A stretch of 64,000 nucleotides of DNA from Methylomonas sp. (GTDB lineage Bacteria > Pseudomonadota > Gammaproteobacteria > Methylococcales > Methylomonadaceae). The first letter of the stretch is position 1; the number at the start of each line of letters is the position of its first letter. Below, in pieces: positions 1 through 64,000 of the stretch. Both the position numbers and the translations under genes were made by a program. The notes beneath the pieces were generated by a model. It did no database searches. It was not told the origin of the DNA and saw nothing but the letters and a program-made list of their open reading frames with translations. The stretch is from positions 1 through 64,000 of the forward strand of contig PERU01000016.1 in the NCBI GenBank assembly GCA_002928965.1, written 5' to 3'.

Positions 1-81
1 CTTAACACTTGTAAAATAAATATCAAATAGACTTTTATTTACACGGTGGAATGCGGGTTTGCGGGCATGGTCGAAAGTGTA

Positions 82-101
82 AAATAATGTATACATTATT
101 T
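82..101. repeat. Perfect 20-bp AT-rich palindrome
   Basis: Bases 82-101 form a perfect 20-bp palindrome centred on GTATAC, with 10-bp arms and no spacer. It lies in AT-rich DNA beyond the 3' end of the HIT gene, in the 198 bases at the left edge. A spacerless perfect palindrome is typical of a dimeric repressor operator. The gene it would control lies left of the window, so its role is unknown. Confidence 0.5.
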
Positions 102-198
102 ACGTTTGTTTGCGGTTTGTTTTGGAATAGTGCCTTAATTATTACCCCTATATTACCCATAAAAATTTTTAAGTAATTGAAATTAATAATAAATACAC

Positions 199-624
199 TT
201 AATAGTCAATTAAGTAATCTTTCAAGCGCTCTCTTAGCCGGGTAATCTGCTGTTCAGCGACTTGCCCACTATACGCGCAGGCAGGGAATTTACCCCAGAT
301 CGTTCCCGGCCAGGCAATGTCCGTCTGATAGCGTGCCACATGATGTATATGCAACTGTGGCACCAGATTACCGATGGCGGCGATATTCAATTTATCCGGT
401 TGATACAGTTCAACCAATGTTCTTGCCAATAAACACGACTCGTCCAGCAATTGCTGTCTATCATTGGGTGTTAATTCGTAAATTTCTTTAATGCCCTTGC
501 GTTGTGGCACCAAAATGAACCATGGATATTGGTTGTCGTTCATCAGCAATATCTGCGATAGGACAAAGTGGCCCGCCGAGAAACAATCCTGTTGTAGACG
601 GGGATGTAGCTGAAATGGGTTCAT
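199..624 (-). CDS. HIT (histidine triad) family protein
   Basis: Small HIT-superfamily protein of about 141 residues. HIT proteins hydrolyse or transfer nucleotides from nucleotide conjugates and act in the cytoplasm. The diagnostic segment is PQLHIHHVARY followed by an AWPG..WG block. In this proteobacterial subfamily the first triad histidine is glutamine, while the catalytic-side histidines remain. The start at 624 (MNPFQLHP) is preferred because the nine residues reached from an upstream ATG at 651 do not look like family sequence. It stands alone, divergent from the membrane protein at 740. The substrate cannot be told from sequence. Confidence 0.85.
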   Translation of the reverse strand: MNPFQLHPRLQQDCFSAGHFVLSQILLMNDNQYPWFILVPQRKGIKEIYELTPNDRQQLLDESCLLARTLVELYQPDKLNIAAIGNLVPQLHIHHVARYQTDIAWPGTIWGKFPACAYSGQVAEQQITRLRERLKDYLIDY

Positions 625-739
625 GACGTAAGACTCATTGGTAAAAAACAAAATGTGCGGATCATGTCATCATGCAGTTGATTAATAAGACAGCTTTTGC
701 ATAATAGCTGCCAATAATAATAACAATAAAGGTCGTGTC

Positions 740-1789
740 ATGTCGGCTCAGAGTATCGTTTTCCCGCAACAGGTTCGTGACCCAAAATTGCCGGTTTCCT
801 TTCGATTTTTGCTGAGCTTATATGGCATTGTTCCGTTCTGCTTGCTGGTGATTTGGCTAGATCAGTTCGGTTTTCATCATGCGCTTCGCGACATATTGCC
901 CAGTAGTCCCACGCATTTTTTACTTTTTCAAGTTTTGTTCGGCACGCCCCATATCATCGCCAGTAATCTGCTGCTGTTTAGCCATACCGATTACCTCAGT
1001 ACCTTTAAAAATAAACTGATCGGTATGACGCTATTTATAGCGGTGTTTTTCGGGATAGGCAGCTTATTCATTCCGTATCGGGTCTTGTACATCATCAGTG
1101 CCTGCTGGACGGTGTATCACGTGTTGAAACAACAGCACGGCATTGCCAAAGCAGTATGCCGATTGCCCAACTGGGCGTTTTACCTGCAACTTTGGCTGAG
1201 CATCAGCGCCGGTATCTTTATTTATATGGGGATTTTTTTAAAAAACAGTCTCGAGCAGGGTGAAGCGGCACTGGTATTGCAAATAGCTACTGTGTTGACG
1301 CTGGCCTTGGTTATATCCACAGTGGTTTGTCAAAAGCACGTTCACAGTAAACTGGGAGTGATTTTTTTGTGGGCGAATACTTTACTGGTAGTGGTGAGTT
1401 TGTTTGTTTATAGCCAGCACTATTATTTTTTAGCGATTTTGATGCCGCGTCTGGTGCACGACATGACCGCCTACAGTTTTTATGTCAGTCATGATGTCAA
1501 TCGTCATGGCGAGGCGCCGCAAAACGGTTTGTTCAGATTGGCGGCCCGTTTTCACGTGCCGGTTGGGTTAGTATTGCCGCTATTGTCGTTTTTGTTGACC
1601 TATCTGTTGCAGGCATATGGCGATGATTGGGTAAATTACATTCTGCAAACGCTGTTTTCCACACAGATTTACAAAGCGGTAACCCTGGGATTAATAGGCT
1701 ATCTGGCTTTGATGCATTATTACACCGAGTCGTTTGTCTGGGCGGCAGGTTCGCCGCTCAGACGCTACATTCGCTTTAGTGGCTTGTAA
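740..1789 (+). CDS. Polytopic membrane protein with conserved His motifs, function unknown
   Basis: A 349-residue integral inner-membrane protein with roughly nine hydrophobic helices. I cannot name its family with certainty. Polar residues inside the helices are ordered and look functional: FGTPHIIAS near residue 70, a YHVLKQQHG block near 125, RLVHDMTAYSFYVSHDVNRH near 240, and HYYTE near 330 before a basic C-terminus. Repeated histidines at helix ends are typical of metal-dependent membrane enzymes. The general layout recalls Brp/Blh carotene dioxygenases (which carry a PHG motif), but this resemblance is weak and is only inference. It faces dodecin convergently, with 12 bases between them. 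Confidence 0.75.
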   Translation: MSAQSIVFPQQVRDPKLPVSFRFLLSLYGIVPFCLLVIWLDQFGFHHALRDILPSSPTHFLLFQVLFGTPHIIASNLLLFSHTDYLSTFKNKLIGMTLFIAVFFGIGSLFIPYRVLYIISACWTVYHVLKQQHGIAKAVCRLPNWAFYLQLWLSISAGIFIYMGIFLKNSLEQGEAALVLQIATVLTLALVISTVVCQKHVHSKLGVIFLWANTLLVVVSLFVYSQHYYFLAILMPRLVHDMTAYSFYVSHDVNRHGEAPQNGLFRLAARFHVPVGLVLPLLSFLLTYLLQAYGDDWVNYILQTLFSTQIYKAVTLGLIGYLALMHYYTESFVWAAGSPLRRYIRFSGL

Positions 1790-1801
1790 ACGGAATTTTT
1801 A

Positions 1802-2008
1802 TCAATCCAGCGTATAGCCGATTTTAATGGTGACCTGCCAGTGAGCAACCTTGGCATTGTCGATATAGCCGCGGGTTTCCAGTACTTCAAACCAGCGCAT
1901 GTTTTTGATGGTTTGGCCGGCTTTAGCAACCGCATTTTCAATGGCAGCATCACTGCTGACGGTAGATGATCCAGTCAGTTCGATTTTTTGATAGACGTGG
2001 TCGGTCAT
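1802..2008 (-). CDS. Dodecin family protein
   Basis: A 68-residue dodecin. Dodecins assemble into hollow dodecamers that bind flavins (or CoA in some bacteria) and are thought to buffer free flavin in the cytoplasm. The sequence carries the family signature almost unbroken: a KIELTGSS start, the RWFEVLETRG segment whose Trp stacks on flavin, and the AHWQVTIKIG strand at the end. Length fits the family (65-70 residues). It lies 19 bases downstream of thiE on the same strand, so it may be cotranscribed with the ligase-thiD-thiE unit. Confidence 0.93.
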   Translation of the reverse strand: MTDHVYQKIELTGSSTVSSDAAIENAVAKAGQTIKNMRWFEVLETRGYIDNAKVAHWQVTIKIGYTLD

Positions 2009-2027
2009 GATATTTCCTTTTTAAAAG

Positions 2028-2639
2028 TTAAAACAATAGTTGATAAGCGCGAGCCGCTGCTTCCGGCTCATGGTCAAAAATTCCTCCTATCACCGCCAAT
2101 AAGTCTGCGCCGGCCGCCAGCAACTGTCCAGCATTTTCAGGCAAAATGCCGCCGATGGCGACAATCGGCACGCTGAGTTGTTGTGTTGCTGCCTGCAAGG
2201 TGGTGATTTCAGCGGGTGCCGCCAGCGGCTTGGTGCCTGAAGGGAAAAAGCGGCCAAAGGCCACATAATCCGCACCGTGTTCTGCCGCGGAACAGGCCTT
2301 GGCCACATCGTTATAACACGATATGCCGATGATGGCATCTGCGCCTAAACGGCGCCTGGCTTCGCCAATATCAACGTCATCACGTCCCAAATGAACGCCA
2401 TCTGCCCCCACTGCCAGCGCCAACTCGACGCTGTCATTGATAAGCAATGGCACTTGATAGCTATGACAGAGCGTTAATAACCGACTGGCTAGTAAAGCCG
2501 CATTAATGGGGTATTTGTCCCGATATTGCACAACGACCGCGCCACCTTTCAAAGCCGCTTCCACGTCCTGCAAAACCTGCTCGATACGTCTATGGTCGGG
2601 TTGGGTGATGGCGTACAAGCCGCGAACTGGGAATTTCAT
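2028..2639 (-). CDS. thiE: Thiamine-phosphate synthase
   Basis: Joins HMP pyrophosphate to thiazole phosphate to give thiamine phosphate, the final coupling step of thiamine synthesis. The 203-residue TIM barrel shows the YAITQP start, the QYRDK phosphate/pyrimidine site, a GVHLGRDD motif, a FGRFFPSGTK loop and GGI near the end binding phosphate. The start codon overlaps the thiD stop by 4 bp, which implies translational coupling and a shared role, since ThiD makes the pyrimidine substrate. No TPP riboswitch was recognised upstream of the operon. Confidence 0.95.
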   Translation of the reverse strand: MKFPVRGLYAITQPDHRRIEQVLQDVEAALKGGAVVVQYRDKYPINAALLASRLLTLCHSYQVPLLINDSVELALAVGADGVHLGRDDVDIGEARRRLGADAIIGISCYNDVAKACSAAEHGADYVAFGRFFPSGTKPLAAPAEITTLQAATQQLSVPIVAIGGILPENAGQLLAAGADLLAVIGGIFDHEPEAAARAYQLLF

Positions 2640-3421
2640 GCATCCATCCAGAACAAACGATGCGGGTTAAATTGACCGCGACCGGGTTGATAAGCAGCGG
2701 CCAAAGCATGCCATGTATAGTCCTGCGCCTCATTGACTGCTGTAAACACATCCAGACCTTGAGCCATTAGGGCGGCGCAGGCACTGGCCAATGTGCAACC
2801 TGAGCCATGATAATGCTGAGGTAGACGTTCCCAGCTAAAGGTTTCGCTCAAGTCATCAGGCATGAACAGGCAGTTATTGACGTGCTCGGAGTCTTCATGC
2901 GTGCCGGTGATCAATACATATTCTGCTCCTTTTGCCTGTAGATTCGCGCCGCATTCGGGTAATTTCTCGCAGCCAGACAATCGCCTCGCTTCCGGGCTGT
3001 TAGGCGTGAGCAGCGTAGTTAACGGCAACAACCTTTCTATAAGCGTATCGATCAACTGTTGTCCTGCCAGTTCTGTGCCGCCGCCAGCCGCCAGAACAGG
3101 ATCCAACACCACTGGAATGTCGGGGCATTGCTGCAGGATTTGGCTAATGACCCTAGCAGTTTCATGGTGGCCGATCAGACCAATTTTAATCGCGGCGATG
3201 TTGAAATCGCTGAGCAATGTCTCTGCCTGGCTCAAAATATCACTCGGTTTTTGCGGAATCAGCTTTTTGACGTTACGGCTGTCCTGCTCGGTCAACGTTG
3301 TGATGATGCTAGCAGGATGGCAGTTGTGGCTGAGGATGGTTTCGATGTCGGCTTGCACACCGGCTCCTCCGCTGGGATCATGGCCGGAAAAACATAAGAC
3401 GATAGGGCGGGTGGGTTTCAT
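2636..3421 (-). CDS. thiD: Hydroxymethylpyrimidine/phosphomethylpyrimidine kinase
   Basis: Phosphorylates HMP and then HMP phosphate to supply the pyrimidine half of thiamine. The 261-residue ribokinase-fold protein has SGHDPSGGAGVQADIET at its start, a DPVLAAGGG motif near residue 110 and the catalytic GSGCTLASA anion hole near 207. It overlaps the ligase gene upstream and thiE downstream by 4 bp each, so the three are probably made from one leftward transcript. Length is normal for the family. HYHGSGCTL is intact, so activity is expected. Confidence 0.95.
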   Translation of the reverse strand: MKPTRPIVLCFSGHDPSGGAGVQADIETILSHNCHPASIITTLTEQDSRNVKKLIPQKPSDILSQAETLLSDFNIAAIKIGLIGHHETARVISQILQQCPDIPVVLDPVLAAGGGTELAGQQLIDTLIERLLPLTTLLTPNSPEARRLSGCEKLPECGANLQAKGAEYVLITGTHEDSEHVNNCLFMPDDLSETFSWERLPQHYHGSGCTLASACAALMAQGLDVFTAVNEAQDYTWHALAAAYQPGRGQFNPHRLFWMDA

Positions 3422-5373
3422 TTTTCGACTCCGTTCAACAGTTGCAGAAATTCCTGTTCATTGATAATCACAACCCCCTTGTCGCGGGCGGCAGTGAGCT
3501 TATTGGCGCCGACATTGTCACCGGCCACCAGATAATCGGTTTTGGCAGACACCGAATTGCCGACTTTGGCCCCTTTGGTTTTGGCTTGTTTGCTTAATTC
3601 GTCGCGGCTGCCGCTGTGTAAGGTACCAGTGAACACCAAGGCTTTACCCGCTAATGGGTGGCTGCTATCGGTTAGATCACGCTGGCTGGTTTGGATATTG
3701 AAACCTAGAGTCATCAATTGATCGAACAGCGGTTTGATGTTGGCAAAGCCTTCAGTGATGACTGCAGCGGTCTTTTCTGCAAAGCCTTCAATGACGATAA
3801 TGTCAGCTTCGTTGAGCTTGAAAATATCTTCGAGGCGATAGTGTGCGAGTAGTCTTTCACAATTGCCCAAGCCCATGCGGAATACTCCAAATGCCGCCAA
3901 AAACCGCCAGTCTTCCACCGTTTCGCTGCGGCTGCGGTGTAATTGTTCGAGCAAGTTTTGTGATTGTTTTGGGCCAAAACCCATACTTTCGAATTGTTCT
4001 GCGCTTAGCGCATAAATGGCATCGACCCGGCGAATGCCAAATTCGTATAGTTTTTTGATACTGGCCGCACCAAAGCCATCATTGTTTTTAAGCACACGAA
4101 AAAAGTGTTCCATGCTGTTGCTGATTTGCGCCGGGCAGTTCAGATTGTTCGGGCATAGCAAATAGTCGTTATCCCAGATCAAACTGTGACCACAACTGGG
4201 GCATTGCTCAGGGACTTGCGGCGTTGCAGGTCGCAACACTTGCTCGATTTTGGGAATCACTTCGCCCGAGCGCGCCAATTGAATCAGCGCGCCGGGGCCT
4301 ATGCCTTTATCGAGGACCATTTTGTAATGATGAGCTGTGGCTCTGGAGAGCAGGGCGCCGCTGAGCCTGACCGGTTCCAGTTCTGCAACCGGGGTAATTC
4401 GCCCGGAACGTGAGGTTTGCGGCGTGACGCTCAGTACCTGCACTTCGGCGGTTTGCAGGTTTTCCTTATAAGCCAGTTGCCAGCGATGGTGATGGCGGGT
4501 AGCGCCCATGAAGCTTTTCAATTCTTCATCGACGATTTCCAGAATCACGCCATCGACATCGAAATCCAGTGCATGCCAGATGTGTTTGATGATATTTTCA
4601 AAGTCGCTTATCAGGGTTTGCCAGGTGCCGCTCCAATGCGGTAGCAAGGTAAAGGGATAAAACACGGCGGCATGATCCCGGATGGCTTGTTCTGCATGGG
4701 CATCCAATTGTTTTTCTTTGATTACGCTGGCTTGAAAATTACGGGCGTTGTCGAAAACATCGGCTAATTTTTCATCGAAATAACTGCGGGATACCACGAT
4801 TTCACCCGGACCCAGGCCGCGTTTGCCTTGATTAGCCACTTGCAGGCCTCGCTCGAATACCCGGGAAATATCCTGACCTTTACGGCCATCGCCACGTGTA
4901 TATAGCATTTGCCCGTCATCATATGCCGCGTAACCATCCAGTTTAGGCGTGACTTTAAATAGCAATTCGGCAAAGATTTTGTCCAGTTCCGCAGCGGCTT
5001 TTTCGATGCGTCCCGCCCAGCGCTGGACATCATCCAGGCTGTAAGCTTTATCGGTTGATAACATGGTGACAGGCAAATCCACGGTCTTTCCGGCAAATGC
5101 CGGTTCCGGTTCTACGGTTTGAAGTAGTGGATGCTCAGGGTGGCGGTTTTTAAGCTCAGCCAGATACGCAAAATCATAATCCGCATCGCTGATAAGCGGC
5201 TCGCCACCGCGATACAAGGCATTGGCTATTTCGAGAAAACATATCAGTTCATGGTCATTGGCAGACTGAATCAATTCGGGATTTTGGCAAAGCTGACAAA
5301 AACGATCTTCGTTGAGTGCATCGAATTGCAGGGCTGCTTGTGAAACAAGTTGTTTCTGGCTGGGTGTGAGCAT
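3418..5373 (-). CDS. Divergent NAD+-dependent DNA ligase (LigA-like)
   Basis: Seals DNA nicks using NAD+. Domains in order: Ia NMN-binding domain (about 45-120), nucleotidyltransferase with KLDG lysine K144 and motif III GEIVV (E191), OB fold with the AYK lysine near 303, a four-cysteine zinc finger near 393-415, helix-hairpin-helix repeats, and a BRCT domain in the last 80 residues. It departs from ordinary LigA: the Ia Tyr-His pair reads YRG at 54-56, and the DGVVIKV motif reads DGVILEI, so a conserved lysine is glutamate. At 651 residues it is slightly short. It heads an overlapping unit with thiD and thiE. It is probably a second ligase, with a standard ligA elsewhere. Confidence 0.85.
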   Translation of the reverse strand: MLTPSQKQLVSQAALQFDALNEDRFCQLCQNPELIQSANDHELICFLEIANALYRGGEPLISDADYDFAYLAELKNRHPEHPLLQTVEPEPAFAGKTVDLPVTMLSTDKAYSLDDVQRWAGRIEKAAAELDKIFAELLFKVTPKLDGYAAYDDGQMLYTRGDGRKGQDISRVFERGLQVANQGKRGLGPGEIVVSRSYFDEKLADVFDNARNFQASVIKEKQLDAHAEQAIRDHAAVFYPFTLLPHWSGTWQTLISDFENIIKHIWHALDFDVDGVILEIVDEELKSFMGATRHHHRWQLAYKENLQTAEVQVLSVTPQTSRSGRITPVAELEPVRLSGALLSRATAHHYKMVLDKGIGPGALIQLARSGEVIPKIEQVLRPATPQVPEQCPSCGHSLIWDNDYLLCPNNLNCPAQISNSMEHFFRVLKNNDGFGAASIKKLYEFGIRRVDAIYALSAEQFESMGFGPKQSQNLLEQLHRSRSETVEDWRFLAAFGVFRMGLGNCERLLAHYRLEDIFKLNEADIIVIEGFAEKTAAVITEGFANIKPLFDQLMTLGFNIQTSQRDLTDSSHPLAGKALVFTGTLHSGSRDELSKQAKTKGAKVGNSVSAKTDYLVAGDNVGANKLTAARDKGVVIINEQEFLQLLNGVEK

Positions 5374-5417
5374 GATAAGTCGGGCAATAAAACAATCAGG
5401 TCCGAATTATAAACGCA

Positions 5418-5451
5418 TAAAAAAAGGGCGGGAGAGAAAACTCAGCCGCCC
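5418..5451 (-). terminator. Rho-independent terminator downstream of zur
   Basis: Read on the minus strand, GGGCGG pairs with CCGCCC (6 bp, 14-base loop) and is followed by a run of T. It lies about 300 bases beyond the zur stop and 45 bases before the ligase start. It can end leftward zur transcription, but any promoter for the ligase operon placed above 5451 would put it in that leader. Confidence 0.6.
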
Positions 5452-5476
5452 AGGAGACCTATCTTTCAAGAGGATC

Positions 5477-5503
5477 ATGTTAACGCCGGGAAGTTGTTAA
5501 CAT
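5477..5503. promoter_or_regulatory. Inverted repeat upstream of the ligase-thiD-thiE unit
   Basis: Two perfect 8-bp arms, ATGTTAAC and GTTAACAT, flank an 11-base spacer. The site is about 105 bases upstream of the ligase start and downstream of zur. Arm and spacer sizes suit a dimeric regulator. No regulator is identified, and part of its symmetry comes from the common GTTAAC hexamer. Confidence 0.35.
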
Positions 5504-5646
5504 GGAATTTATTGTAGACGCCACCGATTATGAAATTTTGATATGAATCAATATTTATCGAAAATACATCATGAATTATCCTGCTTATAAAGATCAATCA
5601 GCTAAGACAAAAAAGCGTCATCTTGGCATACCTTCTGGGGCACAAG

Positions 5647-5716
5647 GGGATTGCCGAGATCCAGAAGTCATGACGAGCGCCTAACACATCCTGGTGGTCT
5701 GGATTTTGGCAATCCC
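5647..5716. repeat. Long imperfect inverted repeat, REP-like
   Basis: Arms of 19 bases at 5647-5665 and 5698-5716 (GGGATTGCC.../...GGCAATCCC) pair with about three mismatches around a 32-base centre. It lies between the zur stop and the terminator at 5418. A cruciform of this size outside genes resembles REP/MITE-type dispersed elements. No second copy was seen in this window, so the mobile nature is only a guess. Confidence 0.45.
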
Positions 5717-5748
5717 GGACAGACGTTGTTGCTGAAGCATCTTTATAA

Positions 5749-6246
5749 TCAGGTAAATGTTTGGGCTTGACAGACTTTGCATAGCCCATGAATTTCGATG
5801 GTTTTGCGTTGAGCCCTGAAACTGGCTTCCTGCATTTCACTGGCTAGAGCAATAAATACATTGTTTGCAGAGCGCTCTTCGACGTTGTGACAGACACTGC
5901 AGATCAATAATAATTGATCGTGAAATGTACCGGAATTTCGGCAACCTACAAAGGCGTTCAAGCTTTCAACCCGATGAATCAGGCCCTGCTCTAGTAAAAA
6001 ATCCAAAGCACGATAGACTGTAGCTGGCTTGGCCGCATCGTTAATGGGACGAATCAAATCCAGTAAATCATAAGCTTTAACGGCTTTATGACTATTCCAA
6101 ATCAACTCCAAAATTTTGTGGCGGATGGGGGTTAATTGCACGCCTCGACTCATACATAAATCTTCTGCAGTCGAAATGGCTTTTCTAATGCACTGATTGT
6201 GGTCGTGCTCTATGGCTAAGTTATTGGCTTTGACGTTGTTTGTCAT
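5749..6246 (-). CDS. zur: Zinc uptake regulator Zur (Fur family)
   Basis: A zinc-sensing DNA-binding repressor of 165 residues, expected to shut off zinc uptake genes when zinc is plentiful. The winged helix spans about 30-95 and contains the Zur-type stretch KPATVYRALDFLLEQGLIHRVES. The C-terminal dimerisation part carries two CxxC pairs, CSVC near residue 116 and CKVC near 156 after an IEIHGLC segment, which hold structural zinc. These features match Zur better than Fur or PerR. It is divergent from the diguanylate cyclase gene across 238 bases. The N-terminal 20 residues with HDHNQ are poorly conserved. Confidence 0.88.
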   Translation of the reverse strand: MTNNVKANNLAIEHDHNQCIRKAISTAEDLCMSRGVQLTPIRHKILELIWNSHKAVKAYDLLDLIRPINDAAKPATVYRALDFLLEQGLIHRVESLNAFVGCRNSGTFHDQLLLICSVCHNVEERSANNVFIALASEMQEASFRAQRKTIEIHGLCKVCQAQTFT

Positions 6247-6331
6247 AAAAGGGTGATCTTGTTCATCAATTACCTCAAAAAACGGATTTATAGTGCAGCT
6301 AACAAAAGACGGGTTGGGTTTTAATTGGGCG

Positions 6332-6387
6332 TTAACGAGAAAATTTCGTTAAACATCGGATAATTGCTTGATATTTATTATAATCAA
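6332..6387. promoter_or_regulatory. Paired inverted repeats in the zur/cyclase divergent region
   Basis: Two symmetric elements sit in the 238-base divergent spacer. One has TTAACGA and TCGTTAA arms (6332-6352) around 7 bases. The other has TTGAT/ATCAA arms (6368-6387) and encloses TATAAT at 6379-6384, which could be a -10 box for the rightward cyclase gene. No convincing -35 box is visible. They could be operators, possibly for Zur itself, but neither matches the Zur consensus closely. Confidence 0.3.
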
Positions 6388-6484
6388 TCAGAAGAAGATC
6401 GCATTGTTAAATTGCATCAGAAAGGGAGCTTTAAATGGCTAATAGAAACAGTTTCTGTCTTGGGTCAGGTTCCTGGGGTTTTGA

Positions 6485-7723
6485 ATGAAAGCGACCAGCT
6501 TTCTGATTTTTGCCTTTGTTTGGCTGATGCTGATTGGTTTGTCTTTCTATTATCAAGTTGAAGACGATAAAAAATATGCCAATAAGATTGCCTATCGACA
6601 AGCGGAGATGTTTTTTGAGCATATCGTGTTGATTCGGCAATGGAATGCCTTGCATGGCGGCGTCTATGTGCCAGTAACCGAAAAAAGTCCGCCCAATCCC
6701 TACTTAAAAATGCCAGAAAGGGATTTGGTGACCACCGAAGGTAAGCAACTCACTATGATTAACCCGGCTTACATGACCCGCCAACTGGCGGAGATGCAAG
6801 AAGGGCGCTCAGGAATTCAGTTTCATATCACCAGCTTGAATCCGCTGCGAGCCGAGAATAAGGCTGACGAATGGGAAACCAAGGCCTTACAAGCTTTCAA
6901 TGAGGGCCAAACTTCATACAAAGAGCTTGCCAATATTGATGAACAACCCTACTTTCGATACATGGCTCCTTTGTTACTGGAACCCGCCTGCCTGAAGTGC
7001 CACAACGAGCCAGGGCAAAAAGCCGGTGATATCCGAGGGGGTATCAGTGTCAGCATTCCAAGTTCAAGTATTGATGATTTGGCTGCGGAGAGGCTGGCAT
7101 GGTTAAAAAATTCTCACTTGTTAGTTCTGGCAATCGGCTTAATGGCCTTGTTAGTAGCGCATTGGGCGCAAGCCAAGTTGAGTCGTAGATTAAGCAAGGC
7201 GCAAAGCCATTTGCAATTGGCTTATCTGGATTCGCTGACGCTATTGCCAAATCGTCGCTATTACGACGCCTTTGTCAGACGAGAATGGAAGCGCGCCACC
7301 CGTCATCATTATCCGTTATCGATGATCATGATCGACATCGATTTTTTCAAGGCGTATAACGATAACTTGGGACATGTGGAAGGCGATCAATGTTTGAGGC
7401 AAGTCGCCCGAACCTTAAGACGCTATTTCAGACGTTCGGGTGATTTGATTGCCCGATACGGCGGAGAAGAATTTTGTGTGGTTGCGGCGTGTGATTCTTT
7501 GCAAATCATTCAGTTGGCTGATATTTTGCGGATGGCTGTCGAGAGTATGAAATTACCGCATCCGGATTCTAAAATTTCGCCTTATGTCACCATCAGTCTA
7601 GGTGTGGCGACATTGATCCCCAGAGAAAGTGTGGAGTTTGGGGATTTGTTACTGCATGCGGATAGGGCGTTATACGAAGCTAAAAATTCCGGTAGAAATC
7701 GGGTTGCCAAATATACAGGTTAG
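6485..7723 (+). CDS. Diguanylate cyclase with periplasmic c-haem (DUF3365-type) sensor
   Basis: Makes the second messenger c-di-GMP from two GTP. Order of parts: membrane helix (4-23); a periplasmic domain of about 180 residues resembling DUF3365/Tll0287 and holding a c-type haem site CLKCH at 169-173; a second helix near 206-226; and a C-terminal GGDEF domain with GGEEF at 326-330. An RSGD motif (317-320) five residues before the active site matches the inhibitory I-site, so product feedback is expected. The haem suggests sensing of redox state or a small gas. It stands alone, divergent from zur and convergent with galE. Confidence 0.9.
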   Translation: MKATSFLIFAFVWLMLIGLSFYYQVEDDKKYANKIAYRQAEMFFEHIVLIRQWNALHGGVYVPVTEKSPPNPYLKMPERDLVTTEGKQLTMINPAYMTRQLAEMQEGRSGIQFHITSLNPLRAENKADEWETKALQAFNEGQTSYKELANIDEQPYFRYMAPLLLEPACLKCHNEPGQKAGDIRGGISVSIPSSSIDDLAAERLAWLKNSHLLVLAIGLMALLVAHWAQAKLSRRLSKAQSHLQLAYLDSLTLLPNRRYYDAFVRREWKRATRHHYPLSMIMIDIDFFKAYNDNLGHVEGDQCLRQVARTLRRYFRRSGDLIARYGGEEFCVVAACDSLQIIQLADILRMAVESMKLPHPDSKISPYVTISLGVATLIPRESVEFGDLLLHADRALYEAKNSGRNRVAKYTG

Positions 7724-7731
7724 ACGCTGAC

Positions 7732-8778
7732 CTATTTAAAGCCGTTGGGATTTTGAGTCTGCCAGCGCCATACGTCTTCCATCATTTGTTTTAAATCTCT
7801 TTCCGCTGTCCAATTCAATTTTTCCCGGGCCAACTTGGGGTCAGCATAGCAGGCAGCCACATCACCGGGGCGTCTGGGGGTGATTTGGTAGGGCACGTCT
7901 TGTCCGGTTACGTGGCTAAAGGTGTTAACCATGTCTAAAACGCTATAGCCATTGCCGGTACCAAGATTAAAGGATTCACAAACCCCTTCTGTTTCAGATT
8001 TAGTCAGTAAATATTCCAGTGCCTTGATATGCCCATGAGCAAGATCAACCACATGAATGTAGTCACGCACCCCAGTACCGTCATGGGTGGCGTAGTCGTT
8101 TCCGAATACCGATAATACCGGCAGCTTGCCTATCGCAACTTGGGATAAATAGGGCATCAAATTGTTGGGAATGCCATTGGGGTCTTCGCCGATCAAGCCA
8201 CTGCTATGCGCACCGATAGGATTGAAATAGCGCAAAATAGCCATTTTCCAGGGGTGCTCTTGTTTATTAATGGCATCTGCAGCGCTGGTATCCCGGAGGA
8301 TTTCCTCAATAAACAGCTTGGTACGTCCATAAGGATTGGTGGCTTGTAATGGAAAACTTTCAGTGATCGGTACAGCGTGTGGGTCGCCATAGACAGTGGC
8401 AGAAGAACTGAACACCAGATTTTTGACGCGGTGTTCCGCCATTATTTCCAGCAAAACCAATGTGCTGTTGATGTTGTTTTGATAATAGCTGAGCGGTTGT
8501 TGACACGATTCACCGACGGCTTTTAGGCCCGCGAAATGGATGACCGCGTCGATGGGATATTCTTCAAAGACTTGGTTTAGTGAGGCAGCCGTTGTGACGT
8601 CAATCTGGTGAAATCTGATCGGCTTACCGGTGATTTTTTCCACTCGGCGAACTGACTCGAATTTGCTGTTACTCAGGTTATCGACAATGACGACATCAAA
8701 GCCATTATTTACCAGTTCTACGCAGGTATGGCTACCAATATAACCAGCACCGCCGGTCACTAGAATCGTGTTTGTCAT
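7732..8778 (-). CDS. galE: UDP-glucose 4-epimerase
   Basis: Interconverts UDP-glucose and UDP-galactose using tightly bound NAD, supplying galactose units for surface polysaccharide. The 348-residue SDR-type protein has the Rossmann motif TGGAGYIGS at 8-16, a DNLSNS loop, the catalytic serine in SSSATVYG near 125 and the YGRTK catalytic pair near 150. The substrate loop RYFNPIGAH is intact. It is 13 bases downstream of ttcA, probably in the same leftward transcript, and 8 bases from the convergent cyclase gene. Confidence 0.95.
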   Translation of the reverse strand: MTNTILVTGGAGYIGSHTCVELVNNGFDVVIVDNLSNSKFESVRRVEKITGKPIRFHQIDVTTAASLNQVFEEYPIDAVIHFAGLKAVGESCQQPLSYYQNNINSTLVLLEIMAEHRVKNLVFSSSATVYGDPHAVPITESFPLQATNPYGRTKLFIEEILRDTSAADAINKQEHPWKMAILRYFNPIGAHSSGLIGEDPNGIPNNLMPYLSQVAIGKLPVLSVFGNDYATHDGTGVRDYIHVVDLAHGHIKALEYLLTKSETEGVCESFNLGTGNGYSVLDMVNTFSHVTGQDVPYQITPRRPGDVAACYADPKLAREKLNWTAERDLKQMMEDVWRWQTQNPNGFK

Positions 8779-8791
8779 GGCTTAATCCTTG

Positions 8792-9649
8792 TTAGCGTTC
8801 GAGTATGTCCAGACCTGCTTCATCAGAAGGGATGCGGGCCTGGCTTGAATTAGGGTCTCGCTGCAAGCTGGCAAAATCAAATAACCCCGTATCGGCCATT
8901 TGTGAGGGTGCAATATTTTGCAAACTGGCAAAAATGGTTTCGATACGACCAGGGAATTGTTTATCCCAGCCATTCAGCATCTGCTTCATCGCCTTGCGTT
9001 GTAGGTTTTCCTGTGAGCCGCATAAGTTGCAAGGAATGATCGGGAATTTTTTGAAGGCTGCAAATCGGTTGATGTCTTTCTCACGGCAGTAGGCCAGTGG
9101 GCGAATGACAATGTTTTGCTTATCATCGCTGAGCAATTTCGGCGGCATGGCTTTCAGTTTGCCGGCATAGAACATGTTCAGAAAAAAAGTTTCGATAATA
9201 TCGTCACGATGATGGCCTAGGGCAATTTTGGTGATGTTATGTTCTTTGGCAAAGCCGTACAAGGTGCCGCGACGAAGTCTGGAGCATAAGCTGCAGGTAG
9301 TCTTGCCTTCAGGAATGATGCTTTTGACGATACTATACGTATCATGCTCGATGATGTGAAACGGCACACCGATAGCTTTCAGATATTCCGGAAGTACATG
9401 TTCAGGAAATCCTGGCTGTTTTTGATCCAGATTGACTGCAATGATATCGAAATCGATAGGTGCGGTTTTCTGCAGATTCAGCAGAATATCCAGCATGGTG
9501 TAAGAGTCCTTGCCACCGGACAGGCACACCATCACCTTGTCACCCTGTTCGATCATATTGAAGTCGGCGATGGCTTCGCCTACACAACGGCGCAGGCGTT
9601 TCTGCAGTTTATTGAATTGGGTGCGGGATTTTTGTTCTAAGTCAGACAT
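8792..9649 (-). CDS. ttcA: tRNA 2-thiocytidine synthetase
   Basis: Thiolates C32 of certain tRNAs, using ATP to activate the base and an iron-sulfur cluster to carry sulfur. The PP-loop SGGKDS lies near residue 45. Two cysteine pairs that hold the cluster are seen, CSLC near 120 and CNLC near 210. The LGHHRDD motif of the family is also present. Length of 285 is slightly below the E. coli protein. It lies between the fabB terminator and galE, transcribed leftward. Confidence 0.93.
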
Positions 9650-9651
9650 TA

Positions 9652-9692
9652 CAGAAAATAAATAGCCAAGGCGGGAATGAATGCCTTGGCTA
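9652..9692 (-). terminator. Rho-independent terminator after fabA-fabB
   Basis: On the minus strand TAGCCAAGGC pairs perfectly with GCCTTGGCTA (10 bp, 10-base loop) and runs into TTTATTTT. It starts 6 bases past the fabB stop and ends just before the ttcA start, so it closes the fabA-fabB operon. Confidence 0.85.
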
Positions 9693-9697
9693 AACGA

Positions 9698-10918
9698 TTA
9701 GCCATTAAAACGCTGGAAAATCAGCGTGGCGTTAGTGCCGCCAAAGCCGAAACTATTAGACATAATGGTATTCAACGTCACGTTCTCCTGAAAGCTGCGG
9801 ACGATAGGAATGCCTGTGGCCAGTGGATCCAGGTCGTTGATGTTGGCGGAAGCGCTGAGGAAATTTTCCTGCATCATCAATAAGGAATAGATGGCCTCAT
9901 TAACGCCGGCTGCACCCAGGGCGTGACCAGTGAGTGATTTAGTTGAGCTGACTGCTGGTACGCTATCGTTGCCAAAAACTGTGCGCAAGGCTTCCAGTTC
10001 ACGGGTGTCTCCAACCGGCGTACTGGTGCCGTGAGCATTGATATAATCAATTTTGTCATTGACAGTGGACATGGCTTGTTGCATGCAGCGCACAGCACCC
10101 TCGCCGGAGGGTTGTACCATGTCATAGCCATCGGACGTTGCGCCATAACCCACTAGTTCAGCGTAAATTTTGGCACCTCGGGCTTTGGCATGTTCCAGTT
10201 CTTCTATGACCAGCACGCCGCCGCCACCGGAAATCACAAAACCGTCACGAGTCTCGTCATAAGGTCTGGATGCTGTGGCTGGTGCGTCGTTATATTTGGA
10301 CGACAGAGCACCCATGGCATCAAACAACACCGACATGGTCCAGTGTAATTCTTCACCGCCACCGGCAAAAACCACGTCTTGCTTGTTAAGTTGAATCAAT
10401 TCCATGGCATGACCAATGCAATGCGCACTGGTGGCGCAAGCCGAGCTAATGCTGTAGTTGACGCCTTTGATTTTGAACGGTGTGGCCAAGCATGCGGTAT
10501 TGGTGCTGGACATGGTGCGCGGCACCATGTATGGACCAACTTTTTTGATACCTTTGGAGCGAAGAATATCCGCTGCTTCAACAAGGTTGGAGGTAGAGGG
10601 TCCACCGGAACCCATTACCAAACCTGTTCGGAAATTTGAGACTTGATCGTCTTCCAGTCCGGAATCGGCAATAGCCTGTTCCATGGCCAGATAGTTGTAA
10701 GCCGCGCCGTCACCCATGAATCGCTTGATTTTCCGATCAATGACCTCATCCAGATCCAGGTTGATGGGGCCATGGACATGGCTTCTAAATCCCATCTCTT
10801 TGTAAACGTCCGCATGCACGATACCTGAGCGGCCATTCTTGAGAGAATCGACGACTTCATCCCGAGTGTTGCCGATGCTGGAGACTATTCCCAATCCTGT
10901 TACAACTGCGCGTCTCAT
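9698..10918 (-). CDS. fabB: 3-oxoacyl-ACP synthase I
   Basis: Condenses malonyl-ACP with acyl-ACP. FabB is the form needed to elongate the cis-3-decenoyl chain made by FabA, so it commits carbon to unsaturated fatty acids. The thiolase-fold enzyme has the nucleophile in SSACATSAH near residue 160, the first histidine in [12 protein letters not shown] near 295 and the second in [14 protein letters not shown] near 330. The start at 10918 ([10 protein letters not shown]) is chosen over an in-frame ATG 14 codons upstream because family proteins begin there and it leaves a 10-base gap to fabA. The result is 406 residues, the usual size. Confidence 0.95.
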
Positions 10919-10928
10919 CGACAGGCCC

Positions 10929-11444
10929 TTAAAAATCTTGAGTTGAAGTAAACAGACCAACCCTTAAGTCAGTCGCCTCGTATATTTGTTTGCCGTCAAC
11001 TTCCATGGTGGCATCGGCAATGCCCATCACCAACTTACGCAAAATCACCCGTTTCAGATCGATTTTGTAAGTCACTTTTTTAGCTGTGGGTAACACTTGG
11101 CCAGTGAATTTAACTTCTCCGCAACCTAAAGCACGGCCTTTACCAGGGCCACCCATCCAGCATAGATAAAAACCGACCAATTGCCACATGGCATCCAGCC
11201 CCAGACAACCCGGCATAACAGGATCCCCTTGAAAATGGCAATCAAAAAACCATAAGTCGGGGGTAATATCGAGTTCAGCAATGATTTCGCCCTTACCGTA
11301 TTTGCCACCTTCATCCGACATGTGCACAATGCGGTCCATCATCAACATAGGGGGTAGAGGAAGTTGCGCGTTTTTGGGGCCGTATAATTCACCGCGCCCA
11401 GACATCAATAATTCATCGCGCGTGAAACTGTGCTGTTTCTCCAT
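10929..11444 (-). CDS. fabA: 3-hydroxydecanoyl-ACP dehydratase/isomerase
   Basis: Dehydrates 3-hydroxydecanoyl-ACP and isomerises the product to cis-3-decenoyl-ACP, the branch point of anaerobic-type unsaturated fatty acid synthesis. The 171-residue hotdog protein has the catalytic histidine in [13 protein letters not shown] near 70 and the aspartate in GLDAMWQ near 84. It is first in an operon with fabB. A TTGACA hexamer occurs at 11502-11507 on the minus strand, but no good -10 box follows at the right distance, so no promoter is called. Confidence 0.96.
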
Positions 11445-11984
11445 TTTTGATATTTACCTGCTACGTATAAGCTGAAAATTGCGGCCATTATCCAATAAGC
11501 CTGTCAAAAAATCAGCTCAATTTTTTTAGCACAATGGAACCCCACAACAAATGCGGGGTTTAGAGAGGGTGCGTCATTAGAATGATGGAGTATTGATAGG
11601 GTTTTTTTTCGCTCTATCACTACAAATCTAACCTTGTCTACGAATGATATCTTTCGCACTTTAAATTGAGGCGTATCTGTTCTCCAGCCCCTTTTCTAAA
11701 GAAGGGAGAGTAATTCGTGCTTTGGTAATACCAGAATCTCTGGACGCTATTTGCAACCAAATCTTTAGGCTATTATTTATTCACACCCATGTTGCACCAT
11801 CGCAGCCATTTAGATTGCTGGAAACAGACATTTCAGCTCGAGTTTTGAGATTCTGTAAGGCAATGCGGATAATTTTATTGCGTTTGGTTTATTTGTAGGT
11901 TCAGACAGTTCAGACTCAAATCGAGTCGCCAATATCTGATCGGCTGGTATGCTCTGTCTAAACGTATGCTTCCAAGGCCTCGCC
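11445..11984. other. Intergenic region, no gene recognised
   Basis: About 540 bases between the fabA start and the small Trp-rich gene. Reading frames here are short and show no family sequence. A short hairpin with CCCTT/AAGGG arms lies near 11690-11707, and AACCCC/GGGGTT arms lie near 11537-11560 without a following T run. Promoters for fabA and for the rightward gene at 11985 must lie here, but none is clear. Confidence 0.5.
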
Positions 11985-12221
11985 ATGCCAACCGCCAAAC
12001 CACCCAGGCTAAATCCAAACAAACTGTTGCTGAGCAAATGGACTGCCGTTGCGCCGCAACACAAGGAAAAGCACTTTATCGTCAGTAAATTACTGCTGCC
12101 AGATGACCCGGACGCGCCGCTGGAAATGATCGAACTGGAGGCGGTGTTTAGCAAACGAACGCAAATCATGCCGTGGCGGGATTTGCGCGATATCGAGATC
12201 TGGCGCCAGGGCTGGCTTTAA
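11985..12221 (+). CDS. Small Trp-rich protein, TIGR02450 family
   Basis: A 78-residue protein of unknown function with the recognisable TIGR02450 pattern: KWTAV, then KEKHF, an LEAVFSKR segment, and a closing MPWRDLRD...WRQGW block. This family is often encoded next to photolyase/cryptochrome genes, and here it lies 3 bases before a broken photolyase gene. The start at 11985 (MPTAKPP) is chosen because the 12 residues above it do not resemble the family. GC content rises here compared with the flanking spacer. Confidence 0.82.
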   Translation: MPTAKPPRLNPNKLLLSKWTAVAPQHKEKHFIVSKLLLPDDPDAPLEMIELEAVFSKRTQIMPWRDLRDIEIWRQGWL

Positions 12222-12224
12222 ACG

Positions 12225-12977
12225 ATGAGCCATCACCTGGTCTGGTTTAAGCGCGACCTGCGGGTGCATGACCATGCGCAGCTGCTGCACGCCAGCCGCA
12301 ACGGACCGGTACTATGCTTGTTTATCATCGAACCCAGCCTTTGGCGGCAGCCGATGCCGCCACGCAACACTATCAGTTTTTACGCGAAAGCCTGCTTGAT
12401 TTGGATGCTGCCTTGCGCAAACGCGGCGGCGGTTTGCGTATTGAAGTCGGTGAGGCAGTGGACGTGTTGGAACGGCTTTGGCAAGAATCCACATTCTCGG
12501 CTTTGTATTCGCACCAGGAAACCGGCAACTGGCCGAGCTTTCAGCGCGATCTGGCGGTACAACGCTTGTGCCGGTCGCATAGCTTAAAGTGGCATGAATT
12601 TGCACAATTCGGCGTGGTGCGGCGTTTGCAAAATCGCAACGTCTGGCAAGCGAACTGGGAAGCATTGATGGCCAAGCCGTGTCTTGATCCCCCGACGGCC
12701 CTTGGCTAGCACCACCGCATCCGCCCATACTCCCCGCGCCACACCCCCTTAGGCTTAGTCCAACCCGACCCACCGCTGCGTCAAAGAGGCGGTCGCCGCC
12801 AACAAACAAGCCCGCGACCACGATCCGCAAGGGTATTTTGTCAGACATTGGCGGCCGGCCTTACGCCGGGTGCCGCCGGAATGGTTGTTCGAACCGTGGC
12901 GGATGCCGTTAAAACTGCAACAGCAATGCGGCGTCACTGTCGGTGTCGATATTGCGCTTTCAGGTTCAGCATGTTGA
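12225..12977 (+). pseudogene. Degraded photolyase/cryptochrome-family gene
   Basis: Remains of a DNA photolyase/cryptochrome. The first frame begins MSHHLVWFKRDLRVHDH, the family N-terminus, and runs to LFIIEPSLWRQP. A one-base deletion near 12352 then shifts the frame; the next frame carries DAATQHYQFLRESLLDLD and the rest of the antenna domain to about 12709. A further frame gives LGLVQPDPPLRQRGG, which then joins directly near 12795 to the far C-terminal block HDPQGYFVRHWRPALRRVPPEW and FEPWRMP. Roughly 200 codons of the FAD-binding domain are missing. The reading ends at a stop at 12977. No functional enzyme can be made. Confidence 0.85.
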
Positions 12978-13241
12978 GTACCAGTCTCCTGGCGAATGGC
13001 GACAAGTTGATCCTAACGAACATGAACACTCGAAATTACCCCAGTCAATGACTTTCACAGTAACGAGTCATGGTTTTTCCACGCCTCCTTTTCTTCAGTT
13101 GACGTGTTTTTTGTCGAAGTCCTACGTGCCAGCAAAGCCTACAGGATCTTTAGGTATTGAAATTGCTTAAATTGATTTCGTTATCGCCAACTGCGAACAT
13201 ATACCTGCAATTCTCCCTTCAGATACATTAGGAAAACAACC

Positions 13242-14483
13242 ATGAAAGTTCGATGTTTGCTGCTTATCTTCATAGTGCTGATGCAGGCGTGTGCTGAAAA
13301 CCATAGTGCCCAGTCGGGCGCAGTGAAGGCAATAGTCGTTAGCCCGAATACTGAGCAAAAGGCATGCGCCGATACCTCAAAACCCGATCGGGATTGCTCT
13401 AAAACGGTTTCTGCCACTTTTTCCAGGCAAGGTAAGCTTTGGTTGGCGTGGGTGCAAAACGAGCATGTTTTCGTGCAATCATCTCCGGACAAAGGCATGA
13501 CTTATTCCGCTCCGGTGATGGTTAATTTAAAGCCTGAGCCAGTCATTGCCCATGACGAATATCGTCCCAAAATCCAGCTGGATAACCAGGATAATATTTA
13601 TCTGACCTGGACACGTAGTCTGGAAAAACGCCATACCGGCCATATCCGCTTCAGTCGTTCGCTGGATGGCGGAATGACTTTTTCTGAACCCGTTACCGTT
13701 AACGATAATTTGGAGGAGATCAGTCATCGCTTCGATAGTTTGGTTGTTGGTGATAATGGCGAAATATTCGTCGCGTGGCTGGATGCTCGCGACAAGGTCA
13801 AAGCCACTGCAACCGGTGAAGAGTATTTGGGTACCGCGTTATATTACGCTTGGTCCGATAACCGGGGTGACAGTTTTAATGCCAATAAACTTGCTGCTGC
13901 TCATACTTGCGAATGCTGCAGGCTTGGAACGGCAATCGATAACGATAACCTGCCGATTGTGGTTTGGAGACATGTGTTTCCCGGCGGTATTCGCGACCAT
14001 GCACTGCAGAAATTTACCGATTGGAATCAACCCGGTGAGGTAAGGCGGTTAGGCAACGAGAACTGGAAAATCGATGCCTGTCCGCACCATGGTCCCGCTT
14101 TGGCTGTGGGGGAAGACGGTAGCTACCATGCCACTTGGTTTAGCGCAGAAGAATCAAAATCCGGTTTGTTTTATGCGCACTCTAAAGACCGGGGCTTAAG
14201 CTTTTCGCCCGCTATGCACTTTGGCGGAAAGAGTGCCAAGCATCCGCATGTTGCGGTTAAAGGGCAGCAGGTGGCGATTGCTTGGCAGGAATTCGATGGC
14301 AGCAATACCTCGATCAATTTGTTGCTGTCTTTTGATGGCGGTAATCATTGGTCCGCACCAAAACAAATCGGTCAAACCGCAGAAACTGCCGATTACGCTT
14401 TTTTGCTGGCCGGAAATGACGGGATTTATTTATCTTGGCAGACTCATCAGGGTTTTAGATTTAAAGCTATTAGCCAGCTTTAA
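13242..14483 (+). CDS. Asp-box (BNR) repeat lipoprotein with CECC motif
   Basis: A 413-residue secreted protein of the sialidase-like beta-propeller superfamily. The N-terminus is a lipoprotein-type signal with Cys17 after LMQA, a slightly imperfect lipobox. Five Asp-box motifs of the S-x-D-x-G-x-(T/S)-(F/Y/W) type occur near residues 80, 140, 205, 314 and 365. There is no obvious sialidase catalytic arginine triad, so enzymatic sialidase activity is doubtful. Unusual features are CECC at 223-226 and CPHHGP at 280-285, which could bind a metal such as copper. It lies 349 bases upstream of a TonB-dependent receptor on the same strand, suggesting a joint uptake role; this is inference. Confidence 0.75.
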   Translation: MKVRCLLLIFIVLMQACAENHSAQSGAVKAIVVSPNTEQKACADTSKPDRDCSKTVSATFSRQGKLWLAWVQNEHVFVQSSPDKGMTYSAPVMVNLKPEPVIAHDEYRPKIQLDNQDNIYLTWTRSLEKRHTGHIRFSRSLDGGMTFSEPVTVNDNLEEISHRFDSLVVGDNGEIFVAWLDARDKVKATATGEEYLGTALYYAWSDNRGDSFNANKLAAAHTCECCRLGTAIDNDNLPIVVWRHVFPGGIRDHALQKFTDWNQPGEVRRLGNENWKIDACPHHGPALAVGEDGSYHATWFSAEESKSGLFYAHSKDRGLSFSPAMHFGGKSAKHPHVAVKGQQVAIAWQEFDGSNTSINLLLSFDGGNHWSAPKQIGQTAETADYAFLLAGNDGIYLSWQTHQGFRFKAISQL

Positions 14484-14832
14484 TGGGTGTGCAGTTATTT
14501 AACGTAGTTTAATAAGTTATGTTGGCGACACTATGCGATACGTTTAACAGATTTAGTTTTTGAAGCCATCGTTTGCGACCTAAGTAGCGCCAGATTACTG
14601 AGTGATTGCGTGATATGGCGCACTAGTAAAGAAAAAGTAGGTTAAATAACATAAAAAATTATGAATGCTTAGCGGATATTAGCCAATTTTAAAAAAATGA
14701 AGGAGTTAAGTTATTGTAAATAAAAAGCAATCGCATTGCGGCCTAATCTTTGCTCAGTGTAGGGGCAATCTCAGCAGTCCTTCTGAACGATTCTTGCTGA
14801 GAAAGAATTCACTAATTTAGGAAACACCGTAC
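14484..14832. other. Intergenic region upstream of the TonB-dependent receptor
   Basis: 349 bases without a gene. The only clear structure is an inverted repeat at 14770-14801 with CTCAGCA/TGCTGAG arms and an 18-base centre, about 30 bases before the receptor start, where it would fold in the mRNA leader. No cobalamin riboswitch or clear Fur box was recognised. The remainder is AT-rich and probably holds the receptor promoter. Confidence 0.4.
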
Positions 14833-17178
14833 ATGCATAAGAAAAATAAAATAACGTCGGCCATCATGTTACTGCCGGGCGTCATCTTATCCCCGGCAAG
14901 TGTTATTGCTGCGCCTCCAAGCGATACCGGAACGATTAAGCTGGAGGCGGTAGAAGTGACTTCTACCGAAGGTCAGTTGTTTCCCAAAACAGCAAAGGCA
15001 ACCCCAACTTACGAAGTGCAAATTAAAGAAGTTGACAAATTCATCAATGCCACCACCGTGGAAGACTATCTCAGGTTTTCGCCTTCTCTGAATGTCCGTA
15101 AGCGCTATATTGGTGACCCTAACGGTTCATTGGGCATGCGTGGTTCCAATGTGTTTCAAACCGCGCATACCATGGTATTTGCCGATGGCATGCCTCTGCA
15201 TAACCCTCTTCGCACAACCTTCAATGGCGCGCCCCGGTGGTCAATGGTTGCGCCTTCTGAAGTTGAATCGGCCGATGTGCTTTATGGGCCGTTTTCCGCG
15301 CAGTATGGTGGTAACTCCTTTGGTGGCGTGGTGAATCTGAATACTCGTATGCCGGACAAGTTTGAAGCCCATCTGGATGCCATGGGCATGTTTCAAACTA
15401 TGCAACGCGGCGGACGTAACGATACGTTGACCGGTTATAAAACCAATATTTCAGCAGGTAATCGTTTCGATAAATTCAGCATTTTCGGGTTTTATAACCG
15501 CCTGGAAAATGAAGGTCAGCCGATGACGCCGCGTACCACGGCTTTATCTGGTGTGGGAGGAACAGCAGTGAATGGGCCGTTTAACGAGTCGCAGCCTAAT
15601 ACATCGCCGGGCATTTACTATGGCGACGATGGCCTAGCCAGAACCACAACCGACTTGTTTAAAGTCAAAATGGGCTACGACTTTACGCCGGATTTGCAGG
15701 GGCGTTTTACCGTGGCCTACGAGGAGCGTCTCAGCGAAACCAACGATCCGCTGAGTTTGTTGAAAGATGCATCGGGCAATACGCTTTGGGGAGGGGCGAA
15801 CGCGGCAACAGGTGCTAGTGCAAACACCACTTACAACTTGGCCGGCAGGAGGTTTATAGTGCCGGGCTCGGCTTTCAATGTCTCAGAATCCGAGCGCCAG
15901 ACCATCAATTTAGGCATGGGCTTAAAAGGCAAAATATCCAACGATTGGAGTATCGATACCAACGCCAGTTATTACGATGCGTTTCGTGATAAATCCGTGT
16001 CGTCTTCACTAAATCCTGCTCATCCTTTAAATCAAAATAAAGGCCAAGTTAACGATGTCGATGCTTGGTGGGCCAATTACGATCTGAAACTGTCTAACGA
16101 TAATTTCCTGAATAACAAAGATTTGTCGTTTATGGGGGGTTATCAGTTCAATCATGCCTCCTTGAACAACAAGACCTTCAATAGCAATAATTACACAGAG
16201 GGTTCACGGGCGGGTATTACAAATAATAGCGGCGGCTCCACCCAAACCAATAGCGTTTTTTCTCAATTGGAATGGCGGTTTTTACAAGACTGGGCCGTGA
16301 TGGCTGGTGCCCGTGTTGATAACTGGCAAACGATTGATGGGCATGTCTACGATTACACTCTGACAAACGCTGCGCTTCGTGAACAAAATTATGCTGACCG
16401 CGACGCTACTCGGATTTCTCCGAAAGCCTCCTTGGAATTCTCTCCCGATTTATGGACGTTCAGATACTCGTTCTCCAAAGCGTATCGTTTTCCAATAGCT
16501 GAGGAAATGTTCCTGAGTAACTCGCGTTTCAATAGCACTTCGGTTTCATATCCTGGCCTAGGGCCGGAAAACGGTTATTTCCATAACTTTATGATGCAGT
16601 ACGATATTTCGCGCGGTTTTATCCGAGCCAATTTTTTCTACGATTTGATTAACGATGAAATTGCCAATACTGTGCAAAACTTCGGCAACGTTGCTGTCAC
16701 AACCTTCCAACCGATTGGCAAGACCGAAACCATCGGGGTTGATTTGACCTTTCAGCAGAACCAGTTGTTTGGTATTCCGCTCGATTTCATGGTGAATGGT
16801 ACATTCATGAATAAGCAAATCGTCGAAAATAGTCGAAATACTGCATTGGTAGGTAATGAATGGGACAGGATACCCAAGTTGCAGGTGAATACCTCGGCAA
16901 CCTACCATATTCTGCCGGTTTGGGATTTTGCCGCTTCAGTGCGCTATCGTAGCGATGTGTTTCAACGCTTGGACAACAGCGATACCCAATCCAACGTGTT
17001 CGGCGGCACCGACGAATACACTTTTGTCGATCTAAAAACCAATTACCAGCTGCCGACCTACCATAATTTGCGGAGTACTCTTTCGGTTGGTATCGATAAT
17101 GTGTTAAATCAAAATGTCTACGAAAACCATCCATTACCACAAAGAACTTACTTTGTGAAAGCCTCTTTTGATTATTAA
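14833..17178 (+). CDS. TonB-dependent outer-membrane receptor
   Basis: A 781-residue outer-membrane beta-barrel that takes up a scarce ligand using energy from TonB-ExbBD. A signal peptide is cleaved near residue 27 (VIAAPP). The plug domain covers about 45-175 and shows LRFSPSLNVRKRY and GMRGSN followed by the GPFSAQYGGNSFGGVVN segment. The rest is a 22-strand barrel ending in an aromatic C-terminus, FVKASFDY. The ligand cannot be read from sequence: the loops are Asn/Thr-rich, and the upstream CECC lipoprotein hints at metal or metallophore. No sigma/anti-sigma extension is present at the N-terminus. Confidence 0.9.
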   Translation: MHKKNKITSAIMLLPGVILSPASVIAAPPSDTGTIKLEAVEVTSTEGQLFPKTAKATPTYEVQIKEVDKFINATTVEDYLRFSPSLNVRKRYIGDPNGSLGMRGSNVFQTAHTMVFADGMPLHNPLRTTFNGAPRWSMVAPSEVESADVLYGPFSAQYGGNSFGGVVNLNTRMPDKFEAHLDAMGMFQTMQRGGRNDTLTGYKTNISAGNRFDKFSIFGFYNRLENEGQPMTPRTTALSGVGGTAVNGPFNESQPNTSPGIYYGDDGLARTTTDLFKVKMGYDFTPDLQGRFTVAYEERLSETNDPLSLLKDASGNTLWGGANAATGASANTTYNLAGRRFIVPGSAFNVSESERQTINLGMGLKGKISNDWSIDTNASYYDAFRDKSVSSSLNPAHPLNQNKGQVNDVDAWWANYDLKLSNDNFLNNKDLSFMGGYQFNHASLNNKTFNSNNYTEGSRAGITNNSGGSTQTNSVFSQLEWRFLQDWAVMAGARVDNWQTIDGHVYDYTLTNAALREQNYADRDATRISPKASLEFSPDLWTFRYSFSKAYRFPIAEEMFLSNSRFNSTSVSYPGLGPENGYFHNFMMQYDISRGFIRANFFYDLINDEIANTVQNFGNVAVTTFQPIGKTETIGVDLTFQQNQLFGIPLDFMVNGTFMNKQIVENSRNTALVGNEWDRIPKLQVNTSATYHILPVWDFAASVRYRSDVFQRLDNSDTQSNVFGGTDEYTFVDLKTNYQLPTYHNLRSTLSVGIDNVLNQNVYENHPLPQRTYFVKASFDY

Positions 17179-17354
17179 TCGATTGTACGCTCTGCATAAC
17201 GATCACGAGGTGAATGCATAGCCCCTCTGGGAATGAAGGGCAGTATGGTGGGAGCGACGTCGTCTTCGTTGTGAAGATGGCGTCGATTACCATATGACCT
17301 ACCCTGAGTATTAATCGGAAATGGTGAATTAGGAGGACTATTCAGCGCAAAAGC

Positions 17355-17834
17355 CTATAAATAGTTTTTAATGTCCTTCTGTAGCATATTGGGCGACGTC
17401 ATGGACGGATAGCGTTTAATGACTGCACCATTTCGATCTACTAAAAACTTAGTGAAATTCCATTTGATTGACTGTGTCCCTAAAACACCCGGCGCAGCTG
17501 ATTTCAAATAATTGAATAGCGGATGGGCGGACTGGCCGTTAACTTGGATTTTTTCAAATAAAGGAAAACTGATGCCGTAATGGGTATCGCAAAAGCCCGC
17601 GATTTCCTGGCTGGTGCCAGGTTCTTGCTGTCCAAACTGGTTGCAGGGGAAACCTAAAACCGTAAAACCTTGATTTCGATAGGTTTGATACAGGTTTTCC
17701 AGGCCCGCGTATTGAGGGGTAAAGCCGCATCTGCTGGCGGTATTGATGATCAATAATAGTTGGCCTTTGTAGCGATCCAAAGAAATCGTCTCGCCGTTGA
17801 TAGTGTTGACGCTGTAAGAATAAATAGTATCCAT
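17355..17834 (-). CDS. Glutathione peroxidase family protein
   Basis: Reduces hydrogen peroxide and organic hydroperoxides with glutathione or thioredoxin. The 159-residue thioredoxin-fold protein has cysteine in place of selenocysteine in NTASRCGFTPQ (C36), the GFPCNQFGQQEPG block with the second conserved cysteine and catalytic glutamine, and the IKWNFTKFLV tryptophan/asparagine. All four catalytic positions are intact. It is 7 bases downstream of the membrane protein at 17842 and probably cotranscribed with it. Confidence 0.93.
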   Translation of the reverse strand: MDTIYSYSVNTINGETISLDRYKGQLLLIINTASRCGFTPQYAGLENLYQTYRNQGFTVLGFPCNQFGQQEPGTSQEIAGFCDTHYGISFPLFEKIQVNGQSAHPLFNYLKSAAPGVLGTQSIKWNFTKFLVDRNGAVIKRYPSMTSPNMLQKDIKNYL

Positions 17835-17841
17835 TGTCGTT

Positions 17842-18555
17842 TTATGCGGTTTGCGCTAATGGAGTGGTTGCCCTGAAAAACGTTTTGAAATAGGGCATGA
17901 AACTGGCTGTAATAGGAATCGAATAAAAGCAGTACATGGCTGCGGCTTCACCAGTGGAAACGCCAAATACCCATTGCGGCATGAACAGGGTCATTAATGC
18001 CCCAAAGCAGTGATAAGAGGCTATTTTCCAGTTATCTTTCCAGATAAAGCCGCTCCAGGCTAATGCAAACAATGACCCATGTGTGACGAACAATCCAAAG
18101 GCGGCTGGTATGGCGTAGCCGATATGGTAAATACCCATGTAAAGGCAGGCGACCATGTTGCCGATGAAATTAGGTTGAAGGCCAAATAATTGCCATTCTT
18201 TAGGCAAAAACGTGCAGACTAAAAACAGTGAGCTGAGTGTCGCGCCCAGAATGGTGGCTTTTCTTAAGGCCAGTGGGTCGCTGGAATACGTGGCGAGAGC
18301 TGGCATGATGGCGAAGGCCTGTAATGCAATGTGATAAGTCGATAATTCACTGAGCAATAAGTTGGTGCCATAGCCGCATTGATCGGCTACCGGGTAAGCA
18401 AAATATTGAATCAGTTCCATTAACGAAAAATGAAAAATGGCAAAGGCGCGGGCGAGACGTACCCAGAAAGGTTCGGTTTTATCCAGAAACGTCACGCTGG
18501 ATGCGGCAAAGCCGAGCAGTCCAAGGCCTAAAGACATATTTGCACTAAAACACAT
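17842..18555 (-). CDS. Polytopic membrane protein starting MCFSA (DUF5765-like)
   Basis: A 237-residue protein with about seven hydrophobic helices. The N-terminal MCFSANMSLGLG and the HFSLMELIQYFAY segment resemble a family of small unknown membrane proteins (DUF5765-type). The start at 18555 is chosen because the family begins at this Met; an upstream in-frame ATG at 18591 adds 12 residues of non-family sequence. Histidines and aromatic residues recur in helix ends (LYMGIYHIGYAIP). Function is unknown. It precedes the glutathione peroxidase gene closely, which may link it to oxidative stress. Confidence 0.65.
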   Translation of the reverse strand: MCFSANMSLGLGLLGFAASSVTFLDKTEPFWVRLARAFAIFHFSLMELIQYFAYPVADQCGYGTNLLLSELSTYHIALQAFAIMPALATYSSDPLALRKATILGATLSSLFLVCTFLPKEWQLFGLQPNFIGNMVACLYMGIYHIGYAIPAAFGLFVTHGSLFALAWSGFIWKDNWKIASYHCFGALMTLFMPQWVFGVSTGEAAAMYCFYSIPITASFMPYFKTFFRATTPLAQTA

Positions 18556-18752
18556 TGTTAATCCGTCCGTATGGCTAATAACTTGCTGCAAGGTGCCGGA
18601 GCTTCCCTATGTAACCCTTGCGGCAGGTTGGATAAAAAAATTACTAAAACCGTGCAATGTAAGTTTGCATGACAGTTTTCCGACCGGAAATTTTATCAAA
18701 CTCTGCAGGGTTTCAGTCAAAACAACTTTATATGGCTATAAAGCTGGCAGTA

Positions 18753-19244
18753 TCAAAGGTCTGCCAAGCGTTTTTGCATGTCAGCCAAATCAAATACCCC
18801 GATTTTTTGCATAACGATAAGCCCATTTCTATCGATGACAAAACTGGTGGGCGTTAATTTCACATCGCCAAAACGTTGAGCCAAACTGCCGCTGGGGTCT
18901 AGTGCGACTGCGTAAGGTAGTTGTTTGGCTGTTGACATTGCCAGGACCTGATTGGGTGGATCGTAATCCATGGCTACTGCAACAATGGTTAAGCCCTCTG
19001 GGCTGAATTGCTGGTGCAGTTTGATCAGATGTGGGATTTCTTCGATACAGCCTGGGCAGTCTGTGGCCCAGAAAGTCACCAAAACTGGTCTGCCTTTTAA
19101 ATCGATCAGGTCAATGCTGTCGCCTTTAATGGTTTTAAAGGTAACGTTTGGCGCTGTCAGCATGGTTTGGGTTTGCCAAAACCAGGCGCCAGCTATTACT
19201 AAGCTGACTAACGACAGTATTAAGATAGAGTTTTTGATGCGCAT
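18753..19244 (-). CDS. TlpA-like periplasmic thioredoxin-fold protein
   Basis: A membrane-anchored thiol-disulfide oxidoreductase of 163 residues. A single N-terminal helix (about 5-24) is followed by a periplasmic TlpA/ResA-type domain with the redox motif CPGC near residue 64 in FWATDCPGCIEE, and the cis-proline segment LTPTSFVIDRNG near 135. Such proteins reduce cysteines during cytochrome c or copper-centre maturation. The CPGC dipeptide differs from the common CxPC, so its redox partner is uncertain. It lies upstream of the membrane protein/peroxidase pair but separated by about 200 bases. Confidence 0.85.
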   Translation of the reverse strand: MRIKNSILILSLVSLVIAGAWFWQTQTMLTAPNVTFKTIKGDSIDLIDLKGRPVLVTFWATDCPGCIEEIPHLIKLHQQFSPEGLTIVAVAMDYDPPNQVLAMSTAKQLPYAVALDPSGSLAQRFGDVKLTPTSFVIDRNGLIVMQKIGVFDLADMQKRLADL

Positions 19245-19338
19245 GAAATATGTGGTGAGAAAATGAATCTGCTGTGGTTGCTTACGGCGATAATCGTAAA
19301 GCTGCTAAAATGCTCATCTTATCCAATAATCTCTAATC

Positions 19339-20928
19339 ATGATGATGAAAAAGATACTGATTTCCGACAAACTCGCAGACGATGGCATCAATTTTTTGAA
19401 TGAGCAGGAAGGCATTCAAATTCATATCCAGACCGGCTTAAGTGAAGAAGCCTTGTGCGAGATTATTCCAGATTACGATGCCTTGCTGATTCGAAGTGAT
19501 ACCCAAGTGACAGCACAGGTTTTGAAAGCAGCGACTAAATTAAAAGTAGTCGGTCGTGCCGGCATCGGCGTCGATAACGTGGATCTTGCCGTGGCGATGG
19601 AACAAGGCATTATCGTCATGAACACCCCGGACGCCAATGCCACCACCACGGCGGAATTGGCCATCGCGCATATGTTTTCATTAAGTCGCAATCTGCCGAT
19701 AGCCAATCAGTCAATTCGGGAAGGTAAATGGGAGCGCTCCAAGTTAATGGGCGCGGAAGTGACGCATAAAACGTTGGCGATTCTCGGGTTCGGCACCATT
19801 GGTCGGATTGTCGCGCAACGCGGGCGCGGATTGGGTATGCGGGTCATTGCCTATGATCCGTTTGTGGCTCCGGAAATTTTTGAAAATTGTGGCGCGCAGA
19901 TGGTTGATCTGGATACTTTGCTGAGGCAGGCGGATTATCTGACCTTGCACTGCCCATTACTGGAAAAAACCCGCAATATCATCGGCGCCGAGCAATTGGC
20001 GATCATGAAAAAATCAGCTCGATTGATCAACTGCGCGCGGGGTGGGTTGGTTGATGAAGCGGCGCTGTATCAAGCATTGAAAGCAAACCAGATTGCTGGT
20101 GCCGCGCTGGATGTGTATGAGCAGGAGCCGCCGAAGGATTCGCCGTTATTGACTTTGGATAACGTGGTGTTTACCCCTCATTTGGGAGCATCGACCAAAG
20201 AAGCTCAAGTGGCTGTTAGCGTGGAAATCGCCCGGCAGGTGGTCAAATATCTGCAGACGGGTGAAGCCATCAATGCCTTGAATTTGCCGCGATTATCCGC
20301 AGATGAATTGAAACAGGCGCAACCGTTTATGGATTTGGCGCGTACCTTGGGTAAGGTTTTATTAGGTTTAATTGATCAACCCATTCAAAAGTTGGAAGTG
20401 GCGGTTTTTGGCAAGGCTTCACAAGGTAAAATCCGGCCTATCTCTAATGAAGCCATGATCGGTTTACTGTCCGGACAATTTTCTACACCGGTTAATCGGG
20501 TGAACGTAGAAAATATTGCCAAGCGCCAGGGTATTACTTTGGTCGAATCACAAACCGAAGAAGCAGAAGGTTATCAATCGCTGATTCAAATTACCGGACA
20601 TTGCGCAGATAAAAGTGTGTCTTTGGCGGGAACTTTGCTGGGTGACCATCACCCGCGACTGGTGGGTATTAATCATTTCGAAATCGAAGTGGTGCCGGAA
20701 GGCGTGTTGGTTGTGACGCGTCACGATGACAAGCCCGGGGTTATTGCTGCCATCAGTTCTGTTTTAGGTATGTCCAATATCAACATCACTCGGATGCAGG
20801 TCAGCGTGGCGGATGATGATCAATTGGCGATGATGGTTATCGGTGTCTCCGAACCTTTGAATGAACACATTTTGAAGGCGGTTTGCGATGTGTCGGCGGT
20901 GCATACGGCAAGGCAGATTGTATTATGA
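19339..20928 (+). CDS. serA: D-3-phosphoglycerate dehydrogenase
   Basis: Oxidises 3-phosphoglycerate with NAD+, the first step of serine synthesis and important for carbon flow in serine-cycle chemistry. The 529-residue long form has the nucleotide fold with GFGTIGRIVAQRG near 150, the catalytic Arg in NCARGG near 230, Glu in DVYEQEPP and His in FTPHLGAST near 282, then an intervening domain and a C-terminal ACT domain (about 455-529) that usually binds serine for feedback control. Three consecutive ATG codons (19339, 19342, 19345) could start it. Its stop overlaps the serB start by 4 bp. Confidence 0.95.
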   Translation: MMMKKILISDKLADDGINFLNEQEGIQIHIQTGLSEEALCEIIPDYDALLIRSDTQVTAQVLKAATKLKVVGRAGIGVDNVDLAVAMEQGIIVMNTPDANATTTAELAIAHMFSLSRNLPIANQSIREGKWERSKLMGAEVTHKTLAILGFGTIGRIVAQRGRGLGMRVIAYDPFVAPEIFENCGAQMVDLDTLLRQADYLTLHCPLLEKTRNIIGAEQLAIMKKSARLINCARGGLVDEAALYQALKANQIAGAALDVYEQEPPKDSPLLTLDNVVFTPHLGASTKEAQVAVSVEIARQVVKYLQTGEAINALNLPRLSADELKQAQPFMDLARTLGKVLLGLIDQPIQKLEVAVFGKASQGKIRPISNEAMIGLLSGQFSTPVNRVNVENIAKRQGITLVESQTEEAEGYQSLIQITGHCADKSVSLAGTLLGDHHPRLVGINHFEIEVVPEGVLVVTRHDDKPGVIAAISSVLGMSNINITRMQVSVADDDQLAMMVIGVSEPLNEHILKAVCDVSAVHTARQIVL

Positions 20929-21566
20929 GTTTTGAGGTGGTTTGCTTTGATTGCGATAGCACCTTAAGTCGCGTCGAGGGTATAGACGAGTTGGCCAGAC
21001 GCAATGGTTTATTCGATCAAGTGGCGGCATTGACTGATGCGGCCATGAATGGTGAATTGGCATTGGAAGAGGTCTATGGAAAGCGTCTGGATATGATCAA
21101 GCCGGACAAAGCCGCTATGGCTTGGTTGGCAGATTTGTATATTGCCGAAATGGTGGACGGCGTCTTGGAAACCATCAAAACTTTGCAGGATAACGGCAAG
21201 CTGATTCATATCATTAGCGGAGGCTTGCGGCAGGCTATTTTGCCCTTGGCTGCATTGCTGGGCATTCCGGAAGAACAGGTGCATGCTGTCGATGTTGAAT
21301 TTGACGAGCAAGGTCAATATTTGGATTACGCGCATCATTCGCCTTTGGCTGTCAGTGGCGGCAAGGCACGTATATGTCGACGCTTGAGAATGCGTCATTC
21401 TTCATTGGTCATGATAGGTGACGGTAAAACGGATTTGGAAGCCAAATTGGCAGGTGCCTACATGATCGGTTTTGGTGGCGTGGTTAAGCGGCCTTTGGTA
21501 CAAGAACAGGCGGATTTGTTTATTGCAGATGATTCTTTGGCGGCAATACTGCCTTATGTGTTGTAG
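20925..21566 (+). CDS. serB: Phosphoserine phosphatase
   Basis: Removes phosphate from phosphoserine, the last step of serine synthesis. The 213-residue HAD-family protein has the nucleophile motif FDCDSTLS at residues 7-14, a cap region with EGIDELAR, the second motif IISGGLRQAI near 95 and the metal-binding GDGKTDLEAKL near 160. The start at 20925 is used because it lies in the ATGA overlap with serA and gives the normal N-terminus; the upstream in-frame ATG is inside serA. Pairing with serA supports the assignment over other HAD phosphatases. Confidence 0.9.
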   Translation: MSFEVVCFDCDSTLSRVEGIDELARRNGLFDQVAALTDAAMNGELALEEVYGKRLDMIKPDKAAMAWLADLYIAEMVDGVLETIKTLQDNGKLIHIISGGLRQAILPLAALLGIPEEQVHAVDVEFDEQGQYLDYAHHSPLAVSGGKARICRRLRMRHSSLVMIGDGKTDLEAKLAGAYMIGFGGVVKRPLVQEQADLFIADDSLAAILPYVL

Positions 21567-21630
21567 TACAGCTCGAAAAGCCGCTATCACCATGATAAAA
21601 TTAAACTTTTTAAAGCGTTAGAGAGAAACA

Positions 21631-22386
21631 ATGGCAGGGCATAGTAAGTGGGCCAATATCAAACACCGCAAAGGTGCGCAAGATGCCAAACGCGGCAAAA
21701 TTTTTACTAAATTGATACGGGAAATAACGGTCGCAGCAAAAGGCTCCGGGGGTGGCGATCCTACCAATAATCCCAGCTTGCGCACGGCGATTGACAAAGC
21801 GCTGGGTGCCAACATGAAGCGCGATACCATTGATAACACCATCAAAAAAGCCACGGGTACATTGGATGGTGTGACTTACGAAGAAGTCCGCTACGAAGGC
21901 TATGGTCCGGGTGGAACAGCGGTAATGGTGAATTGTTTGACCGACAATCGCAATCGTACCGTGGCCGATGTCAGACATGCCTTTTCCAAGCATGGCGGAA
22001 ATCTGGGTACAGACGGTTCGGTAGCGTATCAATTTCGCAAAGTAGGCATCATTAGTTATAGCAACGAAGTGGACGAAGATGCAGTGATGGAAGCGGCTCT
22101 GGAAGCCGGTGCCGAAGATGTGGTTAGCAATGATGATGGATCGATTGATGTTTTTACCTCGCCTGAAGAATATATGAATGTCAAGGAAGCCTTGGTTTCC
22201 GCTGGTTTTGAGCCTGACAATGCAGAAGTCACCATGCATGCGGATGTTAAAACCGAGTTGGATGCTGATGCGGCTGAAAAAATGTTGAAGTTAATCGATC
22301 GACTGGAAGATCTGGACGATGTCCAGGAAGTGTATACCAATGCCAACATCAGCGATGACATCATGGATGTTATGGACAATGCCTAA
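21631..22386 (+). CDS. yebC: YebC/PmpR-type protein
   Basis: A 251-residue member of the YebC/TACO1 family, which binds ribosomes or DNA and has been linked to relief of stalls at proline stretches and to transcription control. The sequence is strongly conserved: [14 protein letters not shown] at the start, GGGDPTNNP near 40, and [17 protein letters not shown] near 90. A GAGAG ribosome site precedes the ATG. It lies directly upstream of ruvC, the usual order in gammaproteobacteria. Confidence 0.96.
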
Positions 22387-22419
22387 AATAGGTGTTTTTG
22401 CTTTGTCAGTTTTAGTCAA

Positions 22420-22917
22420 TTGAGCAGAATCCTCGGGATAGATCCCGGTTCGCGCCTTACCGGTTACGGTGTGTTGGAAATCACCCCGCGGGGAATCCGT
22501 TATGTGGCGAGTGGCTGCATCCGGGTAAAGGCAGAGGATTTCCCCGCTCGCCTCAAACAGATATTCGACGGTGTCACCGAGATTATTGATCTTTATCAGC
22601 CCAATCAAATGGCCATAGAGCAGGTGTTTATGCACAAAAATGCCGATTCTGCGCTGAAGTTGGGTCAGGCGCGCGGCGCGGCCATTTGCGCGACGTTAAA
22701 TCAGGATTTGCCGGTATTTGAATATGCCGCCCGACAGGTTAAACAGGCTTTGGTAGGCAAGGGTAATGCAGAGAAGCAGCAAGTGCAGCATATGGTGAAG
22801 ATCTTGTTAGCCATTCAGGGTGACATGCAAATTGATGCCAGCGATGCCTTGGCTATTGGGCTTTGTCATCATCACTATCAACAAACGGCGCAACGTATTC
22901 AGCGAGCGGTATCGTGA
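22420..22917 (+). CDS. ruvC: Holliday junction endonuclease RuvC
   Basis: Cuts Holliday junctions during recombinational repair. The 165-residue RNase H-fold protein keeps its four acidic catalytic residues: D in GIDPGS near residue 7, E in MAIEQVF near 68, and two D in DASDALA near 138-141. The start is TTG at 22420, the only start giving the family N-terminus SRILGIDPG. The stop overlaps the ruvA GTG start by 4 bp. Confidence 0.95.
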
Positions 22918-23516
22918 TCGGTTTTTTACGCGGAAAATTGATTCAAAAATCCCCGCCGCAATTATTATTGGATGTGCAGGGTGTTGGTTATGAAGTCGAA
23001 GCGCCGATGACCACCTTTTACGATTTACCGGCCTTAGGTGAGGAAGTCAAATTACATACGCATCTGGTGGTGCGGGAAGATGCACATATTCTGTTTGGCT
23101 TTGCCAGTGAAACCGAGCGCATGCTATTCAGGCTGTTGATCAAAGTCAACGGCGTTGGTCCCAAATTGGCGTTGACGGTTTTGTCCGGGCAAAGTGTGGA
23201 TGACTTTTATCGCTGCGTGAATGATAACGACGTGAAAGGTTTGGTGCGTTTGCCGGGTGTGGGTCAAAAAACAGCCGAGCGCTTAATCATAGAAATGCGT
23301 GGTCGTTTACCGGAGTTAAGTTCTGCAAATAATGTCAAAGGCACAGCAAGTTCGCCGCAATTGCTGGGCAACAGTCCCAAGCAGGAAGCGATTACCGCTT
23401 TATGTGCATTGGGTTACAAACCGCCAGACGCTGCCAGAATGGTGCAGGCTATCGATACTGAAGCCAAAAGCTGTGAAGATATTATTCGCATGGCCCTCAG
23501 AGGCGCAATTAGATGA
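22914..23516 (+). CDS. ruvA: Holliday junction DNA helicase subunit RuvA
   Basis: Binds Holliday junctions as a tetramer and loads the RuvB motor. The start is GTG at 22914, which overlaps the ruvC stop and gives MIGFLRGKL, the standard N-terminus; frames extended further upstream lie inside ruvC. Domain I (OB fold) spans 1-62, helix-hairpin-helix motifs follow with [14 protein letters not shown] and [14 protein letters not shown], and the C-terminal domain (about 150-200) that contacts RuvB ends DIIRMALRG. Length of 200 is normal. Confidence 0.95.
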
Positions 23517-24550
23517 TTGAAAGCGATCGTTTGATCACCGCGCAGGGCATAAACGATGAAGAACGGCTGGATAGAGCCATTCGTCCCAAGCGACTGAAGG
23601 ATTATGTGGGCCAAAAGGAATTATGCCTACAGATGGAAATCTTCATTCAAGCCGCTGTATCGCGAGCTGAGGCCTTGGATCATGTGCTGATTTTTGGTCC
23701 GCCCGGTTTGGGTAAAACCACTTTGGCCAATATTGTCGCTGCAGAAATGAATGTCAATATTCGCCAAACTTCAGGGCCAGTGTTGGACAAGGCAGGTGAT
23801 TTGGCTGCATTGCTGACAAATCTGCAGGCACACGACGTGTTGTTCATCGATGAAATCCATAGGCTCAGTCCGGCTGTAGAGGAAGTGCTATATCCGGCTA
23901 TGGAAGACTACCAGATTGATATTATAATAGGCGAAGGCCCGGCTGCTCGATCGATAAAATTGGATTTGCCGCCTTTTACATTGGTGGGAGCAACCACGCG
24001 GGCAGGACTCTTGACATCACCGTTGCGAGATCGGTTTGGCATAGTGCAGCGCCTGGAGTTTTACAGCATTGACGAACTCTCGACTATCGTCAGACGCTCT
24101 GCCGGTTTGCTTGGAATAGGCATGGATGGTGATGGCGCCGATGAAATTGCTTGTCGATCCAGAGGTACGCCCAGGATTGCCAATCGTTTGTTACGGCGGG
24201 TGCGGGATTTTGCCGAGGTAAAAGGCAATGGCACCATAACCCGTGATTGTGCGCAGCAGGCGCTGGAAATGTTGAAAATCGATCAGCATGGATTTGATAT
24301 GCTGGATCGTAAGCTATTGATGGCCATGATAGACCATTTTCAGGGGGGGCCGGTTGGGCTGGATACATTGGCAGCCGCGATAAGCGAAGAACGTGGCACA
24401 GTCGAGGATGTACTGGAGCCGTATTTATTGCAACAGGGCTTTATTATGCGCACTCCGCGAGGTCGGGTTGTAACTCATAAGGCTTACAGTCATTTTGGTC
24501 TGAAGCCACCTCAGCAACAGTCAGGTACAGAAGATATTTTTGAGAGTTGA
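23513..24550 (+). CDS. ruvB: Holliday junction branch migration ATPase RuvB
   Basis: Hexameric AAA+ motor that drives branch migration with RuvA. In 345 residues it shows [11 protein letters not shown] near 25, Walker [13 protein letters not shown] near 62, Walker B FIDEIHRL near 110, sensor 1 GATTRAG near 160, and the arginine finger region SPLRDRFG. A winged-helix C-terminus ([17 protein letters not shown]) contacts DNA. It overlaps ruvA and ybgC by 4 bp each. Confidence 0.97.
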
Positions 24551-24963
24551 AACAATTGCAGTCTGTGAAAGAATTTAGTTGGCCAGTTAGGGTGTATTAC
24601 GAAGATACCGATGCCGGTGGTGTGGTGTTTTATGCCAATTATTTAAAATTCTTTGAACGCGCCAGAACTGAAATGCTGCGCAGTTATGGTTTTGAACAGG
24701 ATCGGTTGCTTGAGCAAGATAATGTAATATTTGTAGTGCGTTCAGTTACTATCGATTATTTGAAACCTGCCAGATTTAACGAGCAAGTGCTTGTTAATGC
24801 TAAAATTATTGAAAATAAAAAAACCACCCTCACATTCGAGCAAACAGTCACTCGTCAACATGATTTGTTATGTAGCGGTAAAGTGCGCATAGCCTGCCTT
24901 GATGCGCAAAGCATGAAACCCACACTTATCCCTGTTGCCATTTTGGAGCAATTAAACCAGTGA
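24547..24963 (+). CDS. ybgC: Tol-Pal associated acyl-CoA thioesterase
   Basis: A hotdog-fold thioesterase of 138 residues that acts on acyl-CoA or acyl-ACP and is usually the first gene of the tol-pal cluster. The active-site motif [26 protein letters not shown] is intact, with the catalytic Asp in EDTD. The TTG at 24547 overlaps the ruvB stop and is taken as start; a TTG three codons later would also work. It overlaps tolQ by 4 bp. Confidence 0.92.
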
Positions 24964-25637
24964 ACACCGATTTATCCATCCTGCATTTGGTCAAAGAGGC
25001 CAGTTTTGTTGTTCAATTTGTAATGTTTATTTTGCTGTCGGCATCGGTTGCATCCTGGACATTTATTTTTACCAAACGTAAAGAACTCAGTCAGGCAATC
25101 TCGATAACCGATGATTTTGAAGATGAATTCTGGTCAGGTGTTGGTTTGGCCGAGCTGTATAAAAAAATGTCCGCAGATCGTTTCGAGCCGGAAGGTATCG
25201 AAAAAATCTTTTTGGCGGGTTATCGTGAATTCGCGCGTATGCGACAGAAAGGCGATGTAGAGCCTGCGGTTCAGGTTGAAAGCGCCCAACGTGCGATGCG
25301 TATTGAATTATCCAGAGAACTGGATCGTTTGGATGAAACCTTGCCGTTTCTGGCCACAGTTGGATCAACCAGTCCTTACATTGGTTTGTTTGGTACTGTG
25401 TGGGGCATCATGAATTCATTCCGGGCCTTGGGTGAAATTAAAAATGCTACGTTGGCAAATGTCGCTCCCGGTATCTCCGAAGCGTTAATTGCTACCGCAA
25501 TCGGCTTATTTGCCGCAATTCCTGCGGTTATCGCCTATAACCGCTTCTCCACCCGTCTGGATAGATTGGCCGGACGTTATGAACTGTTTATTGATGAGTT
25601 TGTGGTGTTATTGCAAAGACAGGCGCACAGCAAATGA
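24960..25637 (+). CDS. tolQ: Tol-Pal system inner-membrane protein TolQ
   Basis: Forms with TolR the proton-driven motor that energises TolA for outer-membrane constriction at division. The 225-residue protein has three membrane helices: near 17-37, 135-160 and 170-195. The last two line the channel and contain the conserved PYIGLFGTVWGIMNSF and GISEALIATAIGLFAAIPAVIAYN segments. The start is GTG at 24960, overlapping the ybgC stop by 4 bp. Context with tolR and tolA separates it from ExbB. Confidence 0.95.
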   Translation: MNTDLSILHLVKEASFVVQFVMFILLSASVASWTFIFTKRKELSQAISITDDFEDEFWSGVGLAELYKKMSADRFEPEGIEKIFLAGYREFARMRQKGDVEPAVQVESAQRAMRIELSRELDRLDETLPFLATVGSTSPYIGLFGTVWGIMNSFRALGEIKNATLANVAPGISEALIATAIGLFAAIPAVIAYNRFSTRLDRLAGRYELFIDEFVVLLQRQAHSK

Positions 25638-26089
25638 ATGTAGGCGGCAATAACCGCAGATCGCGGAAAAAACGCGGCCCGATGGCCGAAATTAACGTCG
25701 TCCCTTATATTGACGTTACCTTTGTATTGCTGATGATTTTTATGATCACCGCGCCTTTGGTGCAAACCGGTGTCGAGGTTGACTTGCCGGAAGCCGAAGC
25801 AGAGTCGGTGGATTTGCAAGATCAAACGCCGGTGATTGTCTCCATTAGAAAGGATGGCACGTTCTACGTCGATATTGGCAATGGCGACGAAGAAGCTGAT
25901 ACGCCGGTTGATGTTGAAACTGTTAAAAGCCGTGTTGCCACTGTATTCAAAAACAATCCCAAAGCGCAATTGTATGTGCGGGGTGACCATGAAGTGGATT
26001 ATGGCAGCATCGTCAAAGTCATGGTGGAACTGAAAAAAACCGGCGCCCCAAAAGTGGGATTGATGACTGCGCCACCTCCCGAAAAATAA
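25634..26089 (+). CDS. tolR: Tol-Pal system protein TolR
   Basis: Partner of TolQ in the proton channel, anchored in the inner membrane with a periplasmic domain. The 151-residue protein has a basic N-terminus (RRSRKKRG), then a single helix near 25-45 starting INVVPYIDVTFVLLMIF whose aspartate is the proton-carrying residue. The periplasmic part ends with the family KTGAPKVGLMTAPP motif. It overlaps tolQ by 4 bp and precedes tolA by 12 bases. Confidence 0.95.
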   Translation: MNVGGNNRRSRKKRGPMAEINVVPYIDVTFVLLMIFMITAPLVQTGVEVDLPEAEAESVDLQDQTPVIVSIRKDGTFYVDIGNGDEEADTPVDVETVKSRVATVFKNNPKAQLYVRGDHEVDYGSIVKVMVELKKTGAPKVGLMTAPPPEK

Positions 26090-26101
26090 GTTCGATATTA
26101 C

Positions 26102-27721
26102 ATGCAAAAATTCGGTACTTCATTTGGGCTGGCGTTAGCGCTGCATATCACTATATTGCTACTATTTGGTTTGAGCTTTGCGTCGGATCCGGAGCAGGCG
26201 CAATCTCAAGCAGCACCCGAAATCATAGAAGCCACCATCCTGGATGGTGCCGATATTCAGGCGGAAGCGGATAGGCTGCAAAAAGCTGAAATGGCCAATC
26301 AACAAGCCCAGCAACGTCAGCATGAACAACAGGAAAAGGCCGAAAAAGCCGAGCAACAGGCAAAAGAACAGGCTAGAAAACAAAAGTTGCTGGATGAGAG
26401 AAAAGCCTTGGAACTGGCTGAAAAGCAGAAACAGCAAGCCTTGGAAGAACAAAAAAAGCAGGAACAATTAGCAATTCAGCGTAAGCAGGAACAGGAGAAG
26501 CTGCAAGAGGCAAAAGAAAAGCGCTTGCAGGAAGAAGCAAAAGCCAAGCAAGTAGCCGAACAGCAAAAACAGCTTGAAGCGAACAAATTGGCGCAAGAGA
26601 AAAAACAGCAGGAACAAAAGGCTCTGGAGCAGAAGAAACTGCAAGAGCAAAAAGCAGCTGAAGAAAAACAAATAGCAGAAACAAAAGCGAAGGCAGAACA
26701 GCAAAAACAGGCAACAGAACAAAAAGCTAAAGCTGAGGCCGAAAAACAGGCGGCAGTCGCGGCGGATAAAGCAAAAAAACAGGCAGAAACCGAGGCCAAA
26801 CAGAAAGTCGAAAAAGAAAAGCTGTTAGCGGCGCAACGCGCTGAAAAAATTAAGCAGGAAACCGCTGAAAAGTTGGAAAAAGAACAGCAAGCTAAACAGG
26901 CTGCCGCCCAAGCTGAAAAGGCACGTCAGCAAGAGGCTGCCGCAGCTAAAGCCGAACAAGCCAAAAAACAGGCTGCCGAAGCAAATGCAAAGGCAGAAAA
27001 AGAAAAACGATTGGCTGCAGAATCAGCTGAAAAAGAACGTCAGGTTGCTGCAGCAAAAGCTAAGGCAGATCAGGAAAAACAGCAAGCAGCAGCTGAAGCC
27101 AAGGCCAAAGCGGATAAAGAAAAACAATTAGCTGCGGAAAAGGCTGAGAAAGACCGACAAGCCAAATTATCCGCTGAAAAGGCCGAAAAAGACCGTCAGG
27201 CTGCGGAAACTGCCAAGGCAAAGGCGGCTGCAGATGCCAAAGCCAAGGCTGATGCGGAAGCAAAGTCCAGAGCGGAAGCTGATGCCAAAGCAAAAGCCGA
27301 GAAAGAACGTTTAGCCGCTGAAGCGGCTGCCAAGGCTAAAGTAGAGCAAGAAAGGCAAGCGGCGGAAGCCGCAGCAGCAAGAGCCGAACAGGAAAGACAG
27401 GCTGCAGCAGCGGCTTCCGCTAAAGCTGCCGCAGATAAACAGGCGGTTGATTCTGTTAAACAGCTTATCGCTCGCAGGGTGGAAGGTGCGTGGACTCGGC
27501 CAATGAATGCAACGCAAGGTTTGAGATGTACAATTCAGGTAAAATTGCTTGCAACCGGCGAGGTCATGGATGCGAGGGTAGTGAGTAGTAGTGGTGACGA
27601 TATTTTCGATCGTTCAGCCGAAAATGCGGTCAGAAAAGCCTCTCCTTTACCGGTCCCTGAGGATAAGGCGTTGTTTAACCAAGAGTTTAGGGTTTTCTCT
27701 TTTGTATTTAAACCGGAATAA
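26102..27721 (+). CDS. tolA: Tol-Pal system protein TolA, long coiled-coil form
   Basis: Spans the periplasm and links the TolQR motor to Pal and TolB. A single membrane helix lies near 8-26. From about 60 to 445 the protein is a nearly continuous Lys/Glu/Ala/Gln-rich helix, with repeats such as AEKERQAAEAAAKAK. The C-terminal domain (about 448-539) has the TolA signature RVEGAWTRPMNATQG and a GEVMDARVVSSSGD strand. At 539 residues it is clearly longer than the E. coli protein (421), all in the helical spacer. The low-complexity DNA makes long antisense frames that are not genes. Confidence 0.92.
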   Translation: MQKFGTSFGLALALHITILLLFGLSFASDPEQAQSQAAPEIIEATILDGADIQAEADRLQKAEMANQQAQQRQHEQQEKAEKAEQQAKEQARKQKLLDERKALELAEKQKQQALEEQKKQEQLAIQRKQEQEKLQEAKEKRLQEEAKAKQVAEQQKQLEANKLAQEKKQQEQKALEQKKLQEQKAAEEKQIAETKAKAEQQKQATEQKAKAEAEKQAAVAADKAKKQAETEAKQKVEKEKLLAAQRAEKIKQETAEKLEKEQQAKQAAAQAEKARQQEAAAAKAEQAKKQAAEANAKAEKEKRLAAESAEKERQVAAAKAKADQEKQQAAAEAKAKADKEKQLAAEKAEKDRQAKLSAEKAEKDRQAAETAKAKAAADAKAKADAEAKSRAEADAKAKAEKERLAAEAAAKAKVEQERQAAEAAAARAEQERQAAAAASAKAAADKQAVDSVKQLIARRVEGAWTRPMNATQGLRCTIQVKLLATGEVMDARVVSSSGDDIFDRSAENAVRKASPLPVPEDKALFNQEFRVFSFVFKPE

Positions 27722-27739
27722 TTAGCACGGAACCAACAC

Positions 27740-29023
27740 ATGAGTTTAGTAACCAGAATTGTCTTCTTTAGTTTGTTTGTCACGCTGCTTTCGGTGGCTC
27801 AAGCGGAAGGTTTGACTATTGAAATCACCAAAGGCTCGCAAACTGCTGTGCCAATAGCGATTGTGCCTTTTGGCCAACAAGGTGCAATCGGTAACGTGAA
27901 ACTGTCCGATGTGATCAGTTCTGACTTGGGTGGCAGCGGGTTTTTCAAAGCCTTGGCCGAAGAGGATATGCTGACCAAGCCGACCGAGCCAGAAAAAGTC
28001 AATTTTAGGGATTGGCAGGCCTTGGGTCAGGATTACATGGTTGTCGGTCAAGTGCAGGGCAATGGTGGAAGTTTTAACCTCCAGTTTCATTTGTTCAATG
28101 TGCATAATGGTCAACTGCTGATGGGCTATAAAATGACCGTCGGCCAGCATGAATTACGCCGTGCAGCCCATCACATCAGCGATTTGATCTATGAAAAACT
28201 GACCGGGCGCAAAGGGGCTTTTAATACCCGCATAGCCTATGTCACCACCAGTTCGCGTGGTAATGGCAAGCAATTCATGTTGCAAGTGGCGGACGCCGAT
28301 GGATATAACCCTAGAACCATTGCAGAATCGCCAGAACCCATCATGGCCCCTACTTGGTCACCAGATGGGTCACGAATAGCCTATGTTTCATTTCATACCA
28401 AACGTTCCGAGATTTTTGTACAAACTTTGGCCACTGGGCAACGTGAAAGTGTGTCGTCTTTTCCCGGTATCAACGGCGCCCCCGCTTTTTCGCCGGACGG
28501 TAACCGCTTAGCCATCACCTTGTCTAAAGATGGCAGTCCGGATGTGTATGTATTAAATTTGAGTAATCGGGGCTTAACCCGATTGACAGCCGGTTTATCC
28601 ATCGACACCGAGCCAGCTTGGTCGCCGGATGGCAGCACCATTGTGTTTACCTCTGATCAAGGGGGTAAGCCTCAGCTTTATACAGTGCCCAGCTCAGGCG
28701 GTAAAGCCACGCGCTTGACCTTCCAAGGCGATTATAATGCCAGGGGACGCTTTTCAGCCGATGGCAGAAGCTTGGCGATGGTTAACGGTAACGGTGGTAG
28801 ATACCGGATCGCTGTCATGGATATGGCTTCACGTACTGTGAATGTGTTGAGTGAAGGCAATCTGGACGAGTCGCCCAGCTTTGCACCAAATGGCAGTATG
28901 ATTTTGTTTGCGGCTAATAAGGGCGGTAGATCGGTTTTATCTGTTGTGTCCACCGATGGTGCGATGCAACAAAAACTGGATTTTCAAAGCGGCGGTGTGC
29001 GTGAGCCAGCTTGGGCACCTTGA
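27740..29023 (+). CDS. tolB: Tol-Pal system periplasmic protein TolB
   Basis: A 427-residue periplasmic protein that binds Pal and the TolA system. A Sec signal peptide ends near residue 22 (SVAQA). The N-terminal domain contains the IAIVPFG motif. A six-bladed WD40-like beta propeller follows (about 195-427), with repeated PxWSPDGSRIAY-type motifs such as PTWSPDGSRIAYVS, PAFSPDGNRLAI and PAWSPDGSTIVFTS. It is 18 bases after tolA. Confidence 0.96.
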   Translation: MSLVTRIVFFSLFVTLLSVAQAEGLTIEITKGSQTAVPIAIVPFGQQGAIGNVKLSDVISSDLGGSGFFKALAEEDMLTKPTEPEKVNFRDWQALGQDYMVVGQVQGNGGSFNLQFHLFNVHNGQLLMGYKMTVGQHELRRAAHHISDLIYEKLTGRKGAFNTRIAYVTTSSRGNGKQFMLQVADADGYNPRTIAESPEPIMAPTWSPDGSRIAYVSFHTKRSEIFVQTLATGQRESVSSFPGINGAPAFSPDGNRLAITLSKDGSPDVYVLNLSNRGLTRLTAGLSIDTEPAWSPDGSTIVFTSDQGGKPQLYTVPSSGGKATRLTFQGDYNARGRFSADGRSLAMVNGNGGRYRIAVMDMASRTVNVLSEGNLDESPSFAPNGSMILFAANKGGRSVLSVVSTDGAMQQKLDFQSGGVREPAWAP

Positions 29024-29072
29024 TAGCTAATCATAATTTTTTTGTTTGACTTTAAATTTTTGGAGAATATGT

Positions 29073-29642
29073 ATGAAATTTAATAAAACCTATTTGGTTT
29101 TGGCAATGATGGCGGTTATGGCTACGGGGTGTAGTTCAACGGAAGAAGAGGGCGCCTTGGCAGACGGCAGTCAAGCGGGTACCGATGCATCCACCAGCGG
29201 TTATAACGATGGATCAATGTCCGGCAGTCAGTTTGGTTCGGGTAGTGGTTATAACTCGGGATCTGGTATGGCTTCGAATTTGGGTCCTGAGTTCAGCGAT
29301 CCTAACAATCCTTTATCAAAACAAACCATTTACTTCGAACTGGATAGCAGCCAAGTCAAACAAGAATACGTGTCTGTAGTTGCCGCGCATGCGCAATATT
29401 TGGCTTCACATCCTAACCAGCATGTCATATTGAGCGGGCACGCTGATGAAAGAGGCTCAAGCGAATACAACATCGCTTTGGGTGAGCAACGTGCTAAATC
29501 TGTTGAACGTATGATGCGTTCGCAGGGTGTTACCGGTGGTCAATTGGAAGTCGTCAGCTATGGAGAAGAAAAGCCGGCTGTATCAGGTAGTGGTGAATCC
29601 GCGTGGTCAATGAACCGCCGTGTTGAAGTAGGCTATCAATGA
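29073..29642 (+). CDS. pal: Peptidoglycan-associated lipoprotein Pal
   Basis: Outer-membrane lipoprotein that ties the membrane to peptidoglycan. The lipobox is MATGC with lipidated Cys20. A Gly/Ser-rich linker (about 35-75) leads to an OmpA-like domain with TIYFELDSSQVK, the peptidoglycan-binding LSGHADERGSSEYNIALGEQRA block and the YGEEKPA motif. The start at 29073 is chosen because it follows a GGAG ribosome site and gives a proper lipoprotein signal; a longer frame from 29046 does not. The stop overlaps cpoB by 4 bp. Confidence 0.96.
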   Translation: MKFNKTYLVLAMMAVMATGCSSTEEEGALADGSQAGTDASTSGYNDGSMSGSQFGSGSGYNSGSGMASNLGPEFSDPNNPLSKQTIYFELDSSQVKQEYVSVVAAHAQYLASHPNQHVILSGHADERGSSEYNIALGEQRAKSVERMMRSQGVTGGQLEVVSYGEEKPAVSGSGESAWSMNRRVEVGYQ

Positions 29643-30523
29643 GAAAAACTGCACTTTTGATGATGTGTGCTGGCTTGGGTGTTGGTACCCTGGCTGGCGC
29701 TGCACCTGTCAATGATTCCGGATATCAGGGGAATGTGAGCTATGGGGCGCCCGCTGCGGGTACTGATAGCGCCATCTTTGAAATGCTGGGCAGGCTGGAG
29801 CAGTTGCAATCAGAAGTGCAGCAATTAAGAGGCATGGTGGAAGAGCAGTCGCAAACCATTGCGGATTTGGAGCGTAAACAAACTCACATGTATTCGGATC
29901 TGGATGACCGGATTCAGTTGTTGAGTTCACCGGGTCAAGCAGCCGGGGTTGCTGCGCCGGTAGTCGCTGCAGCCAGCGCGAGTCAGGATCAGGCTGCAGT
30001 AGCCCAGGCTCCAGTTCCGACGCCTGCAGCAACAGCATCTCCCCCGCCCGTGGTGATTGCCTCGCCAGCTGTTGTGGCTCCTGCGTCACCTGCGCCAATT
30101 GCTGATACCAAGCAGCCTGAACCACCACAATCGGTAGTTGTAAAAGCTAGCGAAAAGGAGCGTTATCAGGAAGCCTATGAAACGTTGAGAAATGGTCATA
30201 ATGCCAAAGCCATTCAAATGTTTGAAGGCTTGCAAGCCGACCATCCAAAAGGTGAGCTAAGCGATAACACCCAATATTGGTTGGGCGAAGCCTATAAAAT
30301 CAATCGTGAACATGACAAGGCGCGCGCGGCATTTAACAAAGTGGTCAGTCAGTATCCCAACAGCGCTAAAGTGCCGGATGCCTTGTTAAAATTGGGTTAT
30401 ATTGAATTCGACCAACAGAATTTAGCCAAGGCGCGTGATTATTTTTCACGCATCACAACCAGTTACCCAGAGACGACGGCTGCGCACTTGGCTAGCAAAA
30501 AACTGGCTCAAATGCCGCAGTAA
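29639..30523 (+). CDS. cpoB: Cell division coordinator CpoB (YbgF)
   Basis: Periplasmic protein that couples the Tol machine with peptidoglycan synthesis during division. Of 294 residues, a signal peptide occupies about 1-20, a trimerising coiled coil about 45-90 (MLGRLEQLQSEVQQLRGMVEEQ), then an Ala/Pro/Val-rich linker of about 75 residues, and a C-terminal TPR domain (about 175-294) with YQEAYETLRNGHNAKAI, YWLGEAYKINR and ALLKLGYIEFD motifs. The linker is longer than in E. coli. The start overlaps the pal stop, and it is the last gene of the tol-pal unit. Confidence 0.92.
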   Translation: MRKTALLMMCAGLGVGTLAGAAPVNDSGYQGNVSYGAPAAGTDSAIFEMLGRLEQLQSEVQQLRGMVEEQSQTIADLERKQTHMYSDLDDRIQLLSSPGQAAGVAAPVVAAASASQDQAAVAQAPVPTPAATASPPPVVIASPAVVAPASPAPIADTKQPEPPQSVVVKASEKERYQEAYETLRNGHNAKAIQMFEGLQADHPKGELSDNTQYWLGEAYKINREHDKARAAFNKVVSQYPNSAKVPDALLKLGYIEFDQQNLAKARDYFSRITTSYPETTAAHLASKKLAQMPQ

Positions 30524-30531
30524 GATAGCGA

Positions 30532-31176
30532 ATGGATTTATCGCTGCGCATTACCGAAATTTTCTATTCCTTACAGGGTGAAACCAACACGGTAGGCCTG
30601 CCTACTGTGTTCATTCGTTTGACAGGTTGTCCGTTGCGCTGTAGTTATTGTGATACTGCCTATGCTTTTACCGGTGGCGAGAAACAAACCCTGCAAAACA
30701 TCATTCAAAAAGTAAAAAGCTACTCTACTACCTATGTAACCGTCACAGGCGGCGAACCTTTGGCGCAGCCAGCCTGCAATGCATTGATGGTTGAGTTGTT
30801 GAACGCAGGCTATCAAGTTTCACTGGAAACCAGTGGTGCTTTGGATGTTTCCGGCGTTGATTCACGCGTGGTCAAGGTAATGGATCTTAAAACCCCCAGT
30901 TCGGCGGAAATGCAGCGTAATCTTTACACGAATGTCGAATATCTGAACGCGCATGATCAAGTCAAATTTGTCATTGCCGATGATGCTGATTACCAATGGT
31001 CAAAGCAGCAACTCACTGAACATGCGTTGACACAACGATGCCAAGTCTTGTTTTCTCCAGTGATGGGCGTCATGTCGCCAACCGCGTTGGCCGATAAAAT
31101 TCTGGCTGATCAATTACCGGTCCGTTTTCAAATTCAATTGCACAAATATCTTTGGGATGATGTACGAGGAAAATAA
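30532..31176 (+). CDS. queE: 7-carboxy-7-deazaguanine synthase
   Basis: Radical-SAM enzyme that contracts carboxytetrahydropterin to 7-carboxy-7-deazaguanine on the way to queuosine in tRNA. The 214-residue protein begins [13 protein letters not shown], has the cluster motif CPLRCSYC (C-x3-C-x2-C) near residue 33, and [11 protein letters not shown] near 80. It follows cpoB by 8 bases and its last 20 bases overlap queC, so both steps are translationally linked. Confidence 0.94.
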
Positions 31177-31870
31177 GCTTAAGACCGCAAATGGCGGTCA
31201 GCAAAAAAATGCCATTATTTTGTTGTCGGGAGGATTGGATTCCATCACCGTTTTGGCGCATGCCAGACAGCAAGGTTATGGCTGCTATGCTTTGAGCTTT
31301 AATTACGGGCAAAGGCACAATGCCGAATTGGTAGCAGCGAAGAAAATTGCTGAAAAGTATCAGGTTTTGGAGCATAAAATACTCCAGTTAGGCTTGGATA
31401 GCATTGGTGGTTCTGCATTGACTGATGACCATATTGCGGTCCCGCAGTCTCCGCAAACAGGCATTCCTGTAACGTATGTACCGGCTCGCAATACAATTTT
31501 TTTGTCTTTGGCTTTAGGCTGGGCAGAAGTGCTGGGTGTTTCGGACGTATTTATGGGGGTTAACGCAGTAGACTATTCGGGGTATCCTGACTGTCGCCCG
31601 GAGTTTATTAAGGCCTTTCAAGTCATGGCTAATCTGGCTACAAAAGCGGCAGTAGAAGGCCATGAAATCAGGATTCACACCCCGCTGATCAATTTGAGTA
31701 AAGCCGAAATTATTGAACTTGGCCTAACGCTAGGTGTGGATTATGCCACCACCGTTTCCTGTTATTCGGCTGATGTCCAGGGTAAGGCATGTGGGCGTTG
31801 CGATGCTTGTCGCCTACGTCAAGCAGGATTTGCTGAATTGGGGGTTGCTGATCCAACCTGTTATCAATAA
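31157..31870 (+). CDS. queC: 7-cyano-7-deazaguanine synthase
   Basis: Converts the carboxy product of QueE to preQ0 using ATP and ammonia. The PP-loop SGGLDS is near residue 24, NYGQRH near 50, a [10 protein letters not shown] segment near 110, and the zinc site CxxxxxxxxCGRCDAC near 202-219. Length of 237 is normal. The ATG at 31157, or the next one at 31160, both fit inside the queE overlap. The flanking RecF-independent queD and queF genes are not in this window. Confidence 0.95.
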
Positions 31871-31961
31871 CGCAATTTTGAGTTAAACAATGCAAGGATC
31901 TGGGTTGTAGTTTATGCTAACTATTCTATGACACTGCACCGTTCACCGAGAGTCCAGTATT

Positions 31962-32576
31962 ATGCATGTGAGCCAACATAAATCTCAGTTTGTCGCCGTT
32001 GCGTCGATTGCCGCAGAGTTAAGTGCTGTAATGGAGGTTGCAAAAGAAATTTCCCTCGCAGCGGCCAATGCCAAAGCCATTGCTTTCAGAGCAGGGGAAA
32101 AAGCTAAGGGATTTCAACCGATTACTGATTTTATTAATGAACTGGCAAAAGAAACCATCGAGCTGGTCAATAATATCAACGAACACGCTCTTAAATTGTA
32201 TCGCTTGACTGTTATCGAATATCGGATGTCAGAAGCTTGCAGACGTTTTGAATCCGTAGCAGTGCGTTCTGCAAACGCCACTTACGCGACCACACTTAAA
32301 CAATCTTTAGACAATGCCCGGCAGCGTCGGAATGATTGTCAACGACAATTTGCCCGGCACGTTTCGGAATTGTTGGCGCAGCTGGCGGATGTGATGCATC
32401 CGGCCAGAGCTGCGCGAGTGATTGCCGCCAACTCGCGTATTGAAGCGTCCCAGGCCGGAGAATATCTCCAAAGCTTACAAGCTGTGGCAGAGAGCGTAGA
32501 CAATGCAGCACAAATCATCCACGACAAGGTGCACAAATGTCGCAGCGCCTTAAGTGTGATCAATACTGACGAGTAA
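31962..32576 (+). CDS. Soluble chemoreceptor-like (MCP signalling domain) helical protein
   Basis: A 204-residue all-helical protein without signal peptide or membrane helix. Two stretches resemble the hairpin tip of methyl-accepting chemotaxis proteins: EISLAAANAKAIAFRAGEKAKGF (29-51) and AANSRIEASQAGEYL (155-169), each followed by an amphipathic helix. In true receptors this tip (NAAIEAARAGExGRGFAVVA) binds CheA and CheW. Here the residues are altered, so it is either a degenerate receptor fragment or a short adaptor. The next gene encodes an ODP-like diiron protein 42 bases downstream, so the two probably form an operon and an oxygen-sensing pair. The family itself I cannot name. Confidence 0.65.
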   Translation: MHVSQHKSQFVAVASIAAELSAVMEVAKEISLAAANAKAIAFRAGEKAKGFQPITDFINELAKETIELVNNINEHALKLYRLTVIEYRMSEACRRFESVAVRSANATYATTLKQSLDNARQRRNDCQRQFARHVSELLAQLADVMHPARAARVIAANSRIEASQAGEYLQSLQAVAESVDNAAQIIHDKVHKCRSALSVINTDE

Positions 32577-32618
32577 TTCTCGGCTCATCGAAAATTAAGT
32601 AAAGAGGCGAAGTCATCC

Positions 32619-33347
32619 ATGAAAATGACCAAAATTTATGAGGGTAACTATCAGTGGATCATGTATGGTCGCGACCCGAATAAACCCGATAAAATTATCG
32701 ACACCAATCAATATGTAGTGCGCACGGCTAATCGTTGTCTGTTGATCGATCCCGGTGGGGTTGAGCTGTTTGCTCCCATGCTGGCTGCGGTATTGCATCA
32801 TGCGCCGGTGGATGAAATTACTGATTTGTTCGCCTCACACCAGGACCCGGATATTATTTCTTCATTAGGTTTATGGGATCAGGCGTTGCCACATGCCAAG
32901 TTGCATGCAGCTGGCTTATGGGAAGGTTTTTTACGTCATTTTGGTTGCGATAGCATTCAGTATGTGCCGATTCAGGATAACGGTGGCGTAATTAATTTAG
33001 GTAGTGTTGAATTGCAAATTATTCCAGCCCACTATCTACATTCATCAGCAAATTTCAATATTTATGACCCGCAGGCTAAAATTTTGTTTTCGGGTGACAT
33101 TGGCGCAGCATTGGAATCACCGGATGCGCCGGTATTTGTGGATAATTTTGATGCCCATATCGAGAAAATGCGTTATTTCCATCAGCGCTGGATGCCGTCC
33201 AATCAAGCTAAACGGGCTTGGGTTGAGCGAGTGCGCAGTCTGGATATTGATATTCTTGCACCCCAGCATGGCCGCATGTTTAAAGGAAATGACGTGAAGC
33301 GGTTTTTGGATTGGTTTGAGTCGCTACAAGTTGGGATTGCCGTATAA
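32619..33347 (+). CDS. ODP-like diiron protein, metallo-beta-lactamase fold
   Basis: A 242-residue protein of the flavodiiron-type metallo-beta-lactamase fold but without a flavodoxin domain. All expected iron ligands are visible: H74, D76 and D78 in SHQDPDI, H138 in IPAHYLH, D160 in FSGD and H217 in PQHGRM. The HQDPD form matches the oxygen-binding diiron proteins (ODP) known from Treponema denticola chemotaxis, where the protein senses oxygen/iron and signals to a soluble chemoreceptor. Start at 32619 follows an AGAGG ribosome site; an ATG two codons later is also possible. Its neighbour at 31962 is receptor-like. Oxygen reduction is an alternative role. Confidence 0.8.
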   Translation: MKMTKIYEGNYQWIMYGRDPNKPDKIIDTNQYVVRTANRCLLIDPGGVELFAPMLAAVLHHAPVDEITDLFASHQDPDIISSLGLWDQALPHAKLHAAGLWEGFLRHFGCDSIQYVPIQDNGGVINLGSVELQIIPAHYLHSSANFNIYDPQAKILFSGDIGAALESPDAPVFVDNFDAHIEKMRYFHQRWMPSNQAKRAWVERVRSLDIDILAPQHGRMFKGNDVKRFLDWFESLQVGIAV

Positions 33348-33373
33348 AACATACATTTACCGTCAATAGAAGG

Positions 33374-33379
33374 TATAAT
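33374..33379 (+). promoter_or_regulatory. Possible -10 box for miaB
   Basis: A consensus TATAAT lies 72 bases before the miaB ATG, between the ODP gene and the hairpin at 33392. No matching -35 hexamer is seen at 16-18 bases upstream, so this is only a candidate. Confidence 0.3.
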
Positions 33380-33391
33380 CCCGCAAAATTG

Positions 33392-33419
33392 AGCCTCCGT
33401 CGCAAGATGGGGGCTTTTT
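33392..33419 (+). terminator. Terminator-like hairpin before miaB
   Basis: AGCCTCCGTC pairs with GATGGGGGCT (two G-T type mismatches, short loop) and is followed by TTTTT. It can end transcription from the ODP gene 45 bases upstream. If the TATAAT at 33374 is used, it would instead lie in the miaB leader and could attenuate it. Confidence 0.65.
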
Positions 33420-33450
33420 GTTAGAGAGCAGTTGGAGTATCTCATCAAGC

Positions 33451-34833
33451 ATGGCGCAAAAACTTTATATACAAACTAACGGCTGTCAGATGAACGAGTA
33501 CGATTCCGACAAAATGCGGGATGTACTGATGGCCTCACACGGAATGGAGTTGACCGACATTCCTGAACAGGCGGACGTTTTATTGCTGAACACTTGTTCA
33601 ATTCGTGAAAAAGCCCAGGAAAAAGTTTTTTCCGCCGTTGGGCGCTGGAAGAAAATCAAAGATAAACGGCCTGATGTCATTATTGGCGTGGGGGGCTGCG
33701 TAGCCAGCCAGGAAGGCGATGCGATCCAAAAGCGTGCGCCGTATGTGGATATTGTTTTCGGGCCTCAAACCTTGCATCGCTTGCCGGAGTTATTGAATAA
33801 AGCACGCAGTGGTGACAAGCATGTGGTGGATATTTCCTTCCCGGAAATCGAAAAATTCGACAATTTGCCGGAAGCACGTGCAGAAGGTCCTAAAGCCTTT
33901 GTTTCGGTGATGGAAGGCTGCAGCAAGTATTGCACCTATTGTGTTGTACCTTATACGCGTGGTGAAGAAGTCAGTCGACCGCTGAACGATGTGATAGCCG
34001 AGATTGAAAACTTGGCCAGACAGGGTGTAAGAGAAATCAATCTGCTGGGTCAAAATGTCAACGCATACCGTGGTGAAATGGAAGATGGGGATATTGCCAG
34101 TTTTGCATTTTTGCTGCATTGCGTAGCGGCAGTTGACGGTATTGATCGTATCCGTTTCACCACCTCCCATCCCTTGGAATTTACCGACGACATCATTGAT
34201 GCCTATGCGGAGATTCCACAATTGGTTAATCACCTGCATCTGCCAGTTCAAAGCGGCAGTAACCGGATTTTGGCAGAAATGAAACGTGGTCATCAGCGCG
34301 AAGATTACTTGGAAATTATGCGTAAAATCAAGGCTGTACGTCCAGGTATTTCCTTATCATCCGATTTCATCATTGGCTTTCCCGGCGAAACTGATCAAGA
34401 CTTCCAGGATACGATGGCTTTGATCGAAGACGTTGGTTTTGATTTTTCCTACAGTTTCATCTTTAGCGCCAGACCGGGTACGCCAGCCGCCAATTATCCT
34501 GATGATGTCAGTATGGCTGTCAAAGAACAGCGCTTGCAGCAATTAAAGGGGCGCCTCAACGACATGTTCATGGCCATTTCCGAATCAATGATAGGCACGG
34601 TGCAAAGTATTTTGGTCGAAGGTGTATCCAAGAAAAACCCATTGCATCTGACTGGGCGCAGCGAGAATAATCGGGTGGTGAATTTTGCCGCTCATCCGCG
34701 TTTGATTGGGCAATTTGTGGACGTACTGATAACTGAAGCGCTACCGAACTCATTACGTGGACGCATGGTCGAATCATCTGTCGATAAAGTGTTACAAAAT
34801 ATCCCGTTGGACAAAATAAAGGTTGCGTGTTGA
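33451..34833 (+). CDS. miaB: tRNA-2-methylthio-N6-dimethylallyladenosine synthase
   Basis: Radical-SAM methylthiotransferase that completes ms2i6A at position 37 of tRNAs reading U-initial codons. The 460-residue protein has three N-terminal cysteines for one cluster ([30 protein letters not shown]), the radical-SAM CSKYCTYC near residue 155, and a C-terminal TRAM domain. The start at 33451 ([12 protein letters not shown]) is supported by GGAG 18 bases upstream and by family length. It is first of miaB-phoH-ybeY-ybeX. Confidence 0.96.
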
Positions 34834-35819
34834 CAGTCGTTCAATTCTCCCAGGAAATCACCCTGCTACCTGCTGACAATCACCGTTTGTCGAATTTTTG
34901 TGGGCAGCTTGATATTCATTTGCGGCAAATCGAACAGCGATTGCAGGTCGATATCGCCAATCGGAGTAATCATTTTAAAATCACCGGTGTGGCAGAAGCA
35001 GTTAAAGCCACCTGCGCGGTGATGCACAAATTATTTGAATTGGCAGGCAAGGAAGAAATAACCCCGGAGCAAGTTCATTTGAGCCTGCAGGATGCCAGCA
35101 TCGATCAATTGTTGAAGGCTGAATCCAGCACCTTCAAGCCGGATGTGGTTGCTATAAAAACCAAGCGTGGCGTGATCAAGGGTAGAGGCGAGAATCAGCA
35201 GGATTATTTGCGTAAAATTGTCACTCACGATATCAACTTTGGGGTGGGGCCTGCGGGTACCGGCAAGACTTTCCTGGCAGTCGCTTGCGCGGTTGAAGCT
35301 TTGCAAAATGAGACCGTAAGACGCATTATTTTGGTTAGACCGGCGGTAGAAGCTGGTGAAAAATTGGGTTTTTTGCCGGGTGACATGGCTCAAAAAGTCG
35401 ATCCCTACTTGCGGCCTTTATATGATGCACTGTATGACATGTTGGGTTTTGAGCGGGTGGAAAAACTGCTGGAGAAAAATGTTATCGAAGTGGCGCCGCT
35501 AGCGTTTATGCGCGGTCGAACTTTGAATGATTCATTTATCATTCTGGATGAGGCGCAAAATACCACCACCGAGCAGATTAAAATGTTTTTGACCAGGGTG
35601 GGCTTTGGTTCAACGGCGGTGATAACCGGCGACGTGACGCAAATCGATTTGCCCAGTGAGAAAATGTCCGGCCTCAAGCATGTATTGAAAGTCTTAAAAG
35701 ACGTGGAAGGGATTAGTTTTACCTTTTTTGGTGTCAGAGATGTGGTCAGGCATCCTTTAGTGCAACGTATTGTGGCCGCATACGACCTTTACGAGCAGGC
35801 ACAAAGCGATAAGTCATGA
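34827..35819 (+). CDS. ybeZ: PhoH-like ATPase (YbeZ)
   Basis: A 330-residue PhoH-family ATPase, the partner of YbeY in ribosome and RNA quality control. The N-terminal half contains a KH-like segment. The ATPase core has Walker [12 protein letters not shown] near residue 140, a [16 protein letters not shown] block near 175, and Walker [12 protein letters not shown] near 240. The GTG at 34827 lies inside the last codons of miaB, a 7-bp overlap. It overlaps ybeY by 4 bp. All motifs are intact. Confidence 0.94.
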
Positions 35820-36277
35820 ATTATCTGGATATACAAATTGCTACCACTGCCAGTGATTGTCCCAGTGAGCAGCAGTTTCAACGTTGGATAGACACGGTTT
35901 TGAGCGATGCGGCTCAGGACTCGGAAGTGGTGATTCGCTTGGTAGACCTAATCGAAAGTACTGAACTCAATCAACGATATAGACACAAAATCGGCCCGAC
36001 CAATATACTCAGTTTCCCTTTTGAAGCACCTGATGGCATTGAGATGGATTTACTGGGTGATCTGGTGATCTGTGCACCGCTGATTGCTGAAGAAGCCCTG
36101 CAGCAACAAAAAGTCCTTGAACATCACTGGGCGCATATTACGATACACGGTATATTGCATTTACTGGGCTATGACCATATTGAGGATGCTGAAGCCGAAG
36201 AGATGGAAGCCCTGGAAATTAAGTTTTTGAACATGTTGAATATAGCTAACCCCTATCAGGAAGTGAGTGCGCAATGA
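35816..36277 (+). CDS. ybeY: Endoribonuclease YbeY
   Basis: Zinc-dependent endoribonuclease that matures 16S rRNA and removes defective ribosomes. The 153-residue protein has the three-histidine zinc motif HITIHGILHLLGYDH near 108-122 and the NILSFPFE segment near 62. It sits between ybeZ and ybeX with 4-bp overlaps on both sides, the conserved arrangement. Confidence 0.96.
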   Translation: MNYLDIQIATTASDCPSEQQFQRWIDTVLSDAAQDSEVVIRLVDLIESTELNQRYRHKIGPTNILSFPFEAPDGIEMDLLGDLVICAPLIAEEALQQQKVLEHHWAHITIHGILHLLGYDHIEDAEAEEMEALEIKFLNMLNIANPYQEVSAQ

Positions 36278-37116
36278 GCGACGGTAATCCCCCGAGTAGT
36301 CAGTCCCATCAGAAAAGTTTGCTGGAACGTATCAGCCATTTTCTGACTGGGGAGCCACAAGACCAGGAAGATTTACTGGAAATTCTCAGAGAATCCGAAG
36401 AAAAGCACCTGCTGGATTCTGATTCTCTGGCCATGATAGAAGGCGTGATGCAGGTGTCCGAAATGCGGGTCAGAGACATCATGATCCCACGTTCGCAAAT
36501 GGTGGTTGTCAATCGGGATGCCGAACTGGAAACCATATTTCCATTAGTGATCGAATTTGCCCATTCGCGTTTCCCCGTCATTGAAGAAGACCGCAGCAAA
36601 GTGGTCGGTGTTTTGTTGGTGAAGGATTTACTGGCTCACACCCTGCAACAAAACAAATCCCTGAAGGTTGAAGACATCATGCGGCCTATGAGCGTGGTGC
36701 CGGAAAGCAAGCGGCTGAATGTCTTGCTGAAAGAGTTTCGCACAGAGCGTAACCATATGGCGATTGTGGTTGACGAATACGGCAATTCTGCCGGTTTGGT
36801 GACCATAGAAGATGTACTGGAACAAATCGTGGGTGCGATTGAAGATGAGCACGATGAAGACGAAACCCAGGACTATATATCGCAACGTAGTGAACGCGAA
36901 TTTATTGTCAGCGCATTGACACCAATTGCCGATTTTAATGAATATTTCTCAGCCGATCTTGAGGATGGCGAATGCGATACTGTAGGTGGCTTGATTCTGC
37001 AGCGTTTGGAACATTTCCCTAAAAAAGGTGAAAAAGTCGATATTGATGATTTTATATTTGAAGTGTTGCGAGCGGATAACCGGCGAGTGCATTTACTAAG
37101 GCTTAGGCTCAAGTAG
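36274..37116 (+). CDS. ybeX: CorC/HlyC-type CBS-domain protein (YbeX)
   Basis: A 280-residue cytoplasmic CBS-pair protein linked to magnesium/cobalt efflux and ribosome upkeep. Two CBS domains span about 65-185 (VRDIMIPRSQMVVV and VVDEYGNSAGLVTIEDVLEQIVG), followed by a CorC_HlyC domain (about 195-280) with DTVGGLILQRLEHFPKKGE. In E. coli the next gene is lnt; here a terminator and an opposite-strand gene follow, so lnt is elsewhere. Confidence 0.93.
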   Translation: MSDGNPPSSQSHQKSLLERISHFLTGEPQDQEDLLEILRESEEKHLLDSDSLAMIEGVMQVSEMRVRDIMIPRSQMVVVNRDAELETIFPLVIEFAHSRFPVIEEDRSKVVGVLLVKDLLAHTLQQNKSLKVEDIMRPMSVVPESKRLNVLLKEFRTERNHMAIVVDEYGNSAGLVTIEDVLEQIVGAIEDEHDEDETQDYISQRSEREFIVSALTPIADFNEYFSADLEDGECDTVGGLILQRLEHFPKKGEKVDIDDFIFEVLRADNRRVHLLRLRLK

Positions 37117-37134
37117 ATTTGTTGATGGGCATTT

Positions 37135-37162
37135 AAAAACACCGGTGATGACCGGTGTTTTT
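37135..37162. terminator. Bidirectional rho-independent terminator
   Basis: A perfect 12-bp stem, AAAAACACCGGT with ACCGGTGTTTTT, around the loop GATG. Runs of A and T on both sides let it end ybeX from the left and the secretin-like gene from the right. Confidence 0.93.
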
Positions 37163-37182
37163 GTTTGCAGACAAGTCAAACC

Positions 37183-38010
37183 TTAGTCGGCAAGATCAAT
37201 CTTGATTAAGGTGTAGGTGTCTTGATTGCGGGTTGAGTGATTTAAACCACTAAAACCATGGCGTTCCGATTGCTGGGTTTGTATTGTGCCGCCAAGTTGC
37301 ACCCATTCGCCCAAGCGAGCACGTATAGTCGATTGAATGGACTGGGTTTCAATACTGGCACGATTCAGAAAGCGATCAGACCAGGGGGCAATGTCGATAA
37401 TGACGTCCTGGTTGCCGATCAGTCTTGGAATGGCTGCAAAACCACTGCCAGCTTGCTGCATGTGCGGACTGGATGCAACACCCGGGTAGCCATAGCCAAA
37501 GTCGTAAACCGTCACGTTCTCTATGGGTCTGGTGGTGCTTGCCTGAATATGGGCAGGTTGACCTTCCAGGGTGCGTAGTTGTTGCATGCTGCGATGATTG
37601 TCACTGTCTCGGGTATTTCCGGTCATGCCTTGCATGCGGATCGCTTGGCTGGAAGCCTGAATGGCAACTTCTGCATTGAGCTGTTCGGCGCTTTTAATGC
37701 TGTTGTTTAAAACAGAGATGATCAGATTATGTTGGCGGCTATCCAGTTGTTGAATCAGTCCGCGTATGGTTTCCAAGCGTTCAGGCCGACTTTTGAGAAT
37801 TAAATCGAAGCCGTTACCGGTTAAAGCTTCACCGGGTTCCAATAGGGGTGTTAATAGACCTTGGACTTCTCCAGCGGATCGATTTTGTAAGCGAATCACT
37901 TCAATCAGACTGTCTTCGGCAAATACGCATTGCTGGAAGAGCAGCGCACAAACCCAACTTGAAAGAAGCCGTCTGGGGGCTTTCCGTAGTGGCTGATCTG
38001 CATGAGGCAT
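37183..38010 (-). CDS. Short periplasmic protein with secretin N-domain
   Basis: A 275-residue exported protein. The signal peptide is about 1-30 (SSWVCALLFQQCVFA). Residues about 32-110 resemble secretin N-domains: an EVIRLQNRSAGEVQGLLTPLL motif and a GFDLILKSRPERLETIRGLIQQLDSRQ segment. The C-terminal part (FAAIPRLIGNQDVIIDIAP and RARLGEWVQLGG) looks like the start of a secretin barrel but the rest is absent, so it should not form a full pore. The start at 38010 is chosen because the extended frame runs back into glgA. No secretion operon is nearby. Function is unknown. Confidence 0.7.
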   Translation of the reverse strand: MPHADQPLRKAPRRLLSSWVCALLFQQCVFAEDSLIEVIRLQNRSAGEVQGLLTPLLEPGEALTGNGFDLILKSRPERLETIRGLIQQLDSRQHNLIISVLNNSIKSAEQLNAEVAIQASSQAIRMQGMTGNTRDSDNHRSMQQLRTLEGQPAHIQASTTRPIENVTVYDFGYGYPGVASSPHMQQAGSGFAAIPRLIGNQDVIIDIAPWSDRFLNRASIETQSIQSTIRARLGEWVQLGGTIQTQQSERHGFSGLNHSTRNQDTYTLIKIDLAD

Positions 38011-38041
38011 TAAGCAGATCAGCCCTTTCGAAATAGCGCGT

Positions 38042-39475
38042 TTAGATGGCACGATAAAGTGCCAAATATTGATTCGCACTGTTTTCCCAGGAGAAATCCT
38101 TGCCCATGGCATTGCGTTGTAATTTTTGCCAGAGTGGTCGATTGGCATGCAAAACCAGTGCGCGTTTGATGGTTTCCATCAGTGCTCCTGGAACCGCTTC
38201 AGAAAACACAAAGCCGCTGGCCGTGCCGTCCTGAATGGTGTCGGGCAATGCGTCAACCACGGTATCGGCCAGACCACCGGTTTTACGCACAATGGGTAGG
38301 GTCCCATAACGCTGGCTGTACATTTGATTTAAGCCACAAGGTTCAAAACGCGATGGCATTAAAAACATGTCAGCACCGGCTTCAATTTGATGCGCTAAAT
38401 TTTCATCATAGCCAATGGTTATGGAGAATTTATCCGGATATAAACGGGCGAAATCCTGCAAACGTACCTGGATACTGGTATCACCACTGCCCAATAGTGC
38501 GAACTGCAGCGGCATCTTGGCCATTTCTTTCAAACAATTCAGTACCAAATCGATGCCTTTCTGATCAACCAGTCGGCCAATCAAACCAAATAATGGTAGA
38601 TCAGCTGAAACGGGCAACCCCAGTCTGGCTTGCAAGGCTGTTTTGTTGAGAACCTTTTTGTTGAGCGTCCGCACGGTATAGGTTTGAGCGATTTTTTGGT
38701 CGGATTCCGGATTCCAGACCGTCAAATCGATGCCATTGATAATCCCGGACAAGGTGTGCTGACGATGTGCCAATAAACCTTCCAGTCCATAACCGAACTC
38801 CGGCGTCTGAATTTCTTGTGCATAAGTAGGACTGACCGTGGTAATCCAGTCGGAAAAACTCAAGCCACCTTTAATAAACGACAACATGCCGTGATATTCC
38901 AGACCATCAGGATGCCAAAGCTGGCCCGGTAAATTCAGTTGGGTATAGGCGCTGCTGGGAAAAACACCTTGGTAAGCCATGTTGTGGATGGTAAATACTG
39001 TAGCGGGTCTGTTTTCTTCCAAGGATAGCAAAGCAGGTACCAAGCCGGTTTGCCAGTCGTTGCAATGCACCACATCAGGCTTCCAATCCAGATATGCTCT
39101 GTTCATGGCCACTTCAGTCACAATGCGACAGAACAGTGCAAAACGATCACCGATATCCGGCCAGGGATTGCCACTCTCATCGTTGTAAGGATTGCCCGGC
39201 TGATTGAATAGCGCTGGAAAATCGACCAGCCAGACAATCACCTCGCTATCCGGTAAATGGGTTTCCAGTAAATTGACATCCGCGTTGTTGACTCTGACCG
39301 TACACAGATAGCGCCCAGGCTCACAGTTCTTGATGGACTGGTAATTAGGCATAATGATGCGCACATCCTGGCCCAAACTGGTCAAGGCAATCGGTAAACT
39401 GCCGGCGACATCTGCGAGGCCGCCGGTTTTGATTAAGGGATGCGTTTCGCTGCTAGCGAATAGAATTTTTTTCAT
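38042..39475 (-). CDS. glgA: Glycogen synthase
   Basis: Adds glucose from ADP-glucose to growing alpha-1,4-glucan. The 477-residue GT5 enzyme has the ADP-glucose motif KTGGLADVAGSLP near residue 16, a HNDWQTGL-type block (HCNDWQTGLVP) near 140, and a C-terminal catalytic ESRFEPCGL-type motif (PSRFEPCGLNQMYSQRYGTLPIVRKTGGL) near 380. Length is standard. It is downstream of glgB on the minus strand with 129 bases between, inside a complete glycogen cluster. Confidence 0.95.
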   Translation of the reverse strand: MKKILFASSETHPLIKTGGLADVAGSLPIALTSLGQDVRIIMPNYQSIKNCEPGRYLCTVRVNNADVNLLETHLPDSEVIVWLVDFPALFNQPGNPYNDESGNPWPDIGDRFALFCRIVTEVAMNRAYLDWKPDVVHCNDWQTGLVPALLSLEENRPATVFTIHNMAYQGVFPSSAYTQLNLPGQLWHPDGLEYHGMLSFIKGGLSFSDWITTVSPTYAQEIQTPEFGYGLEGLLAHRQHTLSGIINGIDLTVWNPESDQKIAQTYTVRTLNKKVLNKTALQARLGLPVSADLPLFGLIGRLVDQKGIDLVLNCLKEMAKMPLQFALLGSGDTSIQVRLQDFARLYPDKFSITIGYDENLAHQIEAGADMFLMPSRFEPCGLNQMYSQRYGTLPIVRKTGGLADTVVDALPDTIQDGTASGFVFSEAVPGALMETIKRALVLHANRPLWQKLQRNAMGKDFSWENSANQYLALYRAI

Positions 39476-39604
39476 AGTAAAAACAGATCATTGCTTGACA
39501 AATTTTCAGCGGATTAAGCCAAATCCATAAGGCAGCGGTTAGCATCATTCAAGATGCACACTGCCCGTTTTCGGTTTCATTGACTCTTTTTAAATTTATC
39601 CCGG

Positions 39605-41785
39605 TTACAATTTCAGAATAATGCCAGCCAAGGGCGGTAGGGTCACAGTAATGGAATGCCCCATATTCATCCAGGGCTGTGGCTCGGAATGGACGTGGCC
39701 ATTACCAAGGTTGCTGCCATCGTAATACTCAGAGTCAGAATTGAAAATTTCATGATAAACACCTTCCCTCGGTACGCCAATCCGATAGTTTTCGCGGGGT
39801 ACCGGCGTGAAGTTCAAAATGACAATCAAATCCTCGTTGGCTGATTTACGGCGATAACTGATGATGGATTGCTGGTAATCGTGGCAATCTATCCATTCGA
39901 AGCCTTGATGATCGAAATCGTACTGATAAAGCGCAGAATGATTTTGATAAAGGTGATTCAAATCTTTCACCAGCGTTTGCACACCGCGGTGATGCGCATA
40001 GTCAAGCACGTACCAGTCCAGGTCCCGATTGACACTCCATTCAGTGCCCTGGGCAAATTCACAGCCCATGAACAACAGTTTTTTGCCAGGATAGGTGAAC
40101 ATCAGCGTGTATAACAAGCGCAGATTGGCAAAGCGTTGCCACTCGTCGCCGGGCATTTTGTTTAGCAGAGACCCTTTGCCATGGACCACTTCATCGTGCG
40201 AAAACGGAAGTACGAAATTTTCGGTGAACGCATACAACAAGCCAAACGTTAAAGAATCATGGTGGTAGGAGCGGTGTACGGGTTGTTCCTGCATGTAATG
40301 CAGGATGTCGTGCATCCAGCCCATGTTCCATTTCATCGAAAAGCCCAGGCCGCCGGTCCAGGTAGGGCGGGTGACTTGCGGCCAGGAGGTTGATTCCTCA
40401 GCCATGATGACGGTGCCTGGGTGTTGTTCATGGGTAACGGCGTTCATTTGTCTTAAAAAATCAATAGCTTCCAGATTTTCATTGCCGCCATACATATTGG
40501 GTATCCAGTCATTGGCTTCGCGCGAATAATCCAGATATAGCATGGAAGCCACTGCATCTACACGCAGACCGTCCAGGTGAAATTCTTCCAGCCAGAAAAA
40601 AGCGCTGGAGAGCAGGAAGTTTTTGACTTCATTCCGGCTGTAATTGTAAATCAGAGTGCCCCAGTCCCGGTGTTCGCCTTTGCGCGGGTCTTCATGCTCA
40701 TATAATGGGGTGCCGTCGAAACGGCCCAGGGCAAAGCTGTCTTTGGGGAAATGGGCGGGTACCCAGTCCAGGATCACCCCAATATCATTTTGATGGCAGT
40801 AATCGACGAAATAACGAAAATCATCCGGCGTGCCGTGGCGACTGGTAGGGGCAAAATAACCCGTGGTTTGATAGCCCCAGGATAAGTCCAGCGGGTGTTC
40901 AGTAATCGGCAATAACTCGATATGGGTAAAGCCCAGGGTTTTGACGTAATTAACCAGTTTGTTGGCCAATTCGCGGTAGTTCAGGAAGTTTCCACGGCTG
41001 TCACGTTGCCACGAGCCGAGATGTACCTCGTAAATTGACATGGGTTGGTGTAACCAGTCATGGCTTGGACGTTTTTCCATCCATTCAGTATCTTGCCAAC
41101 TATAAGCATCTTCCTGAACGATAATGGCGGCAGTTTGCGGACGGAATTCAAATTGTTGGCCATAGGGGTCGGTTTTAACCAGAACCTGACCGGTATGATG
41201 GTTACGAATTTCAAATTTATACAGACAACCTACGTCCAGTCCGGGTACAAACAATTCCCAAATGCCACAACCGCCCAGGTTGCGCATCGGATGGCTACGA
41301 CCATCCCAGCGGTTGAAATCCCCGATGATGCTGACGCGCTCGGCATTGGGTGCCCAAACCGAGAAATAAACCCCTTCCACACCATCCATCGTGTGCAGAT
41401 GACCACCCAGTTTTTGGTAAATATGCCAATGACGGCCTTCACCAAATAAATGTTGATCAAATTCGGATAGTACAGGTCCAAACGTGTAAGGATCTTGATC
41501 GCAATGATTGTGACCGTCTTTGTCGGTCCAGAAAAGTTCATAATGGTCAGCGATCTCGATAGTGGCAGGCGGGTAATATTCAAACAGGTCCGACCCGGGG
41601 ATGCGCTGCATTGCAGGACCTTTTTCACCAATACTGACGGTTTCCGCATACGGTAAGAAAGCACGAATCACGCTTTTTCCATTAACGGTGTGACGCCCTA
41701 AAACCGAAAAAGGATCATGATGCTTGGCTTCGATAATTCTAATCAAGTCAGAATCAAGCGGGGTTGGTTGGCTTGGTTTGGTCAT
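39605..41785 (-). CDS. glgB: 1,4-alpha-glucan branching enzyme
   Basis: Cuts and re-attaches glucan chains as alpha-1,6 branches. The 726-residue GH13 protein has two N-terminal carbohydrate-binding domains (about 20-225) including the [19 protein letters not shown] segment, then a TIM barrel with nucleophile in [13 protein letters not shown] near 400, acid/base in VIMAEEST near 455, and the third acidic residue in [10 protein letters not shown] near 520. It is divergent from glgC across 219 bases. Confidence 0.97.
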
Positions 41786-42004
41786 TTTGCAATGCCTCAG
41801 TTATAGTTAAGTACGTTTTAAACGGGGATAGCAATCTTAATGGATGATGGGATTACAACATTAGAACGCTTTGGGTTTTTACTTTTTGGTCAAGAGTAAC
41901 GATAATGGGCCTGCGCGGCAAGTGGAAGTAAAAACAAATCTGCCGAAATCTGTTTGCCAGTTGAGTTTCGGCAGTAAAAATCGTTTATTTTGGAGAAAAA
42001 AATA

Positions 42005-43285
42005 ATGTCAGTCGTCAATACACAGCAATCGCAGAGACGGATTAACGAATTAACCCGCAATACTATCGCCTTGATTCTGGCTGGTGGTCGCGGTTCCAGA
42101 CTCAAGCAAATGACCGACTGGCGTGCCAAGCCCGCCGTGCCGTTTGGCGGCAAGTTTCGTATTATCGATTTTCCATTGTCCAACTGTATCAATTCCGATA
42201 TTCGCAAGATCGGCATCCTGACGCAATACAAGGCGGATTCGCTGATTCGACACATTCAGCAAGGCTGGGGATTTTTGCGGGGCGAGTTTGGCGAATACGT
42301 CGATTTAATGCCTGCCCAGCAGCGTCATGACGAGCATTCCTGGTACCAAGGTACAGCTGATGCGGTTTTTCAAAATATCGACATCTTGCGGGCTCGTAAT
42401 CCTGAATTTGTATTGGTGCTGGCGGGCGACCATATTTACAAAATGGATTATGCGGCCATGCTGGCTGATCATGTGGCCAATAAAGCCGATCTGACCATTG
42501 GCTGTATTGAAGTGCCTTTGGAAGACGCTAAGGCGTTTGGTGTGATGGACGTGGATGATAATCGTCGTGTCAGGGCATTTGTGGAAAAACCGGAAAATCC
42601 ACCTTTGATGCCGGGTCGCGAAAATACCGCTTTGGCTTCAATGGGGATTTATGTTTTCAATGCCGGCTTTTTGTTTGAACAACTGATCAAAGATGCTGAC
42701 ACCAAAGACTCCAGTCGCGATTTTGGTAAGGACATTATTCCGGCAGTCATTGACAAGTACCGTGTCAATGCCTATCCATTTCTGGACTTACAAAGCGGTC
42801 AGCAAAGCTACTGGCGCGATGTGGGGACCATTGATGCTTACTGGGCTGCCAATATGGAGTTGATCGGGGTTAAGCCTGACTTGAATCTGTATGACAACAC
42901 TTGGCCGATTTGGACGCATCAGGCGCAAACACCGCCGGCCAAATTTGTGTTTGATGATGACGATAGGCGTGGGCAGGCTATCGATTCGATGGTCTCGGGT
43001 GGTTGCGTGATTTCAGGTGCGACGGTGCGGCACTCGTTGTTGTTTTCCCAAGTCAGGGTGAATTCTTATAGCGAAGTCAAAGATTCGGTGATTTTGCCTG
43101 AGGTAAATATCGCCCGTCATTGTCGAATCACCAAAGCCATTATCGAAAAAGCCTGTCAAGTACCGGAAGGTACAGTGATCGGTGAGGACAGAGCTGAGGA
43201 TGAAAAACGGTTTGAAGTCAGTGAAGGAGGCGTAGTGCTCGTGACAGCAGAAATGCTGGGACAAAGACGGCATTATGTCAGATAA
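42005..43285 (+). CDS. glgC: Glucose-1-phosphate adenylyltransferase
   Basis: Makes ADP-glucose from glucose 1-phosphate and ATP, the regulated step of glycogen synthesis. The 426-residue enzyme has the nucleotide motif [15 protein letters not shown] near 24, the pyrophosphate lysine in [15 protein letters not shown] near 42, and a C-terminal left-handed beta helix. The start at 42005 follows a GGAG site 13 bases upstream; an earlier in-frame TTG at 41990 is less likely. It overlaps the GH57 gene by 11 bp. Allosteric control by fructose 1,6-bisphosphate or similar is typical. Confidence 0.96.
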
Positions 43286-44963
43286 ACCCTTGCGGTTGGT
43301 GCTGTGTTGGCACATGCACCAACCCGAGTACAGGGACTTGGAGACAGGTGAGTTCAAGTTGCCTTGGACTTACCTGCATGTGATTAAAGATTATGTCGAT
43401 ATGGTGGCGCATCTGGAAGCTGTTCCGGATGCCAAGGCAGTGGTCAATTTTGCGCCTATTCTGTTGGAACAAATCGAAGATTATTCCAATCAAGTCAACA
43501 GTTTTCTGCGTGACAGAGTTCTAATCAAGGATCCACTGTTGGCAGCGTTGGTGGAACCCTGCCTTCCCGCCAATACCGAATATCGATTGAAGCTGTTGCA
43601 TGATTGCCGAAAGGCCAATCGTGAACGGCAGATTCATCGCTATCCGCTGTTTCGTAAACTCACCGAAATGGCCGAATGGATCCAGGAGCACCCTGATGCG
43701 GTCAATTATCTCAACGACCAATTTATAGTTGATGTGTTGGTTTGGTACCATCTGGCCTGGATGGGCGAAACCGTCAAATTGACTGATGCGCGAGTCCAGC
43801 GACTGATTGAACAGGGCAGTCAGTTTTCATGCGATGACAGGATTGAATTGCTGGAGATTATTCGTGACTTACTCTCCAAAGTACTTCACCGTTATAAAGC
43901 CTTGGCCATCAAGGGTCGAATTGAATTGTCAGTCACTCCTTATGCGCATCCTATTATGCCGTTGATGCTAAATATGCAGAGTGCTTCAGAAGCCATGCCT
44001 GATGTGAAATTACCTGAATTGGAGCATTATCCTGGCGGTGAGGAGCGGGTGAAATGGCAGCTACAGAAAGGGCTGGAGACCTTCAGGCATTTTTTCGGTT
44101 TCGAACCCGAGGGGTGCTGGCCTTCTGAAGGTAGTGTGAGCGACGCCACCTTGAAAGTATTATCAGATTTTGGTTTCAAGTGGGCGGCCAGTGGTGGCAA
44201 TGTGTTGCATAACAGTCTGCATGCTGCCGATATGGCAACCAATGAATCGGTTTATTTTCCTTTTCTATTGCAGTCAACTGAGATTGCCTGTTTCTTTCGC
44301 GACGACGGCTTGTCAGATTTGATCGGCTTTGAATATTCCAAGTGGCATGCTGACGATGCGGTAGCTGATTTGATAAAGCACTTGGAAAATATTGCAGATT
44401 TTTCCAAAACCCAGTCTGTTGTATCGATTATCATGGATGGTGAAAATGCATGGGAATATTTTCCTGAAAATGGCTATCATTTTCTGCGTGCTTTATATCA
44501 GCGTCTGGCTGAGCATCCCGATATCGAGTTAACGACTTTTTCTGAATGCTTGAAGCAAAATGTATCGATAAAGCCTTTGCCAACCTTGGTGGCAGGTAGC
44601 TGGGTCTACGGTACATTCTCAACCTGGATCGGTGATGTTGATAAAAATTATGGCTGGGATATGCTGGGTGATGTTAAAAAAGCCTTTGATAGATCTGTCG
44701 AATCTGGCAGGCTCTCAGAAGCAGTTTTGGCAATCGCAGAGAAACAACTGGCGGTTTGCGAAGGTTCTGATTGGTTTTGGTGGTTTGGAGACTACAACCC
44801 CGGCGAAGCTGTCAGTGATTTTGAACAACAATATCGACTGAATCTGACCAATCTGTATCGGTTGTTAGGTGAAGACCCGCCAGCGTATCTGGCGTTGTCT
44901 TTCACGCAAGGTAGTGGTGCCCCTGCAATGGGCGGTGCCATGAGGCGTGGTAATATAATTTAA
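43275..44963 (+). CDS. Glycoside hydrolase family 57 enzyme
   Basis: A 562-residue GH57 alpha-glucan-acting enzyme, either amylase or glucanotransferase. GH57 retains configuration using a glutamate nucleophile, seen in [12 protein letters not shown] near residue 277, and an aspartate acid/base in [13 protein letters not shown] near 387. The N-terminal [12 protein letters not shown] is the usual GH57 opening. No signal peptide, so it works on stored glycogen inside the cell. Its 11-bp overlap with glgC and 8 bases to malQ show a single operon; the position suggests glycogen trimming or remodelling. Confidence 0.9.
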
Positions 44964-44971
44964 AACAAATA

Positions 44972-46459
44972 ATGGAACGTATGAGTGCTCTCTTAAATAA
45001 ACGCCGTGCCGGGGTATTGCTGCATATAAGCTCGTTACCCGGTAGAGGTGAATGCGGTGATATGGGCAAAGAGGCATTTAATTTCATCAATTTTTTGCAC
45101 GATGTGGGCGTCACGGTTTGGCAGACGTTGCCTTTGGGCATGCCGCATGGCGATGGATCGCCTTACCAGTGTCTTTCTGCACATGCGGGCAATCCTGCTT
45201 TTATCAGTATCGATTGGCTTGATGAAAAGGGCTGGTTGCCTTCCGCGGAAAATTGTACGGAATGTCATGGTGGTCATGCGTTTTTAAAGAGTTGTCTGAT
45301 TGGCAAAGCCTTTTATGGATTCCAATCAAAAGCGGCTAAAGTTGATCAGCAAGATTTCAAAGCCTTTTGTAAAGACAAAGCAGATTGGCTGGATGACTTT
45401 GCCTTGTTTATTGCTTTGCGGAATGTGTTTGGGCATAAATGCTGGAATCAATGGCCGGAGGCTTTGAAACAAAGGCGACCGCAAGCCCTCAGAGAATCGC
45501 GGGAGCTATTGAAGTCGGCGATTGACTCCATCAAGTTTGAGCAATACGTTTTCTTCAGGCAGTGGCATGAATTAAAAAGTTATGCCAGTCAAAAGGGTAT
45601 TTTATTATTTGGTGATATTCCTATTTTTGTGTCTTATGACAGTGCCGATGTATGGGCTAATCGAGAGGTTTTTAAACTAAATAAAGATGGCGATATGGAT
45701 GTTGTTGCAGGTGTGCCACCGGACTACTTTTCTGAATATGGTCAGCGCTGGGGTAACCCTCACTACGATTGGACGTACTTGCGGAAAAGTGATTATCGTT
45801 GGTGGGTTGATCGGATAAAAAGTCAGAATGACATGTTCGATATTCTTAGGATCGACCATTTCCGTGGCTTGGAGGCGGCATGGGAGATTCCTGCCAGCGA
45901 AGACACTGCCATCAATGGTCAATGGGTTAAAGCACCGGGGGCGGAACTTCTAAAGGCCATACAGAATGATTTTCCTGCTTTGGCATTAATTGCTGAAGAT
46001 TTAGGCATTATTACTGATGAAGTCGAAGCGCTTAGAGATGACTTTAACCTGCCGGGGATGAAAATTTTGCAGTTCGCGTTTGATGGTCATTCGGACAATC
46101 CGTATTTACCGATGAACTTTGACCATAATAGCGTCGCTTATACCGGGACTCATGATAATGACACCACTCTAGGCTGGTTTGAAGGCTTAAATGATGCTGA
46201 TAAACAGCGGGTATATGATTATCTGGGCTGGTCTGCCTTACCCATGCCTGATGCACTGATACACGCGACTTTAGCTTCCCCAGCTAATTTGGCGGTGATT
46301 CCTATGCAGGATATTCTGCGCTTGGGTTCAGCGTATAGGATGAATACACCGGGTACCACAGAAGGTAATTGGCGCTGGCGTTTTGATTGGTCGCAATTGT
46401 CCGAAGAAAACGCAGGTCGATTTGCCCACTTCGTTGGGTTGTTCGGTAGGCACAGCTAA
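44972..46459 (+). CDS. malQ: 4-alpha-glucanotransferase
   Basis: Moves maltosyl units between glucans, recycling short chains during glycogen turnover. The 495-residue GH77 enzyme has RRAGVLLHISSLPG at its start, WQTLPLGMPHGDGSPYQ near 50, nucleophile D in LRIDHFRG near 292, acid/base E in LIAEDLG near 336, and D in GTHDNDTT near 388. A start at 44981 is also possible. It ends the glgC operon. Confidence 0.96.
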   Translation: MERMSALLNKRRAGVLLHISSLPGRGECGDMGKEAFNFINFLHDVGVTVWQTLPLGMPHGDGSPYQCLSAHAGNPAFISIDWLDEKGWLPSAENCTECHGGHAFLKSCLIGKAFYGFQSKAAKVDQQDFKAFCKDKADWLDDFALFIALRNVFGHKCWNQWPEALKQRRPQALRESRELLKSAIDSIKFEQYVFFRQWHELKSYASQKGILLFGDIPIFVSYDSADVWANREVFKLNKDGDMDVVAGVPPDYFSEYGQRWGNPHYDWTYLRKSDYRWWVDRIKSQNDMFDILRIDHFRGLEAAWEIPASEDTAINGQWVKAPGAELLKAIQNDFPALALIAEDLGIITDEVEALRDDFNLPGMKILQFAFDGHSDNPYLPMNFDHNSVAYTGTHDNDTTLGWFEGLNDADKQRVYDYLGWSALPMPDALIHATLASPANLAVIPMQDILRLGSAYRMNTPGTTEGNWRWRFDWSQLSEENAGRFAHFVGLFGRHS

Positions 46460-46528
46460 TTAGCCAAATATAAAGGTGTTGCTTAAACATCTTTAATCAG
46501 GTGAACCTTTTACCGCCTCATAGCGCCT

Positions 46529-47206
46529 GTGAATATCCCGGTACTTGCCATTATTGCAACCCTGTTGATATTGCTGACATTGTTGTGGCGGCGCTGGCGG
46601 CGTAGCGTGCGTGCCGACTATATTCGTACCTATGCCTATCCGCCGGCGCTTTATGAAAAGCTCCGTAAGCGGCGACCGGAATTGGCGATGAAGGATTGCC
46701 AATTGGTGGGGCGAGCTTTGCGGCAGTTTTTCCTGGCTTACTTGCAGGGTGGTTGCCGTTATGTATCGATGCCATCGCAAGTCACAGACGACCTCTGGCA
46801 TGAGCTTATTCTATACACTCGCCATTACGATAACTTCTGTAAAAAAGCCTTTGGCGGCTTTCTGCATCATACTCCGGCGGTGGTATTAAGCCGAGATAAA
46901 CAAAACAACAGTGGTCTGCGCCGCATCTGGTGGCTGACCTGCCGTGAAGAAAGCATTGATCCCCGGCAACCCAGTCGTCTGCCGCTGCTGTTTGCTATCG
47001 ACAAAAAACTCAACATTACCGACGGCTTTGTCTACCTGCCGGATTGCCGGGGCATACGACGCAGCGACGACAGCGGTTCAAGTACCCCATTCTGCGGCGG
47101 CGATTTTTCCAGTTCTGATTTCGACGGCTCAACCGATGGATTCGGCGACTGGTCCGATAGCGGCGACAGTAGTGACGGCTGCGGTGGCGGCTGTGGAGGG
47201 GATTGA
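46529..47206 (+). CDS. Membrane protein with glycine-rich-domain (GRDP-like) motif
   Basis: A 225-residue protein with one N-terminal helix (about 4-20) and a highly basic flank (RRWRRSVR). The middle contains the pattern of glycine-rich domain-containing proteins: MPSQVTDDLWHELILYTRHYDNFC near 90-113, then GGFLHHTP. The last 55 residues are rich in Gly, Ser, Asp and Cys, ending in GDSSDGCGGGCGGD, a flexible acidic tail that may bind metal. The start is GTG at 46529. The protein is on the same strand as malQ, 69 bases away. Role is unknown. Confidence 0.75.
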   Translation: MNIPVLAIIATLLILLTLLWRRWRRSVRADYIRTYAYPPALYEKLRKRRPELAMKDCQLVGRALRQFFLAYLQGGCRYVSMPSQVTDDLWHELILYTRHYDNFCKKAFGGFLHHTPAVVLSRDKQNNSGLRRIWWLTCREESIDPRQPSRLPLLFAIDKKLNITDGFVYLPDCRGIRRSDDSGSSTPFCGGDFSSSDFDGSTDGFGDWSDSGDSSDGCGGGCGGD

Positions 47207-47448
47207 TTTGGTGGTGGGCTTTTGGACGTTAACCCATTTGCAGGCTGCAAACAGGCAAATAAGCAGTCATGGGGAATCCTGCTTGCATCAAGAAACTGGC
47301 TTTTTCGGCTGTCGGCATGTTAAAGGTTCGACACCCGCCCGTCATGCAGCGAGTATATGAGGCCTACGGAATCAGAGTGTTGCTATAACATCTTTAAAAT
47401 TAGAACATCAGTTGAGTATTCCAAATCTCCTGCGTTCAGTTGAAGGGT

Positions 47449-47482
47449 GGCCTGGGGGTGATCAAAGCTTATCACCCCGGCC
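47449..47482. repeat. Inverted repeat with GGCC ends
   Basis: GGCCTGGGGGTGAT and ATCACCCCGGCC flank a loop of 8 bases (CAAAGCTT). GGGGTGAT/ATCACCCC pair perfectly and the GGCC ends extend the stem. No T run follows, so it is not an ordinary terminator and may be a REP-like element. Confidence 0.5.
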
Positions 47483-47607
47483 AATGAACTTGGGGAGAAC
47501 CGCACTGTATTCATGATCGCTAGAGTGAATGGCAACGTGCGAATGATCTCTGTAAGGCTGAATTTCGACAATCTCTTTCGAAATGGCGAGGAACGACCAT
47601 GGCATAA

Positions 47608-47641
47608 AAAAGCCGGCGTTTCAAAGCAAACGCCGGCTTTT
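47608..47641. terminator. Bidirectional rho-independent terminator
   Basis: AAAAGCCGGCGTTT pairs perfectly with AAACGCCGGCTTTT around a 6-base loop. The A and T tracts allow function in both directions, ending the leftward CysJ-like unit and any rightward transcript. Confidence 0.92.
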
Positions 47642-47783
47642 GGGTTGATTGGTCAGTGCCTGTCATGGTTAAGAAAGCGCTGATTCAATCCATAGTCAAG
47701 CTATGGTGAATGGTAAATTACTGATTCCGTTGGTGTGGTGAGCTTGTTGACGGATGTACGGAATCGATTAAATCAGCCTTACC

Positions 47784-49523
47784 TTAATAAACATCCCGTA
47801 CATAACGTTTGTCTTTTTTCAGCTGATTGACATATTCAGCAGCTGCTGTTGCCGATTTGTTGCCATGAATACGGATGACATCCAACAAGGCTTGATCCAC
47901 GTCCTTGGCCATCCGATAAGCATCGCCGCAGACAAAGAAGTAGCCGCCTTGCTCCAGCCAGGCAAACAATTCCGCACCGTTTTCCAGCATGCGGTCTTGT
48001 ACATAGACTTTTTCAGCTTGATCGCGGGAAAAGGCTAAATCCAGTTTGGTCAGCAGGCCACTGGCTTGCATAGCTTCAATTTCTTCACGATAGATAAAAT
48101 CGGTGGCGGCATTGCGGTCGCCAAAAAACAGCCAGTTTTTACCGGTCGCTTTGCGGAATTCGCGTTCCTGCAGGAAGGCCCGGAAAGGCGCGATACCCGT
48201 GCCGGGGCCAACCATGATCATGGGTAAGGTGTCGTCGTTAGGGACACGGAAGTTATTGTTGGGGGTGAAGAAAATCCTAACCTCGGTGTCTTCGTTGACC
48301 AAATCCGCCAGATAGGTAGAGCAGACGCCTTTATGCTGACGGCCATGGGCGTCATAACGGACACTGGCGACCGTCAAATGCACGCTGTCCGGGTATTTTT
48401 TACCACTGGATGAGATGGAGTAAGCACGATGTTGCAGCGGCTTCAGCAGGCTCAAGAATTCGGCTGCCGATAACTCTGCCCCAGGGAATTGCAGCAACAA
48501 ATCCAGGGTGTCCCGGCCCCACAAATAATCATTCAATTTGTCTTTTTCGCCAGCATTCAACAAGGCGTTCAGTTCTTGATCCCCAGAGCGTTTGGCAATT
48601 TCTTCCAAGAACTCTTTGCTGGGCAATTTAATTTCAAAGTGAGTGCGCAAGGCTTCGGATAAAGGCATCAGTTCGCCGTTGACAGGCACTTCTTCATTAC
48701 CGCTACAGCCCAAGGCATTCAAAATATCAGCAACCAATTGCGGACAGTTGCTGGGTATGACGCACATGGCGTCGCCCGCTTCATAGTTTAATCCGGAGCC
48801 GGCAATCGAAATTTCGTAATGACGGGTTTCTTTGGATGAATCCAGTGCAGTTACAATCCGATTCACCTGCAGTTTGGCTGGAAATGGGTTTTTGCGGTTG
48901 TAAGCGGATTTTGCCGGTTGCGCAGCGGTGTCAATTACTGCGATGGTTTCAGCGCCTTCGGCCATTAGCGGCACAACTTCGCTGATCCATTGTTCGGCAG
49001 GCGCTTCAAAATCTACATCGCAATCAACCCTGTCAAACACGCGGTTTGCACCCAGTTCCTGCAGGCGATTATCCCAGTCGATGCCGGCCTGACAGAACAA
49101 GTCATAACTGGTGTCGCCCAGTGCCAATACCGAGTAATTCAGGTTTTCCAACCTGGGGGCAGCGTCGCTGTTGGCCGCCTCCCAAAGCATTTCGGCATTG
49201 TCAGGCATCGCGCCTTCGCCGTATGTGCTGGTGATAATGAGTAAATAGTCCATTTTGGTTAACTGACCAACCTCGATTTCATCCATGCTTTTGACCACAG
49301 GCAGCAAGCCATGACTTTTAGCGCTGGCAGCAGCATCGTTGGCAAGCGATTCAGAATTACCGGTCTGGCTGCCATATAAAATATGCAAAATACGCGCATT
49401 GGCTTGGTTGACGCTTCCAGCGTTATGCAGCATATGACTGTGCATGCCGGCAAAGAAGCCGCTCAGCCAGGCGCGTTGTGTATCACTATAGGGTGCGTTT
49501 AGCGGGATAAAAGGTGCTTTCAT
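47784..49523 (-). CDS. cysJ: CysJ-like diflavin reductase (sulfite reductase flavoprotein subunit)
   Basis: Transfers electrons from NADPH through FAD and FMN to a haem partner, classically the sulfite reductase CysI. The 579-residue protein has an N-terminal segment like CysJ (PYSDTQRAWLSGFFAGM), a flavodoxin domain with GSQTGNSE near 52, an FAD domain with RAYSISSS near 368 and GVCSTYLAD, and an NADPH domain with VGPGTGIAPFRAFLQ near 440. It ends KRYVRDVY, as CysJ does. cysI is not adjacent; instead gltB lies 102 bases upstream on the same strand. So the partner may be elsewhere. Confidence 0.85.
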   Translation of the reverse strand: MKAPFIPLNAPYSDTQRAWLSGFFAGMHSHMLHNAGSVNQANARILHILYGSQTGNSESLANDAAASAKSHGLLPVVKSMDEIEVGQLTKMDYLLIITSTYGEGAMPDNAEMLWEAANSDAAPRLENLNYSVLALGDTSYDLFCQAGIDWDNRLQELGANRVFDRVDCDVDFEAPAEQWISEVVPLMAEGAETIAVIDTAAQPAKSAYNRKNPFPAKLQVNRIVTALDSSKETRHYEISIAGSGLNYEAGDAMCVIPSNCPQLVADILNALGCSGNEEVPVNGELMPLSEALRTHFEIKLPSKEFLEEIAKRSGDQELNALLNAGEKDKLNDYLWGRDTLDLLLQFPGAELSAAEFLSLLKPLQHRAYSISSSGKKYPDSVHLTVASVRYDAHGRQHKGVCSTYLADLVNEDTEVRIFFTPNNNFRVPNDDTLPMIMVGPGTGIAPFRAFLQEREFRKATGKNWLFFGDRNAATDFIYREEIEAMQASGLLTKLDLAFSRDQAEKVYVQDRMLENGAELFAWLEQGGYFFVCGDAYRMAKDVDQALLDVIRIHGNKSATAAAEYVNQLKKDKRYVRDVY

Positions 49524-49591
49524 TTATGTACCATCTTGGGATTGCCTAGAGCAATCCAGTCAAAATTTTTGATTACCGTACGAGCATTTCG

Positions 49592-49612
49592 GGGGTGAGT
49601 TTAACTCACCCC
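49592..49612. repeat. Short perfect hairpin between gltB and cysJ
   Basis: GGGGTGAGTT pairs perfectly with AACTCACCCC around one central T, starting about 14 bases beyond the gltB stop on the minus strand. No T run follows, so termination would be weak; it may stabilise the gltB mRNA end or moderate read-through into the reductase gene. Confidence 0.5.
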
Positions 49613-49625
49613 ACGATTTAAAGCC

Positions 49626-52600
49626 TTAGGCAGCTTGATTTTCTAGCATGTCTTTGAGGATTGCCAAACTTTCCAGGCTTGCCAGGTTTTTATCGATGGA
49701 GGGAACCCCTGCAAGCGCCTGACGGTTCAGGTTGTCTTGCTCGATAATCCAGGCGGTGGAGCCAATGGAATAAATGCTTTGTACATCGCGCAACATCAGC
49801 GTGGTTTTATAGTCATTCAGGCGTTTTTCTGCCATTAAGGTAGCAAGCTGAGCGTCATCATATTGGCTATAGGCCTCGCGAATATTCTTTACTAACGCAT
49901 CTTGCAGTTTGCGTGGACGATCCATGATTAATCGACGGGCGTACTTGTCAACTAGGCTTTCAGAGAGCGGTTGACCGGCTTTATTAAGCTGGTCCTTGGC
50001 AATCTGTTGGGCTTTATCGATTACAGCATAGCTGTTGATCAGCTTTAAGGTAAGTTCGCCGTCAATATTCCCATAACCTGGGATGGCACCATCAAACAAG
50101 GTGGTGTCGTTTGTATAAGCCTGCTTGATTTGATTGATTTGTTTTTGGGCGTAAGCGACAGACAATTCTTCAATCATGGCTTTGCGGTCCATGGTTTGGC
50201 TGAGGAACTCGGCTGTTTGGGTTCTGTTCAGCCACAACGGCAATGCAAATTTGAAGTGCTGGCGTTCGTGGGTCCAGTTACTCAGAATCGATTTGGCTTT
50301 TACAGAACCGGTGTGCTCAATGTGCTGTTCCAGCATGTACAAAATAAATTGTTCATGGCTGGCGGCAACAGCGTTTTCTTCGCTGAGGCCGTGCAAACTG
50401 ACCGATGTTTTGTCATACAAATCCAATAGACGGTTTTCAGGATCGTATTGATAGGCATTGCCGCCGGACATACCGGTGCAGAAGCCTTTGCCAAAGCCAC
50501 CCAGATTTAATACCGCGCCGTTGATCATGTATTCGCAGGCAAAATCACCTACGCCTTCCACTACGGCCATCGCGCCGGAGTTACGCACCGCAAAGCGGTC
50601 GCCGGCCTCGCCATTGATAAAGGTTTTGCCGCCGGTAGCGCCGAATAGTGCAAAGTTTCCGATCAAGACGTTCTCGCCGGGCAGATTGGAGCCGCCGCCG
50701 GGTGACTTGATAACGATAGTGCCACCGCAAGCGGTTTTACCAACACCGTCGTTACAGGTGCCAGTATGTTCCATGCGCATGCCGTCGTTATTAAAGGCAG
50801 CATAACTTTGGCCAGCAGAACCATGGGTTCGGACGATGATGGTGTCATCGGCCAGATAGCGACGACCATGTTGATTGGTATAAATGATGTTGCTGGCAGC
50901 GATTTGTTCGGCATTCAGTTCATATTGCAGCAAGCGTTCCAGATCAACTGCAGTTTGACCGCCAACAGTTTTGTTGCGGTTGTTCAGCTTGAATTCGTTG
51001 CCTTCGACAATGACTTGTTTTTGGCCGAGTTCGAACAACGCAGGTTTGACTTTGGCAAAGATTTTGTCGTCAATGGCAAAGTCTTTTTCCAGATAGATCG
51101 GTTTCTGGATTTTAATTTCCTGAACTTCTGCCAATAGCTTCTGCAGGTGAATCTGACCAACCATGTTGGAATGATTGATTAAATGCAGTAGTTCGGTTTT
51201 GCCACGCACTTCCTGCAGACTGCTGTAACCCAGATCAGCCAGGATCTCACGTACTTCATGGGCCAGATTCATGAAAAACTGCGCCAGAATGCGTGGGTCG
51301 CCCTTGAACTCTTCATGGGCGGTGGTCAAACCGGCAGGGCAGCGGATGTTGCAGTTTTTGGCCATCACACAACGCAGCATCATCAACGCGGTAGTGCCAA
51401 ACTCGAACGAGTCGCCGCCCAAAATAGCTGATTTCACTACATCGACCCCATTTTGGTGGGCGGCGCTGCAACGCAGGACGATTTTGTCGCGTAGGCCATT
51501 AACAGCCAAGGCTTGGTGTACTTCGGCGATGCCGATTTCCGGAGAACGTCCGGTATTTTTTAAACTGGTGACTGCAGCAGCCCCGGTACCGCCCGTATTG
51601 CCGGCCACATTGATGACATCAGCACCGGCTTTAGCCACGCCAACCGCGATAGTGCCGATACCTTCCGATGAGACCAGTTTAACTACCACTTTAACCCGCG
51701 CGGCTTTGGCATCATGAATCAACTGACCCAAATCTTCTATGGAGTAGGTATCGTGATGCGGTGGTGGGCTGACTAGCTCCACTTTTGGCGTACCGCCACG
51801 CAAGGCAGCGATTTCCACGGATACTTTGGGGGCCGGTAATTGGCCACCTTCGCCGGGCTTGGCGCCTTGACCTATTTTGATTTCGATTTCTTCAATCGTC
51901 GGGTCAGCCAGATAACCTGCCCAAACCCCAAAACGACCGGAGGCGAACTGTTTGATTTTGCTGGATCGTAAAGTGGCAAACCGGCTGGAATGTTCACCAC
52001 CCTCACCGGAGTTGCTTTTGGCGCCAGCAATGTTGGTGCCTTGCGCCACCGCCTCGTGCGCTTCCGCCAGCAATGCACCATGGCTCATCGCGCCTGAAGC
52101 AAAAGTTGGGGTGATCTGATGCGCGGGTTGGACCTGGTCCAGACTGATACTGCTGCGGGCAGTACGAATGTTGTTCAGGTAGTGAAAAATAACGCTGTCG
52201 CTGTCATTAACGCGTACATTGATAGCGTCATTTTCAATCGACAGGCCGAACTCTTTATTGTCAAAGCGGGCTTTTAGGTGTTCCGCCAATTGTTCCAGGC
52301 GGGCTTTGCTATTGTCATTGCCGAGTCGCAAGCTGAATACCACCGCATTGGATTTTTCTACTTGCAGGCCACGCACCAGAAAATTATTATTGCCCTGCAA
52401 ATTTTGACTGCCAAGCGTGCGATCAAAATCGGCTTTGCTACTGGCTGCAGAAATATCCACCGGAAAATCCATCACGTCACGCAGGGCCGCAGGCCGGGTG
52501 GCACGTTCCTCGGTTAAATTGTGCGTGAAGCTGCGATAGGCTGGGGTAATGCCAAATGCATCGATTTGTTCCGGTGTGCGTTTTTCGTAACCAAAATCCA

Positions 52601-55109
52601 GATAGGCGGTATCGCTGGCAGCAGGCGCTTGTTGCTTCGGTATGTACATGATCGCTTCATCGGTCATGTTGATGTATTCCCGAACTGCCGTATTGCCGAA
52701 TGTGTGTCCGGCGCCTTCGTTACGTTCCTTGAACAAACCCAGGAAAGGAATATCGTTTTCGGTTTTTACGGACAGCGCTTTGTGATGCCATTCGGTGGAG
52801 CTGGCAGCTATGTCGGCATAACGCACGCCACCGACAGAGGCATTGATGTTGGGGAAATAAATCTGCAACTTGGGTTCATCGGTATCCAGATAGTTGGATT
52901 CGAAAAACTCGCCACCGATATAGCTTTCCGCGGTGCACAGGCCAAATTTGCCCATGGTTTTCATCAGTGATTTTTCGACGCCTTTTTGGAAGTTATACAA
53001 AGCTTTTTGGCGTGCGGCTTGATCGGCATATTCGGTCATGACCCGATTATGTACGCTGAGCGGACAAATGGCTGAGGCACCGAAACCCAGGATGGTTGCG
53101 ACATCATGCGGACTTGAGGCTTGGCCTGTTTCCATGATCAGCGATGAATTGAAGCGTAAGCCATGCTTGACCATATGCTGGTTGGCTGCAGCAACCATCA
53201 TGATGGCCGGAATTGCGGCCTTGGCTTTGCTGATATTGGCATCACTTAAAATGATGATGCCGATGTTGTTACGGGCCGCATCTTCAACCTGCTGGCAAAC
53301 GTTTTGCATTGCCAATTCAAGAGATGTTTCGTTTTGAACAGCGTTTTCAAAATCCGGTGTGTATAGAGTATCCAGCGTGATGGTTTTTACATGCGATTGT
53401 CTGCGGATTTGTTCCAGCTGGGTGCGCTGCAAAATCGGTGAATCTATCATCAGCTGCTTGCTGTGACTCGGGGCAAAAGTGGGTTTGGCGCCCAGTGCTA
53501 CCCGCAAGGTCATGCCATCGCTTTCACGCAGTGAATCCAGTGGTGGATTGGTGACTTGCGCAAAACGTTGGCTAAAATAACGCGACATGCCACCTTCAGC
53601 GGCGCTCAGCGCATTCGGCGTTAGGCCGTAGCCCATGGCGGATACTTTTTCCAGGCCGGTTTGCAGGATGGGATCCAGCAGGAATTTAAAGCTTTCCTGA
53701 TTTAGGGAATAGGCGGTGTGACGTTGGTCGATATTCAGTTCGTGATCGTTACCCAGTTCAGAAAAATCAACTTTTTGTAGCGCGCTGATATGGATACAGC
53801 GTTCAGCCAGCATGGTTTTGTAATCTTTTTCCTGAGCAAGTTTTTCCAATACCTGATGGCTATCGTAAGACTGCCCGGTGCTGTGATCGAAATACAGCAT
53901 GCCGCCGGCTTCGATACGGCCACGTTTCAAAACCTGCTCCGCAGGAAAATCGATTTGACCGGCTTCTGACATGACTGCCAGATATTCTGCGGTTTCAACC
54001 GAGCGCAACGGGCGCAGTCCCAAACGGTCCAGGCGGGCGCCTACCCGGATGCCATCGTTGAAAATCAGGGCGGCAGGGCCGTCATTTTTCTCTTCGTACA
54101 GGCTGAAATACTCCAGCATCGCCCGGACGTCAGCAGAGAGGGTTGGATCGTTTTCCCAGGCTGGCGGCATCATGGCCAGGATGGCAGTGACTATGTCCAG
54201 TTCGTCTTCGTTGATACGGCGGGTCAGGGTTTGGTCGAGACGGCCTGAGTCTGATTGTCCGCAGGGAAATACAATATGTTTGTTGTTTTGTCTGGCGATG
54301 GCGTTTTCGCTGAGACGATTCTTTTTATCCGTGTTCAACTCGCCGTTATGCGCCATATACCGAAAAGGCTGGGCCATCATGGTGGCCGGGGCTGTGTTGG
54401 TTGAAAAACGGGTATGGAAAAACAGGGTGTTGATTTCATGATCTTTATCATACAGATCAACGAAATATGGGATTACTTCAAATGAGTTTAATCGGCCTTT
54501 ATAGACTTGAGTGCGCGAACTCATCGACAGTGGGTAAAAGCCGCGCAACTCGGGACGACTGAAACCATCGACTTCAATCGTCAGCAAGGCTTTTTGAATG
54601 TGATGTTCAAAATCGTCATGACTGGCATTTTTTAGCGCAGCAGGACGACCAAAAATGAGTTGCTTGATTGGCAGCTGCGCTTTGACGGATGCTTCGTTCA
54701 ATACTGATTTATCTACAGTAACTTCGCGCCATTTGATAATCGGCAGGTTGAATTCTGCCAAGTGAGCTTCAACCAGCTGTGTCGCTGCCGAGTCATAATG
54801 GGCGTGATCTTCCGGAAAAAAGAAATTGGCCACGCCAAATTGGCCGGTTTCTAACGTTTCATCACCGGTGATTTTGCGGAAAAACTTCAATGACAGGTCG
54901 ATATTGACACCCGCGCCATCGCCAATCCCTTCGGCGCTCATGCCGCCGCGATGTGGGATGGTGCATAACGCTTCGTGCGACTTGACCAAAAGATCGTGGG
55001 TCTGTTTGCTGTCCTTGCGGGTTATAAAGCCTACACCGCAACTGTCCTGGGATAAATCGGCGTCGTAAAGCGTATGCACTGCATTTTTTTTCTGGGCGGT
55101 ATTAATCAT
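49626..55109 (-). CDS. gltB: Glutamate synthase large subunit, long variant
   Basis: Makes two glutamates from glutamine and 2-oxoglutarate. The N-terminal propeptide would be removed before catalytic C24 (DSCGVGF). The glutaminase domain has HTRFSTNTAPA and HNGELNT. The FMN synthase domain has FASGAMSHGAL, KSNSGEGGEHSSRF and AQGAKPGEGGQ-type motifs (GQGAKPGEGGQ), followed by a GXGXG domain. The iron-sulfur cysteines are C1247, C1253 and C1257, spaced x5 and x3; characterised GltB uses x5 and x4. Ordinary proteins are about 1500 residues; here 1827, with about 200 extra after the usual end near 1620. No gltD is nearby. The reaction is likely conserved but the electron donor is uncertain. Confidence 0.9.
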   Translation of the reverse strand: MINTAQKKNAVHTLYDADLSQDSCGVGFITRKDSKQTHDLLVKSHEALCTIPHRGGMSAEGIGDGAGVNIDLSLKFFRKITGDETLETGQFGVANFFFPEDHAHYDSAATQLVEAHLAEFNLPIIKWREVTVDKSVLNEASVKAQLPIKQLIFGRPAALKNASHDDFEHHIQKALLTIEVDGFSRPELRGFYPLSMSSRTQVYKGRLNSFEVIPYFVDLYDKDHEINTLFFHTRFSTNTAPATMMAQPFRYMAHNGELNTDKKNRLSENAIARQNNKHIVFPCGQSDSGRLDQTLTRRINEDELDIVTAILAMMPPAWENDPTLSADVRAMLEYFSLYEEKNDGPAALIFNDGIRVGARLDRLGLRPLRSVETAEYLAVMSEAGQIDFPAEQVLKRGRIEAGGMLYFDHSTGQSYDSHQVLEKLAQEKDYKTMLAERCIHISALQKVDFSELGNDHELNIDQRHTAYSLNQESFKFLLDPILQTGLEKVSAMGYGLTPNALSAAEGGMSRYFSQRFAQVTNPPLDSLRESDGMTLRVALGAKPTFAPSHSKQLMIDSPILQRTQLEQIRRQSHVKTITLDTLYTPDFENAVQNETSLELAMQNVCQQVEDAARNNIGIIILSDANISKAKAAIPAIMMVAAANQHMVKHGLRFNSSLIMETGQASSPHDVATILGFGASAICPLSVHNRVMTEYADQAARQKALYNFQKGVEKSLMKTMGKFGLCTAESYIGGEFFESNYLDTDEPKLQIYFPNINASVGGVRYADIAASSTEWHHKALSVKTENDIPFLGLFKERNEGAGHTFGNTAVREYINMTDEAIMYIPKQQAPAASDTAYLDFGYEKRTPEQIDAFGITPAYRSFTHNLTEERATRPAALRDVMDFPVDISAASSKADFDRTLGSQNLQGNNNFLVRGLQVEKSNAVVFSLRLGNDNSKARLEQLAEHLKARFDNKEFGLSIENDAINVRVNDSDSVIFHYLNNIRTARSSISLDQVQPAHQITPTFASGAMSHGALLAEAHEAVAQGTNIAGAKSNSGEGGEHSSRFATLRSSKIKQFASGRFGVWAGYLADPTIEEIEIKIGQGAKPGEGGQLPAPKVSVEIAALRGGTPKVELVSPPPHHDTYSIEDLGQLIHDAKAARVKVVVKLVSSEGIGTIAVGVAKAGADVINVAGNTGGTGAAAVTSLKNTGRSPEIGIAEVHQALAVNGLRDKIVLRCSAAHQNGVDVVKSAILGGDSFEFGTTALMMLRCVMAKNCNIRCPAGLTTAHEEFKGDPRILAQFFMNLAHEVREILADLGYSSLQEVRGKTELLHLINHSNMVGQIHLQKLLAEVQEIKIQKPIYLEKDFAIDDKIFAKVKPALFELGQKQVIVEGNEFKLNNRNKTVGGQTAVDLERLLQYELNAEQIAASNIIYTNQHGRRYLADDTIIVRTHGSAGQSYAAFNNDGMRMEHTGTCNDGVGKTACGGTIVIKSPGGGSNLPGENVLIGNFALFGATGGKTFINGEAGDRFAVRNSGAMAVVEGVGDFACEYMINGAVLNLGGFGKGFCTGMSGGNAYQYDPENRLLDLYDKTSVSLHGLSEENAVAASHEQFILYMLEQHIEHTGSVKAKSILSNWTHERQHFKFALPLWLNRTQTAEFLSQTMDRKAMIEELSVAYAQKQINQIKQAYTNDTTLFDGAIPGYGNIDGELTLKLINSYAVIDKAQQIAKDQLNKAGQPLSESLVDKYARRLIMDRPRKLQDALVKNIREAYSQYDDAQLATLMAEKRLNDYKTTLMLRDVQSIYSIGSTAWIIEQDNLNRQALAGVPSIDKNLASLESLAILKDMLENQAA

Positions 55110-55367
55110 TGCTATCCAGATCCTGTCTTGCTAAATCAAATGCGTTGCCGGGCATTTATGGCATTGTCGGCAACCCTGTTTATGGTTTTTCTGTCTGCCG
55201 CGTGGTAGAGTCTTTGAAAGCGGCAAAAAACGTATAGTTTTGTTTTAAATTTCAGTTAGTGAAACTTTCCAATCATATCATGAGGCGGCTTTCCTGTCAT
55301 TTCATCCCTGTGCGAAAAATGACGGAAATTAACCTCTGAACCTTGATTTTAATACTCTGTGATAAAT

Positions 55368-56579
55368 ATGAAGCAAGAATTTGATGTGGTAATTGTGGGT
55401 GGCGGTATGGTCGGGGCTGCGGTCGCCTGTTGCCTGGGTAACTCTGGATTAAATGTGGCAGTTATTGAGGCGCAGGTGTCGGAAAACTTTACACCTGATC
55501 AGGTGCATGATCTTCGGGTATCAGCGCTCAGTATTGCATCCAGAAATATCCTGGAAACGGTAGGCGCTTGGCAGGGGGTTGTGTCCAGGCGTTTTTGTCC
55601 TTTTAAGCGCATGCGGGTCTGGGAAACTGCTGGCGATACAACCTTTAACAGTAACGATATTCGTTATCCAGAGCTTGGCTATATCGTCGAAAACCGCATT
55701 ACACAATTAGCATTGCTGGAGCGCTTGGCAGGCTTCGATAACATCACCTTATTGATGCCGCAAACTATCAGTAAAATTCATTATAGTGGGCAGGGTAGTG
55801 AGTTGGTTCTGGCTGATGGTGCTGTTTTGCATGCCAAATTGTTGGTGGCTGCTGATGGTGGAGGGTCGAGGGTCAGGCAATCAGTGGGTTTGGGTGTAAC
55901 CAGCTGGGATTACAACCAGCATGCACTGGTCATTTATGTTGAAACAGCCTATCCGCAACAGGATATTACCTGGCAGCGCTTTGTACCCAGCGGACCGCAA
56001 GCCTTTTTGCCGCTGACTGGCAATTACGGTTCGCTGGTTTGGTATCAGTCCCCAGATGAAGTGCGTCGTTTGCAAGGTTTGCCTTACGAAGCTTTAAAAA
56101 CTGAGCTTATAGCTGCGTTTCCAGACTGTCTGGGTGAAATTACACAGATATTGGGCGTGGCCAGTTTCCCATTGAAGCGTCAGCATGCGCAAAGCTATGT
56201 CAAGCAAGGGGTGGCTTTGGTTGGCGATGCGGCGCATATGATCAATCCCTTGGCTGGACAAGGTGTCAATATCGGCTTATTGGATGCCGCTGCGCTGGCC
56301 GAGGTATTGGTTGATGCGCATGCAAAAGGCCAAAATATCGCTGACCTGGCGGTCTTAAAGCGGTATGAATCGATGCGCCGCACTGAAAATCTGAAAATGA
56401 TGACGCTGATGGATGTGTTTTATAAGTCGTTTAGCAACGACATTTTGCCGGTTAAGCTACTTAGAAACCTTGGCTTGGGCTTGGCACAACGACTGACTCC
56501 GGTGCGGAATAAGGTGATGAAGGCGGCGATGGGGTTGGAGGGGCGGTTGCCGAGGTTGGCGAGGGGTGAGGCGCTGTAA
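55368..56579 (+). CDS. UbiH/UbiF-family FAD-dependent hydroxylase
   Basis: A flavin monooxygenase that hydroxylates the ring of ubiquinone precursors. The 403-residue protein shows the FAD motif VIVGGGMVGAAVAC at 8-21, the DLRVSAL segment near 45, and the GDAAHMINPLAGQGVNIGLLDA motif near 285 typical of UbiH/UbiF/UbiI. Which ring carbon is targeted cannot be told. The ATG at 55368 is preferred; a GTG three codons upstream is possible. It stands alone, divergent from gltB, with a strong terminator after it. Confidence 0.88.
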   Translation: MKQEFDVVIVGGGMVGAAVACCLGNSGLNVAVIEAQVSENFTPDQVHDLRVSALSIASRNILETVGAWQGVVSRRFCPFKRMRVWETAGDTTFNSNDIRYPELGYIVENRITQLALLERLAGFDNITLLMPQTISKIHYSGQGSELVLADGAVLHAKLLVAADGGGSRVRQSVGLGVTSWDYNQHALVIYVETAYPQQDITWQRFVPSGPQAFLPLTGNYGSLVWYQSPDEVRRLQGLPYEALKTELIAAFPDCLGEITQILGVASFPLKRQHAQSYVKQGVALVGDAAHMINPLAGQGVNIGLLDAAALAEVLVDAHAKGQNIADLAVLKRYESMRRTENLKMMTLMDVFYKSFSNDILPVKLLRNLGLGLAQRLTPVRNKVMKAAMGLEGRLPRLARGEAL

Positions 56580-56628
56580 ACAACACCTTAACCACATCAG
56601 CCGTTCTGGCGAGGTTAAGGTGTTGTTT
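56578..56628. terminator. Bidirectional terminator between UbiH-family and PEP-CTERM genes
   Basis: A 16-bp perfect stem, AAACAACACCTTAACC with GGTTAAGGTGTTGTTT, around a 19-base loop. It begins at the stop codon of the hydroxylase gene and is followed by T on each strand, so it serves both convergent genes. Confidence 0.85.
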
Positions 56629-56645
56629 AGCTTGAGATAGTCGGT

Positions 56646-57335
56646 TTATTGCTGTTTTTTGCGTAATTGTTGAGCGGCGAATCCAAGAAGACCGATGCCT
56701 AATAATGCTACTGAACTGGGTTCTGGTACAGGCAGGCCGGGGATTTGGCTGTCTGGTTGTTTGCCTGCTCTTGCGTACAAGCCATTGTGCGATAATTTTT
56801 TGTCTACTATTAAATTATATTCGCCGTCTGTTGAAAACGGGTTGTTAGTTAGCAAAAAGTTATCGAAGAAAAAGTAGGCAATGCCTGCGTCTGAATTAAC
56901 ATTCCCTGCTTTAAATGAAAACACTAAGTCAATGTAGTAAGGCAGGTTGGGTGCGTTGATAGTGTCAGGATCGCTCCAGCTTAAAGTAAACGTATTCAGG
57001 CCTGCATCAATTCCCATGTCGGTAATAGACAAATTCAATGACGAGCCTAATGCATTGAAACTGCCTGAGTCATCCGCATCGCCAGGGTTTTGGGTGTCAT
57101 TGGTTCTAAAGACTTGTTGAAAAATATCGGTGCCATAAATAGGGCTATTGAAAGCCGTAATAGCATTTAAATTATTGAGTTCAGCAGTTGGATTCCCGCT
57201 AGCCCCATAACCTGAGCATGCAGTCGCTGAAAATCCCCCTAAATAAACTTCTGTTACAGCACAGTTGGCTGCGTAAGCGCCGCTACTTGTTAAAGCGCCC
57301 ATAGTAAGCAGAATTGTTTTTGTTAAATGATTCAT
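56646..57335 (-). CDS. PEP-CTERM sorting domain protein
   Basis: A 229-residue exported protein. The signal peptide is about 1-23 (TSSGAYAA). The mature part is rich in Asn, Asp, Ser and aromatic residues with no known enzyme motif, and carries two Cys near the start. It ends with a PEP-CTERM tail: VPEPSSVALLGIGLLGFAAQQLRKKQQ, that is PEP, a hydrophobic helix and a basic end, which is processed by exosortase and linked to exopolysaccharide. The start at 57335 has a G-rich ribosome site just before it; ATG codons at 57353 and 57368 lie too close to the proposed sigma-54 start. Exosortase is not in this window. Confidence 0.88.
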   Translation of the reverse strand: MNHLTKTILLTMGALTSSGAYAANCAVTEVYLGGFSATACSGYGASGNPTAELNNLNAITAFNSPIYGTDIFQQVFRTNDTQNPGDADDSGSFNALGSSLNLSITDMGIDAGLNTFTLSWSDPDTINAPNLPYYIDLVFSFKAGNVNSDAGIAYFFFDNFLLTNNPFSTDGEYNLIVDKKLSHNGLYARAGKQPDSQIPGLPVPEPSSVALLGIGLLGFAAQQLRKKQQ

Positions 57336-57336
57336 T

Positions 57337-57345
57337 CCCCCCCCC
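57337..57345 (-). repeat. Nine-G homopolymer tract next to the PEP-CTERM start
   Basis: The minus strand has nine consecutive G two bases before the ATG at 57335, after AAGAA. It acts as the ribosome site for that start. From the upstream ATG at 57353 the tract is read in frame (MKKGGGMN). Such runs slip during replication, so length changes could alter ribosome-site spacing or put the upstream start out of frame. Confidence 0.7.
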
Positions 57346-57377
57346 TTCTTCATTTTAAAATAAATCAAGTTCTTACA

Positions 57378-57393
57378 AGCAATTTTTGCGCCG
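57378..57393 (-). promoter_or_regulatory. Candidate sigma-54 promoter of the PEP-CTERM gene
   Basis: On the minus strand CGGCGCAAAAATTGCT matches the sigma-54 layout: GG, ten bases, then GC, against the consensus TGGCAC-N5-TTGCT. The start of transcription would be about 57367, which gives a leader of about 32 bases before the ATG at 57335. Sigma-54 control is known for many PEP-CTERM genes through the PrsK/PrsR system. Confidence 0.6.
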
Positions 57394-57765
57394 CCTTAAA
57401 TTTTTTCTGATAAATAATAGGAATATTGGCTCCATTAAAGGCTTGGCGGTGCCTTCTTGATGAACTTTTCGTTGCTATGGATTTTTAGTGGGTATTTAAT
57501 CGTAATCAAGGGGTATGGGTGTAAGAAAACCTGACAGTTTCAGGAGGGGGTAAGGTTTGGAAATTGAATGATAGGGCTTGCTAATATTAATACAAAGCTA
57601 TGATTTATATATAAAAAAATCATGATTTAAAGCTGATTTCGTTTTTTGATGCTGCAGATTTGCATTGTAAAAAAAACTGACACTTGTGTGGTTGTGTGTT
57701 ATGAGGCTACTTTAAAACTCGTTTCGATTGAATTATGGCTTATGTTGATGGAATGACATATGACG
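57394..57765. other. Intergenic region upstream of the PEP-CTERM gene
   Basis: About 370 bases between the sigma-54 site and the glnD stop, both leftward. The DNA is AT-rich and has no coding frame of note. If the sigma-54 site is real, enhancer sites for an activator would be expected here; no repeated binding motif was clear. Confidence 0.4.
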
Positions 57766-60411
57766 TCAGTTTTTATTGCATAAATACCGCATCATGGCGT
57801 TTCGAATGCGGTGTTTGTCTTCTTCCTCGGTTATGGGCAGATTATTCTGGTCTGTCACATAAAACATATCCTCAGCCCTGCTTCCTATGGTGGTGATTTT
57901 GGCGTCGTGTAGTTGAATGTCCAATTCATTAAAGGCTTTGCCTATGGTGGATAACAGGCCTGCGTGATCGGTCGTGATCAATTCAATGATGGTGTGCTTG
58001 TTTGATGGGGTGTCCAAAAACGTGACACTGGTTTCAATCGGGAAATGTTTGGCTTGCCGGGATTGTTTGTGGATGTTTTTGGAGATCTTCACCTGTTTGG
58101 CGATCAAGCCTTGTCGCAAGCTGTCGCAAATATGAATTTCCCGATACAGATCGTTAATGGCTTCACCGGACTGTTCCAGGACCTGAAAGCTGTTTAACAC
58201 GTATTGGTCTTCGGTGGTGATGATGCGGGCATCCAAAATGGTTAGTCCTAGATGGTCCAGCGTTGCCGTACAAATCGAGAATATCTGTGCCTCGTTGCGG
58301 GTATAGATGAAAATTTCGGCACTACCGCGTTCGGTTTGCGGGCGAAGCAATACCAACGGAAGCTCTTGCGGTTTGGAGGCTGCAATGGCGATGGTGTGCC
58401 AAGCTATTTCATCGGGCGAGTAGCGCAGAAAATAATCCTCACTCAAATGTTGCCAGGATTTTGAAATGGCTGACTTATTTATGCCAAGTTTGAGTAACTC
58501 CCGGTTGGCTTCTTTTTTGTTTTCCTTGATACGTTCAGAGCGGGCGACCGGATTTTGCAGGCCGCGATGAAGCGCTCTGTGAGTGGCGATATACAGGTCT
58601 TTTAACAGCGAATCTTTCCAGGCATTCCACAAGCTTGGATTGGTGGCCCTGATGTCAGCTACTGTCAGTAGATACAGGTAATTGAGGTATTGAATGCTGC
58701 CTACAATTAGAGCAAAGGTATGGATTACATCCGGGTCGCTGATGTCTTTGCGCTGCGCTGTCATCGACATTAACAAGTGGTTGCGAACCAGCCAGGTAAT
58801 CAGTTTGGTGTCTTGTTTGGATAAGTCGTGCTGTTCACAAAAATCCTGAGCAATTGTTTCGCCTAATGTCGAGTGGTCGCCGCCCCGGCCTTTGGCAATA
58901 TCATGAAAAAGAGCCGCTATGTAAAGGATGTCCGGCTTTGGCGTCAGTAGAAAGATGTTGTTGCAGAACGGTAATTCCTGGCTGTGTTTATCCAGGGCGA
59001 AACGTCTTAAATTGCGTATGACAAAAAGTGTGTGCTCATCGACCGTATAAATGTGGAACAAGTCGTATTGCATACGGGCCACGATGTTGGCGAAATCCGG
59101 CAGATAGGCGGCCAGCACGCCATAGCGATTCATGCGTTTCAGTTGATGGGTAATGCCGCGGGGTTGTCTGAGAATTTCAATAAATAAACGATTGGCTTGT
59201 TTGTTACGGCGAAACTTATCGTCGATTAAATCAAGGCTTTTACGAATCAATCGGATGGTGCCGGCGCGGATGCCTTTCAATGATGGTGATTGCTGCAGAA
59301 GCAGGAATATTTCCAGGATTGCCAATGGATTTTTTTGAAACACGTTGTCATGGCTAACTTCCAAATAACCGGCAATTGACGAAAAATTGCCGGTAATCGG
59401 AATGGGTGTCAAGGTTTCATGGCTGCTGATCAAGCGTTCATTCAGTAATTGCAGCAACATTTCGTTGAGGCGTTCTATATCCACTACAGTTTTAAAGAAA
59501 AACTGCATGAATTGCTCGACGTCGGGGTTGTTCTCGTTGTCGGTGTAACCAAACAAAGCCGCCATTTCCCGCTGGTGGTCAAACAACAGGCGATCTTCAC
59601 AGCGGTTAGTTAAGGTATGCAGGGCAAAGCGCAAACGCCAGAGTATGTCGCGAGCGGTGATCAGTTTGTCATATTCAGCACCGGGCAAAAAACCGTATTT
59701 GATCAGTTCCCGCAGCGACTGGGCATTGTAATGATGCTTAAAAACCCAGCTGATGACCTGAATGTCTCTGAGACCGCCTGGGCCTTCTTTGATGTTGGGT
59801 TCGAGGTTGTAGGCGGTGTCATGGAATTTGCTGTAGCGTTGTTCCTGTTCACTCATTTTGGCCAGGAAAAAGCGTTCCGAAGACCAAAGTTGCGTGTTGA
59901 TGATTTGTTTGGACAGCTTGTCGAATAATTCACCATTCCCTGTAATCAGGCGCATTTCCAGCAGGCTGGTGAAAATGGTTTGGTCTTGCAGTGCAAAAGC
60001 AACGCATTCGTTAGTGAAACAAGTTCTAAGGCCGGGTTTTAAGCCAATATCCCACAAAAAATTGCTGAACGCCGATAGGCCGTCCTGGATCTTATCGGTA
60101 AAGTCCTGATTTAAAACAATCAGAATGTCTATGTCGGAATGGGGGAACAATTCACTGCGGCCGTAGCCGCCTGTGGCGATCAGGGATTGATGAGCTGATT
60201 CTTCGGCTAAAAAATGCTTCCAGCAGGCGGATAACAGATTGTCGATGAAATCAGCTTTTTCGTTTAACAGGCTGGTGGGTGACTGTTGCGGGTGAAAGCG
60301 TTGTTTTAGCTGAGCGTTTTCATGCGCAATAGAACGCTTGATTGCTGCTATGGGGTTTGTTTGCAGAAAACCTTCGGCAAACTCGGCTTCGGTAAAGAAA
60401 TGCTCTGTCAC
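57766..60411 (-). CDS. glnD: PII uridylyltransferase/uridylyl-removing enzyme
   Basis: Senses glutamine and adds or removes UMP on PII proteins, thereby setting nitrogen assimilation. The 881-residue protein has the nucleotidyltransferase motif GGYGRSELFPHSDIDIL near 83, a GlnD-specific GPGGLRDIQ segment near 213, an HD domain with FHDIAKGRGGDHS near 500 for UMP removal, and two C-terminal ACT domains (about 690-765 and 800-880) for glutamine sensing. All are present, so it should be active. It overlaps map by 4 bp and is read after it. Confidence 0.96.
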   Translation of the reverse strand: MTEHFFTEAEFAEGFLQTNPIAAIKRSIAHENAQLKQRFHPQQSPTSLLNEKADFIDNLLSACWKHFLAEESAHQSLIATGGYGRSELFPHSDIDILIVLNQDFTDKIQDGLSAFSNFLWDIGLKPGLRTCFTNECVAFALQDQTIFTSLLEMRLITGNGELFDKLSKQIINTQLWSSERFFLAKMSEQEQRYSKFHDTAYNLEPNIKEGPGGLRDIQVISWVFKHHYNAQSLRELIKYGFLPGAEYDKLITARDILWRLRFALHTLTNRCEDRLLFDHQREMAALFGYTDNENNPDVEQFMQFFFKTVVDIERLNEMLLQLLNERLISSHETLTPIPITGNFSSIAGYLEVSHDNVFQKNPLAILEIFLLLQQSPSLKGIRAGTIRLIRKSLDLIDDKFRRNKQANRLFIEILRQPRGITHQLKRMNRYGVLAAYLPDFANIVARMQYDLFHIYTVDEHTLFVIRNLRRFALDKHSQELPFCNNIFLLTPKPDILYIAALFHDIAKGRGGDHSTLGETIAQDFCEQHDLSKQDTKLITWLVRNHLLMSMTAQRKDISDPDVIHTFALIVGSIQYLNYLYLLTVADIRATNPSLWNAWKDSLLKDLYIATHRALHRGLQNPVARSERIKENKKEANRELLKLGINKSAISKSWQHLSEDYFLRYSPDEIAWHTIAIAASKPQELPLVLLRPQTERGSAEIFIYTRNEAQIFSICTATLDHLGLTILDARIITTEDQYVLNSFQVLEQSGEAINDLYREIHICDSLRQGLIAKQVKISKNIHKQSRQAKHFPIETSVTFLDTPSNKHTIIELITTDHAGLLSTIGKAFNELDIQLHDAKITTIGSRAEDMFYVTDQNNLPITEEEDKHRIRNAMMRYLCNKN

Positions 60412-61172
60412 CGCTCTTCCTGGCGCAAAGTCAAAACCTCGTAACCCGTCTCAGTTACTAAAATGGTATGTTCCCATTGGGCGGACAGGCTGCGGTCTTT
60501 GGTAACTGCAGTCCATCCGTCTGAAAGGATTTTCATGTGGCGTTTGCCGATATTGATCATGGGCTCAATGGTAAAAATCATGCCGGGCTTGATTTCGCTG
60601 CCTTCGCCGCGTTTGCCGAAGTGCATGACGTGAGGCTCTTCGTGAAACTTGGCGCCTATGCCGTGACCGCAAAATTCTCTGACGACTGAATAGCGATTGC
60701 TTTCGGCGTGTTGTTGAATGGCATAGCCAATATCGCCAAAATGCGCGCCGGGTTTGACTTGCTCAATGCCCAGAAACAGGCATTGACGAGTAATCTCAAC
60801 CAGTCGTCTGGCATGTTGGCTGACATCACCTACGCAAAACATTTTGCTGGTATCCCCATGATAATCGTCTTTGATGACAGTGATGTCAACGTTCACAATG
60901 TCCCCACTTTTAAGCTTTTTGTCGCTCGGTATACCATGACATATTTGGTGATTGACGGATGTGCAAATCGATTTCGGAAAGCCACGGTAGTTTAAAGGTG
61001 CAGGAATGGCCTGTTGCTCGTTGATGATGTAATCATGGCAGATTTGGTTGAGTTCATCGGTAGTTACGCCCACCACAACGTGCGGGGCAATCATCTCTAA
61101 AACGTCGGCTGCGAGTTTGCAGGCAACCCGCATTTTGGCGATTTCGTCAGGAGTTTTTATAACTATGCTCAT
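60408..61172 (-). CDS. map: Methionine aminopeptidase type I
   Basis: Removes the first methionine of new proteins. The 254-residue protein has the five metal ligands: D in NVDITVIKD near 97, D in YHGDTSKMF near 108, H in GHGIGAKFHEEP near 170-178, E in FTIEPM near 203 and E in QWEHTILV near 235. It is divergent from rpsB, the classical gammaproteobacterial layout, and the next gene glnD overlaps it. Confidence 0.97.
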   Translation of the reverse strand: MSIVIKTPDEIAKMRVACKLAADVLEMIAPHVVVGVTTDELNQICHDYIINEQQAIPAPLNYRGFPKSICTSVNHQICHGIPSDKKLKSGDIVNVDITVIKDDYHGDTSKMFCVGDVSQHARRLVEITRQCLFLGIEQVKPGAHFGDIGYAIQQHAESNRYSVVREFCGHGIGAKFHEEPHVMHFGKRGEGSEIKPGMIFTIEPMINIGKRHMKILSDGWTAVTKDRSLSAQWEHTILVTETGYEVLTLRQEER

Positions 61173-61259
61173 CAGAGAGGCTTGGGTGAGTTTAGGTTAA
61201 AAGGCGCGGAATTCGTAGGGATTGCACCGGTTCATATGGGCAGTCTATCAGACTTGGTA

Positions 61260-61288
61260 TTGTTGTGAAATTGTAATCATGGTATAAA
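61260..61288 (+). promoter_or_regulatory. Probable sigma-70 promoter of rpsB
   Basis: TTGTTG at 61260-61265 and TATAAA at 61283-61288 are 17 bases apart, the ideal spacing. Transcription would start near 61295, giving a leader of about 140 bases before the rpsB ATG. Confidence 0.6.
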
Positions 61289-61401
61289 GTGAAGTTCACT
61301 ATGTTTAATACTCACGTCTGTCGACACGATTGATGGGGTGCTGGTTGGTTTTTAAAAAGCAATTGGTCATCAGTCGGGACAGTTCGGAGGCGCAACCCAA
61401 C

Positions 61402-61415
61402 GCCGAATAATCGGC
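61402..61415 (+). promoter_or_regulatory. Hairpin in the rpsB leader
   Basis: GCCGA and TCGGC pair around ATAA, about 20 bases before the rpsB start and just before the ribosome site GGAG at 61425. In gammaproteobacteria the rpsB leader is known to be a target of S2 autoregulation, so this stem may be part of such a regulatory leader. This is inference from position. Confidence 0.4.
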
Positions 61416-61434
61416 AAAATCTTAGGAGAAATAA

Positions 61435-62178
61435 ATGGCAGCAGTGTCAATGCGTCAAATGCTAGAAGCGGGTGTTCACTTTGGACACCAAACTCGTTAC
61501 TGGAACCCGAAAATGGCATCTTACTTGTTCGGTGCCCGTAACAAAATCCATATTATCGATTTGGAACAAACGCTTCCATTGTTTAATGACGCCATGAACT
61601 ACCTGGGTCAAATGACCGCCAACAAAGGCACCATCCTGTTTGTTGGTACAAAAAAAGCGGCGCGTAAAGCGGTAGCGGAAGAAGCAAAACGTTGTGGCAT
61701 GCCTTATGTCAACCATCGCTGGTTGGGTGGTATGTTGACCAACTTCAAAACCATCAAAAAATCCATTAACCGTCTTAAAGAGCTGGAAGCGATGAAAGCT
61801 GACGGTACTTTACACCAACGTTTCAGCAAAAAAGAAGCTTTGGGTATGGAGCGCGAACTGGAAAAACTGGAACGCAGCTTGGGTGGTATTAAAGACATGC
61901 GCGGCACACCTGACGCGATTTTTGTGCTGGATGTTGGCTACGAAAAAAATGCCATCATGGAAGCCAGAAAATTGGGTATCCCGGTTATTGGTGTAGTTGA
62001 CTCCAACAACTCACCTGAAAATGTTGATTACGTCATTCCTGGTAACGACGACTCTATTCGTGCTGTAACACTGTATTGCCAAAGTGCATCTGCTTCCGTA
62101 TTGGAAGCCAAAGCCCTGCGTATGGATGCCGGCAGCAAATCTGATGAGTTCGTTGAGGAAGTTGTAGCGGAAGCGTAA
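61435..62178 (+). CDS. rpsB: 30S ribosomal protein S2
   Basis: A structural protein of the small ribosomal subunit that binds near S1. The 247-residue sequence has the [22 protein letters not shown] start, the [16 protein letters not shown] block near 97 and the [27 protein letters not shown] segment near 180. A GGAG site is 9 bases upstream. It is the first gene of rpsB-tsf-pyrH. Confidence 0.98.
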
Positions 62179-62211
62179 GTTTTTGCCGTTCGGTGCTACT
62201 CATCGGACACA

Positions 62212-62239
62212 TTCACTGCTGAATTCATTCAGCAGTGAA
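62212..62239 (+). repeat. Perfect 12-bp hairpin after rpsB
   Basis: TTCACTGCTGAA pairs with TTCAGCAGTGAA around the loop TTCA. It begins 33 bases after the rpsB stop and precedes a true terminator. With no T run of its own, it probably protects the mRNA end. Confidence 0.7.
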
Positions 62240-62252
62240 TTTTAAGAATTTT

Positions 62253-62280
62253 AAACGCCTCCTTTGTGAGGCGTTTTTTT
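62253..62280 (+). terminator. Terminator/attenuator between rpsB and tsf
   Basis: AAACGCCTC pairs with GAGGCGTTT around CTTTGT and continues into TTTT. In related bacteria a leaky terminator at this place lowers tsf expression below rpsB, and the same role is likely here since no promoter for tsf was seen. Confidence 0.88.
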
Positions 62281-62304
62281 AGTTAATAAACTTGAGGAAA
62301 AAAT

Positions 62305-63189
62305 ATGAGTATCAGTGCGGCTATGGTGAAAGAACTGCGTGAACGTACAGGTTCTGGCATGATGGAATGTAAAAAAGCTCTGGTTGAAACCAATGGCGAC
62401 ATGGAGTTGGCCATCGAGAACATGCGTAAATCCGGTTTGGCTAAAGCTGACAAAAAATCTGGCCGTATCGCTGCGGAAGGCGTTATCGGTGTCAAGGTAT
62501 CTGACGACAATAAAACCGTGGTTATGGTTGACGTGAACTGTGAAACCGATTTTGTTGCCAAAGGTGATGATTTTACTGGTTTTGCCAGCGAAGTGGTTGA
62601 TGCCGTATTGGCAGGTAATGCCGATAGCGAAGAACAAGTTCAAGCCTTGGCATTGTCCAGTGGTCAAACCATTGATGAAACCCGCCGTGCGTTGATCGCC
62701 AAAATTGGTGAAAACATCACTGTCAGACGCGCTCAAAAATTTACTACCGTTGATGGCGGACAGGCTTGCTATTTACACGGTAGCAAAATCGGCGTAATCG
62801 TCGAGTTGGCAAAAGCCGATGCGGAATTGGGCAAGGATATTGCCATGCACATTGCTGCCAGCAAGCCTGTCTGCGTCTCTGCTGACCAAGTGTCGCCTGA
62901 AATCATCGAAAAAGAGAAAGAGATATTTTTGGCGCAACAGGAAGAAAAAATCAAAGGTAAACCTGCGGATATCGTTGAAAAAATGGTGTCCGGACGGGTT
63001 AACAAATTCTTGGCGGAAATCACCTTGCAAGGTCAAGCGTTCATTAAAGACGATAGCAAAACCATCGCTCAATTGTTGAAAGAAAAAGGTAACGAAGTGG
63101 TGCGTTTCGCCCGTTTTGAAGTCGGCGAAGGTATTGAAAAGAAAGAAGAAGATTTTGCTGCTGAAGTTATGGCGCAAGTCAGAGGCTAA
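62305..63189 (+). CDS. tsf: Translation elongation factor Ts
   Basis: Exchanges GDP for GTP on EF-Tu. The 294-residue protein has the N-terminal [21 protein letters not shown]-like segment, the core [16 protein letters not shown] near 73-88 with the TDFV motif that touches EF-Tu, and a dimerisation domain with the coiled insertion (about 190-230). Length fits the long gammaproteobacterial form. A ribosome site GAGG is upstream. Confidence 0.98.
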
Positions 63190-63197
63190 GCCCTGTT

Positions 63198-63224
63198 AAA
63201 AACCCGGTTTTAACCGGGTTTTTT
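63198..63224 (+). terminator. Rho-independent terminator after tsf
   Basis: AAAAACCCGGTT pairs with AACCGGGTTTTT around two T and is followed by a T run, 9 bases after the tsf stop. It separates rpsB-tsf from pyrH. Confidence 0.88.
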
Positions 63225-63272
63225 CTGTTTTGCATTGTTCGCTTAAACCCATCAACCCTGGATACTTCGATT

Positions 63273-63992
63273 ATGAGTCAGACCATTTGTAAGAGAATTT
63301 TACTTAAATTGAGCGGTGAAGCACTGATGAGCGAAAAGGGCGGCAGCATTGACCCCGAAATCGTGCATCGCTTGGCGCAGGAAGTGAAAGACCTGTGTGA
63401 CGCCGGGATTCAAGTCGGTCTGGTGATTGGTGGCGGTAATATTCTGCGCGGTGCGGAAAAAGCGTCCGATGGTTTGAATAGAGTCACTAGCGACCAGATG
63501 GGCATGTTGGCTACCGTAATCAATGCATTGGCCATGCAGGACGCTCTGGAATATCTGGGTCAGCAAGTTCGGGTTATGACAGCCTTGAAAATCAATCAGG
63601 TTTGTGAAGATTACATTCGCCGTCGAGCTGTCAGGCATCTGGAAAAAGGTCGCGTGACTATCTTTGCGGCTGGCACTGGCAATCCATTTTTTACTACCGA
63701 TACTGCAGCCAGTTTGCGCGCCATAGAAATTGATGCGGAATTAATGATCAAGGCTACCAAAGTCAAAGGTGTTTATTCGGCAGATCCAAACAAAGTAGCC
63801 GATGCTGTGTTTTATCCCCGTCTCACTTATGACGAAGCGATTGACCAGCGTCTGAACGTCATGGACACCACCGCCTTGGTACTGTGTCGGGATAATAATC
63901 TGCCCATGCGGGTAATGAATATTTTTGAGCCGGGAGCAGTCATGCGCCTGATGCGTGGAGAAGATATCGGCTCTCTCATCGTGAGGAATTAA
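63273..63992 (+). CDS. pyrH: UMP kinase
   Basis: Phosphorylates UMP to UDP; hexameric and typically activated by GTP and inhibited by UTP. The 239-residue amino-acid-kinase fold has [12 protein letters not shown] at the start, [12 protein letters not shown] near 50, [16 protein letters not shown] near 73 and [16 protein letters not shown] near 130. A terminator precedes it, so it must have its own promoter in the 48 bases before 63273 or depend on read-through. Confidence 0.97.
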
Positions 63993-63993
63993 A

Positions 63994-64000
63994 ATGATCA
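63994..64000 (+). CDS. frr: Probable start of ribosome recycling factor (partial)
   Basis: An ATG 1 base after the pyrH stop begins MI at the right edge of the window. A GTGAGGAAT stretch at the end of pyrH supplies a ribosome site. In gammaproteobacteria frr always follows pyrH and starts MI, so frr is expected, but only two codons are visible. Confidence 0.5.

Follow-up and report, generated by a model that had tools for sequence, protein, structure and literature searches.

A small soluble protein resembling two chemoreceptor tips and its ODP-family diiron partner in Methylomonas sp. and relatives

On contig PERU01000016.1 (C16) of Methylomonas sp. (assembly GCA_002928965.1) two genes of the + strand are arranged head to tail with 42 bases between them; the first encodes a protein of 204 amino acids, here called p1, and the second a protein of the ODP family (Table 1). 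Both open reading frames are present where a preliminary description of the window, i.e., of the whole stretch of 64,000 nucleotides analysed (positions 1 to 64,000 of this contig), had placed them. The flanking genes, as read from their sequences, are housekeeping genes, queE and queC before the pair and miaB, ybeZ and ybeY after it, so that the pair sits between queC and miaB and away from che genes. The statement that the window is free of che genes agrees with a search of contig C16, which gave no match to CheA, and with the open reading frames of about 19.3-37 kb of the window, among which no che gene was seen. Neither the terminator-like site of Table 1 nor the promoter-like sites (3 found, 3.1 expected by chance) are informative, since the counts of both are about those expected by chance.

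Table 1. Features of the p1-ODP locus (positions in the window)
Feature	Position	Strand	Evidence
p1, 204-aa soluble single-chain double MCP-tip protein (predicted four-helix bundle)	31962..32576	+	open reading frame, MCPsignal, profile comparison, AlphaFold2
First tip copy, aa 22-60	32025..32141	+	alignment, position counts, predicted helix break at aa 49-50
Loop linking both hairpins, aa 103-108, at the far end from the tips, within the variable middle region	32268..32285	+	predicted secondary structure; low conservation
Second tip copy, aa 143-180	32388..32501	+	alignment, position counts, predicted helix break at aa 163-165
ODP-family diiron protein, 242 aa	32619..33347	+	Pfam PF19583, 9.6e-72; PDB 6qrq, 1.3e-62
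H74-x-D76-x-D78 metal motif	32838..32852	+	alignment to 6qrq and 4dik; conservation
H141, likely middle histidine ligand	33039..33041	+	alignment to 4dik (flavodiiron protein; histidine of the LHW motif)
D160, bridging aspartate position	33096..33098	+	conservation
H217 of the PQHG motif	33267..33269	+	conservation, alignment
Terminator-like hairpin followed by a T run, 3' of ODP	33391..33416	+	weak; scan gave 2 sites, 1.5 expected by chance

By Kyte-Doolittle analysis and Pfam p1 has no membrane-like stretch or sensor region, its highest 19-residue mean being 1.5 as compared with 2.36 in the true MCP of locus L169, which bears out the earlier reading of a protein without a membrane helix. Its best Pfam match is MCPsignal (PF00015), with 24.8 bits vs. 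the curated cut-off of 34.6, and this match spans the first tip only; at 1e-3 MCPsignal is matched by 53 of 70 members of the p1 family (best E 2.2e-7). Compared by hhalign with a profile of MCP tips, the first half of p1 scored 57.7 (best of 100 column-shuffles, 21.0) and the second half 47.8 (best shuffle, 21.5), and the middle region by itself gave no match. The two MCP-tip-like segments that had been claimed for this one short chain are thus found in both halves well above the shuffles; that the second is a chance resemblance was ruled out by shuffled and reversed controls and by the middle-region control. The likeness of the halves to each other is weaker than that of either half to the profile: in tip-to-tip register the score was 21.7 with a probability of 15% in one setting, and in another setting 27.9 with 60% (best of 100 shuffles, 18.7). 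The profile was made from 49 MCP sequences picked by a motif demanding E385/R388/F396-type residues, and the full conservation of these residues in the 49 sequences is therefore not independent evidence.

AlphaFold2, run with 70 alignment rows, gave with confidence a single-chain four-helix bundle in which the two tips share one end (pLDDT 89.9, pTM 0.80) and with helix breaks at amino acids 49-50 and 163-165. A straight first helix of 100 residues, unbroken at the first tip, as in a model from 21 rows, was dropped because the 70-row model breaks at 49-50; this break, together with the superposition of both models on single-chain four-helix bundles, is the reason why the hairpin reading of p1 was kept. 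The structure prediction, put forward beforehand as a check, thus yields two antiparallel hairpins with MCP-like tips. The predicted helices extend just about 37-54 residues from each tip; the methylation sites of Tsr lie about 80-100 residues from its tip. In p1, MCPsignal stays below its cut-off, and neither a sensor or transmembrane region nor methylation helices or sites are found; profile comparison and predicted structure show an antiparallel hairpin with a conserved tip, and two such MCP signalling hairpins in one soluble chain. By sequence and model p1 is not a full MCP but looks like a receptor tip.

Searches of known structures with p1 returned general helical bundles only, with weak Foldseek E-values, and among the VIA-align matches listed there was no MCP cytoplasmic chain. 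The latter is not counted against the tip reading, because solved MCP chains contain one hairpin each. These general helical bundles, and an MCPsignal score below the cut-off, are what one would expect if p1 were a generic helical bundle with an accidental likeness to tips, or the remnant of a decayed MCP, but this is extremely improbable and largely refuted by the shuffled controls, by conservation across about 21 families and by the strict pairing with ODP.

Among 61 relatives 33 have a full-length p1, each with a close ODP match adjoining it (in G029 ODP is cut by the contig end). In all DNA fetched, ODP lies directly downstream of p1 in 114 of the 121 distinct p1 hits, so that homologues of the two genes are neighbours, as had been expected of a functional pair. 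Four of the seven exceptions (L087, L063, L005 and L120) reach contig ends, which in L005 and L120 cut into ODP; in L072 ODP follows after an insert of about 390 bases, in L166 p1 overlaps ODP and thereby falls just beyond the distance rule used, and L168 is a false p1 member. The insert in L072 (positions 4104-4491) is rich in inverted repeats as judged by eye and leaves the frame of ODP intact. Natural fusions of p1 with ODP were not seen in the loci read.

The p1 members cover about 21 families. The p1 profile matched at least 23 of 369 genomes in a sample of the class, one of these matches (G164) being an ordinary receptor, and 179 of 398 genomes in a sample of the phylum, where a clear p1 is present in at least six, all from the same class; among the matches listed these are G000, G727, G510, G697, G769 and G757 (open frame of 203-232 amino acids, >100 bits). 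In both scans 7-8 candidates were scored per genome and receptor-rich genomes may hide members, so that the counts are lower bounds. A spread of p1 beyond the Gammaproteobacteria was considered and rejected, the other matches listed being weak and mostly within long receptor-like frames. A search of 72,556 plasmid records matched just two plasmid-borne pairs; they are annotated as "chemotaxis protein" or "hypothetical protein" followed by "MBL fold metallo-hydrolase." A second, very divergent pair of adjacent genes, with a p1 that is 17% identical, was observed in L027:4148-5525 (G005; also G034); both genomes carry the main pair as well.

Judged by its sequence, the second protein is a clear member of the ODP family: it matches PF19583 with 241.4 bits (cut-off 27.2) and the solved oxygen-binding diiron proteins 6qrq and, with 5.6e-54, 6qnm. 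At E 1e-20 it is the only ODP in the genome of the window. As had been remarked, its 242 amino acids do not include a flavodoxin domain; Pfam gives ODP/Lactamase_B only. The diiron ligand set H-x-D-x-D, H, D, H is present. H74, D76, D78, H138, D160 and H217 had been named as iron ligands; five of them are found in conserved motifs, but in place of H138 the sixth ligand is probably H141, since the LHW histidine of the flavodiiron protein 4dik aligns with the latter. Both histidines are nearly invariant (in 126 aligned rows: H74 124, D76 126, D78 125, H138 122, H141 123, D160 112, H217 124). D160, whose bridging role we take over from flavodiiron proteins, is replaced by Ser in 13 of 125 distinct ODPs, all from Methylococcales-type records, and the diiron site is thus not kept in all members. 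The p1-linked Ser-160 ODPs (L074, L081, L084, L085, L086, L088, L090, L091, L092, L094, L098, L119 and L120) retain the other motifs, except that PQHG was not seen in L120, which is cut by the contig end; their metal site or its ligand may differ.

Ten loci with more distant ODPs (L034-L043) have other partners. The neighbour is a GGDEF-EAL gene in seven of them (L034, L035, L036, L038, L039, L042 and L043) and a GGDEF gene in L041, near a contig end; L037 and L040 have neither. Some of these distant ODPs are found in the same genomes as the p1 pair (G009, G025, G056). The gene order suggests that the same sensor family controls c-di-GMP in response to oxygen or iron, and that ODP is a plug-in sensor, partnered either with the double tip or with c-di-GMP enzymes. 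Residues R18, D19, D28, E49, F71, A72, S81, L85 and K198 separate the p1-linked ODPs, plus three linked to divergent p1, from the ten ODPs of L034-L043, a difference that shared descent could explain too. The fold of the flavodiiron/MBL superfamily might also indicate that ODP is chiefly an enzyme (for O2 reduction or a related reaction) which p1 only scaffolds at the array, with signalling being secondary; we regard this as quite improbable, for ODP has no flavodoxin domain and the adjoining GGDEF or GGDEF-EAL genes in 8 of the 10 distant loci form the pattern of an interchangeable sensor.

In some relatives the p1-ODP pair lies in or beside che operons, and Pfam confirmed three different che arrangements around it. 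The order is CheY-CheA-CheW-MCP-CheW-STAS-CheR-CheD-CheB-MCP-STAS-HATPase-like-p1-ODP in L169 (the HATPase match being below the cut-off), STAS-CheA-MCP-CheW-p1-ODP-CheR-CheD-CheB in L166, and p1-ODP-STAS-CheY-CheA-CheW-ParA-like in L025, where genes for STAS, a SpoIIE-type regulator and an MCP are divergent on the other side. In L162 (positions 9057-17870) the pair is part of a flagellar cluster, on the same strand and after FliG, a FliI-type ATPase, FliK and flagellin, flagellin and p1 being separated by one gene of 197 amino acids that has no Pfam match. The pair has also been kept, together with CheB, CheR, CheD and MCP genes, in L069, whose record is named as a methanotrophic endosymbiont of Bathymodiolus. 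CheA, CheW, CheR, CheB or CheD is encoded within 10 kb of 59 of the 121 distinct p1 hits; close relatives (L147 and loci whose p1 is at least 70% identical) account for 54 of these 59, so that the che-linked hits do not count as independent. In the 18 class loci L148-L165 no such gene was found around the pair, in flanks of up to 10 kb, some of them shortened by contig ends.

CheA was found in all 33 p1 genomes among the relatives, as compared with 45 of 61 overall, and in all 22 p1 genomes of the class sample, as compared with 236 of 369 overall; the P values of co-occurrence (1.5e-7 and 3.7e-5) overstate independence, because the presence of both p1 and CheA is clade-structured. FlhA is present in 31 of the 33 genomes, the two that lack it being G059 and G029 (78% complete). 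A non-flagellar system in G059, which has the pair without a match to FlhA, was considered and dropped since this genome has FliG; its missing FlhA may be an assembly gap. G004, G042 and G053 have FlhA and neither CheA nor p1, which indicates that p1 follows CheA rather than flagella. HATPase-like, STAS or SpoIIE-type genes accompany the pair in L025, L161 and L169, and a partner-switch output is conceivable. That the output of the pair goes to STAS/SpoIIE-phosphatase partner-switch proteins and not to CheA would account for the STAS and/or SpoIIE-type genes at these three loci; it is very improbable given that the co-occurrence with CheA is complete in the genomes tested, that the tips are parts of the CheA/CheW type, and that the STAS genes of L025 and L169 lie within the che clusters themselves.

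CheA orthology points to the array concerned. The CheA of L169 is 74% identical to the CheA on contig C35 of the genome of the window, the identity to the other three CheAs of this genome being 40% or less, and that of L025 is 54% identical to the C35 CheA and at most 37% to the other three; the CheA of L166 belongs to another line, being 50% identical to the CheA on C1. From the closeness of the L169 and L025 enzymes to the C35 CheA, p1 of the window most likely serves the CheA/CheW array of the che cluster on C35, although it is not encoded beside it.

We consider it likely that p1 is a natural single-chain receptor tip and ODP its detached sensor of O2/Fe(II), which together signal to a specific CheA/CheW array. 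The earlier proposal of a receptor reduced to a tip-like adaptor with two tip copies is supported by the profiles, the predicted bundle, the che operons of relatives and the co-occurrence with CheA. With two MCP hairpins joined into a single soluble chain that has no membrane, sensory, HAMP or methylation parts, p1 would imitate the CheA/CheW-binding end of a receptor dimer. By analogy with solved homologues and with Treponema denticola, we infer that ODP of the window senses O2/Fe(II): its diiron site would bind O2 and/or Fe(II) and thereby alter the docking of ODP on p1, most likely at the bundle's variable end, which lies opposite to the tips, and p1 would relay the state of ODP to one particular CheA/CheW array, in the genome of the window most likely that of C35. 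The physical contacts of p1 with ODP and with CheA/CheW, and the sign of the effect on kinase activity, are likewise what we infer.

The two tips have diverged. The first tip of the window's p1 has N36, R43 (= Tsr R388), G45, F51 (= Tsr F396) and P53, with Ile at the position of Tsr E385 and Pro at that of V398; in the 70 rows of the family the equivalents of R388, N381 and F396 are present in 63, 70 and 70, respectively, and E385 is present in none, being replaced by I/L/V/M. The second tip has N157, E161 (= Tsr E385), G166 and E167, while R388 and F396 of Tsr are replaced by Gln and Leu, respectively; here the E385 equivalent is present in 66 of 70 rows, the R388 position is Gln in 51 and R in 7, and the F396 position is Leu in 69. 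In a model of NpHtrII the equivalents of E385 and R388' form inter-dimer ionic locks at the trimer axis and F396 is involved in stacking (PMC8144572, as far as covered here). Judged from these residues, each diverged tip of p1 keeps one side of the trimer ionic lock. Ordinary receptor-like trimers of p1 are doubtful, because canonical tip residues are missing (E385 and V398 in the first copy, R388 and F396 in the second). With the lock residues split between the tips, three p1 facing each other with the same tip could not close the lock, and a trimer of one p1 and two ordinary receptor dimers would be able to retain two of the three locks; p1 thus appears ill suited to trimers made of p1 alone but could enter mixed ones.

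The two subunits of a receptor dimer are said to differ in position, one lying at the trimer axis and the other facing CheA/CheW (PMC4692393, in the part consulted), which gives a reason for the halves of p1 to diverge. We tentatively entertain the possibility that p1 is a fused receptor dimer with specialised halves, in which the asymmetry of the dimer is hard-wired in the sequence, and that as a minority guest it puts a soluble oxygen/iron signal into membrane arrays via mixed trimers. The retention of tip residues together with the loss of parts of the trimer lock (E385 in copy 1; mostly R388 and F396 in copy 2), and the lack of a membrane anchor or adaptation helices, would also suit a decoy that fills receptor sites on CheW/CheA but does not activate CheA, and that ODP either holds or sets free, the pair then being an oxygen-dependent brake. 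This is unlikely, since both tips are among the most conserved parts of p1 in the family alignment, in which the middle region is variable, and since the soluble receptor coupled to ODP in T. denticola was reported to be able to modulate CheA activity (PMC7666581, as far as covered here).

A signalling p1-ODP pair resembles two known systems. In T. denticola ODP (TDE2498) is genetically coupled to TDE2496, a soluble MCP homologue without transmembrane and sensing modules that can modulate CheA (PMC7666581); like the pair of the window, this is an ODP with a soluble MCP homologue. It belongs to a different phylum, and p1 is a double tip only, with no room for methylation helices, TDE2496 being known here by description and not by sequence. 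Natural soluble single-chain MCP signalling domains, of unknown function, occur in Rhodospirillum centenum and a few other organisms, and a single-chain Tsr~Tsr has been engineered; as in p1, there are two receptor signalling regions per chain (PMC4692393). For the R. centenum-type proteins, which are likened to p1 by description and not by sequence or length, the consulted part of this source mentions no ODP partner, and in p1 the copies have diverged. With its family (PF19583; 6qrq, 6qnm) ODP of the window shares membership and metal motifs, and it differs by its double-tip partner. According to a summary of the 2019 ODP work, there are operons that combine ODP and MCP genes in two orders, and ODPs are also found fused to signalling domains (PMC7319448, consulted in part), and some p1-ODP pairs may already have been counted among these ODP-MCP operon groups.

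In the literature searched, which covered the 2019 PNAS work on ODP via the consulted part of PMC7319448 only, no description of a 204-amino-acid double tip with an ODP was found. The earlier remark that no receptor of this shape had been described holds in part: a soluble ODP-coupled receptor and single-chain MCP domains came before (PMC7666581 and PMC4692393, each as far as covered), and the minimal size and the strict pairing with ODP are new. New are also the wide spread and the divergence of the two tips, each of which retains one side of the lock.

Since p1 of the window scores below the Pfam cut-off for MCPs, catalogues of chemoreceptors based on domains may miss it. A sensor protein with a bare double tip would be, to our knowledge, the smallest receptor-like input to a chemosensory array. 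The p1 family offers a single-chain receptor whose sensor partner is defined and whose CheA is predicted, and its hosts include cultured methanotrophs. Methane oxidisers live at oxygen gradients, which makes an oxygen input to their behaviour ecologically interesting; p1 and ODP, side by side in many relatives, probably tell the chemotaxis machinery about oxygen or iron.
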